Shown here: piece after piece, positions 1 through 64,000 of the stretch
Position numbering within the stretch: the first letter of the stretch is position 1
Layout of the letters: each line of letters opens with the position of its first letter
Assembly: GCA_030531505.1 (NCBI GenBank)
Contig: JAUNNH010000001.1
Span: forward strand, 248,001-312,000
DNA from: Eubacteriales bacterium
GTDB lineage: Bacteria > Bacillota > Clostridia > Oscillospirales > Oscillospiraceae
Reading direction: 5' to 3'
Length of the DNA: 64,000 nucleotides
Position numbers and translations under genes: made by a program
The notes under the pieces: model-generated
What the model was told of the DNA's origin: nothing
What the model saw: only the letters and a program-made list of their open reading frames with translations
Database searches by the model: none

Positions 1-1
1 G

Positions 2-157
2 GGCAAGTTCTGCACCGAGTGCGGCACGAAGAAGCCCGCCGGCGTGCTGCAGTACCGCTGTGACAAGTGCGGCTGGGAGCCGGCGGATCCGTCCAATCCC
101 CCGAAGTTCTGCCCCAACTGCGGCGACCCCTTCGGCGATGAGGACATCGTCGGCTGA
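2..157 (+). CDS. C-terminal zinc-ribbon end of an SPFH-domain protein (partial)
   Basis: Only the last 51 codons are inside the window; the gene starts before base 1. The peptide carries three CxxC pairs (CTEC, CDKC, CPNC) around a [20 protein letters not shown] stretch and ends in an acidic GDEDIVG. Clostridial SPFH proteins of the 'virion core protein' type commonly finish with this double zinc ribbon, so I assign it by that tail alone. If right, the protein is a membrane-associated SPFH scaffold with metal-binding knuckles. It would be distinct from the SPFH protein at 8739, which has no zinc ribbon. The SPFH domain itself cannot be seen here. Confidence 0.6.
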
Positions 158-167
158 TCGAAAACGG

Positions 168-206
168 AAAAAAGGGAGCACATTCGAGAGAATGTGCTCC
201 CTTTTT
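168..206. terminator. Bidirectional Rho-independent terminator
   Basis: A perfect 12-bp stem (174-185 with 190-201, loop GAGA) is followed by T5 on the plus side and preceded by A6 on the other. It can therefore end both the SPFH gene and the convergent tspO. Confidence 0.85.
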
Positions 207-208
207 GT

Positions 209-685
209 TCAGCGGTTGAGCATCCAGACGCCGTAGTTGAGGTAACCGGCGAAGAAGACCCAGAGCAGATAGGGCAGCTGCAGCCAGGCCGCCGGCGCGT
301 CGAGCTCACGGAAGACGAGGATCATGCGCACGATCAGCGCGACGAGCAGCACCAGCCAGAAAAAGGATAGGCTGAAGGCCTGGAAGTTGAAGAACCAGAT
401 GCTCCAGAAGAAGTTGACGGCGAGCTGGATCCCAAAGAGCCGCAGCGCCGAGCGACGCGCATCAGAGGTAGGGAGCTGCCAGATGCGCGCGGCGCTCACG
501 CCCATGAGCGCATACAGGATCGTCCACGCGATCGGAAAGACCGAAGGGGGCGGGGAGAGCGGCGGTTTGCGGATTGTGAGGTTGTAGAGCTTGGTCCCCT
601 CCTGCGTCAGCAGCGCGGCGAGCCCGCCGACCGCTTCGGTCAGAAGGATGCCGAAGAGATAGGCTTTTCCGGATCGTTTTGTCAT
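209..685 (-). CDS. tspO: TspO/MBR family membrane protein
   Basis: This is a translocator-protein homologue of about 158 residues, the normal size for bacterial TspO, with five hydrophobic helices. The family signature is visible: a PPLSPPPSVFPIAWTILY segment after helix 1, followed by W/Y-rich helices (NFFWSIWFFNFQ, YLLWVFFAGYLNYGVW). TspO proteins bind porphyrins and other hydrophobic ligands in the cytoplasmic membrane and are linked to stress responses; the physiological role in Firmicutes is not settled. Possible starts are GTG 694, ATG 691 and ATG 685. I prefer 685 because a GGTGAT ribosome-binding element lies just before it. It follows the cyclase gene by about 40 bases on the same strand, so it is probably the last gene of the plsC-like operon. 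Confidence 0.88.
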   Translation of the reverse strand: MTKRSGKAYLFGILLTEAVGGLAALLTQEGTKLYNLTIRKPPLSPPPSVFPIAWTILYALMGVSAARIWQLPTSDARRSALRLFGIQLAVNFFWSIWFFNFQAFSLSFFWLVLLVALIVRMILVFRELDAPAAWLQLPYLLWVFFAGYLNYGVWMLNR

Positions 686-725
686 ATTCATCACCCGGAA
701 ACAGCATATGCCGGATCAGCGCTTT

Positions 726-1316
726 TTATACAAGCTGCATTTCATCCTGCGTCATCAGCCAGGCGCGGCACGGAGAGCCGTCGCAGCCGGCCAGATTCAG
801 CGGCGCGGCGTTCAGCAGATAACGTCCCTCCGGGACACCGCCGAGAACCAGCCCTTCCAGCAGCGCCGTGCCGGCGCCGAGCAGGAGCAGATGCACCTCC
901 CGCGGCGCGTCCTCCGGGCCGACGGTCTGGCTCTCGTTGCCGAGGAGAAGCAGCTTGGCCGCAGCAAAAACACGTGCGGCCTCCGCCGTGACCGTGGCGG
1001 GCCCGGCGATCAGCAGCCGCTTTTCCGAAGCGTCCCTGAGCATCCGCCGCGCGTCCGCGGCCGTCACATCTCCGCTGTGACGGAAAACCCGGCAGAGTCC
1101 CACAAAGGGTTCAAGTCCCAATTGATCGATGGTGCAGCCATCCGGGAGAAAGTGGAAGGGCGCGTCGACATGGGTGCCGTTATGCGCACAGAGGGAGAGC
1201 GCAGTCAGGTTGCAGACCTCTCCGTCCGCCATGGACAGGAGCTGCCGCCGCTTCGGGGCGGGATCCCCGGGATAGACCCGGCAGGAGAAAAGCTCCTGGC
1301 TGATGTCGTAGATCAT
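726..1316 (-). CDS. Cyclase family protein (KynB-like metal-dependent hydrolase)
   Basis: A 196-residue protein with the cyclase-family metal motif HxGTHxDxPxH at residues 45-55 (HNGTHVDAPFH) and the typical opening IYDISQELFSCRVYPGDP. Members include arylformamidase (KynB) and isatin hydrolase, which use a divalent metal in the cytoplasm. The substrate cannot be read from the sequence, and there is no kynurenine pathway gene nearby. Its start codon overlaps the stop of the upstream acyltransferase gene (ATGA, 1313-1316), which indicates translational coupling. Annotations as 'kynurenine formamidase' should therefore be treated with caution. Confidence 0.8.
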   Translation of the reverse strand: MIYDISQELFSCRVYPGDPAPKRRQLLSMADGEVCNLTALSLCAHNGTHVDAPFHFLPDGCTIDQLGLEPFVGLCRVFRHSGDVTAADARRMLRDASEKRLLIAGPATVTAEAARVFAAAKLLLLGNESQTVGPEDAPREVHLLLLGAGTALLEGLVLGGVPEGRYLLNAAPLNLAGCDGSPCRAWLMTQDEMQLV

Positions 1317-2545
1317 GGTGTGTCCTCCCTGGGACGGTGATGCCAGGCGTAGAGCTCCTCGGTGGCAAGCGCGAGCTTCGTCACGGAGAAGGCTTCACTC
1401 TCGGGGTAGATATACAGCGTGTCGGTGGGCGTGTTGAGGTCGATGCAGTCACCGTACTTGCCGAGGTATTCGTACTCGATATGGCAGGAATACTGGTTCT
1501 TTGCCGGGATGTGGACGGTGCCCTCGCGTTCGGTCTCCAGCGTGAATCCGCTCATGTCGTGGGTGAGACGGGCTTTGCCGATCGGAATGTAGCGGTCCTT
1601 CGGCAGCGCGTCCACATGGGCGGGGCAGGTGAAGCGATAGGTGCCGCTCTCGACCTCGCGCCGGACATTCTTCCGTTCCCATTCGTACCAGGCGGGGATG
1701 TGGGAAAAGCGCGTCTCACCGGTCAGACAGCGCAGCTCCCCGAGCTCCGTCATCTCCCATTCGCTGCCACAGCGCTCGCAGAAGAGCTTCGTCCCGGCGC
1801 TGCGCATGGCGTATTCCGTCCCGCAGCAGGGGCATTGATACAGCACCTTGTGCAGCCCTTCCGCCCGCCACGGCGCCGTCACGCGGATGCCGCGCTCCTT
1901 TTGCCAGGCGTACTCGTCATAGACAAAGGCTTCCCGGATGCGGCGGTTGATCTCCTCAAGAGGCAGGCTTTTGAGCTCCTCGGGCGTGAGGATGCAGGTC
2001 ATCTCCGCCTCGGTGCCCTTGACGCCGCGGTCGCGCAGGTTCCAGAAGGGGGAGTTGATGTGGTGCCCATGGCAGAGCAGCACGACCACCGGCACCCCCA
2101 TCTTCTTCGCCAGCTTGCCGACCGAGTCCGGGATCACCGCCGTCGTGCCGCAGAGCGAATAGCGTGCCTCGGGATAGAGTGCCACGACGTCCCCGGCCTT
2201 GGCGGCGCGCAGCATGTTCTTGACCAGGGGCAGGTCCACCGTGAACTTGCGCGTGCAGATGCAGCCGATAAAGCGCAGCAGCCACTCGCGCTTGAGAAAA
2301 CCGTCGATGGCGACGATGAAGTTCGCCCGCGCTGGCCAGATCGCCTTGGAGGCGACCATAAAATCCATGAAGGCGTTGTGATTGCAGAGCAGGAAGTACG
2401 GGGCTTTCACCCCCTCCATGCGGATCTTCCGGAGGCGGTTGCGGTGAAGCAGCAGGACCGGGATCGAGAGCAGACGGATCAGCCAGCCCAGATGCTGCCG
2501 CTGTGGGGGCCGCGCCGTGTCAAAGCGCTTCACATGTTCAAGCAT
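1313..2545 (-). CDS. PlsC-like 1-acyl-glycerol-3-phosphate acyltransferase with zinc ribbon
   Basis: A 410-residue protein. The N-terminal half is an acyltransferase domain of the PlsC family: NHNAFMD gives the HX4D catalytic pair and a YPEARYS segment stands in for the acyl-acceptor motif. PlsC enzymes acylate lysophosphatidate at the inner membrane face. Around residues 235-265 there is a four-cysteine zinc ribbon (CPCC and CERC), followed by about 130 residues of uncharacterised beta-rich sequence. Canonical PlsC is only about 200-250 residues, so the ribbon and tail are an extension whose role I cannot name. The start has a GGGAGG ribosome binding site 9 bases upstream and a consensus promoter behind it. 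Confidence 0.8.
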   Translation of the reverse strand: MLEHVKRFDTARPPQRQHLGWLIRLLSIPVLLLHRNRLRKIRMEGVKAPYFLLCNHNAFMDFMVASKAIWPARANFIVAIDGFLKREWLLRFIGCICTRKFTVDLPLVKNMLRAAKAGDVVALYPEARYSLCGTTAVIPDSVGKLAKKMGVPVVVLLCHGHHINSPFWNLRDRGVKGTEAEMTCILTPEELKSLPLEEINRRIREAFVYDEYAWQKERGIRVTAPWRAEGLHKVLYQCPCCGTEYAMRSAGTKLFCERCGSEWEMTELGELRCLTGETRFSHIPAWYEWERKNVRREVESGTYRFTCPAHVDALPKDRYIPIGKARLTHDMSGFTLETEREGTVHIPAKNQYSCHIEYEYLGKYGDCIDLNTPTDTLYIYPESEAFSVTKLALATEELYAWHHRPREDTP

Positions 2546-2580
2546 GGCGGCATCCCTCCCATGGTGTCGGTTTCGATCTC

Positions 2581-2609
2581 ATTGTATGCGAAATCAGGGG
2601 GCAGGTCAA
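2581..2609 (-). promoter_or_regulatory. Sigma-A promoter of the plsC-cyclase-tspO operon
   Basis: On the minus strand, TTGACC (2604-2609) and TACAAT (2581-2586) are separated by 17 bases, 36 bases upstream of the acyltransferase start. It is back to back with the csoR promoter. Confidence 0.65.
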
Positions 2610-2625
2610 GCGGCTTTCTGCAGAC

Positions 2626-2654
2626 TTGACAAATACCCCCAGGGGGTATATAGT
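2626..2654 (+). promoter_or_regulatory. csoR-copA promoter with embedded CsoR operator
   Basis: TTGACA (2626-2631), a 17-base spacer and TATAGT (2649-2654) form a near-perfect sigma-A promoter. Between the boxes lies a perfect palindrome (2633-2649), ATACCCCC-A-GGGGGTAT. It matches the G-tract operator type recognised by CsoR repressors. Its placement means bound CsoR would block RNA polymerase, so copper should induce the operon. Confidence 0.85.
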
Positions 2655-2684
2655 GCCGGTAGAAAGAAAAGGAGCGTGGTCTAA

Positions 2685-2987
2685 ATGGAGAACGCATGCT
2701 GCTGCACGGAAAAGACCAAGGAGCGCAGCGAGGAGGAATACCGGAATCTGGTGAACCGGCTGAGCCGGATCGAGGGGCAGATCCGCGGCATCCGCGGGAT
2801 GCTCGACAAGAACGCCTATTGCCCGGACATCCTGGCGCAGGCGGCCGCGGCCAACGCGGCGCTCAACGCCTTCAGCCGCGAGCTGTTGTCCAACCACATC
2901 CGCTCCTGTGTGGTCAACGACGTGCGCGCCGGCAACGACGAGGTGATCGACGAGCTGCTCGCCACGCTGCAGAAGCTGATGAAATAA
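2685..2987 (+). CDS. csoR: CsoR-type copper-sensing transcriptional repressor
   Basis: A 100-residue all-helical repressor of the CsoR/RcnR family. The Cu(I) ligands are present with canonical spacing: Cys46, His71 and Cys75 (25 and 4 residues apart). CsoR binds G-tract palindromes as a tetramer and releases DNA on Cu(I) binding. The operator is visible in its own promoter, so it is autoregulated together with the copper ATPase that starts 12 bases after its stop. An extra CCC cluster at residues 5-7 lies outside the usual core and could be a second metal site. The start follows AAAGGAGC at a normal distance. Confidence 0.93.
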   Translation: MENACCCTEKTKERSEEEYRNLVNRLSRIEGQIRGIRGMLDKNAYCPDILAQAAAANAALNAFSRELLSNHIRSCVVNDVRAGNDEVIDELLATLQKLMK

Positions 2988-2999
2988 GGCGGTGAAGCG

Positions 3000-5519
<2,520 letters not shown>

Positions 5520-5532
5520 AACGGCCCCATAT

Positions 5533-5572
5533 AAAAGAGGAGAGAACGGGAGCTTTCGTTCTCTCCTCTTTT
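5533..5572 (+). terminator. Rho-independent terminator of csoR-copA
   Basis: A 16-bp stem (5533-5548 with 5557-5572) ends in a T-rich arm, 13 bases after the copA stop. Confidence 0.85.
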
Positions 5573-5614
5573 GTGTTACAATAAGGAGCATCAATGAATA
5601 AAGGATGACGGACC

Positions 5615-6844
5615 ATGAAAACACAACGGGACTATCCGCGCTTTACGGTGAGCGCCAAGGGTACGCGCTGGGTAGAGCAGGGGCACCCCTGGATCTACGC
5701 GGCGGAGGTGCTCGGCGAGGAGGGCGAGGCCGAAAACGGCGCGCTGGCCGACGCGGTCAGCGAAAAAGGGAAATATCTTGGGACCGGCTTTGTGAGCCGG
5801 GAGAGCAAGATCCGCCTGCGCCTCATCTCCCGCAACGCCAACGACCGCTTCGACGAGGCCTTTTGGCGCCGTCGCCTGCAGTATGCCTGGAACTACCGCA
5901 AGACTGTCATGGGCGCGGATACCGACTGCTGCCGCTTGATCTTCGGCGAAGCGGACGGCTTCCCGGGCCTCACGGTGGACCGCTTCCACGATCTGCTCGT
6001 GGCGCAGACGCTCTCGGTGGGCATCGAGCGCCTCAAGCCGCTGCTTTTCCCCCTGCTCGTCGAGCTCCTGCGGGAGGATGGGCAGGAGATCCGCGGCCTC
6101 TATGAGCGGAACGACGTCGCCATTCGCGCCCTCGAGGGGTTGGAGCAGGGCAAGGGCTGGTTCCCGCTGCCGGGCCTTCCGACACCGGAGAGCCCTGTTA
6201 CCGAAATCTGCGAGAACGGGATCTACTACGCGGTGGACGTGGAGAACGGGCAGAAGACCGGCTTCTTTCTCGACCAGAAGTATAACCGCCTCGCTGTTGC
6301 CCGCCTCGCGAAGGGGCGGCGCGTGCTTGACTGTTTCACGCACACCGGCTCCTTCGCCCTGAACGCCGCGAAGGGCGGCGCCGAGCACGTGACGGCGGTG
6401 GATATCTCCGCCTCCGCGATCGAGATGGCGAAGCGCAACGCCGTGCGCAACGGTCTGGACGGGAAGATGGACTTCATCGCGGCGGACGTGTTCGAGCTGC
6501 TGCCGAAACTGATCGAGCAGGGCGGTCATCCCTATGACTTCATCATCCTCGACCCGCCGGCCTTCACCAAGTCGCGCCGGACGGTGGACTCCGCAAGCCG
6601 CGGCTATAAGGAGATCAATCTCCGCGCGCTGCGCCTGCTGCCGCGCGGCGGCTATTTCGCCACGGCCTCCTGCAGCCATTTCATGGAGGACGCGCTCTTT
6701 GTGAAGATGCTGCGCGCCGCGGCGCTCGACGCGGGCGTGGAGCTGCGGCAGATCGAGGCGCGCCAGCAGGCCCCGGACCATCCGATCCTCTGGAACGTGC
6801 CCGAGACGGATTACCTGAAATTCTATCTCTTCCAGGTGGTGTGA
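5615..6844 (+). CDS. RlmI-like class I SAM-dependent rRNA cytosine methyltransferase
   Basis: A 409-residue protein of the RlmI/YccW family. It has an N-terminal PUA domain (KGTRWVEQGHPWIYAAEV), a central EEHEE-like domain, and a Rossmann methyltransferase domain from about residue 215. That domain starts with TGFFLDQKYNR, has CFTHTGSFALNAA as the SAM loop, and carries catalytic-type motifs DPPAFTKS near 312 and ATASCSHFM. Family members make 5-methylcytosine in 23S rRNA. Which base is methylated here is not known. The gene stands alone between two terminators or leaders; only a weak ribosome binding site is visible before ATG 5615. Confidence 0.9.
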   Translation: MKTQRDYPRFTVSAKGTRWVEQGHPWIYAAEVLGEEGEAENGALADAVSEKGKYLGTGFVSRESKIRLRLISRNANDRFDEAFWRRRLQYAWNYRKTVMGADTDCCRLIFGEADGFPGLTVDRFHDLLVAQTLSVGIERLKPLLFPLLVELLREDGQEIRGLYERNDVAIRALEGLEQGKGWFPLPGLPTPESPVTEICENGIYYAVDVENGQKTGFFLDQKYNRLAVARLAKGRRVLDCFTHTGSFALNAAKGGAEHVTAVDISASAIEMAKRNAVRNGLDGKMDFIAADVFELLPKLIEQGGHPYDFIILDPPAFTKSRRTVDSASRGYKEINLRALRLLPRGGYFATASCSHFMEDALFVKMLRAAALDAGVELRQIEARQQAPDHPILWNVPETDYLKFYLFQVV

Positions 6845-6865
6845 GGAGAGCGAGCGCCGCCGGGC

Positions 6866-6894
6866 TTGACAGAAGCGGCGGCGTCTGGTAGAGT
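6866..6894 (+). promoter_or_regulatory. Promoter of the ABC-F leader
   Basis: TTGACA (6866-6871), a 17-base spacer and TAGAGT (6889-6894). Transcription would begin near 6901, leaving a leader of about 235 bases before the ABC-F start. Confidence 0.65.
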
Positions 6895-6900
6895 TGATAC

Positions 6901-7136
6901 AACGTTAAACAGAAAGGTGCATCGGCGCGAACATGAAAAAGGCCTGATCGATTTGGTGAACACAGAGGAAGCTCTCCGTTCGGAGGGCTTGGGTCTGCGT
7001 GCGCCGGATCGGGTCGGGTCCCTTTCATCCGCCTGTTTTCCCCGGGAGGGGGAAGGCTCTGTGCGCCGCGGCATAGCCGGAGAGGATCTCGGTCCGTCTG
7101 CTCACGCAGGCGGACCGTTTTTCTATGGGAGGAACT
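6901..7136 (+). promoter_or_regulatory. Long 5' leader with conditional terminator upstream of the ABC-F gene
   Basis: This 235-base non-coding leader holds a 9-bp hairpin (6969-6990) and, just before the gene, a strong intrinsic terminator. A minimal open reading frame (ATG 6933, Met-Lys-Lys-Ala-stop) lies near the 5' end, 13 bases after AGAAAGGTG. GGTCC within 7016-7021 could pair with the 3' arm of the terminator and act as an antiterminator. Known antibiotic-resistance ABC-F genes are often controlled by ribosome-stalling attenuation in such leaders. I infer the same here, but the switch pairing is unproven. Confidence 0.5.
7090..7122 (+). terminator. Attenuator-type terminator directly before the ABC-F start
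   Basis: An 11-bp stem (7090-7100 with 7107-7117, one G-U pair) is followed by T5. It ends only 5 bases before the ABC-F ribosome binding site (7127-7132), so it lies in the transcript leader rather than behind a gene. Confidence 0.8.
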
Positions 7137-8672
7137 ATGCTGCAAATACGAAAGCTGACTTTGATACACAAGAAAGATCTGCATGTGCTGCTCCGGGATT
7201 TCGAACTGGTGCTCAACGCCGGCGACAAGGCGGTCGTCATCGGCGAGGAGGGAAACGGCAAGTCCACGCTGCTGCGCTGGATCTGTGACCCGGCCCTGGT
7301 CGAGCCCTATGTCGAGGCCGAGGGAGAGCGTGTCTGCCGCGGGAAGCTCGCCTACCTGCCGCAGGAACTCACGGAGGAGGAAAAGCAGGGGAGCGTCTAC
7401 GCCTATTTCAGCCGCTTCGACACCTTCTGGGATGCCGGGAGCGGCGAGCTGCGCCGCATCGCCCGGGAGCTGGGGCTGCCCGGCGATATCTTCTACAGCG
7501 AGCAGACGATGGCGAGCCTCTCCGGCGGCGAGCGCGTCAAGGTACAGATGGCGCGGCTCCGGCTGGAGCGGGCGGATCTGCTGCTGCTCGACGAGCCCTC
7601 GAACGACATCGACCTCGAGACCCTCGCCTGGCTCGAGCGGCTTATCCTCGATTGGGAGGGCGCGGTGCTCTTTATCTCGCACGATGAGACGCTGATCGAG
7701 CGCACGGCCAACCGCGTCGTCCTCCTCGAGCAGCTGCATCACAAGACGATCGCGCGCTGGAGCGTGGTGAACACGGACTACGCGGCCTTCGCCGCCGCGC
7801 GCCGCCGGAGCTTCGAGAAGCAGAAGCAGCTCGCCCTCTCCGAGCGGCGGGAGGAGCGTGAGGCCATGGAGCGCTTCCGCCGTATCCAGCAGCGTGTGGA
7901 GCACGAGCAGCGCACGATCTCGCGCGACGATCCGCACGGCGGGCGGCTGCTTAAAAAGAAGATGGCCTCCGTCAAGGCGCTTGAGCGCCGCTATGAGCGC
8001 GAGCATGCGGAGCGGACGGAGCGCCCCGAGACCGAGAGTGCGATCAGCGTGCGCCTGAACGAGCAGAAGCCGCTTCCGGCCGGGAGGACCGTGCTGGAGC
8101 TGGCGCTCCCGGAGCTCCGGACTGAGGACGGCAGGCGGCTGCTCGCCCGGGATCTGCACCTGAGCGTGCGCGGGGCGCAGAAGCTCTGCATCGTCGGGCG
8201 AAACGGCTGCGGCAAATCCACGCTCCTGCGCCGGATCGAGCGGGAGCTCCGGGAGCGGGAAAACCTGCGCGTCTTCTATATGCCGCAGAACTACGAGGAA
8301 CTGCTGGACGGGGAGCAAACGCCGGTGGACTTCCTTGCCCCCTCGGGGGAGAAGGAGGAGCGCACCCGCGTGCGGACCTTCCTCGGCTCGATGCGCTATA
8401 CCGTGCAGGAGACAGAGCGGCCGATCCGGGAGCTCTCGGGCGGGCAGAAGGCCAAGGTGCTGCTGCTGAAGATGGTGCTCACGGAGACGGATGTGCTGCT
8501 GCTCGACGAGCCGACCCGCAACTTCTCCCCGCTCTCGGGCCCGGAGATCCGCGCGATGCTGCGCGCCTTTCCCGGCGCGATTCTCAGCGTCTCCCACGAC
8601 CGGAAATTCATCGACGAGGTCTGCGGCGCCGTGTACCGCCTGAGCGAAGAGGGGCTTGAGCGCCTGCGCTGA
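7137..8672 (+). CDS. ABC-F family ATPase (ribosome-protection type)
   Basis: A 511-residue soluble protein with two ABC cassettes and no membrane segments. Cassette 1 has GEEGNGKST, LSGGERVK and LLLLDEPSNDID. A charged linker (around residues 220-310, rich in Arg/Glu) follows. Cassette 2 has GRNGCGKST, LSGGQKAK and the unusual Walker B region LLLLDEPTRNFSPLSG. ABC-F proteins bind the ribosomal E site; some confer resistance to PTC-targeting antibiotics. Length and linker fit a ribosome-acting member, but whether this one gives resistance cannot be told. The start at 7137 is chosen because GGGAGG (7127-7132) precedes it; an in-frame ATG at 7125 has no such site. Confidence 0.88.
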   Translation: MLQIRKLTLIHKKDLHVLLRDFELVLNAGDKAVVIGEEGNGKSTLLRWICDPALVEPYVEAEGERVCRGKLAYLPQELTEEEKQGSVYAYFSRFDTFWDAGSGELRRIARELGLPGDIFYSEQTMASLSGGERVKVQMARLRLERADLLLLDEPSNDIDLETLAWLERLILDWEGAVLFISHDETLIERTANRVVLLEQLHHKTIARWSVVNTDYAAFAAARRRSFEKQKQLALSERREEREAMERFRRIQQRVEHEQRTISRDDPHGGRLLKKKMASVKALERRYEREHAERTERPETESAISVRLNEQKPLPAGRTVLELALPELRTEDGRRLLARDLHLSVRGAQKLCIVGRNGCGKSTLLRRIERELRERENLRVFYMPQNYEELLDGEQTPVDFLAPSGEKEERTRVRTFLGSMRYTVQETERPIRELSGGQKAKVLLLKMVLTETDVLLLDEPTRNFSPLSGPEIRAMLRAFPGAILSVSHDRKFIDEVCGAVYRLSEEGLERLR

Positions 8673-8676
8673 GAGC

Positions 8677-8702
8677 GGGAACCTTTTTATCCCCACTGCG
8701 TC
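8677..8702 (+). promoter_or_regulatory. Candidate ECF-sigma promoter of the SPFH gene
   Basis: GGGAAC (8677-8682), a 16-base spacer and CGTC (8699-8702) match the GGAAC/CGTC architecture of sigma-W/RpoE-like promoters. It lies right after the ABC-F stop and 37 bases before the SPFH start. No good sigma-A promoter is visible in this gap. Confidence 0.5.
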
Positions 8703-8738
8703 CTAAAGACACAGACATAGAGAAAAGGAGGAAAAACG

Positions 8739-9737
8739 ATGTTTATTCTGGTAATTGGCCTGATCCTGTCCGCTGCGCTGTTTGTGTTCCTCGGCTTTGA
8801 AAACAAGACCGTTGCGGTGCCGGACGGCCGCGGCAATATGACGCAGATGCGCAGCAGCGAAAAGGAGTGGAAGACTCGCCCGGCCCAGCTTGCGGCCCTC
8901 GCCGTGCTGCTGGTGAGCTTGCTGCTCTCGAGCGTCACGGTGGTCCCGACCGGCTACACCGGGATCCTCACCACCTTCGGCCGCGTGGAGAACCGCACTA
9001 TCGGCGCCGGCGCCCACCTGATCCTGCCCTGGCAGAACGTCGTCAAGATGGATAACCGCACCCAGAAGGTGCAGATCACGACCGAGGCCTTCTCCAGCGA
9101 CATCCAGCAGGTGAACCTGGTGCTCTCGGTGAACTACTGCATCGATCAGAACACCGCGCAGGTGCTCTACCGCACCGTCGGCGCGAACTACTACGAGAAC
9201 GTGATGTATCCCCGTATCCTCGAGAACACCAAGGCAGTCTTTTCCCGCTACACGGCGGAGAATCTGATCGCCCGGCGCAACAGCCTCTCCGATTCGATCG
9301 CGGAGGACACGGCCTCGGATCTCCAGCGCTACGGCATCACGATCGTCTCCATCGCCATTGAGGATATCGACTTCACCGACGCCTTCACCACGGCCGTCGA
9401 GGCCAAGCAGGTCGCCGCGCAGAACAAGCTGACCGCCGAGACCGAGCAGGCCCAGAAGACCATGGAGGAAGAGGCCACCGCCAAGCGCGCCGTCATCGCG
9501 GCCAACGCCGAGGCGGAAAAGGCGGTCATCGCGGCCAACGCCGAGCTCGAGGTCGTGAAGGTCCAGGCCGAGGCGGCCCTCTATGCCGGCGAGAAAGAAG
9601 CCGAGATGAACAAACGTATCTCCGAGTCCCTGACCGATGGACTGATCGACTACTACTGGATCAAGCAGTGGGACGGGCAGCTCCCCAGCACCGTGCTTGG
9701 AGAGAGCGGCAGCTACATGATCGACCTGACGAAGTAA
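8739..9737 (+). CDS. SPFH/band 7 (prohibitin-like) membrane protein
   Basis: A 332-residue protein with a hydrophobic N-terminal hairpin (residues 1-18 and about 50-68), an SPFH domain (PTGYTGILTTFGRVENRT... through FTDAFTTAVEAKQ), then an Ala/Glu-rich coiled coil (AEKAVIAANAE repeated twice) and a short C-terminal region. SPFH proteins form oligomeric cages or scaffolds on membranes and often act with proteases or in envelope stress. The candidate ECF promoter upstream fits the stress-regulated expression known for some Firmicute flotillins. AAAGGAGG precedes the ATG. The exact partner is unknown. Confidence 0.85.
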   Translation: MFILVIGLILSAALFVFLGFENKTVAVPDGRGNMTQMRSSEKEWKTRPAQLAALAVLLVSLLLSSVTVVPTGYTGILTTFGRVENRTIGAGAHLILPWQNVVKMDNRTQKVQITTEAFSSDIQQVNLVLSVNYCIDQNTAQVLYRTVGANYYENVMYPRILENTKAVFSRYTAENLIARRNSLSDSIAEDTASDLQRYGITIVSIAIEDIDFTDAFTTAVEAKQVAAQNKLTAETEQAQKTMEEEATAKRAVIAANAEAEKAVIAANAELEVVKVQAEAALYAGEKEAEMNKRISESLTDGLIDYYWIKQWDGQLPSTVLGESGSYMIDLTK

Positions 9738-9756
9738 AGCCCGCAACCATACGCAA

Positions 9757-9791
9757 ACGGCCCCTGTGCACAAGGCACAGGGGCCGTGTTT
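9757..9791. terminator. Terminator between convergent SPFH and ABC genes
   Basis: A 13-bp perfect stem (9757-9769 with 9775-9787) is followed by GTTTT on the plus strand. On the minus strand the tail is weaker. Confidence 0.8.
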
Positions 9792-9805
9792 TGCTGTCGG
9801 GAGAC

Positions 9806-10603
9806 TTATTTGCTCAGCAGCACCTGATCGCTCTCGATCGGCGTGCCGGCCAGGGCGGCGAACTTGTCCACCAGCTCCTGACGGGTGAGGTGCTTTTTCT
9901 CCTCTCCGCTCACGTCGAGGATGATGTTGCCCTCGTTCATCATGATGAGGCGGTTGCCGTGCCGGATGGCGTCGGACATGTTGTGGGTGATCATGAGGGT
10001 GGTGAGCTTGTTCTCGGAGACGATCTGCTCGGAGAGCTCCAGCACCTTGGCGGCCGTAGCCGGGTCCAGGGCGGCGGTGTGCTCATCGAGCAGGAGGAGC
10101 TTCGGCTTGCGCAGCGAGGCCATCAGCAGTGTGACGGCCTGGCGCTGCCCGCCGGAGAGCAGCCCGACCTTCGCGGTCATGCGGTCCTCCAGGCCGAGGC
10201 CCAGGGTCTTGAGCACCTCGCGGTAGCGGATGCGCTCATCGCGCGTTACGCCCCAGCGCAGCCCGCGTTTCTGCCCGCGGCGCAGGGCCAGGGCCAGATT
10301 CTCTTCGAGCTGCATGTTCGGCGCGGTGCCCATCATGGGGTCCTGGAAGACGCGGCCGATGAGTGAGGCGCGCCGGTGCTCGGGCAGGGCGGTGATATCT
10401 GTCCCGTCGAGGAAGATACGCCCCTCGTCCACAGGCCAGACGCCCGCGATGGCGTTGAGCATCGTGGATTTGCCGGCGCCGTTGCCGCCGATGACCGTCA
10501 CGAAGTCGCCCGGCTTCAGGTGCAGGGAGAGGTCGACCAGCGCTTTTTTCTCGTTGATCGTGCCGGGGTTGAAGGTCTTGCTGATGTGCTCGAGCTTAAG
10601 CAT
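9806..10603 (-). CDS. ABC transporter ATP-binding protein, TrpZ-type aromatic amino acid system
   Basis: A 265-residue ABC ATPase with Walker A GGNGAGKST, signature LLSGGQRQ, Walker B LLLLDEHTAALDP and H-loop ITHNM. It is the third gene of a binding-protein/permease/ATPase set of the 'putative tryptophan/tyrosine transport' family. I take ATG 10603 as the start because GGAGG lies 8 bases before it. An upstream in-frame ATG at 10636 would add 11 residues without a good site. The start lies 8 bases inside the permease gene, so the two are translationally coupled. It energises uptake at the cytoplasmic side of the membrane. Confidence 0.9.
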   Translation of the reverse strand: MLKLEHISKTFNPGTINEKKALVDLSLHLKPGDFVTVIGGNGAGKSTMLNAIAGVWPVDEGRIFLDGTDITALPEHRRASLIGRVFQDPMMGTAPNMQLEENLALALRRGQKRGLRWGVTRDERIRYREVLKTLGLGLEDRMTAKVGLLSGGQRQAVTLLMASLRKPKLLLLDEHTAALDPATAAKVLELSEQIVSENKLTTLMITHNMSDAIRHGNRLIMMNEGNIILDVSGEEKKHLTRQELVDKFAALAGTPIESDQVLLSK

Positions 10604-11546
10604 GATCGGCGCCTCCTTTCCGTCTGAGTTTGGCAAAGGAGCTCCTGCGCTGCCCGCGCAGATAGGGAACGGCCAGGAACAGCGCCACGACCACGGCGGT
10701 GAAAAGCTTGAGGTCGTTGGAGTTGAGGCGCAGCCACAGCACCACGACGATGACCAGGTAGTAGATCACGCCGCCGACGACCGTAAAGCTCAGCGTGCCG
10801 TAGAAATTCAGATGCTTGCCGAGCAGCGCGCGGCTGATGACCTCGCCGATGATGACGGCGGCGAGCCCGATCACGATCGCACCGCGGCCCATATTGATGT
10901 CCGCGAAGCCCTGGTACTGGGCGAGCAGCCCGCCGGAGAGCGCCACGATGCCGTTGGAGATCGCAAGCCCCAGCACCTTCATCGAGTCGATGTTGATGCC
11001 GAGCGCGCGGCTCATGGCGGGATTGTTGCCGGTGGCGCGGATCGCCGAGCCCTGCTCGGTGCCGAAATACCAGTAGAAGACGCTGACAAGCGCCAGCGCG
11101 ACCAGCGCGCCGGTCAGGATCGCGGAGGGGATGTGCCGCGAGGAGAGCAGCAGGTGATACTTGTCCACACTTACGGCCTTGTTGGCCGCCATGCCCATGA
11201 TGCGCAGGTTGATCGAGTACAGGGAGAACTGCGTCAGGATGCCCGCGAGGATGGCGGGAATGCCGAGCTTGGTGTGCAGGAGGCCCGTCACGAGGCCCGC
11301 GAGCAGGCCTGCCAGCACGGCGACGAGCAGCGCGACCCAGGCGGGCTTGCCCGCCAGGATCAGCATGACCGTGACGGCACCGCCCGTGGTAAAGGACCCG
11401 TCGACGGTCAGATCGGCCACATCCAGCAGACGGAAAGTGATATAGATACCCAGGGCCATGATGCCCCAGATGATGCCCTGCGAGACGCCGCCGGGCAGGT
11501 TCCGGGCCAGCTTGAGCAGATTCAGGGAGGCGAAATAGGCTGCCAT
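10596..11546 (-). CDS. ABC transporter permease, TrpY-type aromatic amino acid system
   Basis: A 316-residue membrane protein with about eight to nine helices, similar to branched-chain amino acid-type permeases (WGIMALGIYITFRLLDVADLTVDGSF near the N-terminus, a glycine-rich GLLAQYQGFADINMGRGAIVIG helix, and a basic C-terminus). This permease family pairs with a binding protein of the TrpX type, encoded just upstream. The ribosome binding site GAAGGAG is about 13 bases from ATG 11546, longer than usual. No better start is visible. The basic tail (GQRRSSFAKLRRKGG) probably faces the cytoplasm. Confidence 0.88.
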   Translation of the reverse strand: MAAYFASLNLLKLARNLPGGVSQGIIWGIMALGIYITFRLLDVADLTVDGSFTTGGAVTVMLILAGKPAWVALLVAVLAGLLAGLVTGLLHTKLGIPAILAGILTQFSLYSINLRIMGMAANKAVSVDKYHLLLSSRHIPSAILTGALVALALVSVFYWYFGTEQGSAIRATGNNPAMSRALGINIDSMKVLGLAISNGIVALSGGLLAQYQGFADINMGRGAIVIGLAAVIIGEVISRALLGKHLNFYGTLSFTVVGGVIYYLVIVVVLWLRLNSNDLKLFTAVVVALFLAVPYLRGQRRSSFAKLRRKGGADHA

Positions 11547-11576
11547 ACGAACTAACAGACTCCTTCATTTACGATA

Positions 11577-11604
11577 TGCCCCTGCGGACTGCGCCGCAGG
11601 GGCA
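11577..11604 (-). other. Intra-operon GC-rich hairpin after the binding-protein gene
   Basis: A perfect 11-bp stem (11577-11587 with 11594-11604) has no T-run on the minus strand. It lies between the binding-protein stop and the permease. It probably stabilises the 3' end of the binding-protein message or partially reduces downstream expression. Confidence 0.6.
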
Positions 11605-11632
11605 GAGAATGCGAATGGAAAGCGCAGCGCGA

Positions 11633-12592
11633 TCAGCCCTCGGTCTCGATGGCGATGAAGTCCTCGGGGACCTCGATGCCGAGGATGCCGCAGTTGACGT
11701 CGTTGAACTTCTTCTCGAAGGGGGCGTACTCGATCTGCATCTCACCCACCTCGGCCTCGCCGGTCAGGATCTTCGCGGCCATCTTGCCGGTGACGACGCC
11801 GAGATCATAGTAGGAGATGGAGAGCGTCACGCAGCCGCAGCCGGCGCAGAGGTTCTCCTCACCGGCGACCACGGGGACCTTCTTGTCGAGCACGACGCTG
11901 TTGATGAGCTCGGCGTTGGAGGCGGCGGTGTTGTCGGTCGGAATGTAGAGCACGTCGCAGTCGTCGCAGGCGTTGTTGCTGACGGCGGAGACGTCATTGG
12001 AGTCGGCAAAGGTGTAGTCCGCGACCTGGTAGCCCATCTCCTCGAGGAAGGGACGGATCTGATCGGCCTGGAACTTGGAGTTGGGCTCGCCGGAGCAGTA
12101 GAGGATACCCACGTTCTTCGCATCGGGGAAGAGCTCGTTGAGGAGCTTGGCGTACTCCTCGGCGGGCACGCCGTCGGAGGTGCCGGAGATGTTGGTGCCG
12201 GTGGCGCCGGTCCACTCGTCCTCAGCAAAGTCCAGGGCGCTGGCGTAGTCGGTGACGGAGGTGCCCAGGATGGGGATCTGGTTGGTGGAGGCCTGCGCGG
12301 CCAGCAGGGCCGGCGTGGCGTTGGCCAGGATCAGATCAACCTCGTCGGAGACGAACTGGTTGCAGATGATGGCACAGGTGGCGGAATCGCCGGAGGCGTT
12401 CTGGTTGTTGAAGCTGACGCTGTCGCCCAGCTCCTCGGTCAGCGCGTCCATAAAGCCCTGGGTGGCAGCGTCCAGCGCGGGGTGCTGAACGAGCTGGCAA
12501 ATGCCGACGTTGTAGCTGTCGGCGGCGAAGGCGGTCGCGCTAAGCGCAAAGATCATACAGACGGCACACAGGATGGCAAGGATCTTTTTCAT
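11633..12592 (-). CDS. ABC transporter substrate-binding protein, TrpX-type aromatic amino acid system
   Basis: A 319-residue exported binding protein of the family annotated as putative tryptophan/tyrosine transport binding protein (YNVGICQLVQHPALDAATQGF, NQIPILGTSVTDY, GTSDGVPAEEYAKLL). The signal peptide ends TAFA-ADS like a type I signal peptidase site. The two cysteines in the hydrophobic stretch (Cys9, Cys12) do not form a lipobox before the cleavage site, so membrane anchoring is unclear. ATG 12592 follows GGAGG by 7 bases. The gene is preceded by a leader peptide rich in Tyr and Phe and an attenuator, so the transported substrate is more likely tyrosine/phenylalanine than tryptophan. 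Confidence 0.9.
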   Translation of the reverse strand: MKKILAILCAVCMIFALSATAFAADSYNVGICQLVQHPALDAATQGFMDALTEELGDSVSFNNQNASGDSATCAIICNQFVSDEVDLILANATPALLAAQASTNQIPILGTSVTDYASALDFAEDEWTGATGTNISGTSDGVPAEEYAKLLNELFPDAKNVGILYCSGEPNSKFQADQIRPFLEEMGYQVADYTFADSNDVSAVSNNACDDCDVLYIPTDNTAASNAELINSVVLDKKVPVVAGEENLCAGCGCVTLSISYYDLGVVTGKMAAKILTGEAEVGEMQIEYAPFEKKFNDVNCGILGIEVPEDFIAIETEG

Positions 12593-12648
12593 GTTTGTTT
12601 CCTCCAGTTTCTGGTTTTTCTTTCGGGCAGGGAGAGCTTCTCTTCCGC

Positions 12649-12673
12649 AAACAAAAGAACCGCCCGGCGGTCC
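12649..12673 (-). terminator. Attenuator terminator of the aromatic amino acid ABC operon
   Basis: Read on the minus strand, a 7-bp GC-rich stem (12667-12673 with 12657-12663, one G-U pair, loop CGG) runs into CTTTTGTTT. A longer alternative 5' arm is GAGCCGC (12676-12682). It sits between the leader peptide and the binding-protein gene. Confidence 0.65.
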
Positions 12674-12686
12674 GTGCGGCTCTGGA

Positions 12687-12729
12687 GAAGTCCCGTTCTG
12701 TGAAACGACTTCGATTTGCAGCACAAAAC
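12687..12729 (-). other. Competing hairpins in the attenuator
   Basis: GAAGTC (12707-12712) pairs with GACTTC (12687-12692), extended by an inner 3-bp helix. An 8-bp alternative pairs 12722-12729 with 12695-12702 and would break this hairpin. Mutually exclusive pairings of this kind are expected in a transcription attenuator; which one switches has not been modelled. Confidence 0.45.
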
Positions 12730-12730
12730 C

Positions 12731-12758
12731 CTTTTACTTTTTGCGATAAAAGTAAAAG
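12731..12758 (-). other. Hairpin containing the leader peptide's aromatic codons
   Basis: A perfect 11-bp stem (12731-12741 with 12748-12758, 6-base loop). Its 5' arm in the RNA is the run of Phe/Tyr codons and its 3' arm covers the last leader codons and the stop. A ribosome stalled on these codons would melt it. Confidence 0.75.
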
Positions 12759-12790
12759 CGGTAATATCGTGCGGCAAACCGAACGCTCAT
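12734..12790 (-). CDS. 18-residue Tyr/Phe-rich leader peptide
   Basis: The peptide is MSVRFAARYYRFYFYRKK and seven of 18 residues are Tyr or Phe. It has a proper ribosome binding site (AAGAGGG 7 bases upstream) and a consensus promoter 35 bases upstream. It ends about 140 bases before the binding-protein gene of an aromatic amino acid ABC transporter. The Tyr-Tyr and Phe-Tyr-Phe-Tyr codons form one arm of an 11-bp hairpin, followed by further hairpins and a T-tailed stem. This is the layout of pheA/trp-type ribosome-mediated attenuation: starvation for charged tRNA-Tyr or tRNA-Phe would stall the ribosome and allow read-through. It has no homology I can name and would be missed by gene finders because of its size. 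Confidence 0.8.
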   Translation of the reverse strand: MSVRFAARYYRFYFYRKK

Positions 12791-12824
12791 GAAACTGCCC
12801 TCTTTCTGATTCAGGTCGATTTGT

Positions 12825-12853
12825 ACTTTAGCACTTTTAGGTGTTGAAGTCAA
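12825..12853 (-). promoter_or_regulatory. Promoter of the leader peptide-trpXYZ-type operon
   Basis: On the minus strand, TTGACT (12848-12853), a 17-base spacer and TAAAGT (12825-12830). Transcription would start near 12818 and give a short untranslated stretch before the leader peptide. Confidence 0.75.
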
Positions 12854-12997
12854 GCCCCAATTGCAAGTTTCCCTATTTGCCCAAAACACGGCCCCGACGA
12901 GCTGCCTTTTTCGGAGTGTTCCATAATAAACGGGGCACGAGCGCGATATACTATCCGTGAAACAGGGAAACCGGGACAACCGGATAAAGGAGCGAGT

Positions 12998-14038
12998 ATG
13001 GACAAAAAGAACAGGAAAGGGATCCGCCTTGCACTGGGGATCCTGTTGGGGCTGCTGATCCTGCTGATCGGAGCGGTCTGTGCCTTCCGGATTTGGGCGC
13101 GCGCACCGGAGGTGACAGCGCAGACCCGGCCGCTGGTGGTAGCGGTGAGCAAGCCCGCCGCGCGCCGTGCGCCGGCCGAAGCGGCGGAAAAGACCCGCAC
13201 ACGGAAAGAAGGGGTATACACGCTGCTGCTGGCGGGGCAGGACAACGGAAACGGCAATACCGACACGATGATGATGCTCCGGCTGGATACGGAGAGCCGC
13301 ACGATCGACGCCGTCTCGATCCCGCGGGATACGATGGTGAACGCTCCCTGGCAGATCCGCAAGCTCAACGCCGCCTACGCCATGGGCGCCTGGAATGGCG
13401 GGAGCGGCGCGGAGAGCCTGCGCCGCCATGTTGCGAAGCTCACGGGCATCGAGGCGGACAACTACGCCATCGTGGATCTCGACGCGTTCGTACAGGTGGT
13501 GGACGCGCTGGGCGGCGTGGATTTCGACGTGCCGGTCGCGATGGACTACGAGGACCTCGGTCAGGATCTCACGATCCATCTGCAGCCGGGGCCGCAGCAC
13601 CTGAACGGCTACCAGGCCATGGGGCTCTGTCGCTTCCGCAGCGGCTACGCCGACGCCGACTTCGGCCGCATCGACATGCAGCACCGCTTTCTCAAAGCCT
13701 GCGCCGCGCAGTTTCTCTCCCTCGGGAACATCCCGAATGTCGGCCGGGTCGTAGAGATCCTCTCGCACAGCCTGGAGACGGATCTCAGCGGCGGCAACAT
13801 CGCCTGGTTCCTGCGGCAGTTTCTCAAATGCCGGAGCGAGGATGTCCGCTTTCACACCGCGCCGAGCTGGCCGACCGATGCGAACGGCATCAGCTATACG
13901 GTGCTCGAGCTGGATCCCTGGCTGGAGATGATCAACACGAGCCTTGACCCCTATCAGGAGCCGGTCACAGCGGAGGATCTCGACCTTGTGTTCAGCCGCG
14001 GCGGCGCGATCGGCTGTACGACTGCGCGGCGGTTCTAG
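12998..14038 (+). CDS. LCP family cell-wall polymer ligase (LytR-CpsA-Psr)
   Basis: A 346-residue membrane-anchored protein with a single N-terminal transmembrane helix (residues about 10-30, LALGILLGLLILLIGAVCAF), a short linker rich in Ala/Arg/Lys, and an extracellular LCP domain. Recognisable LCP elements are LLLAGQDNGNGNTDTMMMLRLD, VSIPRDTMV, the KLNAAYAMG segment, and the Arg/Asp-rich CRFRSGYADADFGRIDMQHRFL. LCP enzymes transfer undecaprenyl-linked glycopolymers to peptidoglycan at the outer face of the membrane. Which polymer is used here cannot be told. The gene is monocistronic with a strong terminator. AAAGGAG precedes its ATG. Confidence 0.9.
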   Translation: MDKKNRKGIRLALGILLGLLILLIGAVCAFRIWARAPEVTAQTRPLVVAVSKPAARRAPAEAAEKTRTRKEGVYTLLLAGQDNGNGNTDTMMMLRLDTESRTIDAVSIPRDTMVNAPWQIRKLNAAYAMGAWNGGSGAESLRRHVAKLTGIEADNYAIVDLDAFVQVVDALGGVDFDVPVAMDYEDLGQDLTIHLQPGPQHLNGYQAMGLCRFRSGYADADFGRIDMQHRFLKACAAQFLSLGNIPNVGRVVEILSHSLETDLSGGNIAWFLRQFLKCRSEDVRFHTAPSWPTDANGISYTVLELDPWLEMINTSLDPYQEPVTAEDLDLVFSRGGAIGCTTARRF

Positions 14039-14042
14039 ACGC

Positions 14043-14076
14043 AAAAAAGGAGGACGCGGTCCGCGTCCTCCTTTTT
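14043..14076. terminator. Bidirectional terminator between the LCP and coat genes
   Basis: A roughly 16-bp stem with A-rich and T-rich flanks on its two sides lies between two convergent genes. Confidence 0.85.
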
Positions 14077-14080
14077 GTGT

Positions 14081-14329
14081 TTATCCGATATTGGCGAATT
14101 TCTGCCTGACCTGCTGGAGCTGCTGGGGCTGGGCCTGCTCCGGGGCGTACCAGCCATGGCTGGCCATCTGGTTGTAGACCGCGTTCTGCATGCACAGCGC
14201 GGAATCGAGCGCGGTGTGGAAGGCCTCATGCACCTTGGGGGTGCTGGATTCGATCGAGCCGTGCAGATACAGATCGCACACGCCCTTGGTGGTGAGCAGA
14301 ATGCCCTCCAGGATTTCCTTGTCGTTCAT
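14081..14329 (-). CDS. CotF-family spore coat protein
   Basis: An 82-residue helical protein resembling the Coat_F family: an NDKEILEGILLTTKGVCDLY start, a two-helix bundle with HEAFHTALDSALCMQNAVYNQM, and the family's closing 'GWY' (SHGWYAPEQ). Coat_F proteins are ferritin-like helical bundles in or on the spore coat. It is the second gene of a two-gene unit whose promoter resembles a forespore sigma promoter. AAGGAGG precedes its ATG. It is one of the clearest signs that this organism sporulates. Confidence 0.8.
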   Translation of the reverse strand: MNDKEILEGILLTTKGVCDLYLHGSIESSTPKVHEAFHTALDSALCMQNAVYNQMASHGWYAPEQAQPQQLQQVRQKFANIG

Positions 14330-14341
14330 CTCACAGCCTCC

Positions 14342-14515
14342 TTATACAAGCTCATAGAACTGCCGGAAGAGCTGCTGATTGCTCTCGAGCAGTTCCTGCA
14401 CCTGCGTGCGCAGAGCGGGATCGCTGAGCTGCGCCGCTGCGGTGCGGCACTGGGTCATCAGAAACTGCGTATGACCGAGCGCGTCCTCCACATATAAGAC
14501 TTCTTTGGGAGTCAT
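14342..14515 (-). CDS. Small helical protein (57 aa), likely coat-associated
   Basis: A 57-residue protein that begins MTPKEVLYVEDALGHTQFLM and ends QFYELV, predicted almost entirely helical. It lies 12 bases upstream of the CotF-like gene and both share one promoter, so it probably acts with it. The pattern (TPKEVLYVEDALGHTQ... QQLFRQFYELV) is like the partner half of a Coat_F-type helical pair, but I do not recognise it with certainty. A GAGGTGA ribosome binding site stands 5 bases before ATG 14515. The gene is too short for most automatic gene calls. Confidence 0.75.
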   Translation of the reverse strand: MTPKEVLYVEDALGHTQFLMTQCRTAAAQLSDPALRTQVQELLESNQQLFRQFYELV

Positions 14516-14533
14516 GTTTCATCACCTCGGTCT

Positions 14534-14563
14534 TAGTATGAGCGGCGCAGGCAGAAATATAAG
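14534..14563 (-). promoter_or_regulatory. Candidate forespore-type (sigma G/F) promoter of the coat pair
   Basis: On the minus strand, CATACTA (14534-14540) matches the sigma-G -10 element exactly. CTTATA (14558-14563) lies 17 bases upstream as a partial -35. The predicted start is only about 10 bases before the ATG, which is tight. Confidence 0.4.
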
Positions 14564-14646
14564 CGGAAAAAAACGCAAATTTGCATTGCCGCGGCGGCGG
14601 CTTTGTGCTACACTCACGGTATCGGAACAGACAAAGGAGAGAGACT

Positions 14647-14931
14647 ATGCAGTATGTCTGGGGTGCGCTGGCCGGCCTCGTGTGGGGCGCCCTGGCCGCG
14701 TTTGTGAATTATCGTATCAACAAGGCGGCGGTGAAAAAGAACAGCAATGCGTCGATGCTCACAGCGAACGCCGCGCGCATGGGCGTGGACCTGATTACGC
14801 TGGGCGCGGTGTATCTGCTGCGCAAACAGCTTCCCTTCAGCTTCGAGGCGACAATCATCGCTGCGGCGATCGCACTCTCGATGCTGTCGATCGTGTTCGC
14901 CTATCGGCTCATCAAGCCGGAAAAGAAATGA
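14647..14931 (+). CDS. Small three-helix membrane protein, AtpI-like
   Basis: A 94-residue hydrophobic protein with three predicted membrane helices (WGALAGLVWGALAAFV, GVDLITLGAVYLL, IAAAIALSMLSIVFAY) and a basic loop RINKAAVKKN. The pattern resembles ATP-synthase subunit I (AtpI)-type proteins, but no ATP synthase gene is nearby, so I give no function. ATG 14647 is chosen because AAAGGAGAG lies just before it; an upstream in-frame ATG (14581) lies in promoter-like sequence. It stands alone and converges on gtrA. Confidence 0.65.
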   Translation: MQYVWGALAGLVWGALAAFVNYRINKAAVKKNSNASMLTANAARMGVDLITLGAVYLLRKQLPFSFEATIIAAAIALSMLSIVFAYRLIKPEKK

Positions 14932-14962
14932 GGAGATCCCCCGGGATCTCCTCATTTCTTTT
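14921..14962. terminator. Shared terminator overlapping two gene ends
   Basis: A stem of about 20 bp (14921-14940 with 14943-14962) spans the stop codons of both convergent genes. Its arms carry A-rich and T-rich ends and serve both strands. Confidence 0.8.
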
Positions 14963-15383
14963 TGAAGACGAAAAACTTGCTGATGATGTAGTTGCCGATC
15001 ACGACGAAGACAGAGGCGACGACCGTGCCGATGAAGACGGAAAAGCCGAGGACATTCACGATCAAAAGATTCAGCAGCCAACCGATCAGCATGGTCACGA
15101 GCCGGGAGGTGACGAAGCTGCCTGCCTCCGCAAGCCGGTTCGGGTTCTTGCTCTGGAAGACCCAGGCGCGGTTGGTGGGGTAGGCGAAGGCGATGCCCGC
15201 GGCGTTTTCCACGACGGAAAGAATCGTGTTCTGCACGCCGTCCGGGTGCGCGGCGCCGCCGTACACGAGATAATTGAACAGGAACTTGGCTGCCCAGGAG
15301 ACGATCGTCGTGAGCCCGCCCACGATCAGATAGATCAGGATCTCACGGTGTTTCCGGCAGAGTGCTTTGATTTTTCCGATCAC
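14952..15383 (-). CDS. GtrA family membrane protein (lipid-linked sugar flippase-like)
   Basis: A 143-residue four-helix membrane protein of the GtrA family (YLIVGGLTTIVSWAAKFLFNYLV, a central NRAWVFQSK motif, and the C-terminal KFFVFKKK). GtrA proteins are thought to move undecaprenyl-phosphate-linked sugars made by GtrB across the membrane. Its start overlaps the GtrB gene stop by four bases, so the two form a coupled pair. The sugar is unknown. There is no third modifying transferase here, so the acceptor polymer would be encoded elsewhere. Confidence 0.88.
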   Translation of the reverse strand: MIGKIKALCRKHREILIYLIVGGLTTIVSWAAKFLFNYLVYGGAAHPDGVQNTILSVVENAAGIAFAYPTNRAWVFQSKNPNRLAEAGSFVTSRLVTMLIGWLLNLLIVNVLGFSVFIGTVVASVFVVIGNYIISKFFVFKKK

Positions 15384-16306
15384 GGCTGCTCCTCCCGGCC
15401 GCAGACCGCGGAGACGATATAGCGCGGGCGGCCCTTGATTTCCTCATAGATACGGGCGATATAGAAACCGATGATCCCCAGGGAGATCATGATGAAGCTG
15501 CCGATCAAAAGCAGCAGCAGGATGACCGTCGTAAAGCCGCCCAGGGCATTGCCCATGATCTTCTGTACCAGCGCAATGACGCCGAAGATGACCGCCACAG
15601 CGAGCATGACAAACCCCAGCAGCGTCACGAACTGCAGCGGTGCGGAAGAGAAGGAACCGATGTTGTTGAGAGCGTAACGGATGAGCGAACGGGTGCTCCA
15701 CTTGCTCTCGCCTGCGGTGCGTTCACGCACGGTGAAACGGACTTCCGCCTTTTTGAAGCCGACCCAGAAGCTGAGCGCCCGAAAAAAGACGTTGCGCTCG
15801 GGCATGCGGTTGAGGGTGTCCACGACCTTGCGGTCCAGAAGCTTGAAGTCCGAAGAGGCGGCCATGTCGAGGCCGGTGGCGCGGCTGATGATCGTATAGA
15901 AGCTGTTGGCTGCGAAGCGGTGGAAGCCGGTTTCCGTTCCGCGGTCCTCCTTGATGCCCTCGACAACCTCGTAGCCCTCTTCCCACAGGCGGTACATCTC
16001 CACAATCTTCTCCGGCGGATGCTGCAGATCGCAGTCGATCACCACACAGCAGTCGCCGCGCGCCTGCTCGAGCCCGGCGAACATCGCGGCCTCCTTGCCG
16101 AAGTTGCGGCTGAAATGCAGCCCGACAACGCGCCCGTCACGCTGTGATGCGCGCTGGATCTCCGCCCAGGTCGCGTCCCGGGATCCGTCGTCGACAAACA
16201 GCAGCTCGTGCGCGATGCCGGCCTCGTCCAGGATCCCGGATACGGTCCCGGCTGCGGCGGCGATCATTTGTTCCTCATTATAGGCGGGGAGTATAACCGA
16301 AAGCAT
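15380..16306 (-). CDS. GtrB-like family 2 glycosyltransferase (undecaprenyl-phosphate sugar transferase)
   Basis: A 308-residue inner-membrane enzyme. Its GT-A domain starts LSVILPAYNEEQMI, has the DDGS (residues about 38-41) and DCDLQHPPE metal-binding motifs, and is followed by two C-terminal helices (FVTLLGFVMLAVAVIFGVI, TTVILLLLLIGSFIMISLGIIGFYIARIYEE). The DCDLQHPPE and RPRYIV features fit GtrB/DPM-type enzymes that charge undecaprenyl phosphate with a hexose on the cytoplasmic side. It is coupled to GtrA by a four-base overlap and has its own promoter. The role is probably decoration of a cell-envelope polymer. Confidence 0.88.
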   Translation of the reverse strand: MLSVILPAYNEEQMIAAAAGTVSGILDEAGIAHELLFVDDGSRDATWAEIQRASQRDGRVVGLHFSRNFGKEAAMFAGLEQARGDCCVVIDCDLQHPPEKIVEMYRLWEEGYEVVEGIKEDRGTETGFHRFAANSFYTIISRATGLDMAASSDFKLLDRKVVDTLNRMPERNVFFRALSFWVGFKKAEVRFTVRERTAGESKWSTRSLIRYALNNIGSFSSAPLQFVTLLGFVMLAVAVIFGVIALVQKIMGNALGGFTTVILLLLLIGSFIMISLGIIGFYIARIYEEIKGRPRYIVSAVCGREEQP

Positions 16307-16349
16307 AGTCTGCCCTTCTCTCTTATCTCACGGGAAAAACAATGACATC

Positions 16350-16378
16350 AGTATACGACAGATCGCGTGTGAGCGCAA
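16350..16378 (-). promoter_or_regulatory. Promoter of gtrB-gtrA
   Basis: On the minus strand, TTGCGC (16373-16378), a 17-base spacer and TATACT (16350-16355). It begins immediately after the terminator of the upstream operon. Confidence 0.6.
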
Positions 16379-16380
16379 GC

Positions 16381-16407
16381 AAAAAGGGACGCAGAGCGTC
16401 CCTTTTT
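16381..16407 (-). terminator. Terminator of the M16-lgt operon
   Basis: A 12-bp stem (AAAAAGGGACGC paired with its complement, 3-base loop) gives a T5 tail on the minus strand. Confidence 0.8.
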
Positions 16408-16415
16408 GCACCGCG

Positions 16416-16910
16416 TCAGACCTGCGGGCCGTCGTCGGGGCCGGACTGCGTCCCGTCCGCCTCGGTGGCGTTCACGATCTCCTCGAAGTCGGCGATCTCC
16501 ACCTCGATGTCCGGGTCATTCCGGGCGGCGTCCGCCGAAGCCTTCAGCGTGTCGATCTCGGCCTGCTTGGCGTGGATGACTTCGGTGAGCAGATCCGCCT
16601 GACTGAAGAGCGGGGCAAAATAGCCCTCGGGATCGTCGCGGTGCAGCTCGAAATACAGCCGTCCGATCTCTGCGTAGACCCGACCGAGCTCGGTGTTCTG
16701 GTTGTTGAGCTCAAGCGTGAGCTTCGCGATGCGCGCGTAAGCCTTGGCGCGCTCGGCCCCTTGGGCGTACACGCCCGCGACGCCGCTCGATTCCGCGGTC
16801 TCCCGGATCCGGTCGACGGCATTTTTCACATTCTCGCTCCCGGCAATGTCCCGGGCCTTGTCGGCCAGCGTACCGAGAGTGCCGCTGAGGATGTCCTTCA
16901 AATCTGCCAT
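16416..16910 (-). CDS. Hypothetical coiled-coil protein
   Basis: A 164-residue soluble protein I do not recognise. It has no signal peptide or membrane helix. The first 70 residues look helical with Ala/Glu repeats (DKARDIAGSENVKNAVDRI, GAERAKAYARIAKLTLELNNQNTELGRVYAEIGRLYFELH), resembling the small 'YtxH-like' helical proteins of clostridia. The C-terminus is acidic and Asp/Glu-rich. Its start overlaps the stop of lgt by one base (TAATG), so it is the last gene of the operon and is translationally coupled. Coupling to lipoprotein synthesis suggests an envelope role, but that is guesswork. Confidence 0.75.
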   Translation of the reverse strand: MADLKDILSGTLGTLADKARDIAGSENVKNAVDRIRETAESSGVAGVYAQGAERAKAYARIAKLTLELNNQNTELGRVYAEIGRLYFELHRDDPEGYFAPLFSQADLLTEVIHAKQAEIDTLKASADAARNDPDIEVEIADFEEIVNATEADGTQSGPDDGPQV

Positions 16911-17809
16911 TATAAGCTACCTCCTTCAGATGTGTCTGCCTGTGATTGCTTGATACGGTTTACAAAGAGCGCCTCGGGCGGGTGCTCCTTCCGGCTTTGC
17001 AGCAGCAGGAGCAGTCCCATGACGAGCACGAGCACGAGGCTCAGCAGCTGGGAAACGCGGATGCCGGTCGAGCCGAGATACAGGCTGTCGGTCCGCAGCC
17101 CCTCGATCCAAGTACGGCCAAGGCCGTACCAGAAGAAATAGATCGCCGCGCACTGGCCGTCCCAGCGCCGCTTGCCGGCACGGGAGAACCAGATCAGAAA
17201 CAGCAGTCCGATCAGGTTCCAGAGACTCTCATAGAGAAACGTGGGGTGGACATAGATGGTGTTTCCGGCGGGGTCGGTCAGACCCATGCGGCAGAAAACC
17301 GTCGTCTCCGCGCCGAAGGCCTCACGGTTCATGAAGTTCCCCCAGCGGCCGAGGATCTGCCCGATCAGCAGGCCGTACACGCCGAGATCGAGCATGGCGG
17401 CAAAGGGAATCCTCTTATGGCGGCAGACAGCCGCCATGACGAGCACGCCCGCGATGATCCCGCCGTAGATGGCAAGACCGCCCTCCCAGACCGCGAAGAG
17501 CTGCTTCGGGTCTGCGGCGTAGTCCTGCCAGCGGAAGATCACGAAATAGAGCCGCGCGCCGACGATGCTCAGCGGCGTGAGCCAGAGCATAAGGTCGATG
17601 AAATCGTCGCTCTTTATGCCAAAATCCGGCGCGTGCTTCGAGCAGTAGAGGATCGCCAGGGCGAAGCCGAGGGCGATCAGCACGCCGTAGAAATAGATGG
17701 GCCGTCCGAACACCGTGAAATAGGACGGCGGGTTCAGCGAAAAGTTCCCGAGCAGCGGGAAAGAGATCGCGGAATCGCGCTGGATGGTCTCAAACAAAAT
17801 GGGAAGCAT
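16910..17809 (-). CDS. lgt: Prolipoprotein diacylglyceryl transferase
   Basis: A 299-residue polytopic enzyme that attaches diacylglycerol to the lipobox cysteine of prolipoproteins at the outer face of the cytoplasmic membrane. The Lgt signature GRWGNFMNREAFG and conserved VHPTFLYESLWNL, with a Pro-rich PPSYFTVFGRPIYFYGV start, are all visible. It is encoded directly after two M16 peptidase genes. Its presence proves the cell makes lipoproteins, which is relevant because three binding proteins in this window lack a lipobox. Start ATG 17809 has a weak purine-rich AAGGCTGAGG site. Confidence 0.95.
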   Translation of the reverse strand: MLPILFETIQRDSAISFPLLGNFSLNPPSYFTVFGRPIYFYGVLIALGFALAILYCSKHAPDFGIKSDDFIDLMLWLTPLSIVGARLYFVIFRWQDYAADPKQLFAVWEGGLAIYGGIIAGVLVMAAVCRHKRIPFAAMLDLGVYGLLIGQILGRWGNFMNREAFGAETTVFCRMGLTDPAGNTIYVHPTFLYESLWNLIGLLFLIWFSRAGKRRWDGQCAAIYFFWYGLGRTWIEGLRTDSLYLGSTGIRVSQLLSLVLVLVMGLLLLLQSRKEHPPEALFVNRIKQSQADTSEGGSL

Positions 17810-17812
17810 GCC

Positions 17813-19090
17813 TCAGCCTTCCTTCTTCGGCTCGATGATGGAGAGCGCAAAGCGCTCCGGCAGGAGGTTTTCGCGCACAAAGGCCTCGCACTCGGCGCGC
17901 GTGACGGTCCCGAGCACGCCCGGCGCGTCCAGCGGGCAGAAGCCCTCAAACTGGCCGGTGGCGAGCGCGACACAGACGCTCTCGAAATCCTCCAGACCGC
18001 GCAGCCGCGCCCCGTAGGAAGCGCGCTTGGCGCGCTCGAAGGCCTCCGGGTCGAAGCCCTCGGCGCAGACCTTTGCAATCTGCCCGTTCAGCGCGGCGAG
18101 GACCGCTTCCGCGTCCTCGCTCTCTCCGCCGAGCAGCATGGTGCCGGTCCCGGCGGAGAAGTCCGCCTCGTAATCGAAATCGCGGTTGAGCGTTCCGGCG
18201 GCATAGAGGGAGGTGTAGAAGGGGGAGGAGGAGCCGACCAGCAGCCGCAGCGCAAGCTGGGCGACGATGCGCTGGCGCAGCCCTGCCTCGCCCGTGAAGG
18301 CGGGGAGCTTTGCCCCGATGAGAAACTGCGGGGCCGAGACGGGCATGCTCTCGCGGTGCAGCGTTTCAACGGGGAGCGGACCCTCCTCCGGGCCGAAATC
18401 GGCCTCGGGAACGGGTGCCTTTTCATCGGGCAGCAGAGAGCGCACCAGCGCCTCGATCCGGTCCGGATCGACATCGCCCTCCACACAGAGACACATGTTC
18501 CTCGGGGAATAGAAAACGCGGTGGCAGTCATAGAGCGTCTCGTGGGTGATCTCCGCGATGCTCTCCACAGTTCCGGCCACGCGATCGCGGATCGGGTGGT
18601 TCGCGTAGAGCTGCCGGAGAAGGTTATAGTAGACGGCGCTGCCGGGGCTGTCCTCGCCCATGCGGATCTCCTGTGCGATGATGCCCTGCTCCTTTTGTAC
18701 CGTCTCCTCCGTGAAATAGGGCGTGGAGACGAAATGTAGCAGCAGCCGGAGATTCTCCTCGAACTTCTCGGTGCACTGGAAATAGTAACAGGTGATGTTG
18801 CTGGCTGTAAAAGCGTTGGGGTCAGCGCCGTTGGCCGAGAGCAGGTTCAAGGCGTTGTCGCCGTCGGGCAGGTCGAACATCTTGTGCTCGAGATAGTGCG
18901 CGACGCCGGCCGGGGTGTCCAGCGTGCGGCCCTCGAGGGTGAAGCGGCGGTGCGCCCCGCCGTAGTTTGCGGCGAAGACCGCGTAGAAGCTGCGAAAGCC
19001 CGGCTTGGGGAGCACATGCAGGGTGAGGCCGTTTGGAAGCACACTGCTGTAGAGCGTCTCCCCGAGACGCGGATAGCTTTTACTCTGCAT
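17813..19090 (-). CDS. M16 family zinc peptidase (YmfH-like, catalytic)
   Basis: A 425-residue M16 metalloprotease. The inverted zinc motif HxxEH is HYLEH at residues 65-69, with the third ligand region EQGIIAQEIRMGED near 141-148. In Firmicutes such a protein (YmfH) is paired with an inactive M16 partner (YmfF), which is encoded just upstream here. Start ATG 19090 is preferred over the upstream in-frame ATG 19105 because GAGGAGG lies 6 bases before it. It overlaps the partner gene by 11 bases. Substrates of this pair are not established in most Firmicutes. Confidence 0.9.
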   Translation of the reverse strand: MQSKSYPRLGETLYSSVLPNGLTLHVLPKPGFRSFYAVFAANYGGAHRRFTLEGRTLDTPAGVAHYLEHKMFDLPDGDNALNLLSANGADPNAFTASNITCYYFQCTEKFEENLRLLLHFVSTPYFTEETVQKEQGIIAQEIRMGEDSPGSAVYYNLLRQLYANHPIRDRVAGTVESIAEITHETLYDCHRVFYSPRNMCLCVEGDVDPDRIEALVRSLLPDEKAPVPEADFGPEEGPLPVETLHRESMPVSAPQFLIGAKLPAFTGEAGLRQRIVAQLALRLLVGSSSPFYTSLYAAGTLNRDFDYEADFSAGTGTMLLGGESEDAEAVLAALNGQIAKVCAEGFDPEAFERAKRASYGARLRGLEDFESVCVALATGQFEGFCPLDAPGVLGTVTRAECEAFVRENLLPERFALSIIEPKKEG

Positions 19091-20390
19091 CGCTGTCCTC
19101 CTCACCGCCGGCCTCGCCGCTGCCGGTCAGAAAATAGATCATGTCGCAGTCCACGCTCTGCGCAACGGCGGCGACCTCTTCACGCGTCACGTCCTCGCAG
19201 AGCTCCGCGAGCTCGAGCGGCGAGCAGTCCGGCCCGTCAAGCGCCTGAGCCAGATAGTAGCCCTCCAGCTCACCCTGTCCGTCGACCAGCGAGCGCAGAT
19301 CCCCGGCCACGCAGGAGCGCGCGGCCGCGAGCTCTTCATCCGTGACCTCGCCGCGGCGGATGGCCTCGAGCTGCTCAAAGATCTCCGCCTGCGCGGCCTC
19401 GCGGTCAGCGAAGTCCACGCCGGAGGACACCAGCAGCAAACCCTTGTGGATGTCCACCAGCGAGCCCGCGTAGTAGCAGAGCTGCAGCTTTTCGCGCACA
19501 TTCAAAAAGAGCTTGGAGGTACTGCCGCCGCCGAAGACGGCGTTGAACACATAGAGCGCGGCCGGGTCCGGCTCCTCCATGCACTCGCCCAGACGCCAGC
19601 CAATGACGAGCTTGCCCTGGTTTACATCCAGAGCCTCCTCCAGGCTGCGGGGCTTGTCCTCGAGCGCGTTCATGCGCACGTCGGTGCCGATATCATAGTC
19701 GATCTCGCCGCGCGGCAGGGTCGCGAGCGCGTCGCGCAGCAGCGACACGACCGTCGCTTCCTCCGCCCGGCCGCAATAAAACAGCTCGATCGGGCAGGTC
19801 TGCAGCAGGTCGTGATACTGACGCGTCAGCTTCTTGTAGTGGATGCCCTCGCATTCGCTCTCCCCGCCGAGGCGGCCGACCGCGAAATCCTCGCAGCAGC
19901 ACATCTCCTCGATGCAGCGGAAGAGCGCATAACCGCGCTTGTCGTTCAGGCGGCTGCGGATCGTGTCCAGCAGCTTCTCACGCTCGCTGTCCACATACTG
20001 TGGCAGCAGCAGGCCGCCTCGCGTGGCCGGCGCGAGCAGCATCTCACCGAGCAGCTCGGCCGCCTCGCGCAGCACGGGCTTCCCGCCGGGCAGAAAATCC
20101 CCCTCGGGGATGCTTGCGTAAAAGCCGAGGCACTGGATCTCCCCGATCCGGCGGACCACCGGCTCGATGGCCGTGCCGTAGAGCTCGTCCATCCGGGCGG
20201 AGAGCGCCTCCATATCGCCGTAGCGCCGTGTGCCGCGGCGCAGCACATAGGGGATCAGCGCGTTGAGCGCGGCCGTATCCCGCTTCAGCTGCGTCAGCAG
20301 ACTCAGACTCAGACAGGCGGTCTTGAATTTGTCCGTGCGCAGGTGGCTCAGCCATACGCCGGGCAGGATCTCCGTTCTCGTCACTTGCAT
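19080..20390 (-). CDS. M16 family peptidase-like protein (YmfF-like, inactive partner)
   Basis: A 436-residue M16-fold protein without an HxxEH zinc motif in the usual position; the corresponding N-terminal region is RTDKFKTACLSLSLLTQL. This is typical of the noncatalytic YmfF half that pairs with YmfH, which follows with an 11-base overlap. C-terminal parts carry the M16 repeats FNAVFGGGSTSKLFLNVREK and YYAGSLVDIHKGLLLVSSGV. The two subunits should form a chamber like mitochondrial processing peptidase. An extended -10 promoter lies about 36 bases upstream. Confidence 0.88.
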   Translation of the reverse strand: MQVTRTEILPGVWLSHLRTDKFKTACLSLSLLTQLKRDTAALNALIPYVLRRGTRRYGDMEALSARMDELYGTAIEPVVRRIGEIQCLGFYASIPEGDFLPGGKPVLREAAELLGEMLLAPATRGGLLLPQYVDSEREKLLDTIRSRLNDKRGYALFRCIEEMCCCEDFAVGRLGGESECEGIHYKKLTRQYHDLLQTCPIELFYCGRAEEATVVSLLRDALATLPRGEIDYDIGTDVRMNALEDKPRSLEEALDVNQGKLVIGWRLGECMEEPDPAALYVFNAVFGGGSTSKLFLNVREKLQLCYYAGSLVDIHKGLLLVSSGVDFADREAAQAEIFEQLEAIRRGEVTDEELAAARSCVAGDLRSLVDGQGELEGYYLAQALDGPDCSPLELAELCEDVTREEVAAVAQSVDCDMIYFLTGSGEAGGEEDSDAE

Positions 20391-20425
20391 GGAGGCAACC
20401 CCTTTCCCTCTGTTTGTTCATACAG

Positions 20426-20434
20426 TATACCATA
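20426..20434 (-). promoter_or_regulatory. Extended -10 promoter of the M16-lgt operon
   Basis: On the minus strand, TGG followed by TATACT gives an extended -10 element. The matching -35 box is weak. Confidence 0.4.
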
Positions 20435-20467
20435 AAGCGGGAGATTTTGGTAGACCCCGCGGAAACT

Positions 20468-23400
20468 TTAGGACCCCTTCGCTTCCGGCTCCTCCGGCGA
20501 CTGCAGCGCCTCGCGCAGCACGCGCCAGAACCAGCCTGCCGAGCCTGTATACCAGGTCCAGCCGGCCTCACCCTCACGCCCCGGCGCGGCGCAGATATCG
20601 GCGGGCAGCACGAAGGGCTCCGCCTCATAGCGCCCGGGGTCGCGCCCTTCCGGCAAGAGCAGCGTGAGCAGGTGCAGAGCGGTGCCGCGGCGCCCGCGCC
20701 GCAGGAAGGCGCGGGCAAGCCAGACCGCCGCGTGGGTGTACTGCCCGCCGTTTTCACGAAAACCTGCGCCGTAACTTACCAGATAGCCCGGGCTGGGCTC
20801 CGCGGTCGTAAAGGGCGGGTCGAAGAGCTTGATGAGCCGGTGCTCTTCATCCACGAGCCGCGCGAGACAGGCGTCCAGCGCCGTGTCCACCCACGCGCTC
20901 TCCGCATAGGGGGAGAGCGCGGCCCAGGCCTGAGGCAGCGCGTCGATCCGGTCCGGGCCGCCGAGCGGCTCGCCGTCGGCGGTGTAGCCGCGATAGAACC
21001 AGCTCCCGCCCCAGGCGGCGTTGGCCGCCCGGCCGATCTGCCGCGCCTGCTCCCGGTAACGTGCCGCGCCGGGCTGCTTGAGACGCTCGAGCAGGGCGGC
21101 GAAAGAGTCGCAGCAGAGCGAGAGGAACCAGCCCAGCCACACGCTCTCACCGTCCACGGCGTCGAGCCCGTCGTTCCAGTCCCCGCTGCCAAACCAGGGC
21201 AGACCGTGGGGGCCGAACCCGCGGCGCAGACAGCAGTCCAGCGCGGCGCGAGCGTGCTCGAGCACGGGGGCGGCATGCGCGGTGACAGAGGGCGTCTCGT
21301 AGCGGTCGCGCTCGTCCGCGCGCAGCGGGGGAGAAGAGCGCCAGGGCAGCGGGCTGAGAAAGAAGTCAGTCAGACCGCAGGCCTCGCCGTATTCCCCAAG
21401 AGCCCACACCAGCCACAGCAGATCGTCCGAGCAGCGTGTCCGCACCCCCTTGTCGCCCGCCGGGTGGGGGTGCCACCAGTGCATCACATCCCCCTCCTCA
21501 TACTGGTGTCGGCAGGCTTCCGCGATCCGCTCCCGGGCGAGAGAGGGATCCAGCGGCAGCAGGTTCACGGCGTCCTGGAGCTGATCCCGGAAGCCGTAGG
21601 CGCCGCCGCTCTGATAGAGACTGGCGCGAGCCCGCAGGCGGCAGACCAGCGTCTGATAGACAGCCCAGCCGTTGGCGTAGCGGTCCAGCGCATCGACACC
21701 GCTGGAGAGCGCCCGCCCGGCCATGAGCGCGGCCCACGCCGTCTGCAGCTCCTTCAGCGCGCGGCGGGCAGCCGCGGGCTCAAGCAGCGCGCGCAGCGCC
21801 TCCGCTCCGCAGCAGCCGAGCACCAGCACCGTGTCGGTACGGGCGGGGATGCTCAGCAGCAGGGCGGGCGGCCGCCAGTCCGCCGTCGCCGCACAGCGGA
21901 CACTGCAGCCGATGAGCAGACGCAGGCCGGGCAGGTAGCTTTCGGCGTTTTCGAACACGTAAAGCCCGTCGAGGGCCTCCGTGCGCAGACAGCTTGTGTC
22001 CGTCCCCAGCAGCGGCTGCAGACCGAAGCGCAGTGAGAGCCCGCCTGCGCCGTGTATGAGCAGAACCAGCGCGTTGGTCCCGACCGGGACAAAGGCGGTG
22101 GTCGTGACGCGGCGATCATCCAGATGCTTTTCCCAGCTGGCCCAGCCCCGTCCGAAGCGGACCAGGCAGCTCTGCCCGTCATTGGCGGCAAAGAGACTGA
22201 GCGCCTTGCCGCCCTGCTCGAGCCAGAGCGCAGCGGGCGGACGGACGCTCCGCAACTCCTCCATCGATGTGATAAGACGCTGTTCCCGGGCGTTTTCCTG
22301 CCACAGGGCCGCGAGCCCGACGTCCGCCACGATCGCGCCGAAACGGCCGTTCGAGAGCGGGAGCTGCCAGGCGCGGCCGGGCAGATCACCGCAGACGGTG
22401 AAGACAAAGGCCTCGTCTGTCCAGCAGTGCTCCGGAGCTGTTCCGGGGCTGCGCGGCCGACTCAGGACGGGCAGTGACAGCGGCACGCCGCTCTCCGGCC
22501 TGCGCCCCGCCGCGTATACGGCCCGGCTGTAAACGACTCCCGCCGCGGTGAGCGGCAGAAAGTGTACGCCGCCGCGGCTGCCGATCAGCGCCTCCAGACC
22601 CTGACCGGCGAGATAGGCCGCGATGCGCGCAGCGTAGGGGCGATGGTATTCGCCCTGTTCCTCGCTGAGATAGATGAGCTCCGCCTCCGCTCCGCAGCTT
22701 TTCAGCAGCAGCCAGCGCCGCAGCAGCGACAGTGCCTCGACGGCGCCTGCCTCGCAGCAGAGCAGGGGATAGTCGCCCGAAACACCGTAGGGCCAGAGCT
22801 CCCGCCGCGGCGCGGCGAGAGCGACTCGGCGCTCCAGCGCGGTGAGCAGCTCCATCGCGGCGCCCGCCTCCGCGGCGTTCATGCCGAGTCTTGCGGCAGC
22901 CGCGGAGACCATGTTGCCCCGTCCGTCGTCACGCAGAATGCGCCGTGCGCCGCAGAGAGCGGCTTCCCGGTCGGGACCGGCGCAGAGGGCGAAACGCAGT
23001 ACGCACGTCTCGCCAAAAGCCAGCGTGAGAGAGAGCTCCAGACCGGCGAGGGGCAGACGCAGATCGCTCCGGCAGACAGCCGGGGCATCGCAGGCGAGAC
23101 AGAGGAAGAGCTCCGACTGTGTGCCGCGCGGCAGACGGTGGAGCAGGAGCATGCCCTCCGTCTCCTCGCTCTCGATGCCAAGACGCCAGAAAGCGGGGTG
23201 GGCGGCCCTGTCCTCCGGGCGGGCCAGCACAGGCCGGAAGCTCAGCCGTATCCGACAATCCGCCGGCTCGAGCGCCCGCAGACGCAGGCAGCGCCTTTCG
23301 CCGAGCTCGCCTGCCGCGACCTCCGCCCGGTATTCCCATGCGAGGGACTCGCTCAGCCCCTGCCAGAGGGCTTGGTCTTCGCCGAGCTCCCAGAGCTTTG

Positions 23401-26400
23401 GGTGCGGGCCCGGGAAGAGCAGCCGCTTTTTTCCACCTTCCCAGAGCTCAAGACAGAGCCCGGGACTCTCCGGGAGCGGCGCGGCGCCATAGAGCCGTGT
23501 CTCGCGCAGGGCGGCGCGACTGTGACCGCCCTGATCCAGCAGCAGATGGTAGGTGCCGTTGGAGAGCAGGCAGCGGTGCTGCGGCCCGTCGCCGCTGCCG
23601 CGCAGTCGCCAGCGCGGGTCGTTGCGGCCGGGCCCCTCCTCGGGCGCTTCGCTCCGGTCCCGGCGCAGGACCTGCCCGTCGGGGAGCCGCTCCTCCAGCA
23701 GCAGGCGGCAGGCGGCCATGGCGGGGATGGAGAAAAAACGCCTCTGCATCGCTCCGCCGCAGAGCGCGTTGTCCGCGGCCAGCACGCTCATGCCGAGATG
23801 ATGCGCCATATAGCAGCACACCGGCTCACCCTCTCGCCCGCGGCAGCGCCCGGGCGTGAAATCGATCGCCTCGACGAAGCCGTAGCGCCCGCGGGCACCG
23901 AAGCGCTCGAGCCGGCGCAGGTTGCGTACTGCGCCGAGCGGGTCGATCTCCAGCGCAAGAAAGCTCGAGTAGGGCGAGACGACCAGGTCGCGGTCCTGAT
24001 CGCGCTTGAGCGCCAGGGCCGCGCAGCCGTTGGCCTTGTAGCGGTAATTGAGCGCCGCGTCCAGCGAATAGAAAGCGCTTTCCGAGACACCCCAGGGCCG
24101 GCCCGGCGGGACCTGACGCTTTTGAGCGTACAGACAGAAGCGGCTGCTCTCGTATAGCAGGCTTCCCCGGCGGTAGGACAGAAAGAGCGCGGGCATACGG
24201 TATTCGAACATAGTGCCGGTCCAGCTTGCCAGTCCGCGATAGCCGTCCTTCTGAAGCTGACCCCGACCCAGACGCCGCCAGTGCTTTTTCGGCACGTCTC
24301 CGCGGGCAAGGGCGAGATAGCTTGTGAGCATGGCCTCGCTCGCCATCAGATCATACCAGCCGCCCCGGCCGCGCTCCCGGACGGTGTCGTAGCAGATATA
24401 GAAGAGGCCGCGCCCTTTGTCGTAAAGGAAAGAGAAGTCCATCGCGCCGGCCAGTGTGTCGACACGGACAGCCGTCTCCTCCGCGCCCCACTCCCGCAGC
24501 GCTTCGCCGAGCGTCAGCAGCGCGGCGCAGAGGTTCCCGCTGTCCACGGTGGAGAGGAAGGGCGGCGTGAGCGGGCTGAGGCTGCGGGTGTCGTACCAGT
24601 TGTAGAAGTGGCCGCGGAAACGCGGCAGACGCTCCAGCGTATCCAGCGTGCGGCCGATGCGCCCGAGCGCTTCGTCTCGCCCCAAAAGCTCCAGATCGAC
24701 CGCCGCCGCAAGGGAGAGAAGTGCCAGCCCGATGTTGGTGGGCGAGGTCCGGTGCGCGAGCCCGACGGGCGGCTGTTCCTGAAAATTGTCCGGCGGGAGG
24801 AAGTGATCCTCACCGCTCATGCTGTCAAGATAATAGCCGACGGCCTCGCCGGCGGCGGTGCGCAGATAGTCCCGATCGCGCCCGCTAAGCGCTGTTTCGC
24901 GGCAAGCTGGCAGCGCGAGAGCGGAGGCGGCCGCCGGGGCGAAGAACCAGCTCAGCCCCGCCGCCTTGCCGATGATGACCGGTGCAAAGAGCAGCAGCAG
25001 GAGGCCGAGCAGCATGCTTGGCCAGAGAGCTTTCACATGGCCGGCAAGCCCGTCGGAGCTGCGCGCGGACTGCGCGGCTGTCTGCCATTGGAGCAGCTTC
25101 CGGTGGGAGACGAGCATACGCCAGAGGGAGAGGGCAATAGCGGACAGGCTGACCATGGCCTCGCAGGGCAGGAGCCAGAGACGCAGGAATCCGCGCACGA
25201 TCGCGCCGCCTACCCCGGTCAGGAGCCGTGTGAAGCGGCGCAGCGAGGGCACCGGCCGACGGCGCATACTCCCGTCTGCTAGAGAGAAGAAGAGCTCGCT
25301 CAGCAGAGCGAAGAGAGCGGCCCAGGCCGCAACGGCCAGCGCCGCGGGGTGGAAAAAGCCGCATAGGAGCGCCAGCAGCGTGAGCGGCGCGACCAGCGAG
25401 CGGCGCAGACTGTCGAAGAGCCGCCAGCGGTCCAGGTCGCGGAGATGCCGGCAGAAGACCCAGGGGAGGTTCTGCCAGTCGCCGCGGATCCAGCGGTGCT
25501 GTCGACGGTAAAAAGCAAGGGGCCGGGCCGGGAAGGCGTCGGCAAAGGCCGCGTCGCCGCAAAAGGCGCCGTGCAGAAAAGCCCCCTCCAGCGCGTCGTG
25601 CGAAAGCACCCGGTTTTCCGGCAGGCGTCCGGCCGTACACGCGAGCAGGCAGCGCGCATCCAGAATGCCTTTTCCGGCGAAGCCTCCGTTGGCGAAGGCA
25701 TCCATGTAGAGCTCGCCGCAGAGACCACCGTAGGGATCGCTCCCGCGCCCGGTGGCGAAAACAAGGGCAAAATCGGTGGCATAGGCGCTCTCCAGAGTGG
25801 TGTCGATGCGCGGATGGATGAGCGCGTGGCCGCGCGTGACGATGCCGCGTTTCTCATCGAGAACGGGGCGGTTGAGGGGGTGAAGCATCGCGCCGATCAG
25901 TTCCCCGGCGGCGCCGGGGTAGAGCTCGGTGTCGCTGTCGAGCGTCAGAATATAGGGAGTACCCGCGAGCGCTTCGGTATCCCCTTCGACCTGGAGCGCG
26001 CTGGGCTCGCCGCAGAGGAGCCGCGCAAGCTCCAACAGGGCACCGCGCTTGCGTTCATACCCGGTCCAGCGCTCGCCGTCGAAGCGGCGGGGACGGGTGA
26101 AGAGATAAAAACCGCCGCCGCAGCGGCGGTTGAGGTCCGTAACAGCGTCCCGCGCGGCACGCAGGATCTCCTCATCTGCCTCTGTTTGTTCCGACTCGGC
26201 GGCAGGCAGATCGGCCAGAAGACCGAAGGACAGCTGCCTCCCTTCGCTGCGGCAGGCAAGGCGCAGCTGCTCGAGCCGGCCGACGAGCTCCGTCACCTCT
26301 TCGGCGCTGCCGAGCAGCGCCGAGATGACGCAGAGCGTCCGCCCCTCCGCAGGGACGCCGTTCTCCATATCCAGCCGCGGCAGACGGCGGGGCTTCACGA

Positions 26401-27352
26401 GACGCAGGAGGAGATAATCCAGTGCGCTCTTCACCAGCTCCGAGACCGGCAGCAGCAGGAGCGGCGCGGCCCAGGCACTGTGCAGGGCGAAGGCGGGCAG
26501 CAGAGACAGAAAGAGCGTCAGCAGAACGTTCGCGGCGATATAGAGCCGTGCCGGGGCGGCGGAGGGCTCGCGGAAGAGCAGAAAGCCCACATGCCGTCCC
26601 TCCGCCGCGGCTTGCTCGACCAGGCGCGCGGCATAGACCGTCTCTTCCACCCCCTCACGGCGCGCAAGTTGCTCGATCCGGCGAAGATAGTCCTGCCTGC
26701 TTTCCCGGTCCATGCGCGGGAAAACGCCGCCGGGATCGGCGGCGAGCAGGGACTGGACCCGGTCCGCCTCCTGCAGAAGAGCGTCGAGGTCCAGCGTGGA
26801 GAAGAGGCGCAGAGTCCCGAAGAGCGCTTCGAGCGGCGCCGTCAGAGCGGCGGTATCGGCGGCGGCGCAGAGCTCCCGGCAGACCTTTGCGAGCCTCGCG
26901 AGAACCGCGGCGCGCAGCGCCTGCGGGAAGAGCGCGAGCTCCGCACGGCGCAGGACGGTGACGGACTGGAAACCTTTCAGGAAGAGCCGGCAGCGCTCTT
27001 CCGTCACACGGCCGCTGCCCGCATCCACCAGCGCCCCGGTCATGGAAAGGATCAGCGAAGCACCTCCGCAGGCGCGCAGGCGCTTTGCACGGCGCAGATC
27101 GCCGAGCACGCCCAGCGCCTCACGTCGGGCCAGATAGCGATTGTCAAGCAGCCATTCACAGGCTGCCGGGACAGCGCTCTGCTGCGCGTAGCGGCGCCGG
27201 ACCGCCTCGTAGCACCGGTCGATGCGCGCCATGTTCTGCCTCAGCTCCGCCGCAGCGCCACGGCCGTCGGTCTCTCCGTCTGTTTGCAGCAGCTGCGCTG
27301 TGGAGGCGCCGAAGGCGGCCAGCTTTTCATCCTCAATGTATATTCCGTCCAT
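20468..27352 (-). CDS. Cyclic beta-1,2-glucan synthase-like protein (NdvB type, GT84 + GH94)
   Basis: A 2294-residue membrane enzyme. N-terminal region (WLLDNRYLARREALGVLGDL, typical of NdvB) and two helices around 275-330 are followed by a GT84 domain with LDSDTEL near 469 and QHRWIRGDWQ near 617. A helix cluster (about 640-860), a glycoamylase-like domain (SWTGTMFEYRMP near 1040, ESAFYSLDAALNYRYK) and a C-terminal GH94 domain ending with the catalytic-type SGDWNDGLD near 2055 complete it. NdvB primes, elongates and cyclises beta-1,2-glucan from UDP-glucose, with GH94 trimming the chain. It is shorter than the roughly 2800-residue proteobacterial enzymes. A UDP-glucose source (galU) is encoded at 58778, but not linked. 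A linear sophoro-oligosaccharide product is also possible. The reading frame is intact. Confidence 0.85.
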   Translation of the reverse strand: MDGIYIEDEKLAAFGASTAQLLQTDGETDGRGAAAELRQNMARIDRCYEAVRRRYAQQSAVPAACEWLLDNRYLARREALGVLGDLRRAKRLRACGGASLILSMTGALVDAGSGRVTEERCRLFLKGFQSVTVLRRAELALFPQALRAAVLARLAKVCRELCAAADTAALTAPLEALFGTLRLFSTLDLDALLQEADRVQSLLAADPGGVFPRMDRESRQDYLRRIEQLARREGVEETVYAARLVEQAAAEGRHVGFLLFREPSAAPARLYIAANVLLTLFLSLLPAFALHSAWAAPLLLLPVSELVKSALDYLLLRLVKPRRLPRLDMENGVPAEGRTLCVISALLGSAEEVTELVGRLEQLRLACRSEGRQLSFGLLADLPAAESEQTEADEEILRAARDAVTDLNRRCGGGFYLFTRPRRFDGERWTGYERKRGALLELARLLCGEPSALQVEGDTEALAGTPYILTLDSDTELYPGAAGELIGAMLHPLNRPVLDEKRGIVTRGHALIHPRIDTTLESAYATDFALVFATGRGSDPYGGLCGELYMDAFANGGFAGKGILDARCLLACTAGRLPENRVLSHDALEGAFLHGAFCGDAAFADAFPARPLAFYRRQHRWIRGDWQNLPWVFCRHLRDLDRWRLFDSLRRSLVAPLTLLALLCGFFHPAALAVAAWAALFALLSELFFSLADGSMRRRPVPSLRRFTRLLTGVGGAIVRGFLRLWLLPCEAMVSLSAIALSLWRMLVSHRKLLQWQTAAQSARSSDGLAGHVKALWPSMLLGLLLLLFAPVIIGKAAGLSWFFAPAAASALALPACRETALSGRDRDYLRTAAGEAVGYYLDSMSGEDHFLPPDNFQEQPPVGLAHRTSPTNIGLALLSLAAAVDLELLGRDEALGRIGRTLDTLERLPRFRGHFYNWYDTRSLSPLTPPFLSTVDSGNLCAALLTLGEALREWGAEETAVRVDTLAGAMDFSFLYDKGRGLFYICYDTVRERGRGGWYDLMASEAMLTSYLALARGDVPKKHWRRLGRGQLQKDGYRGLASWTGTMFEYRMPALFLSYRRGSLLYESSRFCLYAQKRQVPPGRPWGVSESAFYSLDAALNYRYKANGCAALALKRDQDRDLVVSPYSSFLALEIDPLGAVRNLRRLERFGARGRYGFVEAIDFTPGRCRGREGEPVCCYMAHHLGMSVLAADNALCGGAMQRRFFSIPAMAACRLLLEERLPDGQVLRRDRSEAPEEGPGRNDPRWRLRGSGDGPQHRCLLSNGTYHLLLDQGGHSRAALRETRLYGAAPLPESPGLCLELWEGGKKRLLFPGPHPKLWELGEDQALWQGLSESLAWEYRAEVAAGELGERRCLRLRALEPADCRIRLSFRPVLARPEDRAAHPAFWRLGIESEETEGMLLLHRLPRGTQSELFLCLACDAPAVCRSDLRLPLAGLELSLTLAFGETCVLRFALCAGPDREAALCGARRILRDDGRGNMVSAAAARLGMNAAEAGAAMELLTALERRVALAAPRRELWPYGVSGDYPLLCCEAGAVEALSLLRRWLLLKSCGAEAELIYLSEEQGEYHRPYAARIAAYLAGQGLEALIGSRGGVHFLPLTAAGVVYSRAVYAAGRRPESGVPLSLPVLSRPRSPGTAPEHCWTDEAFVFTVCGDLPGRAWQLPLSNGRFGAIVADVGLAALWQENAREQRLITSMEELRSVRPPAALWLEQGGKALSLFAANDGQSCLVRFGRGWASWEKHLDDRRVTTTAFVPVGTNALVLLIHGAGGLSLRFGLQPLLGTDTSCLRTEALDGLYVFENAESYLPGLRLLIGCSVRCAATADWRPPALLLSIPARTDTVLVLGCCGAEALRALLEPAAARRALKELQTAWAALMAGRALSSGVDALDRYANGWAVYQTLVCRLRARASLYQSGGAYGFRDQLQDAVNLLPLDPSLARERIAEACRHQYEEGDVMHWWHPHPAGDKGVRTRCSDDLLWLVWALGEYGEACGLTDFFLSPLPWRSSPPLRADERDRYETPSVTAHAAPVLEHARAALDCCLRRGFGPHGLPWFGSGDWNDGLDAVDGESVWLGWFLSLCCDSFAALLERLKQPGAARYREQARQIGRAANAAWGGSWFYRGYTADGEPLGGPDRIDALPQAWAALSPYAESAWVDTALDACLARLVDEEHRLIKLFDPPFTTAEPSPGYLVSYGAGFRENGGQYTHAAVWLARAFLRRGRRGTALHLLTLLLPEGRDPGRYEAEPFVLPADICAAPGREGEAGWTWYTGSAGWFWRVLREALQSPEEPEAKGS

Positions 27353-27403
27353 GGATATCCTCCGCTTTGAGCGTTTTTCCTATCTTTCCCAAAAGGCAGA
27401 GAC

Positions 27404-27433
27404 GCTATACAGAAGGAAAAGTGAATCTGTAAA
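27404..27433 (-). promoter_or_regulatory. Promoter of the beta-1,2-glucan synthase gene
   Basis: On the minus strand, TTTACA (27428-27433), an 18-base spacer and TATAGC (27404-27409), 52 bases before the start codon. Confidence 0.55.
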
Positions 27434-27443
27434 GAAAAAAAGC

Positions 27444-27472
27444 TTGACAGCGGCGCAGAAAGAGAGTATAGT
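27444..27472 (+). promoter_or_regulatory. Promoter of the ylxM-ffh-rpsP-khpA operon
   Basis: TTGACA (27444-27449), a 17-base spacer and TATAGT (27467-27472), 37 bases before the ylxM start. It diverges from the glucan synthase promoter. Confidence 0.8.
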
Positions 27473-27508
27473 CTGTTAAGCTGATTCACTTGACAGGGGG
27501 CGGTTTCC

Positions 27509-27817
27509 GTGGAGGACAGCAGGCTGATGCGTTCGATGCTGCTGGATTTTTATGGGGAGCTCCTGACAGAGAAGCAGCGCGAGTGCTATGATCTGCACTT
27601 CAACGAGGACCTGTCCCTCTCCGAGATCGCGGAGCAGAGCGGCATTTCCCGTCAAGGCGTGTGGGACAACATACGCCGGGCGGAGGCGACGCTCCGGGAT
27701 CTGGAGGAAAAGACCGGGCTGGTGGGCCGCGTGATGGAGCTGGAGCGGGAACTCGAGGAGACCCGTGAGGAGCTCCGGCGCCTGCGCACCGGCGCCGGGG
27801 ACGCGGCAAGAGGATGA
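27509..27817 (+). CDS. ylxM: YlxM family DNA-binding protein (UPF0122)
   Basis: A 102-residue protein with a sigma-like helix-turn-helix (ELLTEKQRECYDLHFNEDLSLSEIAEQSGISRQGVWDNIRRAE, residues about 16-60) and a C-terminal coiled coil rich in Glu/Arg. YlxM proteins are found beside ffh and take part in the signal recognition particle pathway, either binding Ffh/SRP RNA or regulating the operon. The start codon is GTG, preceded by AGGGGG. It stands 4 bases before ffh, as expected. Confidence 0.9.
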   Translation: MEDSRLMRSMLLDFYGELLTEKQRECYDLHFNEDLSLSEIAEQSGISRQGVWDNIRRAEATLRDLEEKTGLVGRVMELERELEETREELRRLRTGAGDAARG

Positions 27818-27821
27818 CGCG

Positions 27822-29189
27822 ATGGCATTTGAGAGCTTATCCGATAAACTGAATGCCGCTTTTAAGCGGCTGCGCGGCAAGGGCCGCCTCTCCGCCTCCG
27901 ATGTGAAGGAGGCCATGCGCGAAGTGCGCATGGCGCTGCTCGAAGCGGACGTGAGCTACAAGGTGGTCAAGGACTTCACCAAGTCCGTGACCGAGCGCGC
28001 CGTGGGCACGGATGTGCTGGAGGCGCTGAACCCGGCCCAGATGGTCATCAAGATCGTCAACGAGGAGCTCACGAAGCTCATGGGCGGGGAGAACCAGAAG
28101 CTGAACATCTCCTCGAAATCCCCGAGCGTTGTGATGCTGGTCGGCCTGCAAGGCGCAGGCAAGACAACGAACGGTGCGAAGCTCGCGGGCCTCATGCGCC
28201 GGCAGGGCAAGCGGCCGCTCCTGGTCGCCTGCGACATCTACCGTCCTGCCGCCATCCAACAGCTCGAGACCGTCGGTCGGCAGCTGGACATCCCCGTCTT
28301 CCAGATGGGGCAGACCGATCCGGTCGATATCGCGAAGGCCGCGATCGAGCATGCGAAGAAGCACGGCAACGACCTGGTCTTCCTCGATACAGCCGGCCGC
28401 CTGCACATCGACGAGGCGCTGATGCAGGAGCTGCAGAACATCCGCGATGCGGTAGAGCCGGCCGAGATCCTGCTGGTGGTGGACGCCATGACCGGTCAGG
28501 ACGCGGTGAACGCGGCGACCGCCTTCGACGAGGCGCTGGGCGTCACAGGCGTGATGCTCTCCAAGCTCGACGGCGACGCACGCGGCGGCGCGGCGCTCTC
28601 AATCCGCGCGGCCACCGGCAAGCCTATCAAGTTCATCGGCACCGGCGAGAAGCTCGATATGATCGAGCCCTTCCACCCCGACCGCATGGCAGGCCGCATC
28701 CTGGGCATGGGCGACGTGCTGACGCTGATCGAAAAGGCGGAGCAGAGCTTCGATGAGAAGAAGGCGCTCGAGGCGGCCGAGAAGCTGCGCGCCAACCGCT
28801 TCACGCTCAGCGACTATCTGGACCAGATGGCCCAGCTCAAGAACATGGGCGATCTTGAGAGCCTGGCTGCGATGATCCCGGGCATGGACTCCAAGGCACT
28901 CAAAGGCGCGAAGGTGGACGAGAAGGGCATGGCCCGTCAGGAGGCGATCATCCTCTCCATGACGAAGGCAGAACGGGAGAACCCCGCCATGCTCAACTCC
29001 AGCCGCAAAAAGCGCATCGCCGCCGGCTCCGGCACCTCCGTGGTGGAGGTGAACCGCCTGCTCAAGCAGTTCGACGCCATGCAGCAGATGGTCAAGCAGT
29101 TCTCCGGCAAGAACATGCGCAAGCTCCAGAAGAAAATGGGGCGCATGGGGGGCATGCCCGGCATGGGCGGAGGCTTCCCCGGCTTTTAA
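27822..29189 (+). CDS. ffh: Signal recognition particle GTPase
   Basis: A 455-residue SRP54-type protein that targets nascent membrane and secreted proteins with 4.5S/SRP RNA. The N domain is followed by the GTPase G domain: [44 protein letters not shown] Met- and Gly-rich M domain ends [14 protein letters not shown], which binds signal peptides and RNA. ATG 27822 is the family-typical start ([17 protein letters not shown]). An upstream in-frame ATG (27765) lies inside ylxM. The gene is cotranscribed with ylxM and rpsP. Confidence 0.97.
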
Positions 29190-29251
29190 GGGTTTACAGC
29201 ACACTCTGTGTTTGTAATAAAAAACGAAAACTATTTGGAGGTGAAAATAGA

Positions 29252-29488
29252 ATGGTTAAGATCAGACTTCGCAGAATGGGCGCCAAGAAGGCCCCCTACT
29301 ACCGCATCGTCGTGGCGGACTCCCGCAGCCCCCGTGACGGCCGCTTCATCGAGGAGCTCGGCACCTACGATCCGATGGCGGACAGCGAGAAGCTGAAGGT
29401 CAACCAGGAGCGCGTGGCGTATTGGATCGCCAACGGCGCTCAGCCCACGGATACCGTCCGCGGTCTGCTGAAGAAGGCTGAGGCCTGA
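29252..29488 (+). CDS. rpsP: 30S ribosomal protein S16
   Basis: A 78-residue protein, the usual size for S16, starting [20 protein letters not shown]. It is a small-subunit protein needed for 30S assembly. GGAGGTG lies 8 bases upstream of its ATG. In most Firmicutes it sits between ffh and khpA, as here. Confidence 0.97.
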
Positions 29489-29506
29489 TAAGGAGTTTCT
29501 ACCGGC

Positions 29507-29737
29507 ATGAAAGAACTTTTGACCTACATCGTACAGAGCCTTGTGGACAACCCCGATCAAGTCTCTGTGACCGAGCGCAAGGCCGACGGTGAGACCGTGT
29601 TTGAGGTCCGCGTTGCCGACGGCGATATGGGCAAGGTCATTGGCCGGCAGGGCAGGATCGTCAAGCAGATCCGGATCCTCATGCGGGCCGTTGCCCAGCG
29701 TAAGGGCAAGAAGATCTCCGTTGAGATCATGGATTGA
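29507..29737 (+). CDS. khpA: KH-domain RNA-binding protein KhpA
   Basis: A 76-residue single KH-domain protein with the GXXG-type loop in GKVIGRQGRIVKQIR (residues about 44-58). KhpA pairs with KhpB (Jag), which is encoded here at 54829, to bind RNA and influence cell division and envelope growth. The usual following genes rimM, trmD and rplS are missing; a terminator and the convergent carD gene follow. The start has a close TAAGGAG site. Confidence 0.93.
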   Translation: MKELLTYIVQSLVDNPDQVSVTERKADGETVFEVRVADGDMGKVIGRQGRIVKQIRILMRAVAQRKGKKISVEIMD

Positions 29738-29741
29738 CGCG

Positions 29742-29773
29742 AAAAAGACAGAGCGAAACGCTCTGTCTTTTTC
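29742..29773. terminator. Terminator of the ffh operon, shared with carD
   Basis: A 14-bp stem (AAAAAGACAGAGCG and its complement around an AAA loop) with T-rich tails on both strands. Confidence 0.85.
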
Positions 29774-29816
29774 TGTTCCGTGATAGAAGCGCGGATACTC
29801 CGCCGCCCTTTTTTCG

Positions 29817-30311
29817 TTACTCCGCCGCTCCGATGCGGGAGAGGATATAGGGCTCGACCTCCTCGATGTCCATATCCAGCGCGACAGCCAGCTCCCCGTG
29901 CAGCATATCCTTGGCGCGCTTCATCGTGGCCTCGGCCCGGCTGCTCTTGGTCTTGCGCTCCGCCATGCGCGTGCTCAGCCCCTTGACGATGGAGACCAGC
30001 GCCTCACAGCTGTGAGTGCGGAACAATTCCTTGTAAAACGCGTCTACATGGTTGAAGCGGTTATCCATGCAGATCGCCGGAGCGATGCCGGGCATCGCGT
30101 CGATCAATGCCTCGGCCGCCTGCCGGTCCATGACCGGGCGCATGAAAGCCTCGGAATCCACCGGCGCGAAAAAGGTGCCGCTCCCGATCAAAGGGGAGAG
30201 ATGATAATACAGCTTGTTTTTAGCCACGCCGGACATATCCAGCGGTGCAACTTTTTCCACCGTGCAGACGCCGTGCTCCCCGTATACGATCTTTTCACCG
30301 ACTGTAAACAA
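29817..30311 (-). CDS. CarD family transcriptional regulator
   Basis: A 164-residue CarD-like protein: an N-terminal Tudor-like RNA polymerase interaction domain (FTVGEKIVYGEHGVCTVEKV, then YYHLSPL), and a helical C-terminal domain with basic KTKSSRAEATMKRAKDML. CarD binds the RNA polymerase beta subunit and stabilises open promoter complexes. I choose TTG 30311 as the start because GGGGGGAG lies 6 bases before it and the family begins at exactly this MF.VG motif. The longer reading frame with an ATG at 30455 adds unlikely sequence. The gene is monocistronic and convergent with khpA. Confidence 0.85.
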   Translation of the reverse strand: MFTVGEKIVYGEHGVCTVEKVAPLDMSGVAKNKLYYHLSPLIGSGTFFAPVDSEAFMRPVMDRQAAEALIDAMPGIAPAICMDNRFNHVDAFYKELFRTHSCEALVSIVKGLSTRMAERKTKSSRAEATMKRAKDMLHGELAVALDMDIEEVEPYILSRIGAAE

Positions 30312-30463
30312 GCTATACTCCCCCCAATCATATTCTATACACTTATATATTATCATATCTTCCGGCGGATTTCCAGTCTTTTTTTGCGGGTAAAAGGACA
30401 AAAAAACCGGGATAATCCGGCGGCGAGCCTGTATTTGTTTACCAAATGTTTGCAAATTCCCCC

Positions 30464-30492
30464 TTGTAATCCCAACCTGGCCGGTGTATAGT
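30464..30492 (+). promoter_or_regulatory. Promoter of the DUF4342 gene
   Basis: TTGTAA (30464-30469), a 17-base spacer and TATAGT (30487-30492). The start codon is 86 bases downstream. Confidence 0.6.
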
Positions 30493-30577
30493 GGCGCACG
30501 AAAGAAAAGGCGAGCGCCGGGGATCGGCAGACATTTTGTAAGAAGAATAAAACCGTCGCATAAAAGGAGGAACGCAT

Positions 30578-30958
30578 ATGAACATCACGCTGGAGAGCAT
30601 CGACGCCGTGCGCGAGCGCAGCGGAACGAGCTATGAGGAGGCCCGGGAAGCCCTGGAGGCCACGGGCGGGAGCGTCGTGGACGCCCTGATCTATCTGGAA
30701 CAGAAGAAAAAGAGCAAAACCGACGAGCGGATCGAAAAGCTCAAGGCTATCGTGAAGGACGGCAATGTCAACAAGATCCGGCTGAAGAAGGACGAAAAGG
30801 TCCTGCTGACAGTCCCGGTGAACGTCGGCATCGTGGGCGGTCTGGTCGGCCTCGCTGCCGCGCCTTGGAGCATTCTTGCCGCCGGTGCCGCGGCATACGG
30901 CTTCGATGTGAAGTTCGAGATCGTCAGAGAGGACGGCAGCGTCAGCGACCTTTTCTGA
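30578..30958 (+). CDS. DUF4342 domain protein with UBA-like N-terminus
   Basis: A 126-residue protein. Residues 1-43 form a UBA-like helical bundle (TLESIDAVRERSGTSYEEAREALEATGGSVVDALIYLEQK) of the kind also found in elongation factor Ts. The rest is a small domain with a conserved KDGNVNKIRLKKDEKVLLTVPVNV and a hydrophobic Gly/Ala stretch (GIVGGLVGLAAAPWSILAAGAAAYGF) that could be one membrane-associated hairpin. DUF4342 proteins are common and uncharacterised in clostridia. AAAGGAGG lies upstream of the ATG, and a strong terminator ends the unit. Confidence 0.85.
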   Translation: MNITLESIDAVRERSGTSYEEAREALEATGGSVVDALIYLEQKKKSKTDERIEKLKAIVKDGNVNKIRLKKDEKVLLTVPVNVGIVGGLVGLAAAPWSILAAGAAAYGFDVKFEIVREDGSVSDLF

Positions 30959-30970
30959 GTTTTGCACACA

Positions 30971-31008
30971 GGGAAAGACCACGCCGCAGGGCGTGGTCTT
31001 TCCCTTTT
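30971..31008 (+). terminator. Terminator of the DUF4342 gene
   Basis: A 15-bp perfect stem (30971-30985 with 30990-31004) plus T4. The next promoter begins two bases later. Confidence 0.88.
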
Positions 31009-31010
31009 GT

Positions 31011-31039
31011 TTGACAGGTGGAGGCGCGGCACGTATAAT
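31011..31039 (+). promoter_or_regulatory. Perfect consensus promoter of mutY
   Basis: TTGACA (31011-31016), a 17-base spacer and TATAAT (31034-31039): a full consensus sigma-A promoter. Confidence 0.88.
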
Positions 31040-31071
31040 ACAGAAAAACACGCCGGAGAGGGGGTGCGGGC

Positions 31072-32118
31072 ATGACGGACGAGCAGATCATAGGCGAAGC
31101 GGCGGAGCGTTTGGTGGACTGGTACCGTGAGAATAGACGGGCGCTGCCCTGGCGGAACGAGCCATCGCCCTACCACATCTGGATCTCAGAGATCATGCTG
31201 CAGCAGACCCGGATCGAGGCGGTGCTCGGCTATTACGCGCGTTTTCTGGAGGAACTGCCGGACCTGCCCGCGCTCGCGGCCGCGGAGGAGGACCGTCTCC
31301 TCAAGCTCTGGGAGGGCTTGGGCTATTACAGCCGCGCCCGCAATCTGAAGAAGGCGGCCGTGCAGGTCATGGAACGTTACGGCGGCGTACTTCCGCGGCG
31401 GGTGGAGGAACTGAAGGCACTTCCCGGAATCGGGGATTACACCGCCGGTGCCATTGCCTCCATCGCTTACGGTGAGCCGGAGCCGGCGGTGGACGGGAAT
31501 GTGCTGCGGGTCGTCATGCGCCTGCTCGCCTGTTCGGACGATGTGCTGCTTCCGGCGACGAGACGGCGTGTCACGGGACTGCTGCGCGCGGTCTACCCGA
31601 CCGGGAAGGATGCTGCGCTGCTGACGGAGGGGATCATGGAGCTCGGCGAGACGATCTGCCTCCCGAATGCGGAGGCTCTCTGCGCCCGCTGCCCGCTGAA
31701 GGGGCTCTGCCGGGCCAGCCGGGAGGGGCGCGTGCGTTCCTATCCCTTCCGCTCGCCGCCGAAGGAACGGCGGCAGGAAACACGCACGGTGCTGCTGCTG
31801 CGCTGCGGCGGACGTTATGCCCTCCGCCGCCGCCCGGAGAGCGGTCTGCTCGCCGGACTATGGGAGTTTCCCAACTGGGAAGGCGAGCTTGAACCGGCCG
31901 CGCTCTCCGAGCGTCTCGGCGTGCCGCTGCGCTGCACGCCCTGCGGGCGGGCAAAACACGTCTTCTCGCATGTGGAGTGGCACATGATCGGCTACCTTGC
32001 CGACTGCGAAACGGAACCGGAGGGTTTCCTCTGGCGGACAGCACAAGAGATCGGAGAGGATTGCCCGATCCCGACAGCCTTCCGGTATTACCGGAAAAAG
32101 ATACTCGAACAGGCATAA
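31072..32118 (+). CDS. mutY: Adenine DNA glycosylase
   Basis: A 348-residue base-excision repair enzyme that removes A mispaired with 8-oxoguanine. The helix-hairpin-helix LPGIGDYTAGAIASIAYG with the following EPAVDGNVLRV, the N-terminal WISEIMLQQTRIEAVL, and a [4Fe-4S] ligand set CLPNAEALCARCPLKGLC are all visible. The C-terminal half is the NUDIX-like 8-oxoG recognition domain (VLLLRCGGRYALRRRPESGLLAGLWEFPN). The cluster spacing is Cx7C rather than the usual Cx6C, which I believe occurs in relatives. Confidence 0.95.
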   Translation: MTDEQIIGEAAERLVDWYRENRRALPWRNEPSPYHIWISEIMLQQTRIEAVLGYYARFLEELPDLPALAAAEEDRLLKLWEGLGYYSRARNLKKAAVQVMERYGGVLPRRVEELKALPGIGDYTAGAIASIAYGEPEPAVDGNVLRVVMRLLACSDDVLLPATRRRVTGLLRAVYPTGKDAALLTEGIMELGETICLPNAEALCARCPLKGLCRASREGRVRSYPFRSPPKERRQETRTVLLLRCGGRYALRRRPESGLLAGLWEFPNWEGELEPAALSERLGVPLRCTPCGRAKHVFSHVEWHMIGYLADCETEPEGFLWRTAQEIGEDCPIPTAFRYYRKKILEQA

Positions 32119-32146
32119 AAAGGACGGCAGCAACGCTGCCGTCCTT
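32115..32146 (-). terminator. Terminator of the surface-protein gene
   Basis: An 11-bp stem (32120-32130 with 32136-32146) with a T5 tail on the minus strand; it overlaps the mutY stop. Confidence 0.7.
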
Positions 32147-32159
32147 ATACATATGCGGT

Positions 32160-33302
32160 TTATTCGTCCTCCGGGTCCTCGTCCTCAAGCTCGTCGTCGT
32201 AATCATCGTCATAGTCGTCGTCATCGTAGTCGTCGCCGAGGAAGCGCGAACGGACGAAGCGAATCACAAGGTAGATGATCCCGGTCAGGATCCCGAGCAG
32301 CACGAGGGCGATCACGCCGCGCAGCAGCCAGATGCTGAGGGAGGAGCCTCCCCTGGCGTGGTCCAGCGTCGGCTGCGGCGTGGACTCAGGCACGGGTTCG
32401 GGCGTAGGCTCCGGGGTCGGCATCGGTGTGGGTTCGGGCGTGGGCTCCGGGGTCGGCTCCGGAGTGGGTTCGGGTGTGGGCTCCGGGGTGGTGGTCGGAC
32501 TGGGCTCCGACACGCCGGCTGCCGCCTCGCCGGTACCCGGCTCGCTTGCCGGAGCGGTGGACGGTTGGCCTGCGCGGAGCACGCTGACAGGCGCCGCAGC
32601 CGACCAGGTACGGTTGATGTGCCCGACGCTCCAGAGCATGCAGACGGCTCTCCAGCCATCCATATCCGCCGGGATGTTGTCCAGGACCAGCGTGTCTGTT
32701 TCGTTCCCGCTGAATTCAAGGGTGGGGAAGACCTCGGCAATGTTCTTCAGGTTGAACCAGTCATTCCCGTCCGGGCGCTGCAAGCACCACTCGTAGTCGG
32801 CGACATAAAGCGCGGAGACGGTGAAGATGGCGCTGCCGCCGACGTTCACCTCCTGAGGTGCGGGATTCTTCTCCACGCTGGGCGCCCAGGCGTCCGGCGT
32901 GTATTCATGGCTGCGGGCAGTCAGAGAGGTGCCGGTGTTGGAGACAACGGTCGCGGCGGTGTTGTTGATGTAGACCGCGGCGTCGCCATCAAAGGAATAG
33001 CCGCCGCTTGTGCTGAGCTCGACCTCGAGATATACGGGATCCGTATCGAAGCGGTCGCTGAGCGGCGCACCGCCGGCGGTATACCAGGCCGTCTTCGTAA
33101 CGCGGCAGTTATCCGTCGTCGCCTCAACAGTCAGCGTATCGAGATCCATCAGGGCGATCGGCGTGTAGTTGGTCTGGACACGGACGACAGGGATGGGCCA
33201 GCCGTCCGCCGCCTCGCTCCGGGCTGGCGCAAAAGTCAGCAGGGTCAGGGACAGGCAGAGCAGCAAAAAGAGGCTGAGCAGACGTTTATGAGTCGTACGC
33301 AT
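32160..33302 (-). CDS. Secreted/surface protein with TPEP stalk and acidic cytoplasmic tail
   Basis: A 380-residue protein I do not recognise. In order: a signal peptide (LLSLFLLLCLSLTLLTFAPARSEA), two beta-rich domains that look Ig-like (NTGTSLTAR; ADYEWCLQRPDGNDWFNL), a Thr-Pro-Glu-Pro repeat stalk, one transmembrane helix (about 325-347, WLLRGVIALVLLGILTGIIYLVI), then RFVRSRF as a stop-transfer and a tail of Asp/Glu/Tyr (GDDYDDDDYDDDYDDELEDE). So it is a type I membrane protein, its ectodomain held off the membrane by the stalk. An acidic tail of this kind on a membrane protein is unusual. GAGGGGG precedes the ATG. Confidence 0.75.
   Translation of the reverse strand: MRTTHKRLLSLFLLLCLSLTLLTFAPARSEAADGWPIPVVRVQTNYTPIALMDLDTLTVEATTDNCRVTKTAWYTAGGAPLSDRFDTDPVYLEVELSTSGGYSFDGDAAVYINNTAATVVSNTGTSLTARSHEYTPDAWAPSVEKNPAPQEVNVGGSAIFTVSALYVADYEWCLQRPDGNDWFNLKNIAEVFPTLEFSGNETDTLVLDNIPADMDGWRAVCMLWSVGHINRTWSAAAPVSVLRAGQPSTAPASEPGTGEAAAGVSEPSPTTTPEPTPEPTPEPTPEPTPEPTPMPTPEPTPEPVPESTPQPTLDHARGGSSLSIWLLRGVIALVLLGILTGIIYLVIRFVRSRFLGDDYDDDDYDDDYDDELEDEDPEDE
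32371..32495 (-). repeat. Tandem repeat encoding (Thr-Pro-Glu-Pro)n
   Basis: Degenerate 12-base units of the GGTTCGGGTGTG / GGCTCCGGGGTC type encode TPEP repeats in the stalk. Such repeats slip easily and may vary in length between strains. A shorter relative occurs in the CotH-domain lipoprotein at about 38590-38660. Confidence 0.75.
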
Positions 33303-33407
33303 GGGAAAGCCCCCTCACTTTGACAATTTTCTTCTTTAGATTATAAACGTATTCTTTATCCGGGTCAAGGAAAAAACACAGGAATTCCCAATAGAGGGGA
33401 GAGATGA

Positions 33408-33435
33408 TTGTATTTTCCACTAAATCTGGTATAAT
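33408..33435 (+). promoter_or_regulatory. Promoter of mnmG
   Basis: TTGTAT (33408-33413), a 16-base spacer and TATAAT (33430-33435). It supports the ATG at 33470 as the start. Confidence 0.65.
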
Positions 33436-33469
33436 GTGTCCCATTGACACAGAACAGGAGAAGGGACGC

Positions 33470-35344
33470 ATGGTGACAGAATTCAAGGCGGGCAGCTGTG
33501 ATATCGCGGTGATCGGCGCCGGACACGCCGGGATCGAAGCGGCGCTGGCCGCCGCGCGCCTGGGAATGGACACGCTCTGCTTCACGGTGAATCTGGACAG
33601 TGTGGGCAATATGCCCTGCAATCCGGCGATTGGCGGCACCGGCAAAGGCCATCTGGTCCGGGAGCTCGACGCGCTCGGCGGCGAGATGGCGAAGGCAGCG
33701 GACCGCGCCTGCATCCAGTACCGGATGCTCAACCGGGGAAAGGGGCCGGCTGTCCACTCTCTCCGCGCCCAGGCGGATCGGAGACGCTACCAGGAAGTGA
33801 TGAAGCAGACGCTTGAGCAGCAGGAGCACTTGCGCGTCAAGCAGGCGGAGGTCGTGAATATCGGGGTGGAGGACGGTCGGGTCGTGAGCGTCCGGACCCA
33901 CACAGGCGCGGTGTATGCCTGCCGCGCGGTGGTGATCGCCTCGGGCACCTACCTGGACGGGCGCACCATTGTGGGCGAGGTACTGCGCTCCTCCGGGCCC
34001 GACGGCCTTGCCGCGGCGACGGAGCTCTCCCAATGCCTGAGAGGACTGGGCCTGCCGCTGCGCCGCTTCAAGACCGGCACCCCGCCGCGCGTGAACGCGA
34101 GGACGGTGGATTTTTCCCGTATGGAGCTGCAGCCGGGCGACGAGGAGCCCGAGGCCTTTTCCTTCTCGACGGCCGTTCCGCCGGAGAACCGCGCGGTCTG
34201 CTATCTGACCTATACGAACGAACAAACGCATGCCGTTATCCGCGAGAACCTGGACCGCAGCCCGATCTATACCGGGGTGATTGAGGGCGTCGGGCCGCGC
34301 TACTGCCCGAGCATCGAGACCAAGATCATGACCTTCCCGGACAAGGAGCGCCACCAGCTCTTCATCGAACCGATGGGTCTGAACACGGAGGAACTCTATA
34401 TCCAGGGCTTCTCCTCCTCTATGCCCGAGGAGGTGCAGCAGCGCATGCTGCGCACGATCCCGGGCCTCGAACACGCGGAGATGACACGGTGTGCCTATGC
34501 GATCGAGTACGACTGCCTGGATCCGACCATGCTGCGCCCGACGCTCGAGTGCAAAACGGTCGAAGGCCTCTATGGGGCCGGGCAGTTCAACGGCTCCTCC
34601 GGCTATGAGGAGGCGGCGGCACAGGGCTTTGTGGCCGGGGTCAACGCGGCGCTGAAGCTGAAGGGCGAGGAGCCGCTGATCCTGCGCCGCAGCGACGGTT
34701 ATATCGGCACGCTCATCGACGACCTGGTCACCAAGGGCACGAACGAGCCCTATCGTATGATGACCTCCCGCAGCGAATATCGGCTGCTCCACCGGCAGGA
34801 CAACGCCGACGAACGCCTGAGCGGGATCGGACGGCGCATCGGCCTCGTGAGTGAGGAGCGCTACCGTGCCGTGCAGGAAAAATACGCGGCGGTCGAGCGG
34901 GAGCTTCAGCGGCTCGAACACACGCACACGCCTCCCTCGGAAGCCCTCAACGCCATGCTGGCAGCCCACGGGACCGCGACGCTGAGCTCCGGGGCCTCCC
35001 TCGCGGATCTGATCCGCCGCCCGCAGCTGAGCTATGCGGACACCGCGCCTTTTGACCCCGAACGGCCGGTGCTGGATCGCGCCGTGCGGCAGCAGGTAGA
35101 GATCCGCCTGCAGTACGAGGGCTATATCCGCCGTCAGCTGCGGCAGATCGAGGAGTTCACACGCCTGGAGGAGCGGGCGCTGCCGCCGGATCTGGACTAT
35201 GATCGGGTGACGGGCCTGCGCCTGGAGGCGCGGGAGAAGCTCAAAAGGATCCGACCGGAGAGCTTTGGTCAGGCGAGCCGCATTTCCGGAGTCTCCCCGG
35301 CGGATATCTCCGTGTTGATGATCTGGCTGGAGACAGGCAGGTAA
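33470..35344 (+). CDS. mnmG: tRNA uridine-5-carboxymethylaminomethyl synthase, FAD subunit
   Basis: A 624-residue FAD protein that, with MnmE, makes cmnm5U34 in tRNA wobble positions. Visible motifs are the dinucleotide site [50 protein letters not shown] and [11 protein letters not shown], with [11 protein letters not shown] and a C-terminal [18 protein letters not shown]. The common clostridial start ([18 protein letters not shown]) corresponds to ATG 33470; the longer frame from 33404 runs through the promoter. Unusually, mnmE, rsmG and the rest of the oriC-side set are not adjacent. Confidence 0.96.
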
Positions 35345-35348
35345 GAAT

Positions 35349-35386
35349 AAAGGGCCGGGCTGTGCGCAGGCACAGCCCGGCCCTTT
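35349..35386. terminator. Terminator between mnmG and the PAP2 gene
   Basis: A GC-rich stem of 16 bp (35349-35364 with 35371-35386) with short T/A flanks lies between the convergent genes. Confidence 0.8.
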
Positions 35387-35403
35387 GCAGAGAGCGGGAC
35401 GCC

Positions 35404-36336
35404 TTATTTGAGGTGTTTGCCCTGATAGCCGCCGGAGGAGCGGGGACGGGAGAAGAACGACGCATTCGCTGTATCTTCGTCCGCGTCATCCGCATCGCCT
35501 GAAAGGGCGTTGGCGCGCTTCGACGAGGCGGCAGCCGCGCGGTCCTGCTGCATGATCTGATCGAAGTCAGCGGCGATGTCGATCCGTTCGGCATCGGCAT
35601 AGAGCATGTCGTTATCGCGTTCCAGGTATTCGTCGCTCTCGCGGTCTTCCTCATCTGCCGGCTCGTCGCTCCGGCGGAGGAAGGCGGGCAGACGCAGCGG
35701 GAGATCAAAGTCCAGGACCTTGGCGCAGAGAGCCTTGTCCGCGTGCTGCTCAAGCAGGTGGAAAATCAGAAGCGTAATGGCGTAGGCGACAGCGGCAGCG
35801 AGCAGGCCGATCAGCACGGCAAAAAGCACGTCGGAGGGGAAATGAGCCATCAGATAGTTGCGGGAGACGGCCATCAGCAGCACCCACAGCACAGAGGGGA
35901 GGATCCACTTACGGCCGCGGGTCAGGCAGAGGCCGGTGAGACCGGCAACAGCGGCGGTTACGTGGCCGGAGGGGAAGGAGAAGCCATCCTCAGCCGGAGC
36001 GCCGAGCGCCTCCCACCACTGGCGGTAGACCGTCATGGACTCAAAGGGGCGTGGCCGTGCGACCCAGTCCTTGAGGATGAAATTGGTGAGGATCGCGCCG
36101 CAGGCGATGGCGCCGAACATGCAGACACCGGTCTTGCGCGTGCGGGAGAAGAGCATCAGGATCAGGCTGATCAGAATCAGCACGAGGCCCTTTTCACCGA
36201 GGAAGGTGACGACCTTCATGAGCGGGGTCAGCACGCCGCCGAGCAGCTCGGCCAGCCGGTGCATGAAGCGGAGAATGACGCGGTCATAACCGCCGAAGGC
36301 GGTGTTCAGCCAGGAGGCAAAAGCGGTAAGTTCCAT
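35404..36336 (-). CDS. PAP2-family membrane phosphatase with long hydrophilic C-terminus
   Basis: A 310-residue protein. Residues about 1-195 are a six-helix PAP2 domain with catalytic-type motifs KDWVARPRPF, SFPSGHVTA and SRNYLMAHFPSDV (the three PAP2 signature boxes). This fold dephosphorylates lipid phosphates such as undecaprenyl pyrophosphate or phosphatidate. The last about 110 residues are acidic and unfamiliar (SDEPADEEDRESDEYLERDN), an addition not seen in small PAP2 enzymes. It begins 15 bases after the CotH-domain gene and is probably co-expressed with it. Confidence 0.85.
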   Translation of the reverse strand: MELTAFASWLNTAFGGYDRVILRFMHRLAELLGGVLTPLMKVVTFLGEKGLVLILISLILMLFSRTRKTGVCMFGAIACGAILTNFILKDWVARPRPFESMTVYRQWWEALGAPAEDGFSFPSGHVTAAVAGLTGLCLTRGRKWILPSVLWVLLMAVSRNYLMAHFPSDVLFAVLIGLLAAAVAYAITLLIFHLLEQHADKALCAKVLDFDLPLRLPAFLRRSDEPADEEDRESDEYLERDNDMLYADAERIDIAADFDQIMQQDRAAAASSKRANALSGDADDADEDTANASFFSRPRSSGGYQGKHLK

Positions 36337-36351
36337 AGTTTTTTCCTTTCT

Positions 36352-38736
36352 TTATTGTCCGAAATAGACGGCACGCTCCTCGGGCGTGACGCGGAGAAAA
36401 CGGCAGAGGGCATCGGTGGAGAGCGCCGCCCACTCTCTATCCCGAATAAAGCTGCGCAGCTCCTCCACCCGGCGGCCCCAGCGGTCGGGCGGCATATCCC
36501 AGCGCGTCCAGTCGCGCGGAATCTCGGGGGCGAGCAGGGCCTCCATCTCGTCGATCCGGGCGATCACATGCTCGTCGGAGAGCACGCCCTCCGTGAGCTC
36601 CGCCCAGCGACGAAGCACCATGTCCCGGAATTCCGTGTTGCGGCAGAGGCCGATGAGGAGCGGCGGGATCTGCGGCCCGGCATGCCCGTATCCCGCAAGG
36701 AGCACGGTGAAGGGATCGGGATTGCGGAAGGACCAGTCGAGATCGTAGAAGACCAGGTCCCAGAGATGATCGTCCGCGCTGGAGCGCAGGAAGCGGATGT
36801 TTCCTTCGGTATCCGTGTTGCCGCAGTAGCTCTCCATCAAAAACCAGTCGCAGAGGCTGCGGATGTCCACATTTTCGCAGATCTGCCGGTAGTTTTCCGG
36901 CTCACTCAGATCGTGGAACCAGGCGAATTCGATCACATTTTTGTAGAGATCCGCCGAGGTGGGCAGCATGCCGCGCAGGCTTTCCACCGTCTCAACATCG
37001 ACTCCCCGATGGGAGGCGTAGAGCCAGCGGCTTACGTCCTCCTTGAGGCTGTAGATACCCCAGTATTCCCCGTTGAGATAGAGGATACAGAATTTGCTCG
37101 CCTGGGTGAGGACCGCGTCGCTGGCCTCCAGACAGAGATCCTGCACGAGCTCGTTGCGGAATACCGTGAAGGAATAATCCTGCCCGGCACGGATCGCGAG
37201 GGAGTGAAAGCGCGTGACGCCGTTGGAGAAAACGTCAGCCTCCAGATCGCCGCCGTCGCGTGCGCGGAAGCGGACGCCAAAGCTCTTCTTCGGCAGACTC
37301 AGACTCGTCCAGCCACGCAGGGAGACGCCGCAGGGATGGGAGAAGCTGTGCTCCCCGTCATACAGGGTGAGACAGCCGCTGTATATCGTATACTTGTCGC
37401 CCCAGTCGTAGGTGGTCTTGAAGTGCTTCTGATCATTGACCACCAGGCTCAGAACGGGCAGGACATGCCCCTCGTTGAGAATAAAACAGCGCTCGCAGAT
37501 CGCGCTCGGGATCGCGTCGTCTTCGATGGCGATCGCGCGCAGCAGGCCGGTCTCGCTGATCGTCAGCGCGTCTGTATAGAGAGGAGAATCGGGAGTCGGC
37601 GTGCTCCCGTCGAGCGTATAGTGGATCTCCCCGCTGCCGCGGAGCGTCACCGTGACGCTCTCCACTCCCTCGAATACGCCGTCCGCCTCCGGGCTCTCCG
37701 GACTCTCGGAGACACGGCGCTGACCGCCGCTGTTCTCCTTGCGCGGGCTCGGAGTGGCATAATACAGAAAGCCGGCGCGGCCGTCCTCGCGCCCGAGCGA
37801 GCAGTCCTCGGGGATATCGTGCAGGGCGGCGAAGTCGAGCAGCGTGCCGTCCCCGCGGCTGAGGTAGAGCCGCTCGTTCTCCGCACTGAGCGAAAAGCCG
37901 GTGTTGGCCTCGCGGGAGGTGATGTCCGGATCCGTCAGCTCCTCGTCACAGATCACGACGCGCAGCTCGCCCGGCTGAAGCTTGCCGGCGGGAAAGTGCC
38001 ACAGGTCGAGGCGATCACGGTCATCGGACAGACAGTATTCGCTCAGCTCCACCGCCTCGTTCGAGATGTTTCGGATCTCCACCCAGTCGAAGCAGGGATG
38101 CTGGGAGTGGAGCGGGAAGCTCGCGTTGGCGACCATGACCTCGCTGATGATCAGCGGGCCGGCGGGCACACGTTCGGAACAGAAGCGCTCATAACCCTCG
38201 GTCCCGTTGGGATAGCCGGGGCTGATCCAGGGGCTTTCCAGGAAGCTGCCGTCCTCCTGGCGCTGCAGCGCATGGTCCGCCGCGCCGGAAGTGAGAAGGA
38301 TGCTCTCCTGCACGCTCTCGTCCGGGGCGCGCAGCCAGAGCGTCTCGCCGTAGGACAGGGAGAAGTCCGCCCCATCGAGTGTGAGCAGCAGCAGTTCCCC
38401 CGGCGCGAGCACGCCGGAGAGCGCCAGCCCCTCGTGACCGGGCCGATCCGAGAGCGTCCAGCCCTCCAGCAGGAGCGGTTCATTCGAGACGTTTTGCAGT
38501 TCAATCCAGTCGGGGAAGCCCTCCCGAAAAAAGCTTGCCCGGTTCTTGACGCCGATTTCGACAATCTGCAGCCGATCCCGGTAGTCAGGCGGCGCGCTCG
38601 TCGGTTCCGGTGTGGACTCAGACACGGGTTCGGGTGTGGACTCCGGGGTCGGCGCCGACGGCGCGGTGTGCCCGCAGGCACAAAACAGGAGTATGAGCGT
38701 AAGAACAAACGGTATGAGAATACGGGGTGTTTTCAT
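36352..38736 (-). CDS. CotH-kinase-domain lipoprotein with lamin-tail domains
   Basis: A 794-residue exported lipoprotein with lipobox LLFCAC (Cys20 or so) and a short TPEP stalk. It then has two lamin-tail-like beta domains (GFPDWIELQNVSNEPLLLEGW; HPCFDWVEIRNISNEAVELS), a chitobiase/FN3-like segment (IHYTLDGSTPTPDSPLY), and a CotH kinase domain (about 450-740) with GVSLRGWTSLSLPKKSFGVRF, GEYWGIYSLKEDV and WDLVFYDLDWSF. CotH kinases phosphorylate spore coat or secreted proteins in some bacteria and resemble Fam20C; the putative catalytic acids are in YDLDWSF. The partner PAP2 gene follows within 15 bases. Substrates are unknown. Confidence 0.85.
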   Translation of the reverse strand: MKTPRILIPFVLTLILLFCACGHTAPSAPTPESTPEPVSESTPEPTSAPPDYRDRLQIVEIGVKNRASFFREGFPDWIELQNVSNEPLLLEGWTLSDRPGHEGLALSGVLAPGELLLLTLDGADFSLSYGETLWLRAPDESVQESILLTSGAADHALQRQEDGSFLESPWISPGYPNGTEGYERFCSERVPAGPLIISEVMVANASFPLHSQHPCFDWVEIRNISNEAVELSEYCLSDDRDRLDLWHFPAGKLQPGELRVVICDEELTDPDITSREANTGFSLSAENERLYLSRGDGTLLDFAALHDIPEDCSLGREDGRAGFLYYATPSPRKENSGGQRRVSESPESPEADGVFEGVESVTVTLRGSGEIHYTLDGSTPTPDSPLYTDALTISETGLLRAIAIEDDAIPSAICERCFILNEGHVLPVLSLVVNDQKHFKTTYDWGDKYTIYSGCLTLYDGEHSFSHPCGVSLRGWTSLSLPKKSFGVRFRARDGGDLEADVFSNGVTRFHSLAIRAGQDYSFTVFRNELVQDLCLEASDAVLTQASKFCILYLNGEYWGIYSLKEDVSRWLYASHRGVDVETVESLRGMLPTSADLYKNVIEFAWFHDLSEPENYRQICENVDIRSLCDWFLMESYCGNTDTEGNIRFLRSSADDHLWDLVFYDLDWSFRNPDPFTVLLAGYGHAGPQIPPLLIGLCRNTEFRDMVLRRWAELTEGVLSDEHVIARIDEMEALLAPEIPRDWTRWDMPPDRWGRRVEELRSFIRDREWAALSTDALCRFLRVTPEERAVYFGQ

Positions 38737-38793
38737 ATATCTCCTCGTACCAAGAGACAGACAGGCGGATGAATGACCACGTATATTATATGT

Positions 38794-38822
38794 ATTATAG
38801 CAGGATAGGAGTCGCGTTGCAA
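38794..38822 (-). promoter_or_regulatory. Promoter of the CotH-PAP2 operon
   Basis: On the minus strand, TTGCAA (38817-38822), a 17-base spacer and TATAAT (38794-38799), 57 bases before the CotH-gene start. Confidence 0.7.
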
Positions 38823-38850
38823 CCGAGGAGCAAAAAAACTGCGTTTCAGG

Positions 38851-38879
38851 TTGACGCGGAAAGAAGAAAAGGGTAAAAT
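38851..38879 (+). promoter_or_regulatory. Promoter of holB-ricT
   Basis: TTGACG (38851-38856), a 17-base spacer and TAAAAT (38874-38879). The start codon is at 38917, which supports the shorter holB start. Confidence 0.7.
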
Positions 38880-38916
38880 AAATCAGTTAAGTTGTATGCA
38901 ACAGAAGGAGGCTGCC

Positions 38917-39717
38917 ATGGCGGCGTTTACGATCCACGACGCACAGCGTCTGTCCCACGCGTATATCCTCTCCTCGCCGGACCGGGCCGCGTGCCTGGAA
39001 CTCGCGGAGCAGATCGCGGCGGCGGCAGTCTGTGAACGGGGAACGGACGCGCCCTGCGGCCGATGCCGGGGATGCCGGAAAGCCCGGAACGGCACCCATC
39101 CGGATATCCAGCATATCCGCCGTGAGGAGGGCAAGGCCTTTCTAAGCGTCGCCCAGATCCGGGCGATGACGGCCGACGCCTATATTCTGCCGAATGAGGC
39201 GGCGCGCAAGGTGTATATCCTGGATGAGGCGGACAAGATGAAAACCCCGGAGGCGCAAAACGCCGCGCTCAAAACTCTGGAGGAACCGCCTGCGGGCGTG
39301 ATCTTCCTGCTCTGCGCGGAGAACGCCGGCGTCCTGCTGCCGACTGTACGCTCCCGCTGTGTGGAGCTGAGCACCAACAGCGAAAAGAGCGGAGAGACAG
39401 ACACCGGGAAAAAGCTCGCCCTCGAGTATCTGCGCCTCGCGGCACAGCAGGATGAAGTCGGGCTTTGTGCATGGTGCCTGCAGAACGAGCGGACAGAGAA
39501 AGCGGGGTTGGCGGCTTTCCTGGAGAGTACCCAGGCGCTGCTGGCAGAGCTGCTCGCCGGGCGGCGCGCGGAGCCGCGGATGGAACGAGCGCAGCTCTGG
39601 GCGCTGTGGAAGCTGATCGAACGCTGCGCTGTGTACCAGCAGGCGAATGTCAGCGGCAGACAGTTATTTGGCCTGCTCGCGGTGGAAAGCATCGCGGGAG
39701 GAAGAGAAAGAGGATAA
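38917..39717 (+). CDS. holB: DNA polymerase III subunit delta prime
   Basis: A 266-residue clamp-loader subunit, shorter than the about 330-residue norm. It has the AAA+ sequences HAYILSSPDRAA near the N-terminus, a four-cysteine zinc finger (CERGTDAPCGRCRGCRKA) and ILDEADKMKTPEAQNAALKTLEEPP with the sensor-like PTVRSRC. Its role is to help load the beta clamp onto DNA with DnaX. ATG 38917 follows AGAAGGAGG; the longer upstream frame runs through the promoter. It is coupled to ricT, whose start is four bases after its stop. Confidence 0.9.
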   Translation: MAAFTIHDAQRLSHAYILSSPDRAACLELAEQIAAAAVCERGTDAPCGRCRGCRKARNGTHPDIQHIRREEGKAFLSVAQIRAMTADAYILPNEAARKVYILDEADKMKTPEAQNAALKTLEEPPAGVIFLLCAENAGVLLPTVRSRCVELSTNSEKSGETDTGKKLALEYLRLAAQQDEVGLCAWCLQNERTEKAGLAAFLESTQALLAELLAGRRAEPRMERAQLWALWKLIERCAVYQQANVSGRQLFGLLAVESIAGGRERG

Positions 39718-39721
39718 AGCA

Positions 39722-41002
39722 TTGCTTGAAGTAATCAGTATCAAATTCAAAAACCGGGGGAAATGCTATTATTTTTCCCCGCGTTCCCTGAGCATCAAGA
39801 CCGGGGACAAGGTGATCGTCGAGACCGCTAAGGGACTGGAGATCGCCGACTGCGTCCACGGCAACCACATGGTGGAGGAGGACGCCGTCGTTCAGCCTCT
39901 GCGCCCGGTGGCGCGCGTCGCGACGCAGGACGATCTACGCGTGGAACAGCTGAACAAGAAACGGGAAAAGGAAGCCTTTGAGATCGGGCGGGAAAAGATC
40001 GCCGAGCACGGGCTGGAGATGAAGCTCGTGGATGTGGAGTGCAATTTCGAGGGCAACAAGACGACCTTCTTCTTCACGGCCGACGGACGCGTGGATTTCC
40101 GCGAGCTCGTGAAGGACCTTGCCGGGATCTTCCGCAACCGCATCGAGCTGCGTCAGATCGGCGTGCGTGATGAGGCAAAGATGATCGGCGGGATCGGCAT
40201 CTGCGGCCGGCCTTACTGCTGCAGCCAGTTCCTGGACGATTTTCAGCCGGTCTCCACCAAGATGGCGAAGGTCCAGTCCCTCTCGCTCAACCCCACCAAG
40301 ATCTCCGGCAGCTGCGGCCGCCTGATGTGCTGCCTGCGCTATGAGCAGGCGGCCTACGAGGATCTTGTGAAAAAGGTCCCCAAACAGGGCGCTTTTGTCG
40401 AGACCAAGGACGGCTATGGCACGGCGGTGCAGGTCAATCTCCTGCGTCAGACGGTCAAGGTCCGTCTGGACGGGGACAGTGAGGATACGCTGAAACTCTT
40501 CAAATCCAACGAGCTGGCAGCGGTGCCCGGCGGCCGCCCGAAAGAGGGCGAACCGCTGCCTTCGGTGCTGCACTATGTTCCGGAGCCGGAAGAAGAACCC
40601 GAAGAGCCGGCAGATGAGTGGGCCGTGCCGCTGCTGGTCGTCCCCGAACCCGTGCGCCCCGCTGAGAGTGAAGGCAAGGGCGAGGAGAAGAAAAACCGCC
40701 GCCGCCACCGCGGAGGCCGCGGCCGCGGCAAAGGCGAGGGAGAGAAGAATGCCCAGCCCCAGGAGGAGAAGGTACCGCATCCGCGCGAGGAGAAGAAGGG
40801 GGAGAAACCTGCAAAGCACGCGGAGAAGCGCGGTGGAAAGAAACCGAACGCCGACAAGCAGGCCACCGTCAAGCCTGTGCGGGTAGAGCCGAAGAACGCC
40901 GGGGAAGAGAACGGCGCCGAGAAGAGCGGGGAGAAAACCCACCGCCCGAACCACCGCCGCCATTACCGCAAACCGAAACCCAAAACGGGCGGCGAGAGCT
41001 GA
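39722..41002 (+). CDS. ricT: PSP1-domain protein RicT (YaaT-like)
   Basis: A 426-residue protein whose first about 290 residues are the PSP1/RicT domain: VISIKFKNRGKCYYFSPRS, KMIGGIGICGRPYCCSQF and GSCGRLMCCLRYE, with its conserved cysteines for an iron-sulfur cluster. RicT acts with RicA and RicF in RNase Y-dependent mRNA processing, sporulation and biofilm formation. The C-terminal about 130 residues are a low-complexity basic/acidic tail (KNRRRHRGGRGRGKGEGE...HYRKPKPKTGGES), suited to RNA contact. The TTG start (39722) is chosen because AAAGAGG lies 8 bases upstream and MLEVISIKF is the family start. Confidence 0.9.
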   Translation: MLEVISIKFKNRGKCYYFSPRSLSIKTGDKVIVETAKGLEIADCVHGNHMVEEDAVVQPLRPVARVATQDDLRVEQLNKKREKEAFEIGREKIAEHGLEMKLVDVECNFEGNKTTFFFTADGRVDFRELVKDLAGIFRNRIELRQIGVRDEAKMIGGIGICGRPYCCSQFLDDFQPVSTKMAKVQSLSLNPTKISGSCGRLMCCLRYEQAAYEDLVKKVPKQGAFVETKDGYGTAVQVNLLRQTVKVRLDGDSEDTLKLFKSNELAAVPGGRPKEGEPLPSVLHYVPEPEEEPEEPADEWAVPLLVVPEPVRPAESEGKGEEKKNRRRHRGGRGRGKGEGEKNAQPQEEKVPHPREEKKGEKPAKHAEKRGGKKPNADKQATVKPVRVEPKNAGEENGAEKSGEKTHRPNHRRHYRKPKPKTGGES

Positions 41003-41012
41003 AAAAGAGAAC

Positions 41013-41042
41013 GCACCCGGGTCGATGACCCGGGTGCTTTTT
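41013..41042 (+). terminator. Terminator of holB-ricT
   Basis: An 11-bp stem (41013-41023 with 41027-41037, loop GAT) followed by T5. Confidence 0.88.
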
Positions 41043-41105
41043 GCTCTCTGACAGAGAACAGCGCGGTGCCTGTCATGGGACGACGAAAAAACTTTGATAA
41101 ATAGT

Positions 41106-41134
41106 TTGACAAGCTTAGAAAAATGCTTTACAAT
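41106..41134 (+). promoter_or_regulatory. Promoter of the TRAP transporter operon
   Basis: TTGACA (41106-41111), a 17-base spacer and TACAAT (41129-41134), 49 bases before the dctP start. Confidence 0.85.
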
Positions 41135-41182
41135 AAAAGCACCGAAGTGTTTCCGGAAAACATATCTAAAAGGAGGATTACC

Positions 41183-42196
41183 ATGAAGAACATTTCCAGA
41201 ACTCTTGCACTGTCCCTGGCACTCGTTATGGTCCTTTCCCTTTTCTGCGGAGTCAATGCCTTCGCAGCAAAAGAAAAGACCTATACCCTGCGCATCGGCG
41301 ACGTGACGGCCCCCGGCCATCCGCTGTGCGAGACCCTTGAAGAGATGGCGGCCGCCATCAACGAGCGCTCCGAAGGCCGGATCAAGGCCTCCGTGTACCC
41401 CAGCAGCCAGCTTGGTTCTCTCGCCGCCATGACGGAGAGCCTGCAGAACGGCACCCTTGAGATGTGCACCCAGTCCCCCGGCGGCGTCGCCTCCTTCCTG
41501 CCCGTGATGGGCGTTCTGGAGATGCCGTACCTCTACAACAGCCATCAGGAAGTCTATGACATCTGCGACGGCGAGATCGGTCAGGAGCTGGCCCAGAAAT
41601 TCCTGGACGCCACCGGTGTACGCCTGATCTCCTACTGGATGAACTTCTATCGCCACACCACCAACAGCGTGCGCCCGATCAACTCCGTTGAGGACTTCAA
41701 GGGCCTGAATCTCCGCGTGCCCGAGACCAAGACTGTTATGGGCTGCATGAACGCGCTCGGCGCCAACGCCACCCCGATGGCGGTCGGTGAGCTCTACACC
41801 GCGCTGAGCAACCACACCATGGATGGCCAGGAGAACCCTCTGTCCGTCATCTACGCCAACAAGTACTATGAGGTCCAGGATTATCTCAGCCTGACCGGCC
41901 ATGTGTACTCTCCCATCATCATCCTCGTGGCCGAGGATTGGTATCAGTCCCTCCCCGAAGATCTGCGCACGATCCTCGACGAGGAGATGACGGCTGCTCA
42001 GGCGCGCGCCCGTGCCGCCTCTGAGGCCAGCGACGACGAGTACCTCGAGAAGCTGAAGGCTGAGGGCATGCAGATCAACGAAGTCGATACCACCGGCTTC
42101 CGTGAAGCGGTGCAGCCTGTCTATGACGACATCATGAGCTCGGTCGACGGCGCGGCGGATTACATCACCCGTATCGAGCAGGCGCTCGGTCGTTAA
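41183..42196 (+). CDS. TRAP transporter solute-binding protein (DctP family)
   Basis: A 337-residue exported binding protein. The signal peptide (LALSLALVMVLSLFCGVNAFA-AKE) ends in a type I-like AFA site; Cys is in the hydrophobic region but not in lipobox position. The mature part shows the DctP pattern: RIGDVTAPGHPLCETLEEMAA, GRIKASVYPSSQLGSL, LNLRVPETKTVMGCMNALGANATPMAVGELYTAL and EVQDYLSLTGHVYSP. It delivers an organic acid, often a C4-dicarboxylate or a sugar acid, to the DctQM permease. Ligand not predictable. AAAGGAGG precedes ATG 41183. Confidence 0.92.
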   Translation: MKNISRTLALSLALVMVLSLFCGVNAFAAKEKTYTLRIGDVTAPGHPLCETLEEMAAAINERSEGRIKASVYPSSQLGSLAAMTESLQNGTLEMCTQSPGGVASFLPVMGVLEMPYLYNSHQEVYDICDGEIGQELAQKFLDATGVRLISYWMNFYRHTTNSVRPINSVEDFKGLNLRVPETKTVMGCMNALGANATPMAVGELYTALSNHTMDGQENPLSVIYANKYYEVQDYLSLTGHVYSPIIILVAEDWYQSLPEDLRTILDEEMTAAQARARAASEASDDEYLEKLKAEGMQINEVDTTGFREAVQPVYDDIMSSVDGAADYITRIEQALGR

Positions 42197-42210
42197 GCAG
42201 CAGCTTTTGC

Positions 42211-42245
42211 AGCACGAGAGGCTCACCCCTCTCGTGCTTTCTTTT
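42211..42245 (+). other. Intra-operon hairpin between dctP and dctQ
   Basis: An 11-bp stem (42211-42221 with 42228-42238) followed by TTCTTTT. It can act as a partial terminator or mRNA 3' end. Such an element would make binding protein in excess over the permease. Confidence 0.65.
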
Positions 42246-42258
42246 GAGGAGATCTGCC

Positions 42259-42777
42259 ATGAAAACTAAAATCGATAATGCGCTTCGCGTCATAGCCAAA
42301 GTGCTCCTGTCCTGCATCCACTGGGGCCTGATCATCAACCTGGCTGTGATGTTTGTCCTGATGCTTTTACAGATTTTCCTGCGCTCTGTCCTCGGCTCGT
42401 CCATCAAGTGGAGCGACGAGCTGCTGCGCTATCAGTTCATCTGGCTGGTGTTTCTCGGCCTCCCGTCCGCAATCTATTACGGCGAGCTCACCCGCTTTGA
42501 TATGCTGGAGCAGAAGTTCGGCCCCCTGGCCAGAAAGATCCTCTGCACGGTGCTCGATCTGATCGCGATCGTGGTGCTGTACCTGATGTACAAGGGCGCC
42601 ATGACGCTGGTGACCCGGCAGATGACGCATATGGCCACGACGATGGATCTCCCCATGGGCGTCGTGTATTCCGTGATCCCGGTGAGCGCGGGCGCAGGCA
42701 TCATCTTCCTTGTCCTGGATCTGTATTTCCGCTGGACAAATGCACCCAGCCTGAGAGAGGGGGTTAAGCGGGTATGA
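42259..42777 (+). CDS. TRAP transporter small permease (DctQ family)
   Basis: A 172-residue four-helix membrane protein with the DctQ pattern: VMFVLMLLQIFLRSVLGSSIKWSDELLRYQFIWLVFLGLPSAIYYGEL and a C-terminal LVLDLYFRWTN. It joins the large permease DctM to form the sodium-coupled membrane part. ATG 42259 is chosen because GAGGAG lies 7 bases upstream. Its stop overlaps the DctM start by four bases (ATGA), so the two are translationally coupled. Confidence 0.9.
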   Translation: MKTKIDNALRVIAKVLLSCIHWGLIINLAVMFVLMLLQIFLRSVLGSSIKWSDELLRYQFIWLVFLGLPSAIYYGELTRFDMLEQKFGPLARKILCTVLDLIAIVVLYLMYKGAMTLVTRQMTHMATTMDLPMGVVYSVIPVSAGAGIIFLVLDLYFRWTNAPSLREGVKRV

Positions 42778-44054
42778 TCGGTGGTCTTGTTTTGCTGTTC
42801 CTCGGCGTGATCCTGCTGGGTCTGCCGATCGTGTACGCGCTGGGCGGCCTCGCCGCCATCGTGATGGTCTGGCAGGATATCTTCAACCCCGTCACCATTG
42901 CGCATAATATGTACGCCGGGCTCGATTCCTTCCCGCTCCTGGCCGTTCCCTTCTTCATGCTGGCCGGCTCCATCATGGAGGAGGCGAAGATCACCAAGCG
43001 GCTCATGGATTTCGCCTATGAGCTGGTCGGCCGCTTCGCCGGCGGCATGGCCCACGTGGCCATCCTGCTTGCCATGATGTTTGCCGCTATGTGCGGCTCC
43101 GCGGTCGCAACGGCCGCGGCGATCGGCGCGCTGCTCCTCCCGACCATGCGCGAGAGAGGCTATGACGATGGCTTCTCCTCCGCCCTGATCGCCTGCGGCG
43201 GCGCGATCGGACCGATCATTCCACCCAGCATCCCGATGATCATCTACGCGGTCATCGCCGGTGTCTCGGTGAAGCGCATGTTCCTGGGCGGCGTGGTCCC
43301 GGGCGTGGCCTTCGGCCTTGTCCTCATGGTCTACAGCTTCTTCTACGCGAAGAAGCACAACTATCCGAAAGAGACGGAAGCGCTCACGCTGAAGGACTTC
43401 TGGAACTCCTTCAAGCGCGCCTTCCTGGCGCTGCTGCTGCCGGTTATCATCCTGGGTGGTATCTTCTCCGGTATCTTCACGGCGACGGAGTCCGCGGCGG
43501 TAGCCGCCTTCTACGCGCTGATCCTCGGCTTCTTCGTCTATCGCACGATCGGCCTCAAGCAGATGCCGAAGATCCTGCTCAGCGCCGCGAAGGGCACGGC
43601 GACGGTCATGATCATCGTCGCGGCGGCCAGCGCGCTGGCCTGGGTCCTGACGAGCCAGCAGATCCCGCAGAAGATCGCGACCTCCATCATGGCGATGACC
43701 GATAACGCCACGGTGGTGCTGATTCTGCTGAACCTGCTGATCCTGGTCCTCGGCTGCTTCATCGACGCCGTCTCCATCATCATGCTGCTCAGCCCGATCG
43801 TGCTCACGGTCATCACGCGCATGGGCGTCGATCCCGTGTTCTTTGGCGTGCTGCTGACGGTGAACGTCTGCATCGGCGCTCTCACACCTCCGGTTGGGAC
43901 CTGCCTCTTCGTGGCCTCCAAGGCGGGCAACACACGCCTGGCGGATACCTGCCGCGCGGTAATCCCGATGGTCGGCCTGGTCGTGATGGTGCTGCTTTTG
44001 TGCATCCTCTTCCCGGGCCTCGTGCTGGGGCTCCCGAATCTGGTGGGCGTCTGA
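42774..44054 (+). CDS. TRAP transporter large permease (DctM family)
   Basis: A 426-residue membrane protein with about 12 helices: GLPIVYALGGLAAIVM at the start, the central GGAIGPIIPPSIPMIIYAVIAGVSVKRMFLGG and the closing VNVCIGALTPPVGTCLFVASKAGN. DctM carries the substrate and sodium path of tripartite periplasmic-type transporters. It is encoded last in the dctP-dctQ-dctM order with a four-base overlap to dctQ. The operon ends with a very long hairpin. The neighbour SDR/HMGL genes face it and may act on the transported compound. Confidence 0.93.
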   Translation: MIGGLVLLFLGVILLGLPIVYALGGLAAIVMVWQDIFNPVTIAHNMYAGLDSFPLLAVPFFMLAGSIMEEAKITKRLMDFAYELVGRFAGGMAHVAILLAMMFAAMCGSAVATAAAIGALLLPTMRERGYDDGFSSALIACGGAIGPIIPPSIPMIIYAVIAGVSVKRMFLGGVVPGVAFGLVLMVYSFFYAKKHNYPKETEALTLKDFWNSFKRAFLALLLPVIILGGIFSGIFTATESAAVAAFYALILGFFVYRTIGLKQMPKILLSAAKGTATVMIIVAAASALAWVLTSQQIPQKIATSIMAMTDNATVVLILLNLLILVLGCFIDAVSIIMLLSPIVLTVITRMGVDPVFFGVLLTVNVCIGALTPPVGTCLFVASKAGNTRLADTCRAVIPMVGLVVMVLLLCILFPGLVLGLPNLVGV

Positions 44055-44072
44055 CGCGCACCGCAATCGCAT

Positions 44073-44125
44073 AAACATAAAGAATGGCCTGATGGGCAAA
44101 GCCCATCAGGCCATTCTTTATGTTT
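44073..44125. terminator. Exceptionally long bidirectional terminator (25-bp perfect stem)
   Basis: A 25-bp perfect inverted repeat (44073-44097 with 44101-44125) around an AAA loop, AT-rich at both outer ends. It is shared by the convergent TRAP and SDR operons. Confidence 0.88.
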
Positions 44126-44137
44126 GTATATCGATGT

Positions 44138-44914
44138 TCATTCCCACTTGCGGACCTGGTTGCCGCCGTCGACCAGACGGACGGTGCCGTAGATGAACTC
44201 CGCCTCGTCGCTCGCGAGATACAGCACCTCATTCGCGATGAACTCCGGCTGCCCGTAGGTGCCGTACGGGGTCCAGGCGAGTTTCTTCTTCGACTTCTCC
44301 GTCTCCAGCCCGGCGGCGGAGAGCGGCGTATAGGTCGAGCCGGGGCACACGGCGTTGGCGCGGATGCCCTCCCGGCCGTAGTCGAAGGTGATTTGCTTTA
44401 CCAGGCCGTTCACGCCGTGTTTGGAGGTGGTGTAGGCGGCGCCGCCGTGCCCGGCGATCACGCCCGCGATGGACGAGACGAAGACCAGCACGCCGCTGCC
44501 GTTGGAGAGCATGTGGGGCAGGATGTGGCGGCAGATATAGTAATTGCCGTTCAGGTTCACGTCCATGACCCGGCGCCACTGCTCGGGCGTCGTGTCGAGG
44601 AGCTTGCGGTAGCCGTCGAAGGCGGCGGCGTTGGACACGAAGATATCCACTTTGCCGAAGGCCTCGATCGCCTTCTGCACCATGGCCTCGACCTGCTCCT
44701 CGTCGGAGATGTCCACCTCCACCAGGATGGCCTTGCCGCCCTCATCCAGCACCTCCCGGTAGCTGACGGGGCCGAGCGCCTCGCCCGGCAAGCAGCACAT
44801 CACGACGTTGGCGCCGGCCCGGGCAAAGCCCAGCGAGACGGCGCGCCCGATGCCGGAGACGCCGCCCGTGACGATCACCGTCTTGCCGGTGAAGTCATAA
44901 CGGATATTCCCCAT
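44138..44914 (-). CDS. Short-chain dehydrogenase/reductase
   Basis: A 258-residue SDR family oxidoreductase. The dinucleotide site is TGGVSGIGRAVSLGFARAG, the catalytic triad lies in SSIAGVIAGHGGAAYTTSKHG (Ser, Tyr-x3-Lys), and the substrate NAAAFDGYRK segment follows. It is of the 3-oxoacyl-ACP reductase/classical SDR type, but the substrate is unknown. It starts 7 bases after the HMGL-like gene, so the two enzymes are likely consecutive in one pathway. The start ATG 44914 is chosen over 44962, which lies inside the upstream gene. Confidence 0.9.
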   Translation of the reverse strand: MGNIRYDFTGKTVIVTGGVSGIGRAVSLGFARAGANVVMCCLPGEALGPVSYREVLDEGGKAILVEVDISDEEQVEAMVQKAIEAFGKVDIFVSNAAAFDGYRKLLDTTPEQWRRVMDVNLNGNYYICRHILPHMLSNGSGVLVFVSSIAGVIAGHGGAAYTTSKHGVNGLVKQITFDYGREGIRANAVCPGSTYTPLSAAGLETEKSKKKLAWTPYGTYGQPEFIANEVLYLASDEAEFIYGTVRLVDGGNQVRKWE

Positions 44915-44921
44915 CGCGCGC

Positions 44922-46166
44922 TTACACCTTCGGGATCTGGAACGCGTCCACGATCTCTTCAAACTCTTCCTTGGTCAGATCGCGCTTGACGGAATAGGAC
45001 TTCTCCTTGATAGCCGTCAGCAAGGCCGACATCTGCTCTTTCGTGAGGTCTGTGCTGCGCCCGGCATCCTCAAGCCAGACACGCACGTTGTCCTTGCCGG
45101 ACTTTTTGCCGAGCAGCAGACGCGGCATGCGGTGGCCGGTGAGCTTCCAGCTGTAGGGGAGCATGATCAGCGGGTCGACGTTTTTGGCGTTCTCCCAGAG
45201 ACTGGAAGGCAGGCCGGTCTCCCACTGGAAGATCTTGTCGCCGACGATGGGGCGGATCGGATGGATGGGTACGCGCGTCATGCCCTCGAGCGTCTCGGCC
45301 AGGTCCTTGAACATCTCCGTCTTGATGCCGACGTCGATGCCGTAGAGGCACTTGAGCGCCATGACCACGGCCTCGAGCTGGGCGCTGCCGGAGCGCTCGC
45401 CGATGCCGGCCACGGTCACATGCGCAACAGACGCGCCGGCGGCGAGACCGGCCAGGGTCGTCGCGACGCCGAGGCCGAAGTCGTCATGGAAGTGGCACTC
45501 CACCGGCAGGCCGGGGAAGCGATTGCGGATGGCGTGGACACGGTGCGCGGCGCCCTCGGGGGAGAGCACGCCGAAGGTGTCCACCAGCGTGACGGAGTCG
45601 ATATGGCCCTTCTCGTTTACCTCGCCGATGAAGTTCAGCAGATAATCCAGATCCGCGCGGGAGCCGTCGGCCGGGAAGAAGCTGACCTTCAAGCCAAGCT
45701 CATGTGCGAAGTTGGAGGCCTCCACCGACACGTCGACCGCGCGCTGGTACTCCCACTTCTTGCCGTACTTGAGCAGGTGCTCGCTGCCCATCATCTCGGT
45801 GATGATACCGTCCACCCCGCAGTCCTTGGCGAGCTGAACATCCTGCTTCATGCAGCGCACGAAGCAGTAGACCTTGCTCTTCAGACCGCGGCGCTTGATC
45901 TCCGCGCAGATCTCGCGGATCGCGTCGGCATCCTCCTTGAGCGCGGCGGGGGTGCCCGCCTCGATGCGGTGCACGCCGGCCTCCGCGAGCTTGAGGGCAA
46001 AGGCCACCTTCTCATCCTTCGTCAGGATGATGCTCGGCTGCTGTTCGCCGTCGCGCAGCGTGGTGTCGAGGATCTCGATGTTCTCGGGGAACTCCAGCTT
46101 GCTCAGCACCTCGGGGTCATAGTTGCAGGGGCTGACCCACCATTTTCCGTCTTCATGAAAACCCAT
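44922..46166 (-). CDS. HMGL-like/2-isopropylmalate-homocitrate synthase family protein
   Basis: A 414-residue member of the DRE-TIM metallolyase superfamily. It has the hallmark ILDTTLRDGEQQP near residue 32-44, a beta-barrel, and the metal motif HFHDD (CHFHDDFGLG, near 220), where relatives have HxHND. It lacks the long LeuA regulatory domain; the C-terminal about 80 residues are instead a small extension. Family members condense an acetyl-CoA with a 2-oxo acid or cleave acyl adducts. The genuine substrate is not known, and no leucine or lysine genes are near. It is encoded with an SDR and faces a TRAP transporter. The altered Asn-to-Asp ligand is notable. Confidence 0.85.
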   Translation of the reverse strand: MGFHEDGKWWVSPCNYDPEVLSKLEFPENIEILDTTLRDGEQQPSIILTKDEKVAFALKLAEAGVHRIEAGTPAALKEDADAIREICAEIKRRGLKSKVYCFVRCMKQDVQLAKDCGVDGIITEMMGSEHLLKYGKKWEYQRAVDVSVEASNFAHELGLKVSFFPADGSRADLDYLLNFIGEVNEKGHIDSVTLVDTFGVLSPEGAAHRVHAIRNRFPGLPVECHFHDDFGLGVATTLAGLAAGASVAHVTVAGIGERSGSAQLEAVVMALKCLYGIDVGIKTEMFKDLAETLEGMTRVPIHPIRPIVGDKIFQWETGLPSSLWENAKNVDPLIMLPYSWKLTGHRMPRLLLGKKSGKDNVRVWLEDAGRSTDLTKEQMSALLTAIKEKSYSVKRDLTKEEFEEIVDAFQIPKV

Positions 46167-46214
46167 ACATACGCCTCTTTTCTATAGTTTTTGTGGTAAA
46201 TATGCTATGCATCA

Positions 46215-46244
46215 AGTTTACCTTATTTTTCATATCCTTGTCAA
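46215..46244 (-). promoter_or_regulatory. Promoter of the HMGL-like/SDR operon
   Basis: On the minus strand, TTGACA (46239-46244), an 18-base spacer and TAAACT (46215-46220). It is 49 bases before the ATG. The AT-rich stretch 46170-46250 contrasts with the GC-rich surroundings. Confidence 0.6.
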
Positions 46245-46270
46245 TAGCTTTTATAAGCGACGCGCCTCCG

Positions 46271-46315
46271 GAAGAAAAACAGAGGCCCTGCAGCGTGTTG
46301 CGGCAGGGCCTCTGT
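46271..46315 (-). terminator. Terminator of the ABC exporter operon
   Basis: A 13-bp stem (46279-46291 with 46303-46315) with a T-rich tail on the minus strand. Confidence 0.85.
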
Positions 46316-46325
46316 CGGTGTTGGG

Positions 46326-48236
46326 TTATTCGAGTTCGAAAGCGCCGGTATAGAGCTGGTAATAGGTGCCCTTCTCGGCGAGCAGCTTTTCATGGCTGCC
46401 GCGCTCGATGATGCGCCCGTGATCGAGCACCATGATGACGTCGGAATCCATGACGGTCGAGAGGCGGTGGGCGATCACGAAGACGGTGCGTCCCTCCATG
46501 AGTTTGTCCATGCCGCGCTGCACAATGGCCTCAGTGCGGGTGTCGATGGAGGAAGTCGCCTCGTCCAGAATCAGGCAGGGCGGATCGGCGACGGCCGCGC
46601 GGGCGATGGCGAGCAGCTGCCGCTGCCCCTGGGAGAGATTCGCACCGTTGTTGGTGAGCGCGGTGTCGTAGCCCTGCGGCAGGCGGGTGATGAAATCATC
46701 CGCGCCGGCGAGTTTTGCCGCCGTGACACATTCCTCATCTGTGGCGTCGAGCCGCCCGTAGCGGATGTTCTCCATGACGGTGCCGGTAAAGAGATTCGTC
46801 TCCTGCAGCACCAGACCGAGCGAGCGGCGCAGATCCTTCTTTTTGATCTTGTTGACATTGATGCCGTCGTAGCGGATCTTGCCGTCGGCGATATCGTAGA
46901 AGCGGTTGATGAGGTTTGTGATGGTGGTCTTGCCGGCACCGGTGGCTCCGACAAAGGCGACCTTCTGGCCCGGTTCGGCGTAGACCGAGACGTCGTAGAG
47001 CACCTGCTTGCCTTCGACGTAGGCGAAGTCGACATCCACCATGCGCACATCGCCGCGCAGCGGGGTGTAGGTCACGCTGCCGTCGGCCGTGTGCGGATGC
47101 CGCCAGGCCCAGCGGCCCGTGCGCTCCTCGGTCTCCTCGAGGCTGCCGTCGGCCGCCTCTTTGACGTTCACGAGCGTGACATAGCCATCATCGGTCTCGG
47201 GGGGCTCGTTCACAAGGCTCAGCACGCGCTGCGCGCCGGCACCGGCCATGACGATGGAGTTGATCTGCTGGCTGAGCTGGTTGACGTTGCCGGTGAACTG
47301 GCGCGACATGTTCAGGAAGGGGACGAGGATCGTGATGTCAAGGACTTTGCCGGACAGGGAGAGGTTCGGGACCTGCAGCAGCAGGAACACGCCGCCCACC
47401 AGCGCGAGCGTGACATAGAGGATATTGCCGATGTTGCCGATGATCGGCCCGAGCACGCTCGCGTAGGCATGGGCGCGCAGACTGTCCTCATAGAGCGCGG
47501 TGTTGACGCGGTCGAAATCGCGCAGCGCCTGCTCCTCGTGGCAGAAGACCTTGATGACCTTCTGGCCCTCCATCATCTCCTGGGCGAAGCCCTCCATCGC
47601 GGCTGTGGACTTCTGCTGCCGCATGAAGTACTTGGCCGAGCCGCCGCCCACAATCTTCGTGACAAAGAACATCGCGACGACGCCGAGCAGCAGCACGAGC
47701 GTGAGCCACACGCTGAAATAGAGCATGATAGCGAAAACGATCAGTACTGTGGAGCCGGCGCGAATCAGCGAGGGGAGCGACTGGCTCACGAGCTGGCGCA
47801 GGGTATCGATGTCGTTGGTGTAGAAGCTCATGACGTCGCCGGTCTGGTGACTGTCAAAATAGCGGATCGGCAGGTCCTGCATGCCATTGAAGAGTTCCCG
47901 GCGCAGCTTGTCGAGGAAGCCCTGGGTCATGACGGCCATAATCTGCGTCTCGAAGAGCTGGGAGATGAGCGAGAGGACATAGAGACCGATCAGGATATAG
48001 ATATAATGGAGCACCTCGGGTCGGGCAGCAGCCCAGTCGCCGCTCTGGTACCACTTCTCCACAACCGTCAGGATGCGCTGGACGAATAGAGAGGGGATGG
48101 CGGAGATCGCAGCGGTGAAAAGGATGCAGAAGACCGCGAGCGGGGCCAGAACGGGGTAAAAGCCGAAAAACTTTTTCAGCGTCCACTGAATGCCGCCGAA
48201 GTTCTCGCGAAGCATATCGCCGCGGGATTTATTCAT
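46326..48236 (-). CDS. ABC exporter half-transporter (permease + ATPase), second subunit
   Basis: A 636-residue type I ABC exporter subunit. Six membrane helices (FGFYPVLAPLAVFCILFTAAI through LALVGGVFLLLQVP) are followed by an ATPase with GATGAGKTTITNLI, NLSQGQRQLLAIARA and CLILDEATSSID. An insertion between the two (NVKEAADGSLEETEERTGRW) is characteristic of one subunit of heterodimeric exporters. It pairs with the upstream gene, whose end it overlaps by 8 bases. Substrate unknown: such pairs export drugs, lipids or peptides. ATG 48236 is preferred to a GTG at 48245 because the ribosome binding site fits better. Confidence 0.92.
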   Translation of the reverse strand: MNKSRGDMLRENFGGIQWTLKKFFGFYPVLAPLAVFCILFTAAISAIPSLFVQRILTVVEKWYQSGDWAAARPEVLHYIYILIGLYVLSLISQLFETQIMAVMTQGFLDKLRRELFNGMQDLPIRYFDSHQTGDVMSFYTNDIDTLRQLVSQSLPSLIRAGSTVLIVFAIMLYFSVWLTLVLLLGVVAMFFVTKIVGGGSAKYFMRQQKSTAAMEGFAQEMMEGQKVIKVFCHEEQALRDFDRVNTALYEDSLRAHAYASVLGPIIGNIGNILYVTLALVGGVFLLLQVPNLSLSGKVLDITILVPFLNMSRQFTGNVNQLSQQINSIVMAGAGAQRVLSLVNEPPETDDGYVTLVNVKEAADGSLEETEERTGRWAWRHPHTADGSVTYTPLRGDVRMVDVDFAYVEGKQVLYDVSVYAEPGQKVAFVGATGAGKTTITNLINRFYDIADGKIRYDGINVNKIKKKDLRRSLGLVLQETNLFTGTVMENIRYGRLDATDEECVTAAKLAGADDFITRLPQGYDTALTNNGANLSQGQRQLLAIARAAVADPPCLILDEATSSIDTRTEAIVQRGMDKLMEGRTVFVIAHRLSTVMDSDVIMVLDHGRIIERGSHEKLLAEKGTYYQLYTGAFELE

Positions 48237-49983
48237 CGCTGTCACCGCCTTTCGTCTGCTGCTCGTATACCTCGCGGTAGATCGGGCTGCTCTTCATGAG
48301 TTCCTCGTGGGTGCCCGCAGCGGCGATGCGGCCGTTGTCCATGACGAGGATCATGTCCGCGTCCTGGACGGAGGCAACGCGCTGGGCGATGATGATCTTG
48401 GTGGTCTCGGGGATAAAAGAACGGAAGCCCGCGCGGATCAGGGCGTCGGTGCGCGTGTCGACGGCGCTGGTGGAATCGTCCAGAATCAGGATCTTCGGCT
48501 TTTTCAGCAGTGCCCGCGCGATGCACAGACGCTGGCGCTGACCGCCGGAGACATTGGCGCCGCCCTGCTCGATCCAGCGGTCGTAGCCATCGGGGTGGGC
48601 CATGATGAACTCATCCGCCTGCGCGAGCCGGCAGGCCTCGGCGATCTCCTCGTCCGTGGCCTCGGGATTGCCCCAGCGGAGGTTGTCCCGCACGGTGCCG
48701 GAGAAGAGCTGGTTTTTCTGCAGCACGACGGATACGGCGTTGCGCAGCGTCTCCAGGTCGTAGTCGCGCACGTCCACGCCGCCGACTTTCACGCTGCCCT
48801 CCGTCACGTCGTAAAGACGGGGGATGAGCTGAATGAGCGTCGTCTTGCTCGAGCCCGTACCGCCCAGGACCCCGACGGTCATGCCGGAGTCGATGTGCAG
48901 ATCGATGTCGTACAGGGCGTCGTTCTGCGCCTCACGGGAATAGCGGAAGGCCACATCTTGAAAATCGACAGAACCGTCCTTCACCTCGTATACCGGGGAG
49001 GCGGGGTTCTGCAGCCGGGGCTCCTCGTTCAGGACCTCGGCAAGACGCTTCATGGACTCGAGGGACATGGTCATCATGACGTAGATCATGGAGAGCATCA
49101 TCAGGGACATGAGGATCTGCATGCCATAGTTGAGCATGGCGGAGATCTGCCCCACGTCGATGAACTGGCCCTGCCCGGAGATGATGAGCTTGGAACCGAC
49201 CAGCAGGATGAAGACCATGTTGAAATACATGCACAGGCTCATCAGCGGGCTGTTGAGTGCGACGAGGCGCTCGGCATAGGTGAAGTCTTTGCGGATATCA
49301 TCGGAGGCCGCGGCGAACTTCTGTTTCTCATAGTCCTCGCGGGCAAAGCCCTTCACCACGCGCATCCCGCGCACGTTTTCCTCCACGGATTCGTTGAGCC
49401 GGTCATACTTGTGGAAGACCGCCCGGAAGGCCGGCATGGCTTTGCGGGCGATGAGCAGCAGCCCCGCGACCAGCACGGGGATAACCACCACAAAGGTCAG
49501 CGCGAGCCGGCCGCCCATGCGCCAGGCCATGATGACCGAGAAGACGAGCATCAGCGGCGCGCGCACCGCGATGCGGATGGCCATCATAAAGGCCATCTGC
49601 ACGTTCGTGATATCCGTGGTCAGACGGGTCACGAGCGAGGCGGTGGAGAAGCGGTCGATATTCTCGAAGGAAAAGCGCTGGATGCGCTCAAAGGCGTCGT
49701 GACGGACGTTCTTGGCAAAGCCGGCCGAGGCACGCGCACCGTAGAAGCCGGCACCGCCGCCGCATGCGAGGCTAAGCAGCGCCATTGCCACCAGGATCAG
49801 GCCAAGCCGCACAACCTCGGCCATCGGGACGGAGGCCTTGATTTCATTGACCAGATCCGCGGTGTAGAAGGGGATCAGCACCTCGATCGCGACCTCGCCG
49901 ATGATGAGCACCAGGGTCAGGATCGTGGGGAGCTTGTACTCCCGGACACACTTGAGAAAGGTTTTGATCACGTCTGTTCTCAC
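48229..49983 (-). CDS. ABC exporter half-transporter (permease + ATPase), first subunit
   Basis: A 584-residue type I ABC exporter subunit. Six helices (YKLPTILTLVLIIGEVAIEVLI through LMSLMMLSMIYVMMTMSL) are followed by an ATPase with LGGTGSSKTTLIQLI, NVSGGQRQRLCIARALLKKPKILILDDSTSAVDT. The DDSTSAVD Walker B has Asp where canonical ABC proteins have the catalytic Glu, the sign of a degenerate site typical of one partner of heterodimers. It is encoded directly before the full-consensus partner. The start is GTG 49983 (or a GTG at 49971); neither ribosome binding site is strong. Confidence 0.92.
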   Translation of the reverse strand: MRTDVIKTFLKCVREYKLPTILTLVLIIGEVAIEVLIPFYTADLVNEIKASVPMAEVVRLGLILVAMALLSLACGGGAGFYGARASAGFAKNVRHDAFERIQRFSFENIDRFSTASLVTRLTTDITNVQMAFMMAIRIAVRAPLMLVFSVIMAWRMGGRLALTFVVVIPVLVAGLLLIARKAMPAFRAVFHKYDRLNESVEENVRGMRVVKGFAREDYEKQKFAAASDDIRKDFTYAERLVALNSPLMSLCMYFNMVFILLVGSKLIISGQGQFIDVGQISAMLNYGMQILMSLMMLSMIYVMMTMSLESMKRLAEVLNEEPRLQNPASPVYEVKDGSVDFQDVAFRYSREAQNDALYDIDLHIDSGMTVGVLGGTGSSKTTLIQLIPRLYDVTEGSVKVGGVDVRDYDLETLRNAVSVVLQKNQLFSGTVRDNLRWGNPEATDEEIAEACRLAQADEFIMAHPDGYDRWIEQGGANVSGGQRQRLCIARALLKKPKILILDDSTSAVDTRTDALIRAGFRSFIPETTKIIIAQRVASVQDADMILVMDNGRIAAAGTHEELMKSSPIYREVYEQQTKGGDSDE

Positions 49984-50000
49984 ATCCTGTATGATTAATA

Positions 50001-50019
50001 TAGAATCTTTATTATTCTA
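50001..50019. promoter_or_regulatory. Inverted repeat upstream of the ABC exporter operon (candidate operator)
   Basis: TAGAAT and ATTCTA (50001-50006, 50014-50019) form a 6-bp inverted repeat with a 7-base spacer, 18 bases before the ABC exporter start. It fits the size and AT-rich character of MarR/TetR-type operators, but no such regulator gene is adjacent. Confidence 0.35.
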
Positions 50020-50060
50020 ACAGGATTCCCGCACAAGTCAAGGCGGGAAATGTGAACAAA

Positions 50061-50096
50061 ATCAAGGCTCTGCGCCAATCAGCGCAGAGCCTTGAT
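50061..50096 (-). terminator. Terminator of the metNIQ-M20 operon
   Basis: A 15-bp perfect stem (50061-50075 with 50082-50096) with a T-rich tail on the minus strand. Confidence 0.85.
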
Positions 50097-50117
50097 GATC
50101 TGTGACAGACGGATAAT

Positions 50118-51320
50118 TCAGACCTCGCCGTTGAGATAATCCACGCTGTAGCAGACGTAGAGAGCGGTCGCGACGGTAAGGGCGTCCTCGTCGATGTCGA
50201 AGTGGGAATTGTGCTGGGAGGCCATGGTGTCGGGCCGGGCCGGATTGCCCGAGCCGATATAGGCGTAAACGCCGGGGACACGCAGGATATACTCGGCAAA
50301 GTCGTCCCCGCCCAGGGAGGGCTGCCGCGAGCGGATGACCTTGTCCTCACCGAAGAGAGAGACGGCGGTCTTCTGAGCCTCCGCGGTGGCGGCGTCGTCG
50401 TTGATGAGGGGGGAGGTGTTGTCGTTCCACTCAAGCTCGGCGCTGCCGCCGAAGAGCGCGGCCGTCTGCCTGGCCAGCGCTTCGAGACGGGCCTTGGTGA
50501 GGCGGCGCAGCTCCGGCGTGAAGACGCGGATCGTACCCTCCAGCTCAGCCTCCTGGGCGATCACGTTGTAGGCGGTGCCGGCACTGAGCTTGCCGATACC
50601 AATGAGTACATTGTCCATCGGACTGGTGCGGCGGGTGACGAGCGCCTGCGCGGCCACGACGATCTGGCTCGCGATATAGACGGCGTCCGCGCCCTGCTCC
50701 GGTGTCGAGACGTGCGCGCTGAGGCCGTGGACCCGGATGCGGAACCAGTCGACGCTGGCATTGTTCGGACCGGGCATCAGCACGACCGAGCCGACCGGGA
50801 CGTTGGAAGCGACATGGACGCCGAAGCTGCGCCCGGCCTCGTCGATATCCCCCTCGTCCACGATGATGCGCGCGCCGTAGCCGATTTCCTCGCCCGGCTG
50901 CCAGGTGAGGATCACCTTGCCGGCGAAGCGGTCGCGGTTGGCGCTGAGGATGCGCGCGGCGCCGATCAGCGAGGCGTTGTGCCCGTCGTGCCCACAGGCG
51001 TGCATCTTCCCGGGGCAGAGACTCTTGTAGGGGGGATCGTTTTCCTGCTGAACCGGGAGCGCATCGATGTCGGCACGCAGGGCGATGCAGCGCGGCTCGC
51101 CCTGACAGGGGGCCGTTCCCTCAATCTCGGCGACAACCCCGGTGACCGCCGCGCGGCGGTGGGGGATCCCGAGAAGATCAAGCTCACGCTCTATGGCGGC
51201 GGCGGTCTCGAACTCCTCCTTCCCCAGCTCGGGGTGCCGGTGGAATTCGCGGCGCAGGTCCACAACATAGTCGTGATCGGCGAGCACCTGCTCGTACAAG
51301 TATTTCTGAAGATCGGTCAT
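50118..51320 (-). CDS. M20 family amidohydrolase/peptidase
   Basis: A 400-residue zinc-dependent hydrolase of the M20D type (N-acyl-amino-acid amidohydrolase/hippurate hydrolase). Metal motifs are MHACGHDGHNASLIGAA, GEEIGYGARIIVDEGD and LGGDDFAEYI; the lid domain (MPGPNNASVDWFRIRVHGLSAHVSTPEQG) is in between. It is the last gene of a T-box-controlled methionine-type ABC operon, after a 63-base gap holding a hairpin. That context suggests it releases methionine or a related amino acid from an N-acylated or peptide form. Substrate is not shown. AAAGGA precedes ATG 51320. Confidence 0.9.
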   Translation of the reverse strand: MTDLQKYLYEQVLADHDYVVDLRREFHRHPELGKEEFETAAAIERELDLLGIPHRRAAVTGVVAEIEGTAPCQGEPRCIALRADIDALPVQQENDPPYKSLCPGKMHACGHDGHNASLIGAARILSANRDRFAGKVILTWQPGEEIGYGARIIVDEGDIDEAGRSFGVHVASNVPVGSVVLMPGPNNASVDWFRIRVHGLSAHVSTPEQGADAVYIASQIVVAAQALVTRRTSPMDNVLIGIGKLSAGTAYNVIAQEAELEGTIRVFTPELRRLTKARLEALARQTAALFGGSAELEWNDNTSPLINDDAATAEAQKTAVSLFGEDKVIRSRQPSLGGDDFAEYILRVPGVYAYIGSGNPARPDTMASQHNSHFDIDEDALTVATALYVCYSVDYLNGEV

Positions 51321-51340
51321 AGGAACGTCCTTTCCTGAAA

Positions 51341-51364
51341 GCGGGCACCTTTGCAGGTGCCCGC
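51341..51364 (-). other. Intra-operon hairpin after the MetQ-like gene
   Basis: A 10-bp perfect stem GCGGGCACCT/AGGTGCCCGC with a TTGC loop, without a T-run. It separates the binding-protein gene from the M20 gene. Similar hairpins follow the two other binding-protein genes of the window. Confidence 0.6.
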
Positions 51365-51383
51365 GGTTCAGACTTTGCTGGTT

Positions 51384-52307
51384 TTACTTGGTGCCGGCCG
51401 CTTCCTTGAGCGCGTCGACGGAATCGAACTGCTTGGAATACAGGGTCAGGGGAGCCATCAGGGTATCGAAAATGGTCTCGATCTCATAGCCCTGGGAGTC
51501 GACCTCCTTGGCGAGATAGGCCTTGTGCTGGAAGGAGTTCAGGTCGATATCGCCGCTGTTGAGAGCCTCGTTGGGAAGATTGTAGGCGTCGAACTCGACG
51601 AGCTCGATGTAGATGTTGGCCTCATTCTGATCGAGGACATACTGCACGGCGTTCCAGTGGTCGTTGGACGCGCCGCAGACGCCGACCTTCACGACGGTCT
51701 TGCCGGCCTTGTCGGCCTTGTAGCCGTCGACCAGAGCGAGCAGCTCTTCGTCGCTGTACTCGGTGTTCTCATACTCGAAGGCGGGGATGAAGGCCTCACT
51801 GTACTTCGCAATCAGATACTGGCCGACCAGATCGCTCTGGAAGGCGTCCCGGATGGGCTGGTAGAGCTCGTTGTCCTTGTCGGCGCTGCGGGCGACGACC
51901 ACGTTCACGAAGGGGTTGCCGTCTTCACCCGTGGCATCCGCCTGGGACTCGATAGCCAGACCGTCCTTGGAGGGAACAAGGCCGGTGGGGATAGCGTAGG
52001 TGCCGTTGATGGTGGAAGCGCCGAAGTCGTCAAGCGTGGCGGGCAGGGTGTTGGCCTGCGTGGGAACGATCTCGATGTTGTACAGATAGTTGGTGATGTC
52101 CTTCAGCTCGGGGACCCAGCCGGCGGCGGGATCGACCTCGATCAGACCGACGGACTCGAGCAGCTTGATCGCGCGGCCGCCGTTGGTGGCGTCGTCGGGG
52201 ATGCCGATGAGGATGTCGCCTGCCGCGGAGGCGCTCGGGGTCAGGGGAGAGAGGGCCAGAAGGGCAACCAGAAGAAGGCTCAGGATGGTGATGATTTTCT
52301 TGGACAT
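51384..52307 (-). CDS. MetQ/NlpA-family binding protein, apparently circularly permuted
   Basis: A 307-residue exported binding protein of the MetQ/NlpA type. Signal peptide 1-28 (PLTPSASA-AGD); no lipobox cysteine. The order of the family segments is swapped. Residues 31-180 contain what is normally the second half: IGIPDDATNGGRAIKLL, STINGTYAIPTGL, NPFVNVVVAR, AFQSDLVGQY. A helical linker (181-204) follows. Residues 205-307 contain what is normally the first half: VKVGVCGASNDHWN, IELVEFDAYNLPNEAL, DIDLNSFQHKAYL, LTLYSKQFDSVDALKEAAGTK. Joining end to beginning restores the usual MetQ order at the point where IAIPNDATNGGR follows. It is encoded between metI and an M20 gene under a T-box. It probably binds methionine or a derivative. 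AGGAG precedes the ATG. Confidence 0.88.
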   Translation of the reverse strand: MSKKIITILSLLLVALLALSPLTPSASAAGDILIGIPDDATNGGRAIKLLESVGLIEVDPAAGWVPELKDITNYLYNIEIVPTQANTLPATLDDFGASTINGTYAIPTGLVPSKDGLAIESQADATGEDGNPFVNVVVARSADKDNELYQPIRDAFQSDLVGQYLIAKYSEAFIPAFEYENTEYSDEELLALVDGYKADKAGKTVVKVGVCGASNDHWNAVQYVLDQNEANIYIELVEFDAYNLPNEALNSGDIDLNSFQHKAYLAKEVDSQGYEIETIFDTLMAPLTLYSKQFDSVDALKEAAGTK

Positions 52308-52335
52308 GATGGATTCTCCTTTTTTAAATTTTTTT

Positions 52336-53046
52336 TCAAATGTCGATCGTGCGCCGGATGAGAGCGCGGTTGGTGGTCCGTCTCGCCAGCGCGTTCCCGA
52401 CGCCCTGGAGCAATGACACGAAGATCAGCAGGACGACCACACAGACATTCACGATGTCCTGGTGGTGCAGGTTCTGCCCGTAGTTGATGGCAAAGCTGCC
52501 GATGCCGCCGGCACCGACCGCGCCGGCCATGGTGGTCAGGCCGATCAGGCTGATGGCGGTGATGGTGACGGCCCGGATCAGATCGGGCACGGACTCGTGC
52601 AGGTAGACGCGGAAGATGATGCCGAGCTTTCCGCTGCCCATCGCGGCTGCGGCTTCGATCTTGCCGGGGCTGACGTTCGCGAGCGCCGCCTCCACCTGGC
52701 GGGTGAAGAAGGGCACCGCGCCGAAGACCAGCGGGACGATCGCGCCCTTGACGCCGATGGCCGTGCCGACGATCGTGCGCGTGAGCGGGATCAGAAAGAT
52801 GAGCAGGATCACAAAGGGGATGGAGCGGAACACGTTGGTCACGATGTTCACCAGATTGTAGACGAAAGCGTTTTCTGCGATGCCGCCCTTTTTCGTCACC
52901 GTCAGCAGGACGCCGAAAACGCTGCCGAGCACGAGCGTAAAGCCGCCCGCGATCAGGAACATCTGCCCCGTGGCCATACAGCTCGACCAGAATTTGCCGC
53001 TGTAGTCTACCACGTTCGGCATGATACTCGCCAGCCATTCAGCCAT
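52336..53046 (-). CDS. metI: MetI-like ABC transporter permease
   Basis: A 236-residue MetI-type permease with about five helices. Motifs are FLIAGGFTLVLGSVFGVLLTV, NIVTNVFRSIPFVILLIFLIPLTR and the EAA loop EAAAAMGSGKLGIIFRVYLHESVPDLIRAV. It forms the channel of a MetNIQ uptake system. It overlaps metN by 8 bases (translationally coupled). AAGGTGATC-like GGAGGTGATC lies before its ATG. The system likely imports methionine or a related compound, supported by the MetN C-terminal domain and the T-box upstream. Confidence 0.92.
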   Translation of the reverse strand: MAEWLASIMPNVVDYSGKFWSSCMATGQMFLIAGGFTLVLGSVFGVLLTVTKKGGIAENAFVYNLVNIVTNVFRSIPFVILLIFLIPLTRTIVGTAIGVKGAIVPLVFGAVPFFTRQVEAALANVSPGKIEAAAAMGSGKLGIIFRVYLHESVPDLIRAVTITAISLIGLTTMAGAVGAGGIGSFAINYGQNLHHQDIVNVCVVVLLIFVSLLQGVGNALARRTTNRALIRRTIDI

Positions 53047-54118
53047 GCTCGATCACCTCCACAATGACATTGCTCTCGCAAAGATGTTGTATGGCGGCGC
53101 GGCGCTTTTCCATGTCGCCGTCGACGAGGACGACCAGACCGCCAAGTGGACTGCCCTGCAGCAGCTCCAGGCTGCCCAGGAGGATATTCATGTTCACGCC
53201 GTAGAGGCGGGACACTTCGGAAATAAGCGCTTCGCCGACGCAGTCCTCGTTATAGGTGCAGCGGATCAGTGTGCCGCCGCCGCTGAGAACGTCGGACTGT
53301 TCCTCGATCAGCTTGTTGATGCGGCCAAGGCCGGAGGAGCTGTCGACGAACTTGCGGGTGATGGGCGCCTGGGGAGCCGAGAAGACCTTGTACACATTGC
53401 CCTGCTCGACCACGCGGCCGTTCTCCATCACCGCGACCTTGTTGCAGATCGCTTTGACCACCGCCATCTCATGGGTGATGAGCACGATGGTGAGGTTCAG
53501 CTTGCGGTTGAGCTCCTTGAGCAGACGGAGGATCGACTCGGTGGCGTCGGGATCGAGGGCCGAGGTGGCCTCGTCGGAGAGGAGGACGCGGGGATTGTTG
53601 GCCAGGGCGCGGGCGATGGCGACGCGCTGCTTCTGACCGCCGGAGAGTTCGGAGGGGTAGGCATTGATCTTCTCCCGCAGATCCACGAGATCGAGCAGCT
53701 CTACCACGCGGTCCCGGATCGCGGCTTTGCCGAGCCCGGTATGCCGGAGCGGGTAGGCGATGTTTTCAAACACGGTGCTGCGGTCAAGCAGATTGAAGTG
53801 CTGGAAAATCATGCCCATATCCCGGCGCAGCGCTTTGAGATGCTTTTCACTCAGCGCGACCTCCGTCCCGCCCTCACTCTGATAGAAGGCGCGGCCGTTC
53901 TCGGCGCGGATGCTGCCGAAACCCTGGACGCGGATCAGCCCGCTGTCGGGCCGCTCGAGATAGTTGATGCAGCGCACCAGCGTGCTCTTGCCGGCGCCGG
54001 AATAGCCGACGATGCCGAAAACGTCGCCCTCCTGAATGTCGAGCGTCACATCCTGCACGGCGTGGACAGCCGCGCCGGCGGCGGAAAAGGTCTTGTTTAA
54101 AGCCTGTAATTCGATCAT
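53039..54118 (-). CDS. metN: MetN-like ABC transporter ATPase with NIL domain
   Basis: A 359-residue ATPase: Walker A GYSGAGKSTLVRCINYLE, ELSGGQKQRVAIARALANNP, DEATSALDPDATESILRLL and H-loop ITHEMAVVK. The about 90-residue C-terminal extension (VDSSSGLGRINKLIEEQ...VEVIEHG) is the ACT-like NIL domain that binds methionine and inhibits transport in MetN proteins. It is the first gene of the operon and lies just after a T-box terminator. The position of an in-frame ATG with GGAG upstream gives the start at 54118. Confidence 0.93.
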   Translation of the reverse strand: MIELQALNKTFSAAGAAVHAVQDVTLDIQEGDVFGIVGYSGAGKSTLVRCINYLERPDSGLIRVQGFGSIRAENGRAFYQSEGGTEVALSEKHLKALRRDMGMIFQHFNLLDRSTVFENIAYPLRHTGLGKAAIRDRVVELLDLVDLREKINAYPSELSGGQKQRVAIARALANNPRVLLSDEATSALDPDATESILRLLKELNRKLNLTIVLITHEMAVVKAICNKVAVMENGRVVEQGNVYKVFSAPQAPITRKFVDSSSGLGRINKLIEEQSDVLSGGGTLIRCTYNEDCVGEALISEVSRLYGVNMNILLGSLELLQGSPLGGLVVLVDGDMEKRRAAIQHLCESNVIVEVIEHG

Positions 54119-54133
54119 GCCTCTTACTCCAAC

Positions 54134-54409
54134 AAAAAACCGCCCTTACACATGTAAGGACGGATAATAACCCGTGGTACCACCTTGCTTTACAGCGGAA
54201 CGGACCGCTGCCTCCTACAGCGCGCCAACACGCGCCTCCTCTGTAACGGGAGTACCCGTCGAACGCTAAGTTTCCATCGCGCCCGCGACTCCGAGACCAT
54301 GTTCGCCCGCCTTCTTCCTATCCCTTTTCAGCTGCCGGGATTCTCTGCAGAGGCCTCCACCGGGTTACTCTTCTCTTCTTCGCCATTTTGTGGGTGATAT
54401 GAAGTTGAT
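54134..54409 (-). ncRNA. T-box leader riboswitch, likely tRNA-Met specific
   Basis: A 275-base minus-strand leader with the T-box consensus GGTGGTACCACGGG (54171-54184). It is followed by a terminator CCGTCCTTACATGTGTAAGG...GGTTTTTT (54134-54163) that the T-box pairs against. Stem I shows AGTA and GAAC internal-loop elements and an apical GCAGCTGAAAAGG-like segment. Stem III is ACGGGTACTCCCGT (near 54245-54260). The triplet after GAAC (54298-54300) reads AUG, predicting a methionine specifier, which fits metN downstream. The specifier call is the less certain part; the T-box itself is firm. Confidence 0.88.
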
Positions 54410-54415
54410 GGTCGT

Positions 54416-54445
54416 ACTATACCACCCACCCCGCCGGAATGTCAA
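54416..54445 (-). promoter_or_regulatory. Promoter of the T-box-metNIQ operon
   Basis: On the minus strand, TTGACA (54440-54445), an 18-base spacer and TATAGT (54416-54421). The RNA starts near 54409, just upstream of stem I. Confidence 0.75.
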
Positions 54446-54485
54446 GGGGAGATTTCCCACAAAGCTGCCTGGAAAAAAGTAGAAA

Positions 54486-54519
54486 AAGCACCGCACTTTC
54501 CACAGAAAGCGCGGTGCTT
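54486..54519 (-). terminator. Terminator of the rpmH-to-acpP region
   Basis: A 14-bp stem with one mismatch (54486-54500 with 54505-54519) and a T5 tail on the minus strand, 24 bases after acpP. Confidence 0.8.
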
Positions 54520-54542
54520 CTCTTTCATAACGAACGGGGGGC

Positions 54543-54770
54543 TTACTGAAGCTTCTCGAGGTACTCCACGATGCGGCCGACGGTATAGAGCTCGGCGGCG
54601 GCCTCGTCGGAGATGGTGACCCCGAATTCATCCTCAAGCTCCATAATGAGCTCAACGACGTCCAGCGAGTCGGCACCGAGATCATCGATCAGGTTGGTCT
54701 CCGGCGTGACGGTGGCGGGATCCAGCTCGAACTGGCTGGCAAGAGCGTCTCTGACTTTTTCAAAAATCAT
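54543..54770 (-). CDS. acpP: Acyl carrier protein
   Basis: A 75-residue acyl carrier protein. It has the 4'-phosphopantetheine site in GADSLDVVELIMELE (Ser35) and the acidic helix expected of fatty-acid-synthesis ACP. It is on the same strand as jag, but 58 bases after its end, with its own AAGGAG site before ATG 54770. The pairing of acpP with jag and yidC is unusual; acpP normally sits with fabF, plsX or rnc. Confidence 0.95.
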   Translation of the reverse strand: MIFEKVRDALASQFELDPATVTPETNLIDDLGADSLDVVELIMELEDEFGVTISDEAAAELYTVGRIVEYLEKLQ

Positions 54771-54828
54771 AACAAATCTCCTTACGTGTAATTTGATTAT
54801 GGATTTTGCGGGGCTCCGGCCATATGGC

Positions 54829-55671
54829 TCACGCCCACTCGCGGGACTGGGGCTTGTTGCTGGGGGTCTCGGGCTTGACGTAGGAGACGACCACACGGCG
54901 ATTCGGCTCCACGCCGGTCGAGCTGGTGGTGACGCCCTCATAGTTCTGCAGCGCGGTGTGGATCACATGGCGCTCATAGGAGTTCATCGGCTCGAGGGCC
55001 ATGCTGCGCTTATACTTGATGGCTTTTTCCGCCATCTTCTCGGCGAGATGGGCCAGGGATTCCTCCCGCTTGCTGCGGTAGTTCTCGGCGTCCACGCTGA
55101 TGTGCATGTGCTTGTCGTTGCCGCGGTTGACAACATAATTGGTCAGATGCTGGATCGCGTCGAGCGTCTCGCCGCGGCGGCCGATGATGGCGCCCATGCC
55201 GTCGCCGGAGAGATTGACGTTGATGCCGCCGTTGTCGCGGCGGCCGATCTCGATGTCGGCCTCAACGCCCATACGGGCCAGCAGACCGTCCAGGAAAGCG
55301 CGGATCGCAGCGTACTCGGCATCCTCGTCCGCGTAGACGGGAGCGGCCTTGGGGGCCTCGGGCTTGTCTTCCGCTTTCGGGGCGGCCTCGGCCTTCTTTT
55401 CCGCTTTGGGGGCGGGCTTCCGCTCCGCCTTCGGGGCGGCGGGAACCGGCTTCTCCACCGGCTTGGGTGCCTCGGGTACGGGTTCGTCCTTCGCCTCGTA
55501 GCTTACGCGCACGACGGCCGGAACGGCGCCGATACCGAGAAAACCGGACTTGGGGCGGGTGACGATCTCATAGCTGTAGCTGACGTCGTCCACGTCCAGA
55601 CCCAGCTCCGCCAAGGCGGCCCGCAGGGCCTCGTCCACGGTGCGGCCGGATTTTTCCATAGATTTGATCAT
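54829..55671 (-). CDS. jag: Jag/KhpB RNA-binding protein
   Basis: A 280-residue protein with three parts: the Jag N-terminal domain (GRTVDEALRAALAELGLDVDDVSYSYEIV), a Pro/Ala/Lys-rich linker (about 75-130), and a C-terminal KH domain (GRRGETLDAIQHLTNYVVNRG) followed by R3H (EPMNSYERHVIHTAL). It pairs with KhpA (at 29507) and follows yidC in nearly all Firmicutes. It affects RNA and cell envelope growth. It begins four bases after yidC ends and has AGGAG before the ATG. Confidence 0.95.
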   Translation of the reverse strand: MIKSMEKSGRTVDEALRAALAELGLDVDDVSYSYEIVTRPKSGFLGIGAVPAVVRVSYEAKDEPVPEAPKPVEKPVPAAPKAERKPAPKAEKKAEAAPKAEDKPEAPKAAPVYADEDAEYAAIRAFLDGLLARMGVEADIEIGRRDNGGINVNLSGDGMGAIIGRRGETLDAIQHLTNYVVNRGNDKHMHISVDAENYRSKREESLAHLAEKMAEKAIKYKRSMALEPMNSYERHVIHTALQNYEGVTTSSTGVEPNRRVVVSYVKPETPSNKPQSREWA

Positions 55672-55675
55672 AGTG

Positions 55676-57055
55676 TCACTCCTGTATAGTTTCCGTCGTC
55701 CCGGCCTCTTCGGATCCGGTCACGACTTCTTCGGACGCTGCGGTCTCCGCGGTTTCGAGTGCGGAGGTGAGGAGCTCTTCCGCGACACTCTCGTCAATGG
55801 AAGCGGCGCCCTCGGATTCCAGCGCAGCGGCCTCGGTGGCCTCGGCGGCCGCGTCAGGGTTGGTGAAGCGATCGGGCACATAAGCGCGGCCACGGGCATA
55901 GCGGCGGTTGCCGACCTGCGAGGCGGGCTTTTCCGTCTCCTTCACGCCGAGACGCTCCCGGCGTGCGGCGCGGTCGGCGCGCTCCAGCGCGGCTTTGCGC
56001 TCTTCCAGCTTCTGTTTTTCACTGGCCTGCAGCTTCTTCTTGCTGGTGTTGACATTGACCTCGGTCTTGCCCTCGGCCTTGAGTCGTTCGGTCTCGAGAC
56101 GCTTTTCCTCCAGCTCCTTCTCACGCACGCTGCGGCGGGCGGCACGCTCGGCTTCTTCGATGTCGAGCTGCTTGCGGTAGACCTTGGTGAGGATATAGTC
56201 GCGCGCCATACCGAAGACGGAGTTGGCGATCCAGTAGATGCCCATGGCGGCGGGCATGACAAAGCAGATCCAGATCGACATGAGCGGCATGACCATGTTC
56301 ATGCTCTTGGTCATGGCCTGAGCCTGATCGGCGCCGGCGCTGGTGTTGGCGGCGGGCGGGTTGATCATGGTGCTGACCTTCATCGAGGCCCAGGAGAGCG
56401 CGGCGGAGACAAAGGGGATCAGGAACAGGCCGATCGCGGCCCAGGTCCAGTTCCCGTTCATGAAGAAGTTCCACTGCGGCTGATCACCCAGGTTCAGCCC
56501 GATGAACGAAAAGTCAACATTCAGCAGGTTCGGATCCAGCTTGCCGGCAAGACCGGTCTGGACCATGTCCCAGTTTTCATGCAGGAGCTTGGTCAATTCG
56601 ATCTCATAATAGGCGCTGGCACGGCCGGAGGCGGCGGTGTAGAGACCCTTCTCCACAAAGAACTCCTGCAGCGTGGTCACGAACTCGGAGCTCACGAACA
56701 TCATGCGCGTGAGCGGCTGACGGATGACGCTGTAGAGCGCGATCAGGATGGGGAAGGGGATGAGGGACCAGAGGCAGCCGGACATGGGGTTGACGCCCTC
56801 TTCGCGGTAGAGCTTCTGCATCTCCTCGTTGAGCTTGGTGGGATTGCCTTCGTGGCGGCGCTGCAGCTCGTTGATTTTCGGCTGCAGGCGGCTCTGGCGC
56901 ATCATGCTCTTTTTGCTCTTGGCCATGAAGGGGGTCAGGATCAGGTTCACGACTAGGGCGAACAGAATGACGGCCCAGCCGTAACTGCCGGTCAGGTTAT
57001 AGAGCCAGACCATCAGCTTGGCGAAGGGCCAGGTAATGATTTCCCCGAATGACAT
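55676..57055 (-). CDS. yidC: Membrane protein insertase YidC/Oxa1
   Basis: A 459-residue five-helix insertase of the YidC family. The positively charged groove segments are WAVILFALVVNLILTPFMAKSKKSMMRQSRLQPKI, MSGCLWSLIPFPILIALYSVI and the helix GIYWIANSVFGMARDYIL. It inserts membrane proteins and works with SecYEG; the sporulation paralogue is SpoIIIJ. It lacks the lipoprotein signal of the Bacillus SpoIIIJ. The C-terminal about 170 residues are a long charged tail (Lys/Arg/Glu, then Ala/Glu) that may bind ribosomes. It follows yidD by 39 bases. Confidence 0.95.
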   Translation of the reverse strand: MSFGEIITWPFAKLMVWLYNLTGSYGWAVILFALVVNLILTPFMAKSKKSMMRQSRLQPKINELQRRHEGNPTKLNEEMQKLYREEGVNPMSGCLWSLIPFPILIALYSVIRQPLTRMMFVSSEFVTTLQEFFVEKGLYTAASGRASAYYEIELTKLLHENWDMVQTGLAGKLDPNLLNVDFSFIGLNLGDQPQWNFFMNGNWTWAAIGLFLIPFVSAALSWASMKVSTMINPPAANTSAGADQAQAMTKSMNMVMPLMSIWICFVMPAAMGIYWIANSVFGMARDYILTKVYRKQLDIEEAERAARRSVREKELEEKRLETERLKAEGKTEVNVNTSKKKLQASEKQKLEERKAALERADRAARRERLGVKETEKPASQVGNRRYARGRAYVPDRFTNPDAAAEATEAAALESEGAASIDESVAEELLTSALETAETAASEEVVTGSEEAGTTETIQE

Positions 57056-57094
57056 AGCATACTCCTTCGTAGGTGGAATGGGGGGCGTGCCCGT

Positions 57095-57313
57095 TCAGGG
57101 CACGGGGTCATAGATGCCGCGCTTCCCGTGATAGAAGGGATGGCAGCAGGAGATGCGGCGCAGAGCCAGCCAGCCGCCCCGAAGGGCGCCGTACTTTTCA
57201 ATGGCCTGCATCGCATACTCCGAGCAGGTGGGACGAAAACGACAGCAGGGGGCGCGATGAGGGGAGATATGCCGCCGGTAAAAGCGGATGAGCGCGATCA
57301 GGATGTGTTTCAC
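57095..57313 (-). CDS. yidD: Membrane protein insertion efficiency factor YidD
   Basis: A 72-residue protein of the YidD family, with the conserved PCCRFRPTCSEYAMQAIEKYG and RRISCCHPFYHGKRGIYDPVP, rich in cysteine and basic residues with an amphipathic N-terminal helix. It aids YidC-dependent insertion at the cytoplasmic membrane. It starts with GTG, which overlaps the rnpA stop (GTGA). Order rpmH-rnpA-yidD-yidC-jag is the conserved one. Confidence 0.95.
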   Translation of the reverse strand: MKHILIALIRFYRRHISPHRAPCCRFRPTCSEYAMQAIEKYGALRGGWLALRRISCCHPFYHGKRGIYDPVP

Positions 57314-57645
57314 AGCGTCAGCTCCAGACTCTCACAGGCGTGCAGGAAAGCGGCGTCGAGCTTGCGGTAGGCGCAGCCCACGGCGCGCGAGCGCGCGACG
57401 ATCACGAGGTCGTAGCCCTGCCGGAGCCGGGGCGCGTTGAGCCGATAGATCTCGCGCAGGCGGCGGCGCACCCGGTTGCGGACCACGGCGTGCCCGATCT
57501 TCACGGACACAGTGTAGCCCAGACGGTTCTCCCCCAGCCGGTTGGGCCGGGCGTAGAGGACCAGATAGGGGGTAACGGCACTCTTTCCTTTTGCGTACAG
57601 CCGCCGAAAGTCGCTGTTCTTTTTTAAAGTCCCACGCACTTTCAT
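57310..57645 (-). CDS. rnpA: Ribonuclease P protein component
   Basis: A 111-residue basic protein that supports the RNase P RNA in cutting tRNA precursors. The RNR motif is VGHAVVRNRVRRRLREIYR (KIGHAVVRNRVRRRLRE here), preceded by LKKNSDFRRLYAKGKS. The start is ATG 57645, because MKVRGTLKKN matches the family; a longer frame from 57666 has no clear ribosome binding site. It lies about 80 bases after rpmH and is coupled to yidD by GTGA. Confidence 0.95.
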   Translation of the reverse strand: MKVRGTLKKNSDFRRLYAKGKSAVTPYLVLYARPNRLGENRLGYTVSVKIGHAVVRNRVRRRLREIYRLNAPRLRQGYDLVIVARSRAVGCAYRKLDAAFLHACESLELTL

Positions 57646-57727
57646 GGCTGTTTTTGCTCCATACACCGAAAGGGCGGATCGCTCCGCCCTGAAGTATTAT
57701 ATCGTTTTCGACCTGCTCACGGTGGGA

Positions 57728-57862
57728 TCAGTAGGTGAGCTTGGCTCTGCCCTTCGCTCTGCGGCGGGAGAGGACCTTGCGGCCGTTCGCGGTGGCCATT
57801 CTCTTGCGGAAGCCGTGCTCTTTCTTGCGCTGACGCTTCTTGGGCTGGTAGGTACGCAGCAT
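57728..57862 (-). CDS. rpmH: 50S ribosomal protein L34
   Basis: A 44-residue, strongly basic protein ([20 protein letters not shown] and ending [12 protein letters not shown]), the canonical L34. AAGGAG lies 9 bases before ATG 57862. It is too short for many gene callers. In most bacteria dnaA and oriC lie just upstream in the opposite direction; here a terminator and thiT occupy that place. Confidence 0.97.
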
Positions 57863-57925
57863 TTCCTTGCACTCCTTTCAGGTCAAAAATACTCAACATC
57901 CCGCGGAAAACCGCGGAAAGTAGTT

Positions 57926-57965
57926 GATAAAAGAAACTACTCGGCAGCAGAGGCTGCCGAGTAGT
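57926..57965 (-). terminator. Terminator of thiT
   Basis: A 13-bp perfect stem (57936-57948 with 57953-57965) with TTTCTTTTATC on the minus strand, between thiT and rpmH. Confidence 0.85.
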
Positions 57966-58003
57966 CAGTATACCGTATGAAAGCGGGCTTTGTCAATCTT
58001 TTT

Positions 58004-58561
58004 TTACTTTTTCAGGTCCTCACCGCGGATAAACTTGCCGAGCGGCTTCCAGAGCAGCAGGCCGATGACAAGGCAGAGGATCATGTCGACGACCATGTAG
58101 CTGCCGTTATACAGGAAGGAGTAGAACCAGGGGGTGGTCATCGTCATACCGAAAAAGCTCTCCGGCATGTACTCGCCCCAGACCCACACGCCAACCAGAT
58201 AGTGGACGAGGAAGCGGGCAAGGGAGCCGACGACGGTGCCGGTGAAGAAGCCGAAATACTGTTTGTGGAAGAGACCGGCGAGGCCCAGCACGGTGAAGGC
58301 CACGATGTAGTCGCCGAGCATGGACTGCCAGCCCCAGGCATAGGCGCCGTCGAGCAGCAGCTGCAGCACGGAGTAGACAAAGCTCGCGAGCAGGCCCGGG
58401 CCGAAGCCCCAGCGGGCGCAGTAGAGGAAGATGGGCAGCATTGCGACGGTGATGGACCCGCCCTGCGGCAGCTCAAAGAGCTTGAGATAGCTGATGACCT
58501 GGGCCAGCGCCACGAAGATGGCGCCCTCGGTCAGCGCGCGGAGAGTGAGATTCTTTTTCAT
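58004..58561 (-). CDS. thiT: Thiamine transporter ThiT (ECF S-component)
   Basis: A 185-residue six-helix membrane protein of the energy-coupling-factor type. The ThiT pattern is RALTEGAIFVALAQVISYLKLFELPQGGSITVAMLPIFLYCARWG and WGEYMPESFFGM, with a helix-rich C-terminus. It binds thiamine and needs a separate EcfAT module not seen here. A TPP riboswitch and terminator precede it, which confirms thiamine. ATG 58561 is chosen because GGGAGG lies 7 bases upstream; the longer frame runs into the riboswitch. Confidence 0.95.
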   Translation of the reverse strand: MKKNLTLRALTEGAIFVALAQVISYLKLFELPQGGSITVAMLPIFLYCARWGFGPGLLASFVYSVLQLLLDGAYAWGWQSMLGDYIVAFTVLGLAGLFHKQYFGFFTGTVVGSLARFLVHYLVGVWVWGEYMPESFFGMTMTTPWFYSFLYNGSYMVVDMILCLVIGLLLWKPLGKFIRGEDLKK

Positions 58562-58601
58562 GTGTTTACCTCCCTTTTTGTCTGTGGGAAGCGGTGGAAG
58601 C

Positions 58602-58635
58602 AAAAACCGCAGGCTCGAAAAAACGAACCTGCGGT
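58602..58635 (-). terminator. TPP-riboswitch-controlled terminator
   Basis: A 12-bp stem (58606-58617 with 58624-58635, one G-U pair) followed by T5 on the minus strand, between the TPP aptamer and thiT. Confidence 0.85.
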
Positions 58636-58644
58636 AAAGCGCCT

Positions 58645-58734
58645 TCACGGTTTCCTACGCCGGCATTATCCGGATCAGGTTCCAGGGTTTCAAGGCTCTC
58701 TTGCCTTGTCTCAGCCGGGAGTACCCAGCGCCCC
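58645..58734 (-). ncRNA. TPP riboswitch (THI element)
   Basis: On the minus strand the leader carries the THI-box pieces GGGGCGCT, CTGAGA, ACCCTGGAACCTGATCCGG and ATAATGCCGGCGTAGGAA, in the conserved order. Binding of thiamine pyrophosphate should favour the downstream terminator and shut off thiT. Confidence 0.95.
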
Positions 58735-58752
58735 TTTTCAGTTGACGGGGAC

Positions 58753-58781
58753 ATTGTAGTCCCGGGCCCGACGTTTGTCAA
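58753..58781 (-). promoter_or_regulatory. Promoter of the TPP-riboswitch/thiT transcript
   Basis: On the minus strand, TTGACA (58776-58781), a 17-base spacer and TACAAT (58753-58758). Its -35 box overlaps the galU stop codon. Confidence 0.85.
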
Positions 58782-59659
58782 GCCTTTTTGAAGGTTTCCG
58801 CCTTGTCGAGGATGAACTGCCTCAGCCAATCGCCGGCCTCCTCGTTTTCAAGCGCAAAGTCGATGATCGACTCCAGATAGCCCTTGAGGTTGCCGGTGTC
58901 ATAGCGGCGGCCCTCGAAGTCCACGCCCGTCATCTTCTCGTGGCGCACGAGTTCCTTCATGCCGTCGGTGAGCTGGATCTCGTTGTTGCGGCCGGGGGCG
59001 GTGTTTTCAAGGATGTCGAAAATCGCCGGGGTCAGCACGTAGCGGCCGAGGATGGCATACTGTGAGAGCTTTTCCTCGAGGGTGGGCTTCTCGTTCATGT
59101 CGCTGATGCGGTACACGCGCTCGCTGAGCTTCTCCTCCAGCTTCACGGAGGAGTATTTGACGATCAGCTCATCCGGGACTTCATGGATGGCGACGGCGCT
59201 GCAGGAGTTGGCCTCGGCAGCCTCCACAAGCTGCTTGAGCACAGGCTTTTTTCCGAGCATGATGTCGTCGCCGAGGAGGATGGCGAAGGGCTCGTCACCC
59301 ACGAAACTCCGGGCGCGCCAGATGGCGTGCCCAAGCCCCTTGGTATCCTTCTGACGCAGGAAGAGGACGTCGGCCATGTCGGCCACGTTGTGGACGACTT
59401 CGGCGTCCCGCGTCTTCCCGTCGGCCAGCAGGCGCTCCTCCAGGTCGGGGGCGTAGTCAAAGTAATTCTCGATGGCGGATTTGCCGCGGTTCGTGATGAT
59501 CAGGATCTGCTCGATGCCGGCGGAAACGGCCTCCTCCACAATGTACTGGATGACCGGTTTATCCACGAGCGGGAGCATCTCCTTGGGGATGCTCTTGGTG
59601 TTGGGGAGCAGACGGGTCCCGAGGCCCGCGGCGGGGATAACGGCTTTACGGATGCGCAT
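58778..59659 (-). CDS. galU: UTP--glucose-1-phosphate uridylyltransferase
   Basis: A 293-residue nucleotidyltransferase that makes UDP-glucose, cytoplasmic. Signature GLGTRLLPNTKSIPKEMLPLVDKPVIQYIVEEA at the N-terminus; ILLGDDIM and PGRNNEIQLTDGM further on; C-terminal EGRRYDTGNLKGYLESIIDFAL. UDP-glucose is the donor for the large GT84 enzyme at 20468 and for GtrB-type enzymes. ATG 59659 follows AAGGAG by 8 bases; upstream sequence is not conserved. It is downstream of queT, separated by 40 bases. Confidence 0.95.
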   Translation of the reverse strand: MRIRKAVIPAAGLGTRLLPNTKSIPKEMLPLVDKPVIQYIVEEAVSAGIEQILIITNRGKSAIENYFDYAPDLEERLLADGKTRDAEVVHNVADMADVLFLRQKDTKGLGHAIWRARSFVGDEPFAILLGDDIMLGKKPVLKQLVEAAEANSCSAVAIHEVPDELIVKYSSVKLEEKLSERVYRISDMNEKPTLEEKLSQYAILGRYVLTPAIFDILENTAPGRNNEIQLTDGMKELVRHEKMTGVDFEGRRYDTGNLKGYLESIIDFALENEEAGDWLRQFILDKAETFKKA

Positions 59660-59699
59660 GACAGGAGCTCCTTTCCGCGCGGGCAGAGACCCGCGGTGT

Positions 59700-60248
59700 T
59701 CAGACTTTGAACTTCTCGATGTACTTCCGGAAAAACTCTTGCGTCGGCAGCCAGCGCATGAGCGGGAGGCCGAGCACGAAGAGAACGACAAACTCACCGA
59801 AACCGACGGAGGCGGCTGTCGCCGCGTAGATTCCCCAGTGTGTGAAGGGGTTGATGGTCTCCCCCTCGACGGTGAAGACAGCGGTGACCACGGCGCCGAC
59901 GATGACGGCGTTGAAGATCACCGGCATCAGGCAGGCCAGGATGCTGTTTGTCAGGGTATGCTCTTTCTTGCCGAACCAGGCGGTGGCGAGCGCCGCGCCG
60001 AGCGTAGCGAGCGAGCCAAACACAATGTCAAGAATGCCGCCGCCCATGATGTTGGCGATGGCGCAGCCCGCGAACAATCCCCAGGCGGTACTGGGGATGA
60101 AATAGGGCAGGATGCAGAGCACTTCCGATACACGGAACTGGACGGCACCGTAGCTGATCGGGGCAAGCCCGAGTGTCAGCGCGGCGTAGGCGGCGCCGAC
60201 GATGGCGGCGAGGGCGAGGTTGCGGGTTCGAATGCGGGAACGGTCCAT
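59700..60248 (-). CDS. queT: QueT-family queuosine-precursor transporter (ECF S-component)
   Basis: A 182-residue six-helix membrane protein (LALAAIVGAAYAALTLGLAPISYGAVQFRVSEVLCILPYFIP, characteristic of QueT). QueT proteins are ECF-type S-components that take up queuosine precursors such as preQ1 or queuine. The neighbour queH supports queuosine metabolism. ATG 60248 is preferred because GGAGG is 10 bases upstream. That site is buried in an 11-bp hairpin, so translation is probably regulated. The exact ligand (preQ1, queuine or queuosine) is not known. Confidence 0.9.
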   Translation of the reverse strand: MDRSRIRTRNLALAAIVGAAYAALTLGLAPISYGAVQFRVSEVLCILPYFIPSTAWGLFAGCAIANIMGGGILDIVFGSLATLGAALATAWFGKKEHTLTNSILACLMPVIFNAVIVGAVVTAVFTVEGETINPFTHWGIYAATAASVGFGEFVVLFVLGLPLMRWLPTQEFFRKYIEKFKV

Positions 60249-60254
60249 GTTGGG

Positions 60255-60293
60255 GGTACCTCCATTTTTTATTCTTGACCGCATGGAGGCACC
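60255..60293 (-). promoter_or_regulatory. Ribosome-binding-site hairpin upstream of queT (candidate riboswitch expression platform)
   Basis: An 11-bp stem (60255-60265 with 60283-60293, one G-U pair) contains the GGAGG of queT in its 3' arm. A TAAAAAATGG motif occurs twice in the leader (near 60263-60272 and 60320-60330). queT genes are often preQ1-controlled, but I could not match a known preQ1 aptamer. Confidence 0.5.
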
Positions 60294-60389
60294 AAAACAG
60301 AATGTGCAGAGCACAGACCCATTTTTTAGCCGAACCATCCGGTCCGCACTGGGTGTGGAAACCAGTGTGTTATACGATTGTGAGCAGGG

Positions 60390-61019
60390 CTATAGCGTCT
60401 GCGCGTCATGCTCCTCGCGGGAGCGGAGAGAGAAGCGGCAGCCGCAATAGCGCTGCTGATAGAGCCCGTACTGCCGGGCAAGCTGGGTGGAGCGCTGCTC
60501 GCGCCCCTGTTTCTTGAAATCGGAGGGCAGCCAGGGCACGCCGTGTTTGGCGGCAAGCTCCTCCCCCAGGGCGTTGATGCGCACAGCGTCCTTGTAGCGC
60601 GAGAGGGAGAGCGTGGTACAGAAGTAGTCAAAGCCGCGCGCCTTTGCCTGCCGGGCCGTCTCCTCCAGCCGCAGACGGAAGCAGGCCGTGCAGCGCTGTC
60701 CGCCCTCCGGCTCCGCCTCCAGCCCTTCGGCGGCGGACTCATACTCCGCGCTTCGCCAGGGCTCGGCCAGGATATCGACCCTGTCCGCGAGGCCCATCTT
60801 TTCGATCAGCTCGCGCTGGGTGGCGAGACGGCGGTCAAACTCCGCCTCCGGGTAGAGATTCGGGTTATACCACAGAAGCGTCACGTCAAAGAACTGCGTC
60901 AGATATTCGAGCACCGCGCTGGAGCAGGGCCCGCAGCAGCTGTGCAGCAGAACACGGGCTCTGCGCCCGTCGAGCGAACGGATGATCCCGTCCAGCTCCT
61001 TCTGGTAATTCCGTTTCAT
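60390..61019 (-). CDS. queH: Epoxyqueuosine reductase QueH
   Basis: A 209-residue protein of the QueH family (formerly DUF208). Conserved cysteine motifs are HSCCGPCSS near residue 26-34, CTACFRLRL near 107-115 and RYCGCRFS near 188-195. QueH reduces epoxyqueuosine to queuosine in tRNA, the last step of Q34 formation; it replaces QueG in many Firmicutes. Cysteines bind an iron-sulfur cluster and a second metal. Upstream lies an AT-rich stretch without a clear Shine-Dalgarno site, so the start may be leaderless. With queT it indicates that Q is made from a salvaged precursor. Confidence 0.93.
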   Translation of the reverse strand: MKRNYQKELDGIIRSLDGRRARVLLHSCCGPCSSAVLEYLTQFFDVTLLWYNPNLYPEAEFDRRLATQRELIEKMGLADRVDILAEPWRSAEYESAAEGLEAEPEGGQRCTACFRLRLEETARQAKARGFDYFCTTLSLSRYKDAVRINALGEELAAKHGVPWLPSDFKKQGREQRSTQLARQYGLYQQRYCGCRFSLRSREEHDAQTL

Positions 61020-61071
61020 GGACTTACTATATCATATAATGCTAAAAAAATCCATAGCATTTTCTTTCTGC

Positions 61072-61100
61072 TTGACGCGCGGCTGCGGGCGGGGTAAGAT
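61072..61100 (+). promoter_or_regulatory. Promoter of the dCMP deaminase gene
   Basis: TTGACG (61072-61077), a 17-base spacer and TAAGAT (61095-61100), 30 bases before the ATG. Confidence 0.6.
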
Positions 61101-61130
61101 AAGAAAAAGACAGCGAAAGGGGACGCCTTT

Positions 61131-61622
61131 ATGGATAACCGGACCAGCAAACAGAATTATTATCTCGACATCGCCGATTCCGTGCTCGAGCGCTCGACCT
61201 GTCTGCGCCGTAAATACGGCGCGATCATCGTGCGCAACGACGAGATCATCTCCACCGGCTACAACGGCGCGCCCCGCGGCCGCCGCAATTGCTCCGATCT
61301 CGGCTACTGCACGCGCGAGAATCTGCACATCCCCTCCGGCGAGCGCTATGAGCTCTGCCGCAGCGTCCACGCCGAGGCCAACGCCATCATCTCCGCCCCG
61401 CGGCGGGACATGATCGGCGCAACGATCTATCTCGTCGGGCGCGACGCGAAGACCAACGCCCTGCTGCCCGACGCGATGTCCTGCTCGATGTGCAAGCGGC
61501 AGATCATCAACGCCGGCATCGACAAGATCGTGATCCGCATCTCGGAGACCGAGTACCGCACGATCCCGGTCAGCGACTGGATCGAGAACGACGATTCGAT
61601 CTTCGCACCGATCGTGATCTGA
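61131..61622 (+). CDS. dCMP deaminase-like cytidine/deoxycytidylate deaminase
   Basis: A 163-residue zinc-dependent deaminase. The zinc motif is HAEANAI (residues about 83-89) with the CSMCKR pair (CxxC) at about 120; RSTCLRRKYGAIIV precedes. This pattern and length match dCMP deaminase of the ComEB/late-competence family, which makes dUMP from dCMP for thymidylate synthesis. It acts in the cytoplasm. The gene is monocistronic with a long terminator. AAAGGGG lies before the ATG. Confidence 0.9.
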   Translation: MDNRTSKQNYYLDIADSVLERSTCLRRKYGAIIVRNDEIISTGYNGAPRGRRNCSDLGYCTRENLHIPSGERYELCRSVHAEANAIISAPRRDMIGATIYLVGRDAKTNALLPDAMSCSMCKRQIINAGIDKIVIRISETEYRTIPVSDWIENDDSIFAPIVI

Positions 61623-61630
61623 AATGAAAA

Positions 61631-61675
61631 CAGCAGAGCCGGAGGCGCTTTTTTGAAGCGCCTCCGGCTTTGCTG
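61631..61675 (+). terminator. Terminator of the dCMP deaminase gene
   Basis: A 20-bp stem with one mismatch (61631-61650 with 61656-61675) lies 9 bases after the stop. Confidence 0.75.
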
Positions 61676-61686
61676 TATGAAATGGC

Positions 61687-61715
61687 TGGACAGGTGGAGC
61701 CGTATATGATACAAT
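61687..61715 (+). promoter_or_regulatory. Promoter of the Tat flavoprotein gene
   Basis: TGGACA (61687-61692), a 17-base spacer and TACAAT (61710-61715). Confidence 0.6.
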
Positions 61716-61771
61716 TTCGACATAGTAGTTTGAAAGCAAACTATACATATTTTTTAAGGAGGAAACCTGCC

Positions 61772-63379
61772 ATGAGAAACATTTCCCGCCGGGACTTCCT
61801 GAAGGGCAGCGTGGCTGCGGCCGCCGCTCTCAGCTTGACCGGCATCGCCCCCGCCTTCGCGGATGATGCCGCGGAGGAGAAGGTCGCCCTCGTCCCCGAT
61901 ACCACCGTCGACTACGACGCGGTCGTTGTCGGCTGCGGCGCCGCCGGCCTGCAGGCCGCGCTGGTGCTGGCCGCCGGCGGCAAGAAGACGGCGCTGCTCG
62001 AGAAGGGCCCCACCTGCGGCACGGCCAACGGCGCTGTCGCCGGCGGTCCGGCTCTGGCCGAGACCCGCGTCCAGGCCGAGGAGAACGCCACCGTTTCCGC
62101 CGAGACACTCTACGCCTGCGAGTACGGCTTCAGCCGCGGCACCGTCAACGGCTCCCTGCTGCGCAAGTGCACCGATCAGGGCGAGCGCGTTGTCTCCAAC
62201 TTCATCGACAACGGCGTCAACATGGACCTGCGCATCGACGCCTACGGCATGGGCTTCCGTGCCCGTCACCGCTTCCTCAACGCCGACAAGTCCGCGCAGA
62301 TCGCGGGCGCCGGCCGCTTCCAGCCCCTGGTCGACAAGTTCGAGGCCGACGGCGGCGTGTTCGAGGCCAACCGTGAGGCCCTGCAGCTCGTCAAGGAAGG
62401 CGACGCTGTGACCGGCGTGCTCGTGAAGAACGTCGAGGACGGCAGCATCATCCAGTACAACGCCAAGGCGATCCTGATCGCCACCGGCGGCTACGCCGGC
62501 AACGCCGAGCGCATCAAGCAGATTTACGGCGATATCGAAGTCTGGCCCCTCTGCAACGTGCTCTCTGTCGGCCAGGGCTTCGACATGGTCATGGAGGCCG
62601 GCGGCATCGCCGACCGCAACTGGGCGCTCTGCTGCAACGAGTTCGGCGGCGCCAACCACAAGATCCCCGACAAGCCGGGCGCTGCGATGGCCTTTGCCAA
62701 CCAGGCCCAGAAGTTCGCCATCTACGGCGGCCTGATCGTCAATAAGCTCGGCGACCGCTTCATGAACGAGCAGTATCTGTCCGACCGCCCGCTCGCGCTC
62801 GGCGGCGAGATGAGCCTGCGTGAGGGCAAGTACTATGCCGTGGTCGACCAGAAGATGTTCGAGACCTGCCGCGACAAGGGCGTCTTCGCCTACTTCGGCA
62901 GCCCCGCCGACTGGTACGTCGCCCAGCAGGCCGCCGTGCTCGACAAGCTCGACGAGGCGATGGCCGACGCCATCGCGCAGGATTGGGCCTTCAAGGGCAC
63001 ACTCGCGGAGTGCGCGGAGCACTTCGGCCTGATCAACCTGGAGAAGACCGTTGAGGACTACAACGCCATGTGCGCGGACGGAAAGGACGGCCAGTTCTTC
63101 AAGAGCGATTATCTGATGAAGGCCCTGAGCGGCGACACCTACTATGTCGTCGAGTACGAGCCCTCCATCTGGAGCACCTTCGGCGGCGTCAAGACCGACG
63201 ATTACTGCCGCGCCCTGGCCAAGGACCAGAGCGTCATCAAGGGCCTCTACGTCGCGGGCGTCGACAACGGTTCCCTCTACTGCAGTCCCTACTACGAGAA
63301 TGAAGGCGCTTCCCTCGGCATCGCCTACACCAGCGGCATCGTCGCGGGCGACTGCATGCTCGAGTATCTGAACGCGTAA
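61772..63379 (+). CDS. Tat-exported FAD-dependent oxidoreductase (fumarate reductase flavoprotein-like)
   Basis: A 535-residue protein. A twin-arginine signal (ISRRDFLKGSVAAAAALSLTGIAPAFA-DDA) sends it folded across the membrane. The FAD-binding site is VVVGCGAAGLQAALVLAAGGKKTALLEKG, with the characteristic AILIATGGYAGN, and closing YVAGVDNGSLYCSPYYENEGASLGIAYTSG. Relatives are flavocytochrome c-type fumarate or urocanate reductases and 3-oxosteroid dehydrogenases. No FMN-binding or haem domain is present, so the electron donor must be separate. Substrate unknown. AAGGAGG lies 9 bases before the ATG. The following convergent gene is a DAACS symporter. Confidence 0.88.
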   Translation: MRNISRRDFLKGSVAAAAALSLTGIAPAFADDAAEEKVALVPDTTVDYDAVVVGCGAAGLQAALVLAAGGKKTALLEKGPTCGTANGAVAGGPALAETRVQAEENATVSAETLYACEYGFSRGTVNGSLLRKCTDQGERVVSNFIDNGVNMDLRIDAYGMGFRARHRFLNADKSAQIAGAGRFQPLVDKFEADGGVFEANREALQLVKEGDAVTGVLVKNVEDGSIIQYNAKAILIATGGYAGNAERIKQIYGDIEVWPLCNVLSVGQGFDMVMEAGGIADRNWALCCNEFGGANHKIPDKPGAAMAFANQAQKFAIYGGLIVNKLGDRFMNEQYLSDRPLALGGEMSLREGKYYAVVDQKMFETCRDKGVFAYFGSPADWYVAQQAAVLDKLDEAMADAIAQDWAFKGTLAECAEHFGLINLEKTVEDYNAMCADGKDGQFFKSDYLMKALSGDTYYVVEYEPSIWSTFGGVKTDDYCRALAKDQSVIKGLYVAGVDNGSLYCSPYYENEGASLGIAYTSGIVAGDCMLEYLNA

Positions 63380-63393
63380 GCTCCCAACATTAT

Positions 63394-63429
63394 AAAAAAC
63401 GAGCTTCCCGGGAGGGAAGCTCGTTTTTT
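63394..63429. terminator. Bidirectional terminator between the flavoprotein and DAACS genes
   Basis: A 16-bp perfect stem (63394-63409 with 63414-63429) with A6 and T6 ends on either side. Confidence 0.88.
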
Positions 63430-63450
63430 ATCGTATGGGAGGGAGTAAGC

Positions 63451-64000
63451 TCAGGCGGTCTTGCCCTCGGCGATGTGGTGCTTCTCGGCGTAGCCGGTGA
63501 GGAAGAGCGTGAGCGCGCCGTCGCCGGTGACGTTGCAGGCGGTGCCGAAGCTGTCCTGCAGGGCGAAGATGGCAAGCATCAGCGCCGTGCCGGCGTCGTC
63601 GAACATCAGCACGCCCGTGATGAGGCCGAGCGAGGCCATCACGGTGCCGCCCGGGACACCGGGAGCGCCGATGGCGAAGATGCCAAGCAGCAGGCAGAAG
63701 AGGAGCATCGTCCCGAGACTCGGGAGCTGGCCGTAGAGCATCTTGGAGATGGTCATGCAGAAGAAGACCTCGGTGAGCACCGAGCCGCAGAGGTGGATGT
63801 TCGCGAAGAGGGGAATGCCGAAGTCCACAAGGTCGCGGCGCAGCACCTTGCTCTTGCGTGCCCCGTCGAGCGCGACGGCGAGTGTGGCGGCGCTCGACAT
63901 GGTGCCCACGGCGGTCATATAGGCGGGGCCGTAGTGGCGCAGGACCTCCCAGGGGCTCTTGCCGGAATAGGCCCCGGCGATCAGGTACAGCACCGCGAGC
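63451..64000 (-). CDS. Dicarboxylate/amino acid:cation symporter (DAACS), C-terminal part
   Basis: The last about 183 residues of a sodium- or proton-coupled symporter; the N-terminus lies beyond base 64000. The DAACS core is visible: TMSSAATLAVALDGARKSKVLRRDLVDFGIPLFANIHLCGSVLTEVFF, GAPGVPGGTVMASLGLI and QDSFGTACNVTGDGALTLFL, which carry the reentrant-loop and transport motifs. It imports dicarboxylates or amino acids such as serine, glutamate or aspartate. Its substrate might also feed the adjacent Tat flavoprotein, but that is only suggested by position. Confidence 0.9.
   Translation of the reverse strand, partial: LAVLYLIAGAYSGKSPWEVLRHYGPAYMTAVGTMSSAATLAVALDGARKSKVLRRDLVDFGIPLFANIHLCGSVLTEVFFCMTISKMLYGQLPSLGTMLLFCLLLGIFAIGAPGVPGGTVMASLGLITGVLMFDDAGTALMLAIFALQDSFGTACNVTGDGALTLFLTGYAEKHHIAEGKTA

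Follow-up and report, generated by a model that had tools for sequence, protein, structure and literature searches.

A circularly permuted metQ gene in a bacterium of the Oscillospiraceae and its permuted relatives

The window (the whole 64,000-nucleotide stretch of DNA analyzed here) contains a metQ gene in which the two main parts of the canonical protein are exchanged. The ORF has no internal stops and encodes 307 residues, and it is confirmed as a circularly permuted MetQ in one intact frame. To judge from its sequence, the product is very probably a working methionine-binding protein of the MetNI ABC importer, in which both methionine binding and transport would be retained. The gene and its parts are arranged as follows.

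51384..52307, reverse strand: permuted metQ gene, 307 aa (ORF from ATG to stop, Pfam, own profile)
52316..52321, reverse strand: Shine-Dalgarno sequence aaggag, 8 bases from the metQ ATG
52221..52307, reverse strand: signal peptide, approximately residues 1-29, with an AxA-type end and no lipobox Cys (sequence, relatives; cleavage site placed by eye)
51885..52217, reverse strand: C1, residues 31-141, the second part of canonical MetQ (HMM typing, own profile)
51768..51872, reverse strand: C2, residues 146-180, the C-terminal helical segment of canonical MetQ (HMM typing, own profile)
51702..51767, reverse strand: linker, residues 181-202, from the old C-terminus to the old N-terminus (comparison with relatives)
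51393..51701, reverse strand: N, residues 203-305, the first part of canonical MetQ (HMM typing, own profile)

In Pfam-A, the window protein matched PF03180 (NlpA lipoprotein) in two stretches (E 1.8e-51; 175.1 bits against a cut-off of 27), the best of which aligned residues 34-177 with profile positions 100-236 of 236, and no other family was found at E up to 0.001. A MetQ profile of our own, built from 89 canonical relatives and 246 positions long, aligned residues 33-177 with positions 105-246 (139.2 bits) and residues 202-304 with positions 3-104 (92.3 bits). When the parts were exchanged back, the protein covered positions 5-246 in a single stretch of 240.5 bits; the highest score among 200 residue shuffles was 2.3 bits. 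Because positions 105-246 stand ahead of 3-104, the protein was filed as a permuted variant and not as an ordinary PF03180 member. The first-pass annotation, made from the DNA alone, had proposed a full circular permutation in one intact frame and had predicted exchanged pieces upon alignment to a MetQ profile in both orders. Both proposals are borne out by the two pieces that rotation mends into one stretch, and by recurrence of the arrangement in many genomes.

A PDB search with the window protein returned 22 sequences, in all of which the best stretch fitted the exchanged order; two stretches were present in 19, and residue alignments were inspected for the best 5 of the 22. The distant permuted relative L182 also matched 22 sequences, with two stretches each. 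Neither search found a permuted MetQ among the solved structures. The three MetQ/NlpA models of NCBIfam all fell below their own cut-offs on the window protein and on L182, the permuted proteins being those scored.

The permuted gene lies in a run of features on the reverse strand, in the order T-box (AUG), metN, metI, permuted metQ and M20 amidohydrolase.

54153..54389, reverse strand: T-box leader (Rfam RF00230, 96.5 bits against a gathering cut-off of 93)
53039..54118, reverse strand: metN, ATPase with NIL domain (TIGR02314, 1.7e-106, below the curated cut-off; PF09383)
52336..53046, reverse strand: metI, permease (NCBIfam PRK10782.1, 3.8e-55, below the curated cut-off)
50118..51320, reverse strand: M20 amidohydrolase, downstream of metQ (TIGR01891, 7.4e-96; PF01546)

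MetN and MetI are the best-named matches for these two neighbors, both below the NCBIfam cut-offs. The metI and M20 genes that the first-pass annotation had placed on either side of metQ were recovered with Pfam and NCBIfam, its ribosome binding site is the aaggag at 52316-52321, eight bases before the ATG, and its T-box corresponds to the Rfam match upstream of metN. The T-box specifier is AUG at 54298-54300, within GAA-C-AUG, read by the usual rule for specifier position. By reading uncharged tRNA-Met, the T-box would let the operon be transcribed. Among 11 further sources scanned, a T-box scored above the Rfam gathering cut-off in two (L040 and L187, both of the clade named W below) and in none of the remaining nine. 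L040, which has a W-type permuted metQ with its T-box, comes from a MAG titled Solobacterium sp., reflecting either transfer or a binning error. The window also has a TPP riboswitch at 58633-58745 on the reverse strand (57 bits against an Rfam gathering cut-off of 54.3).

The first-pass annotation had treated the permuted gene as a single case. The permutation is real, but it is recurrent, being found in two separate clades, W (the type of the window protein) and X, and with a second cut site. Of 61 genomes of the genus searched with the window protein as query, 54 gave some MetQ match and 11 a W-type full-length match. Search combined with HMM typing of ORFs was applied to 102 genomes of the genus. 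At least 17 have the W type I order (C1-C2-N), one (G1489, locus L041) among the matches listed has the W type II order (C2-N-C1), and at least five have clade X (G009, G051, G322, G169 and G1495); permuted metQ of all kinds was present in at least 23 of the 102. Wider searches used an alignment of 14 permuted proteins as query, and matches that covered both parts in C-N order were counted. The samples, which overlap, gave such matches as follows: family, 33 of 400 genomes; order, 19 of 295; class, 19 of 391; phylum, 4 of 398. All 30 of the family matches that were fetched were typed as C1-C2-N, and three were left unfetched. Among the four phylum matches, two had already been counted, and G1307 (L133) was rejected as permuted, as it has two adjacent canonical genes. 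The typed carriers belong to 17 family groups, and clade X is found in 16 of these.

The window genome is a 42-contig assembly, 74% complete, in which a PF03180 search detected only the permuted gene. Seven clade X genomes (G185, G425, G075, G140, G1097, G948 and G725), which are 97-100% complete and in one to ~50 contigs, had two PF03180 matches each, namely the exchanged parts of one permuted gene; with every first-look candidate scored, no other MetQ was found in them by PF03180. Typing of 195 ORFs (181 distinct) in L001-L188 gave 89 N-C1-C2, 80 C1-C2-N, 6 N-C1, 3 tandem, 2 C2-N-C1 and 1 C1-C2, counts that are not frequencies because the loci were fetched for matching. A separate observation is that Brachyspira alvinipulli (L045, 3858-7271) carries a row of four metQ genes, all canonical, of which one is on a very long branch.

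In N. meningitidis MetQ, methionine is described as contacted by R156, N213 and N238 of one lobe and by Y81, F98, H100 and Y103 of the other (PMC6739813). Alignment and motif give R45, N101 and N135, in C1, as the window counterparts of the former, and Y242, F259, H261 and Y264, in N, as those of the latter. The seven residues are kept in all 82 distinct permuted sequences (63 of X, 17 of W type I and 2 of W type II), bar one Y264F, and are somewhat more variable in canonical sequences. With the signal peptide excluded, dN/dS between the window gene and four relatives was 0.129-0.163 (dS was saturated in a fifth pair); the window gene is under purifying selection. The retained contact residues and low dN/dS therefore show the permuted frame to be preserved as a MetQ.

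By sequence, the type I cut separates ligand residues of one lobe from those of the other. New termini at the hinge, as the first-pass annotation had envisaged, would fit the lobe assignment of ligand residues published in PMC6739813. The second cut follows closely on the final ligand residue of the second lobe. In binding proteins of fold type II, the segment equivalent to C2 usually belongs to the lobe formed by N. Should C2 pack there in MetQ as well, each permuted form would keep one of the two lobe crossings, and the second W form, C2-N-C1, would be cut at the other predicted crossing. With its old ends joined by the short linker and its new ends in the N-C1 loop, the permuted MetQ would fold as the usual two-lobed trap, bind methionine and hand it to MetNI. 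Two AlphaFold models were both poor, with mean pLDDT of 56 (window protein) and 46, and Foldseek, queried with the former, returned no match below 0.001.

The window signal, which ends in ...SPLTPSASAAGD, is without a lipobox cysteine. Of the 17 distinct W type I proteins, 5 have a lipobox by a simple pattern, as do both proteins of type II; in X the pattern detected it in 61 of 63, and the remaining two have a cysteine that is rightly placed by eye. Since this pattern, applied without inspection by eye, misses 22 of 89 full canonical sequences, the lipobox was not taken as strictly defining for MetQ. W type I relatives lacking it are found at L002-L005, L008-L011, L033, L034 and L036; the tandem proteins of L023, L160, L161 and L220 and the canonical protein in L033 also seem, by eye, to be without it. 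W genomes encode the enzymes for lipoproteins: all 11 have Lgt, and 9 of these 11 have signal peptidase II. Association of E. coli MetQ with MetNI is described as needing its lipid (PMC8416018), and lipobox-less forms would therefore be held otherwise or act unanchored; an uncleaved signal peptide, for example, may serve as the anchor.

For phylogenetic analysis, proteins were cut into N, C1 and C2 and re-joined in canonical order, which yielded 183 extracted sequences. A quick tree was built from 125 sequences and a careful tree, with bootstrap not fully settled, from 77 hand-chosen to cover all groups. Both trees gave two separate permuted clades. In the 77-row tree, W (11 rows, support 100/100) lies among canonical proteins, its nearest being Anaerotignum L043 (support 81/85, not starred), and X (22 rows, 100/98) lies inside another canonical group (100/100). 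The starred branches force two changes, and a one-clade topology occurred in 0 of 200 bootstrap trees; holding all permuted rows as one clade cost 81.6 log-likelihood units (AU p 0.0065). When N and C1+C2 were analyzed in separate trees, each tree recovered W as one group and X as one group, with two changes overall. The cut loop is common to W and X in the alignment of the 14 permuted proteins, and the linker between the old ends, taken as the HMM gap, is 36-37 in W and 27-32 in X. Because W and X are strongly separated in the 77-row tree, these data indicate at least two origins of the swap, at one and the same loop. Gene order was considered as a further argument for separate origins and was discarded. 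In G058, of clade W (L186, 4673-11226), permuted metQ-metN-metI and an ORF in the M20 position are followed by metN-metI-canonical metQ, which makes two met sets in tandem (M20 being labeled by position alone and metQ by HMM typing and the quick tree). L182 of clade X has the order metQ-metN-metI, and the ORFs of L180, also of X, are sized and ordered as in L182. The two clades are thus not separable by gene order, G058 being metQ-first like L182.

The type II proteins, L041 (332 aa) and L042 (310 aa), have the order C2-linker-N-C1 and end in VARTSDL plus one or two residues. Over 222 compared columns, L041 and the window protein share 91% identity. On our profile, it matched positions 214-246 first, a weak piece of 8.2 bits, and 3-212 after, and once rotated it gave one match, to 4-246; its C2 piece is 80.6% identical to the window segment and scored 70.4 bits with the C2 model. 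The careful tree separates the two, with L041 inside the type I sequences and L042, weakly supported, at the base of W, a split that involves two changes. A single origin of type II is not rejected (AU p 0.106), and either one or two origins would be compatible with the tree. Type II is represented by two MAGs, since L189 and L222 are the same contig as L041.

Tandem-duplicated MetQ genes, which the first-pass annotation had suggested as intermediates to be sought in relatives, do occur in the same genus as in-frame N-C-N-C genes. These (INTERMEDIATES) are single ORFs of 528-565 codons in at least five of the 102 genomes (G007, G034, G039, G1486 and G1491), at loci L023, L160, L161, L219 and L220. 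DNA identity between the units was 96.1, 92.6 and 91.1% in the three ORFs measured. G1491 has a tandem gene together with a permuted W gene (L200/L223), and a PF03180 search of this genome found nothing beyond these two. Most probably, the permuted gene would have arisen from a tandem in-frame duplication, N-C-N-C, that lost its first N and last C. The tandem genes placed in the trees, L023 and L160, group with the canonical sequences and away from W and X alike; they therefore show that the step occurs in the genus but are not direct ancestors of W. The 570-595 aa ORFs of L163-L166 were examined as tandem MetQ candidates and rejected, having one MetQ unit each. The ORF of L163 (733-2517, forward strand; 595 aa) encodes a family-3 binding protein (PF00497) followed C-terminally by a canonical MetQ unit (PF03180); those of L164-L166 are 572-581 aa, with one MetQ unit each by HMM typing.

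Several other explanations were considered. Scrambling of a canonical metQ during assembly of metagenome bins might be suspected, as the named W sequences (L031-L042) are all titled MAG and the window genome is incomplete and in 42 contigs, but this is vanishingly improbable: the window gene lies ~27 kb inside a 327 kb contig, the same order is found in at least 17 of the 102 genus genomes and in 17 family groups overall, including one- and two-contig near-complete genomes, and the permuted frame is under purifying selection. It is very improbable that the protein belongs to a different binding-protein family in which this order is natural, for example one like glycine-betaine OpuAC, since the MetQ profile is wholly covered after rotation, both permuted sets are nested among canonical MetQ in the trees, and the ligand residues and gene neighbors are those of MetQ. 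We give just as little credence to a non-functional relic kept beside a canonical copy. A canonical metQ match is indeed present as well in 6 of the 11 W genomes of the first genus sample; however, dN/dS is 0.13-0.16, the ligand sites are intact, and in the seven near-complete clade X genomes the permuted gene is the only MetQ.

With regard to origins, W and X share the cut loop, and G058 and L182 share the order metQ-metN-metI, as might be expected had a single permutation been moved between distant MetQ lineages by gene conversion, or been reverted in places. This is improbable in view of the starred separation of W and X, the absence of a one-clade topology from the 200 bootstrap trees, the AU p of 0.0065 and the agreement of the N-alone and C-alone trees. 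More deserving of attention, although still unlikely, is the joining of separately encoded halves, by fission and fusion or by exchange between neighboring metQ genes, in place of in-frame tandem duplication. Adjacent separate metQ genes do exist (four in a row in L045 and two in L133), and G058 has its two met gene sets side by side. On the other hand, at least five genomes of the genus have in-frame tandem genes, and half-genes among the 195 typed ORFs are limited to one at the end of locus L127, a C1-C2 ORF of 156 aa. G035 and G059 also gave short N-part matches, but contig ends cut these two, and they were rejected as half-genes. In-frame tandem duplication is thus the origin that we prefer.

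Compared with canonical MetQ/NlpA of PF03180 (E. coli 4yah, N. meningitidis 3ir1/6oja), the window protein is alike in its full-length family match after rotation, its ligand residues and its metN-metI partners, but differs in its exchanged parts, ends in the N-C1 loop, ~22-residue linker and missing lipobox. The tandem genes are of the same family and contain the C-N order inside, in frame, but they consist of two whole canonical units. TpMglB-2 (Tp0684) is described as a permuted glucose-binding protein of 'Type Ic' (PMC4990184). It is likewise a binding protein of an ABC importer that was permuted in nature and still binds its ligand, as would be the case for the window protein, and homologs in Gram-positive gut bacteria are described. 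In contrast, TpMglB-2 is of a sugar family (cluster B), and its first three strands are moved and a fourth hinge crossing is added, as described in that work; in the permuted MetQ the halves are exchanged, and the predicted change is the loss of a crossing. For glycine-betaine binding proteins, a circular permutation relation with a conserved pocket is described, the pairs being <24% identical (PMC2395249), whereas permuted and unpermuted MetQ are similar enough to be placed in trees and compared at single residues. Engineered permuted binding-protein lobes are also described (PMC9815098). Permuted binding proteins of other families are therefore already published, and a search of open-licence literature on MetQ/NlpA with permutation found no permuted MetQ, in agreement with the first-pass annotation, which knew of no such member. 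The glycine-betaine proteins mentioned above are presumably those named OpuAC (2b4l) and ProX.

Natural circular permutations are mostly known from isolated, old pairs with no surviving intermediate. MetQ allows a residue-by-residue comparison of one gene in its canonical, doubled, permuted and differently permuted forms, with a repeated outcome at one loop, and the duplication-deletion model of permutation therefore becomes directly testable. We are inclined, with moderate confidence, to think that MetQ has been caught mid-permutation: at least two independent lineages would have cut the same crossing and, within one of them, a second form the other, always leaving a one-strand joint between the lobes, and doubled genes persist, G1491 having both. 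If the lobe assignment holds, it can be tested whether a binding protein needs two hinge strands for opening and closing. Tools that assume one linear order split such proteins into two pieces. The swap, together with doubled genes as a possible halfway stage, provides a natural test case for protein rearrangement.
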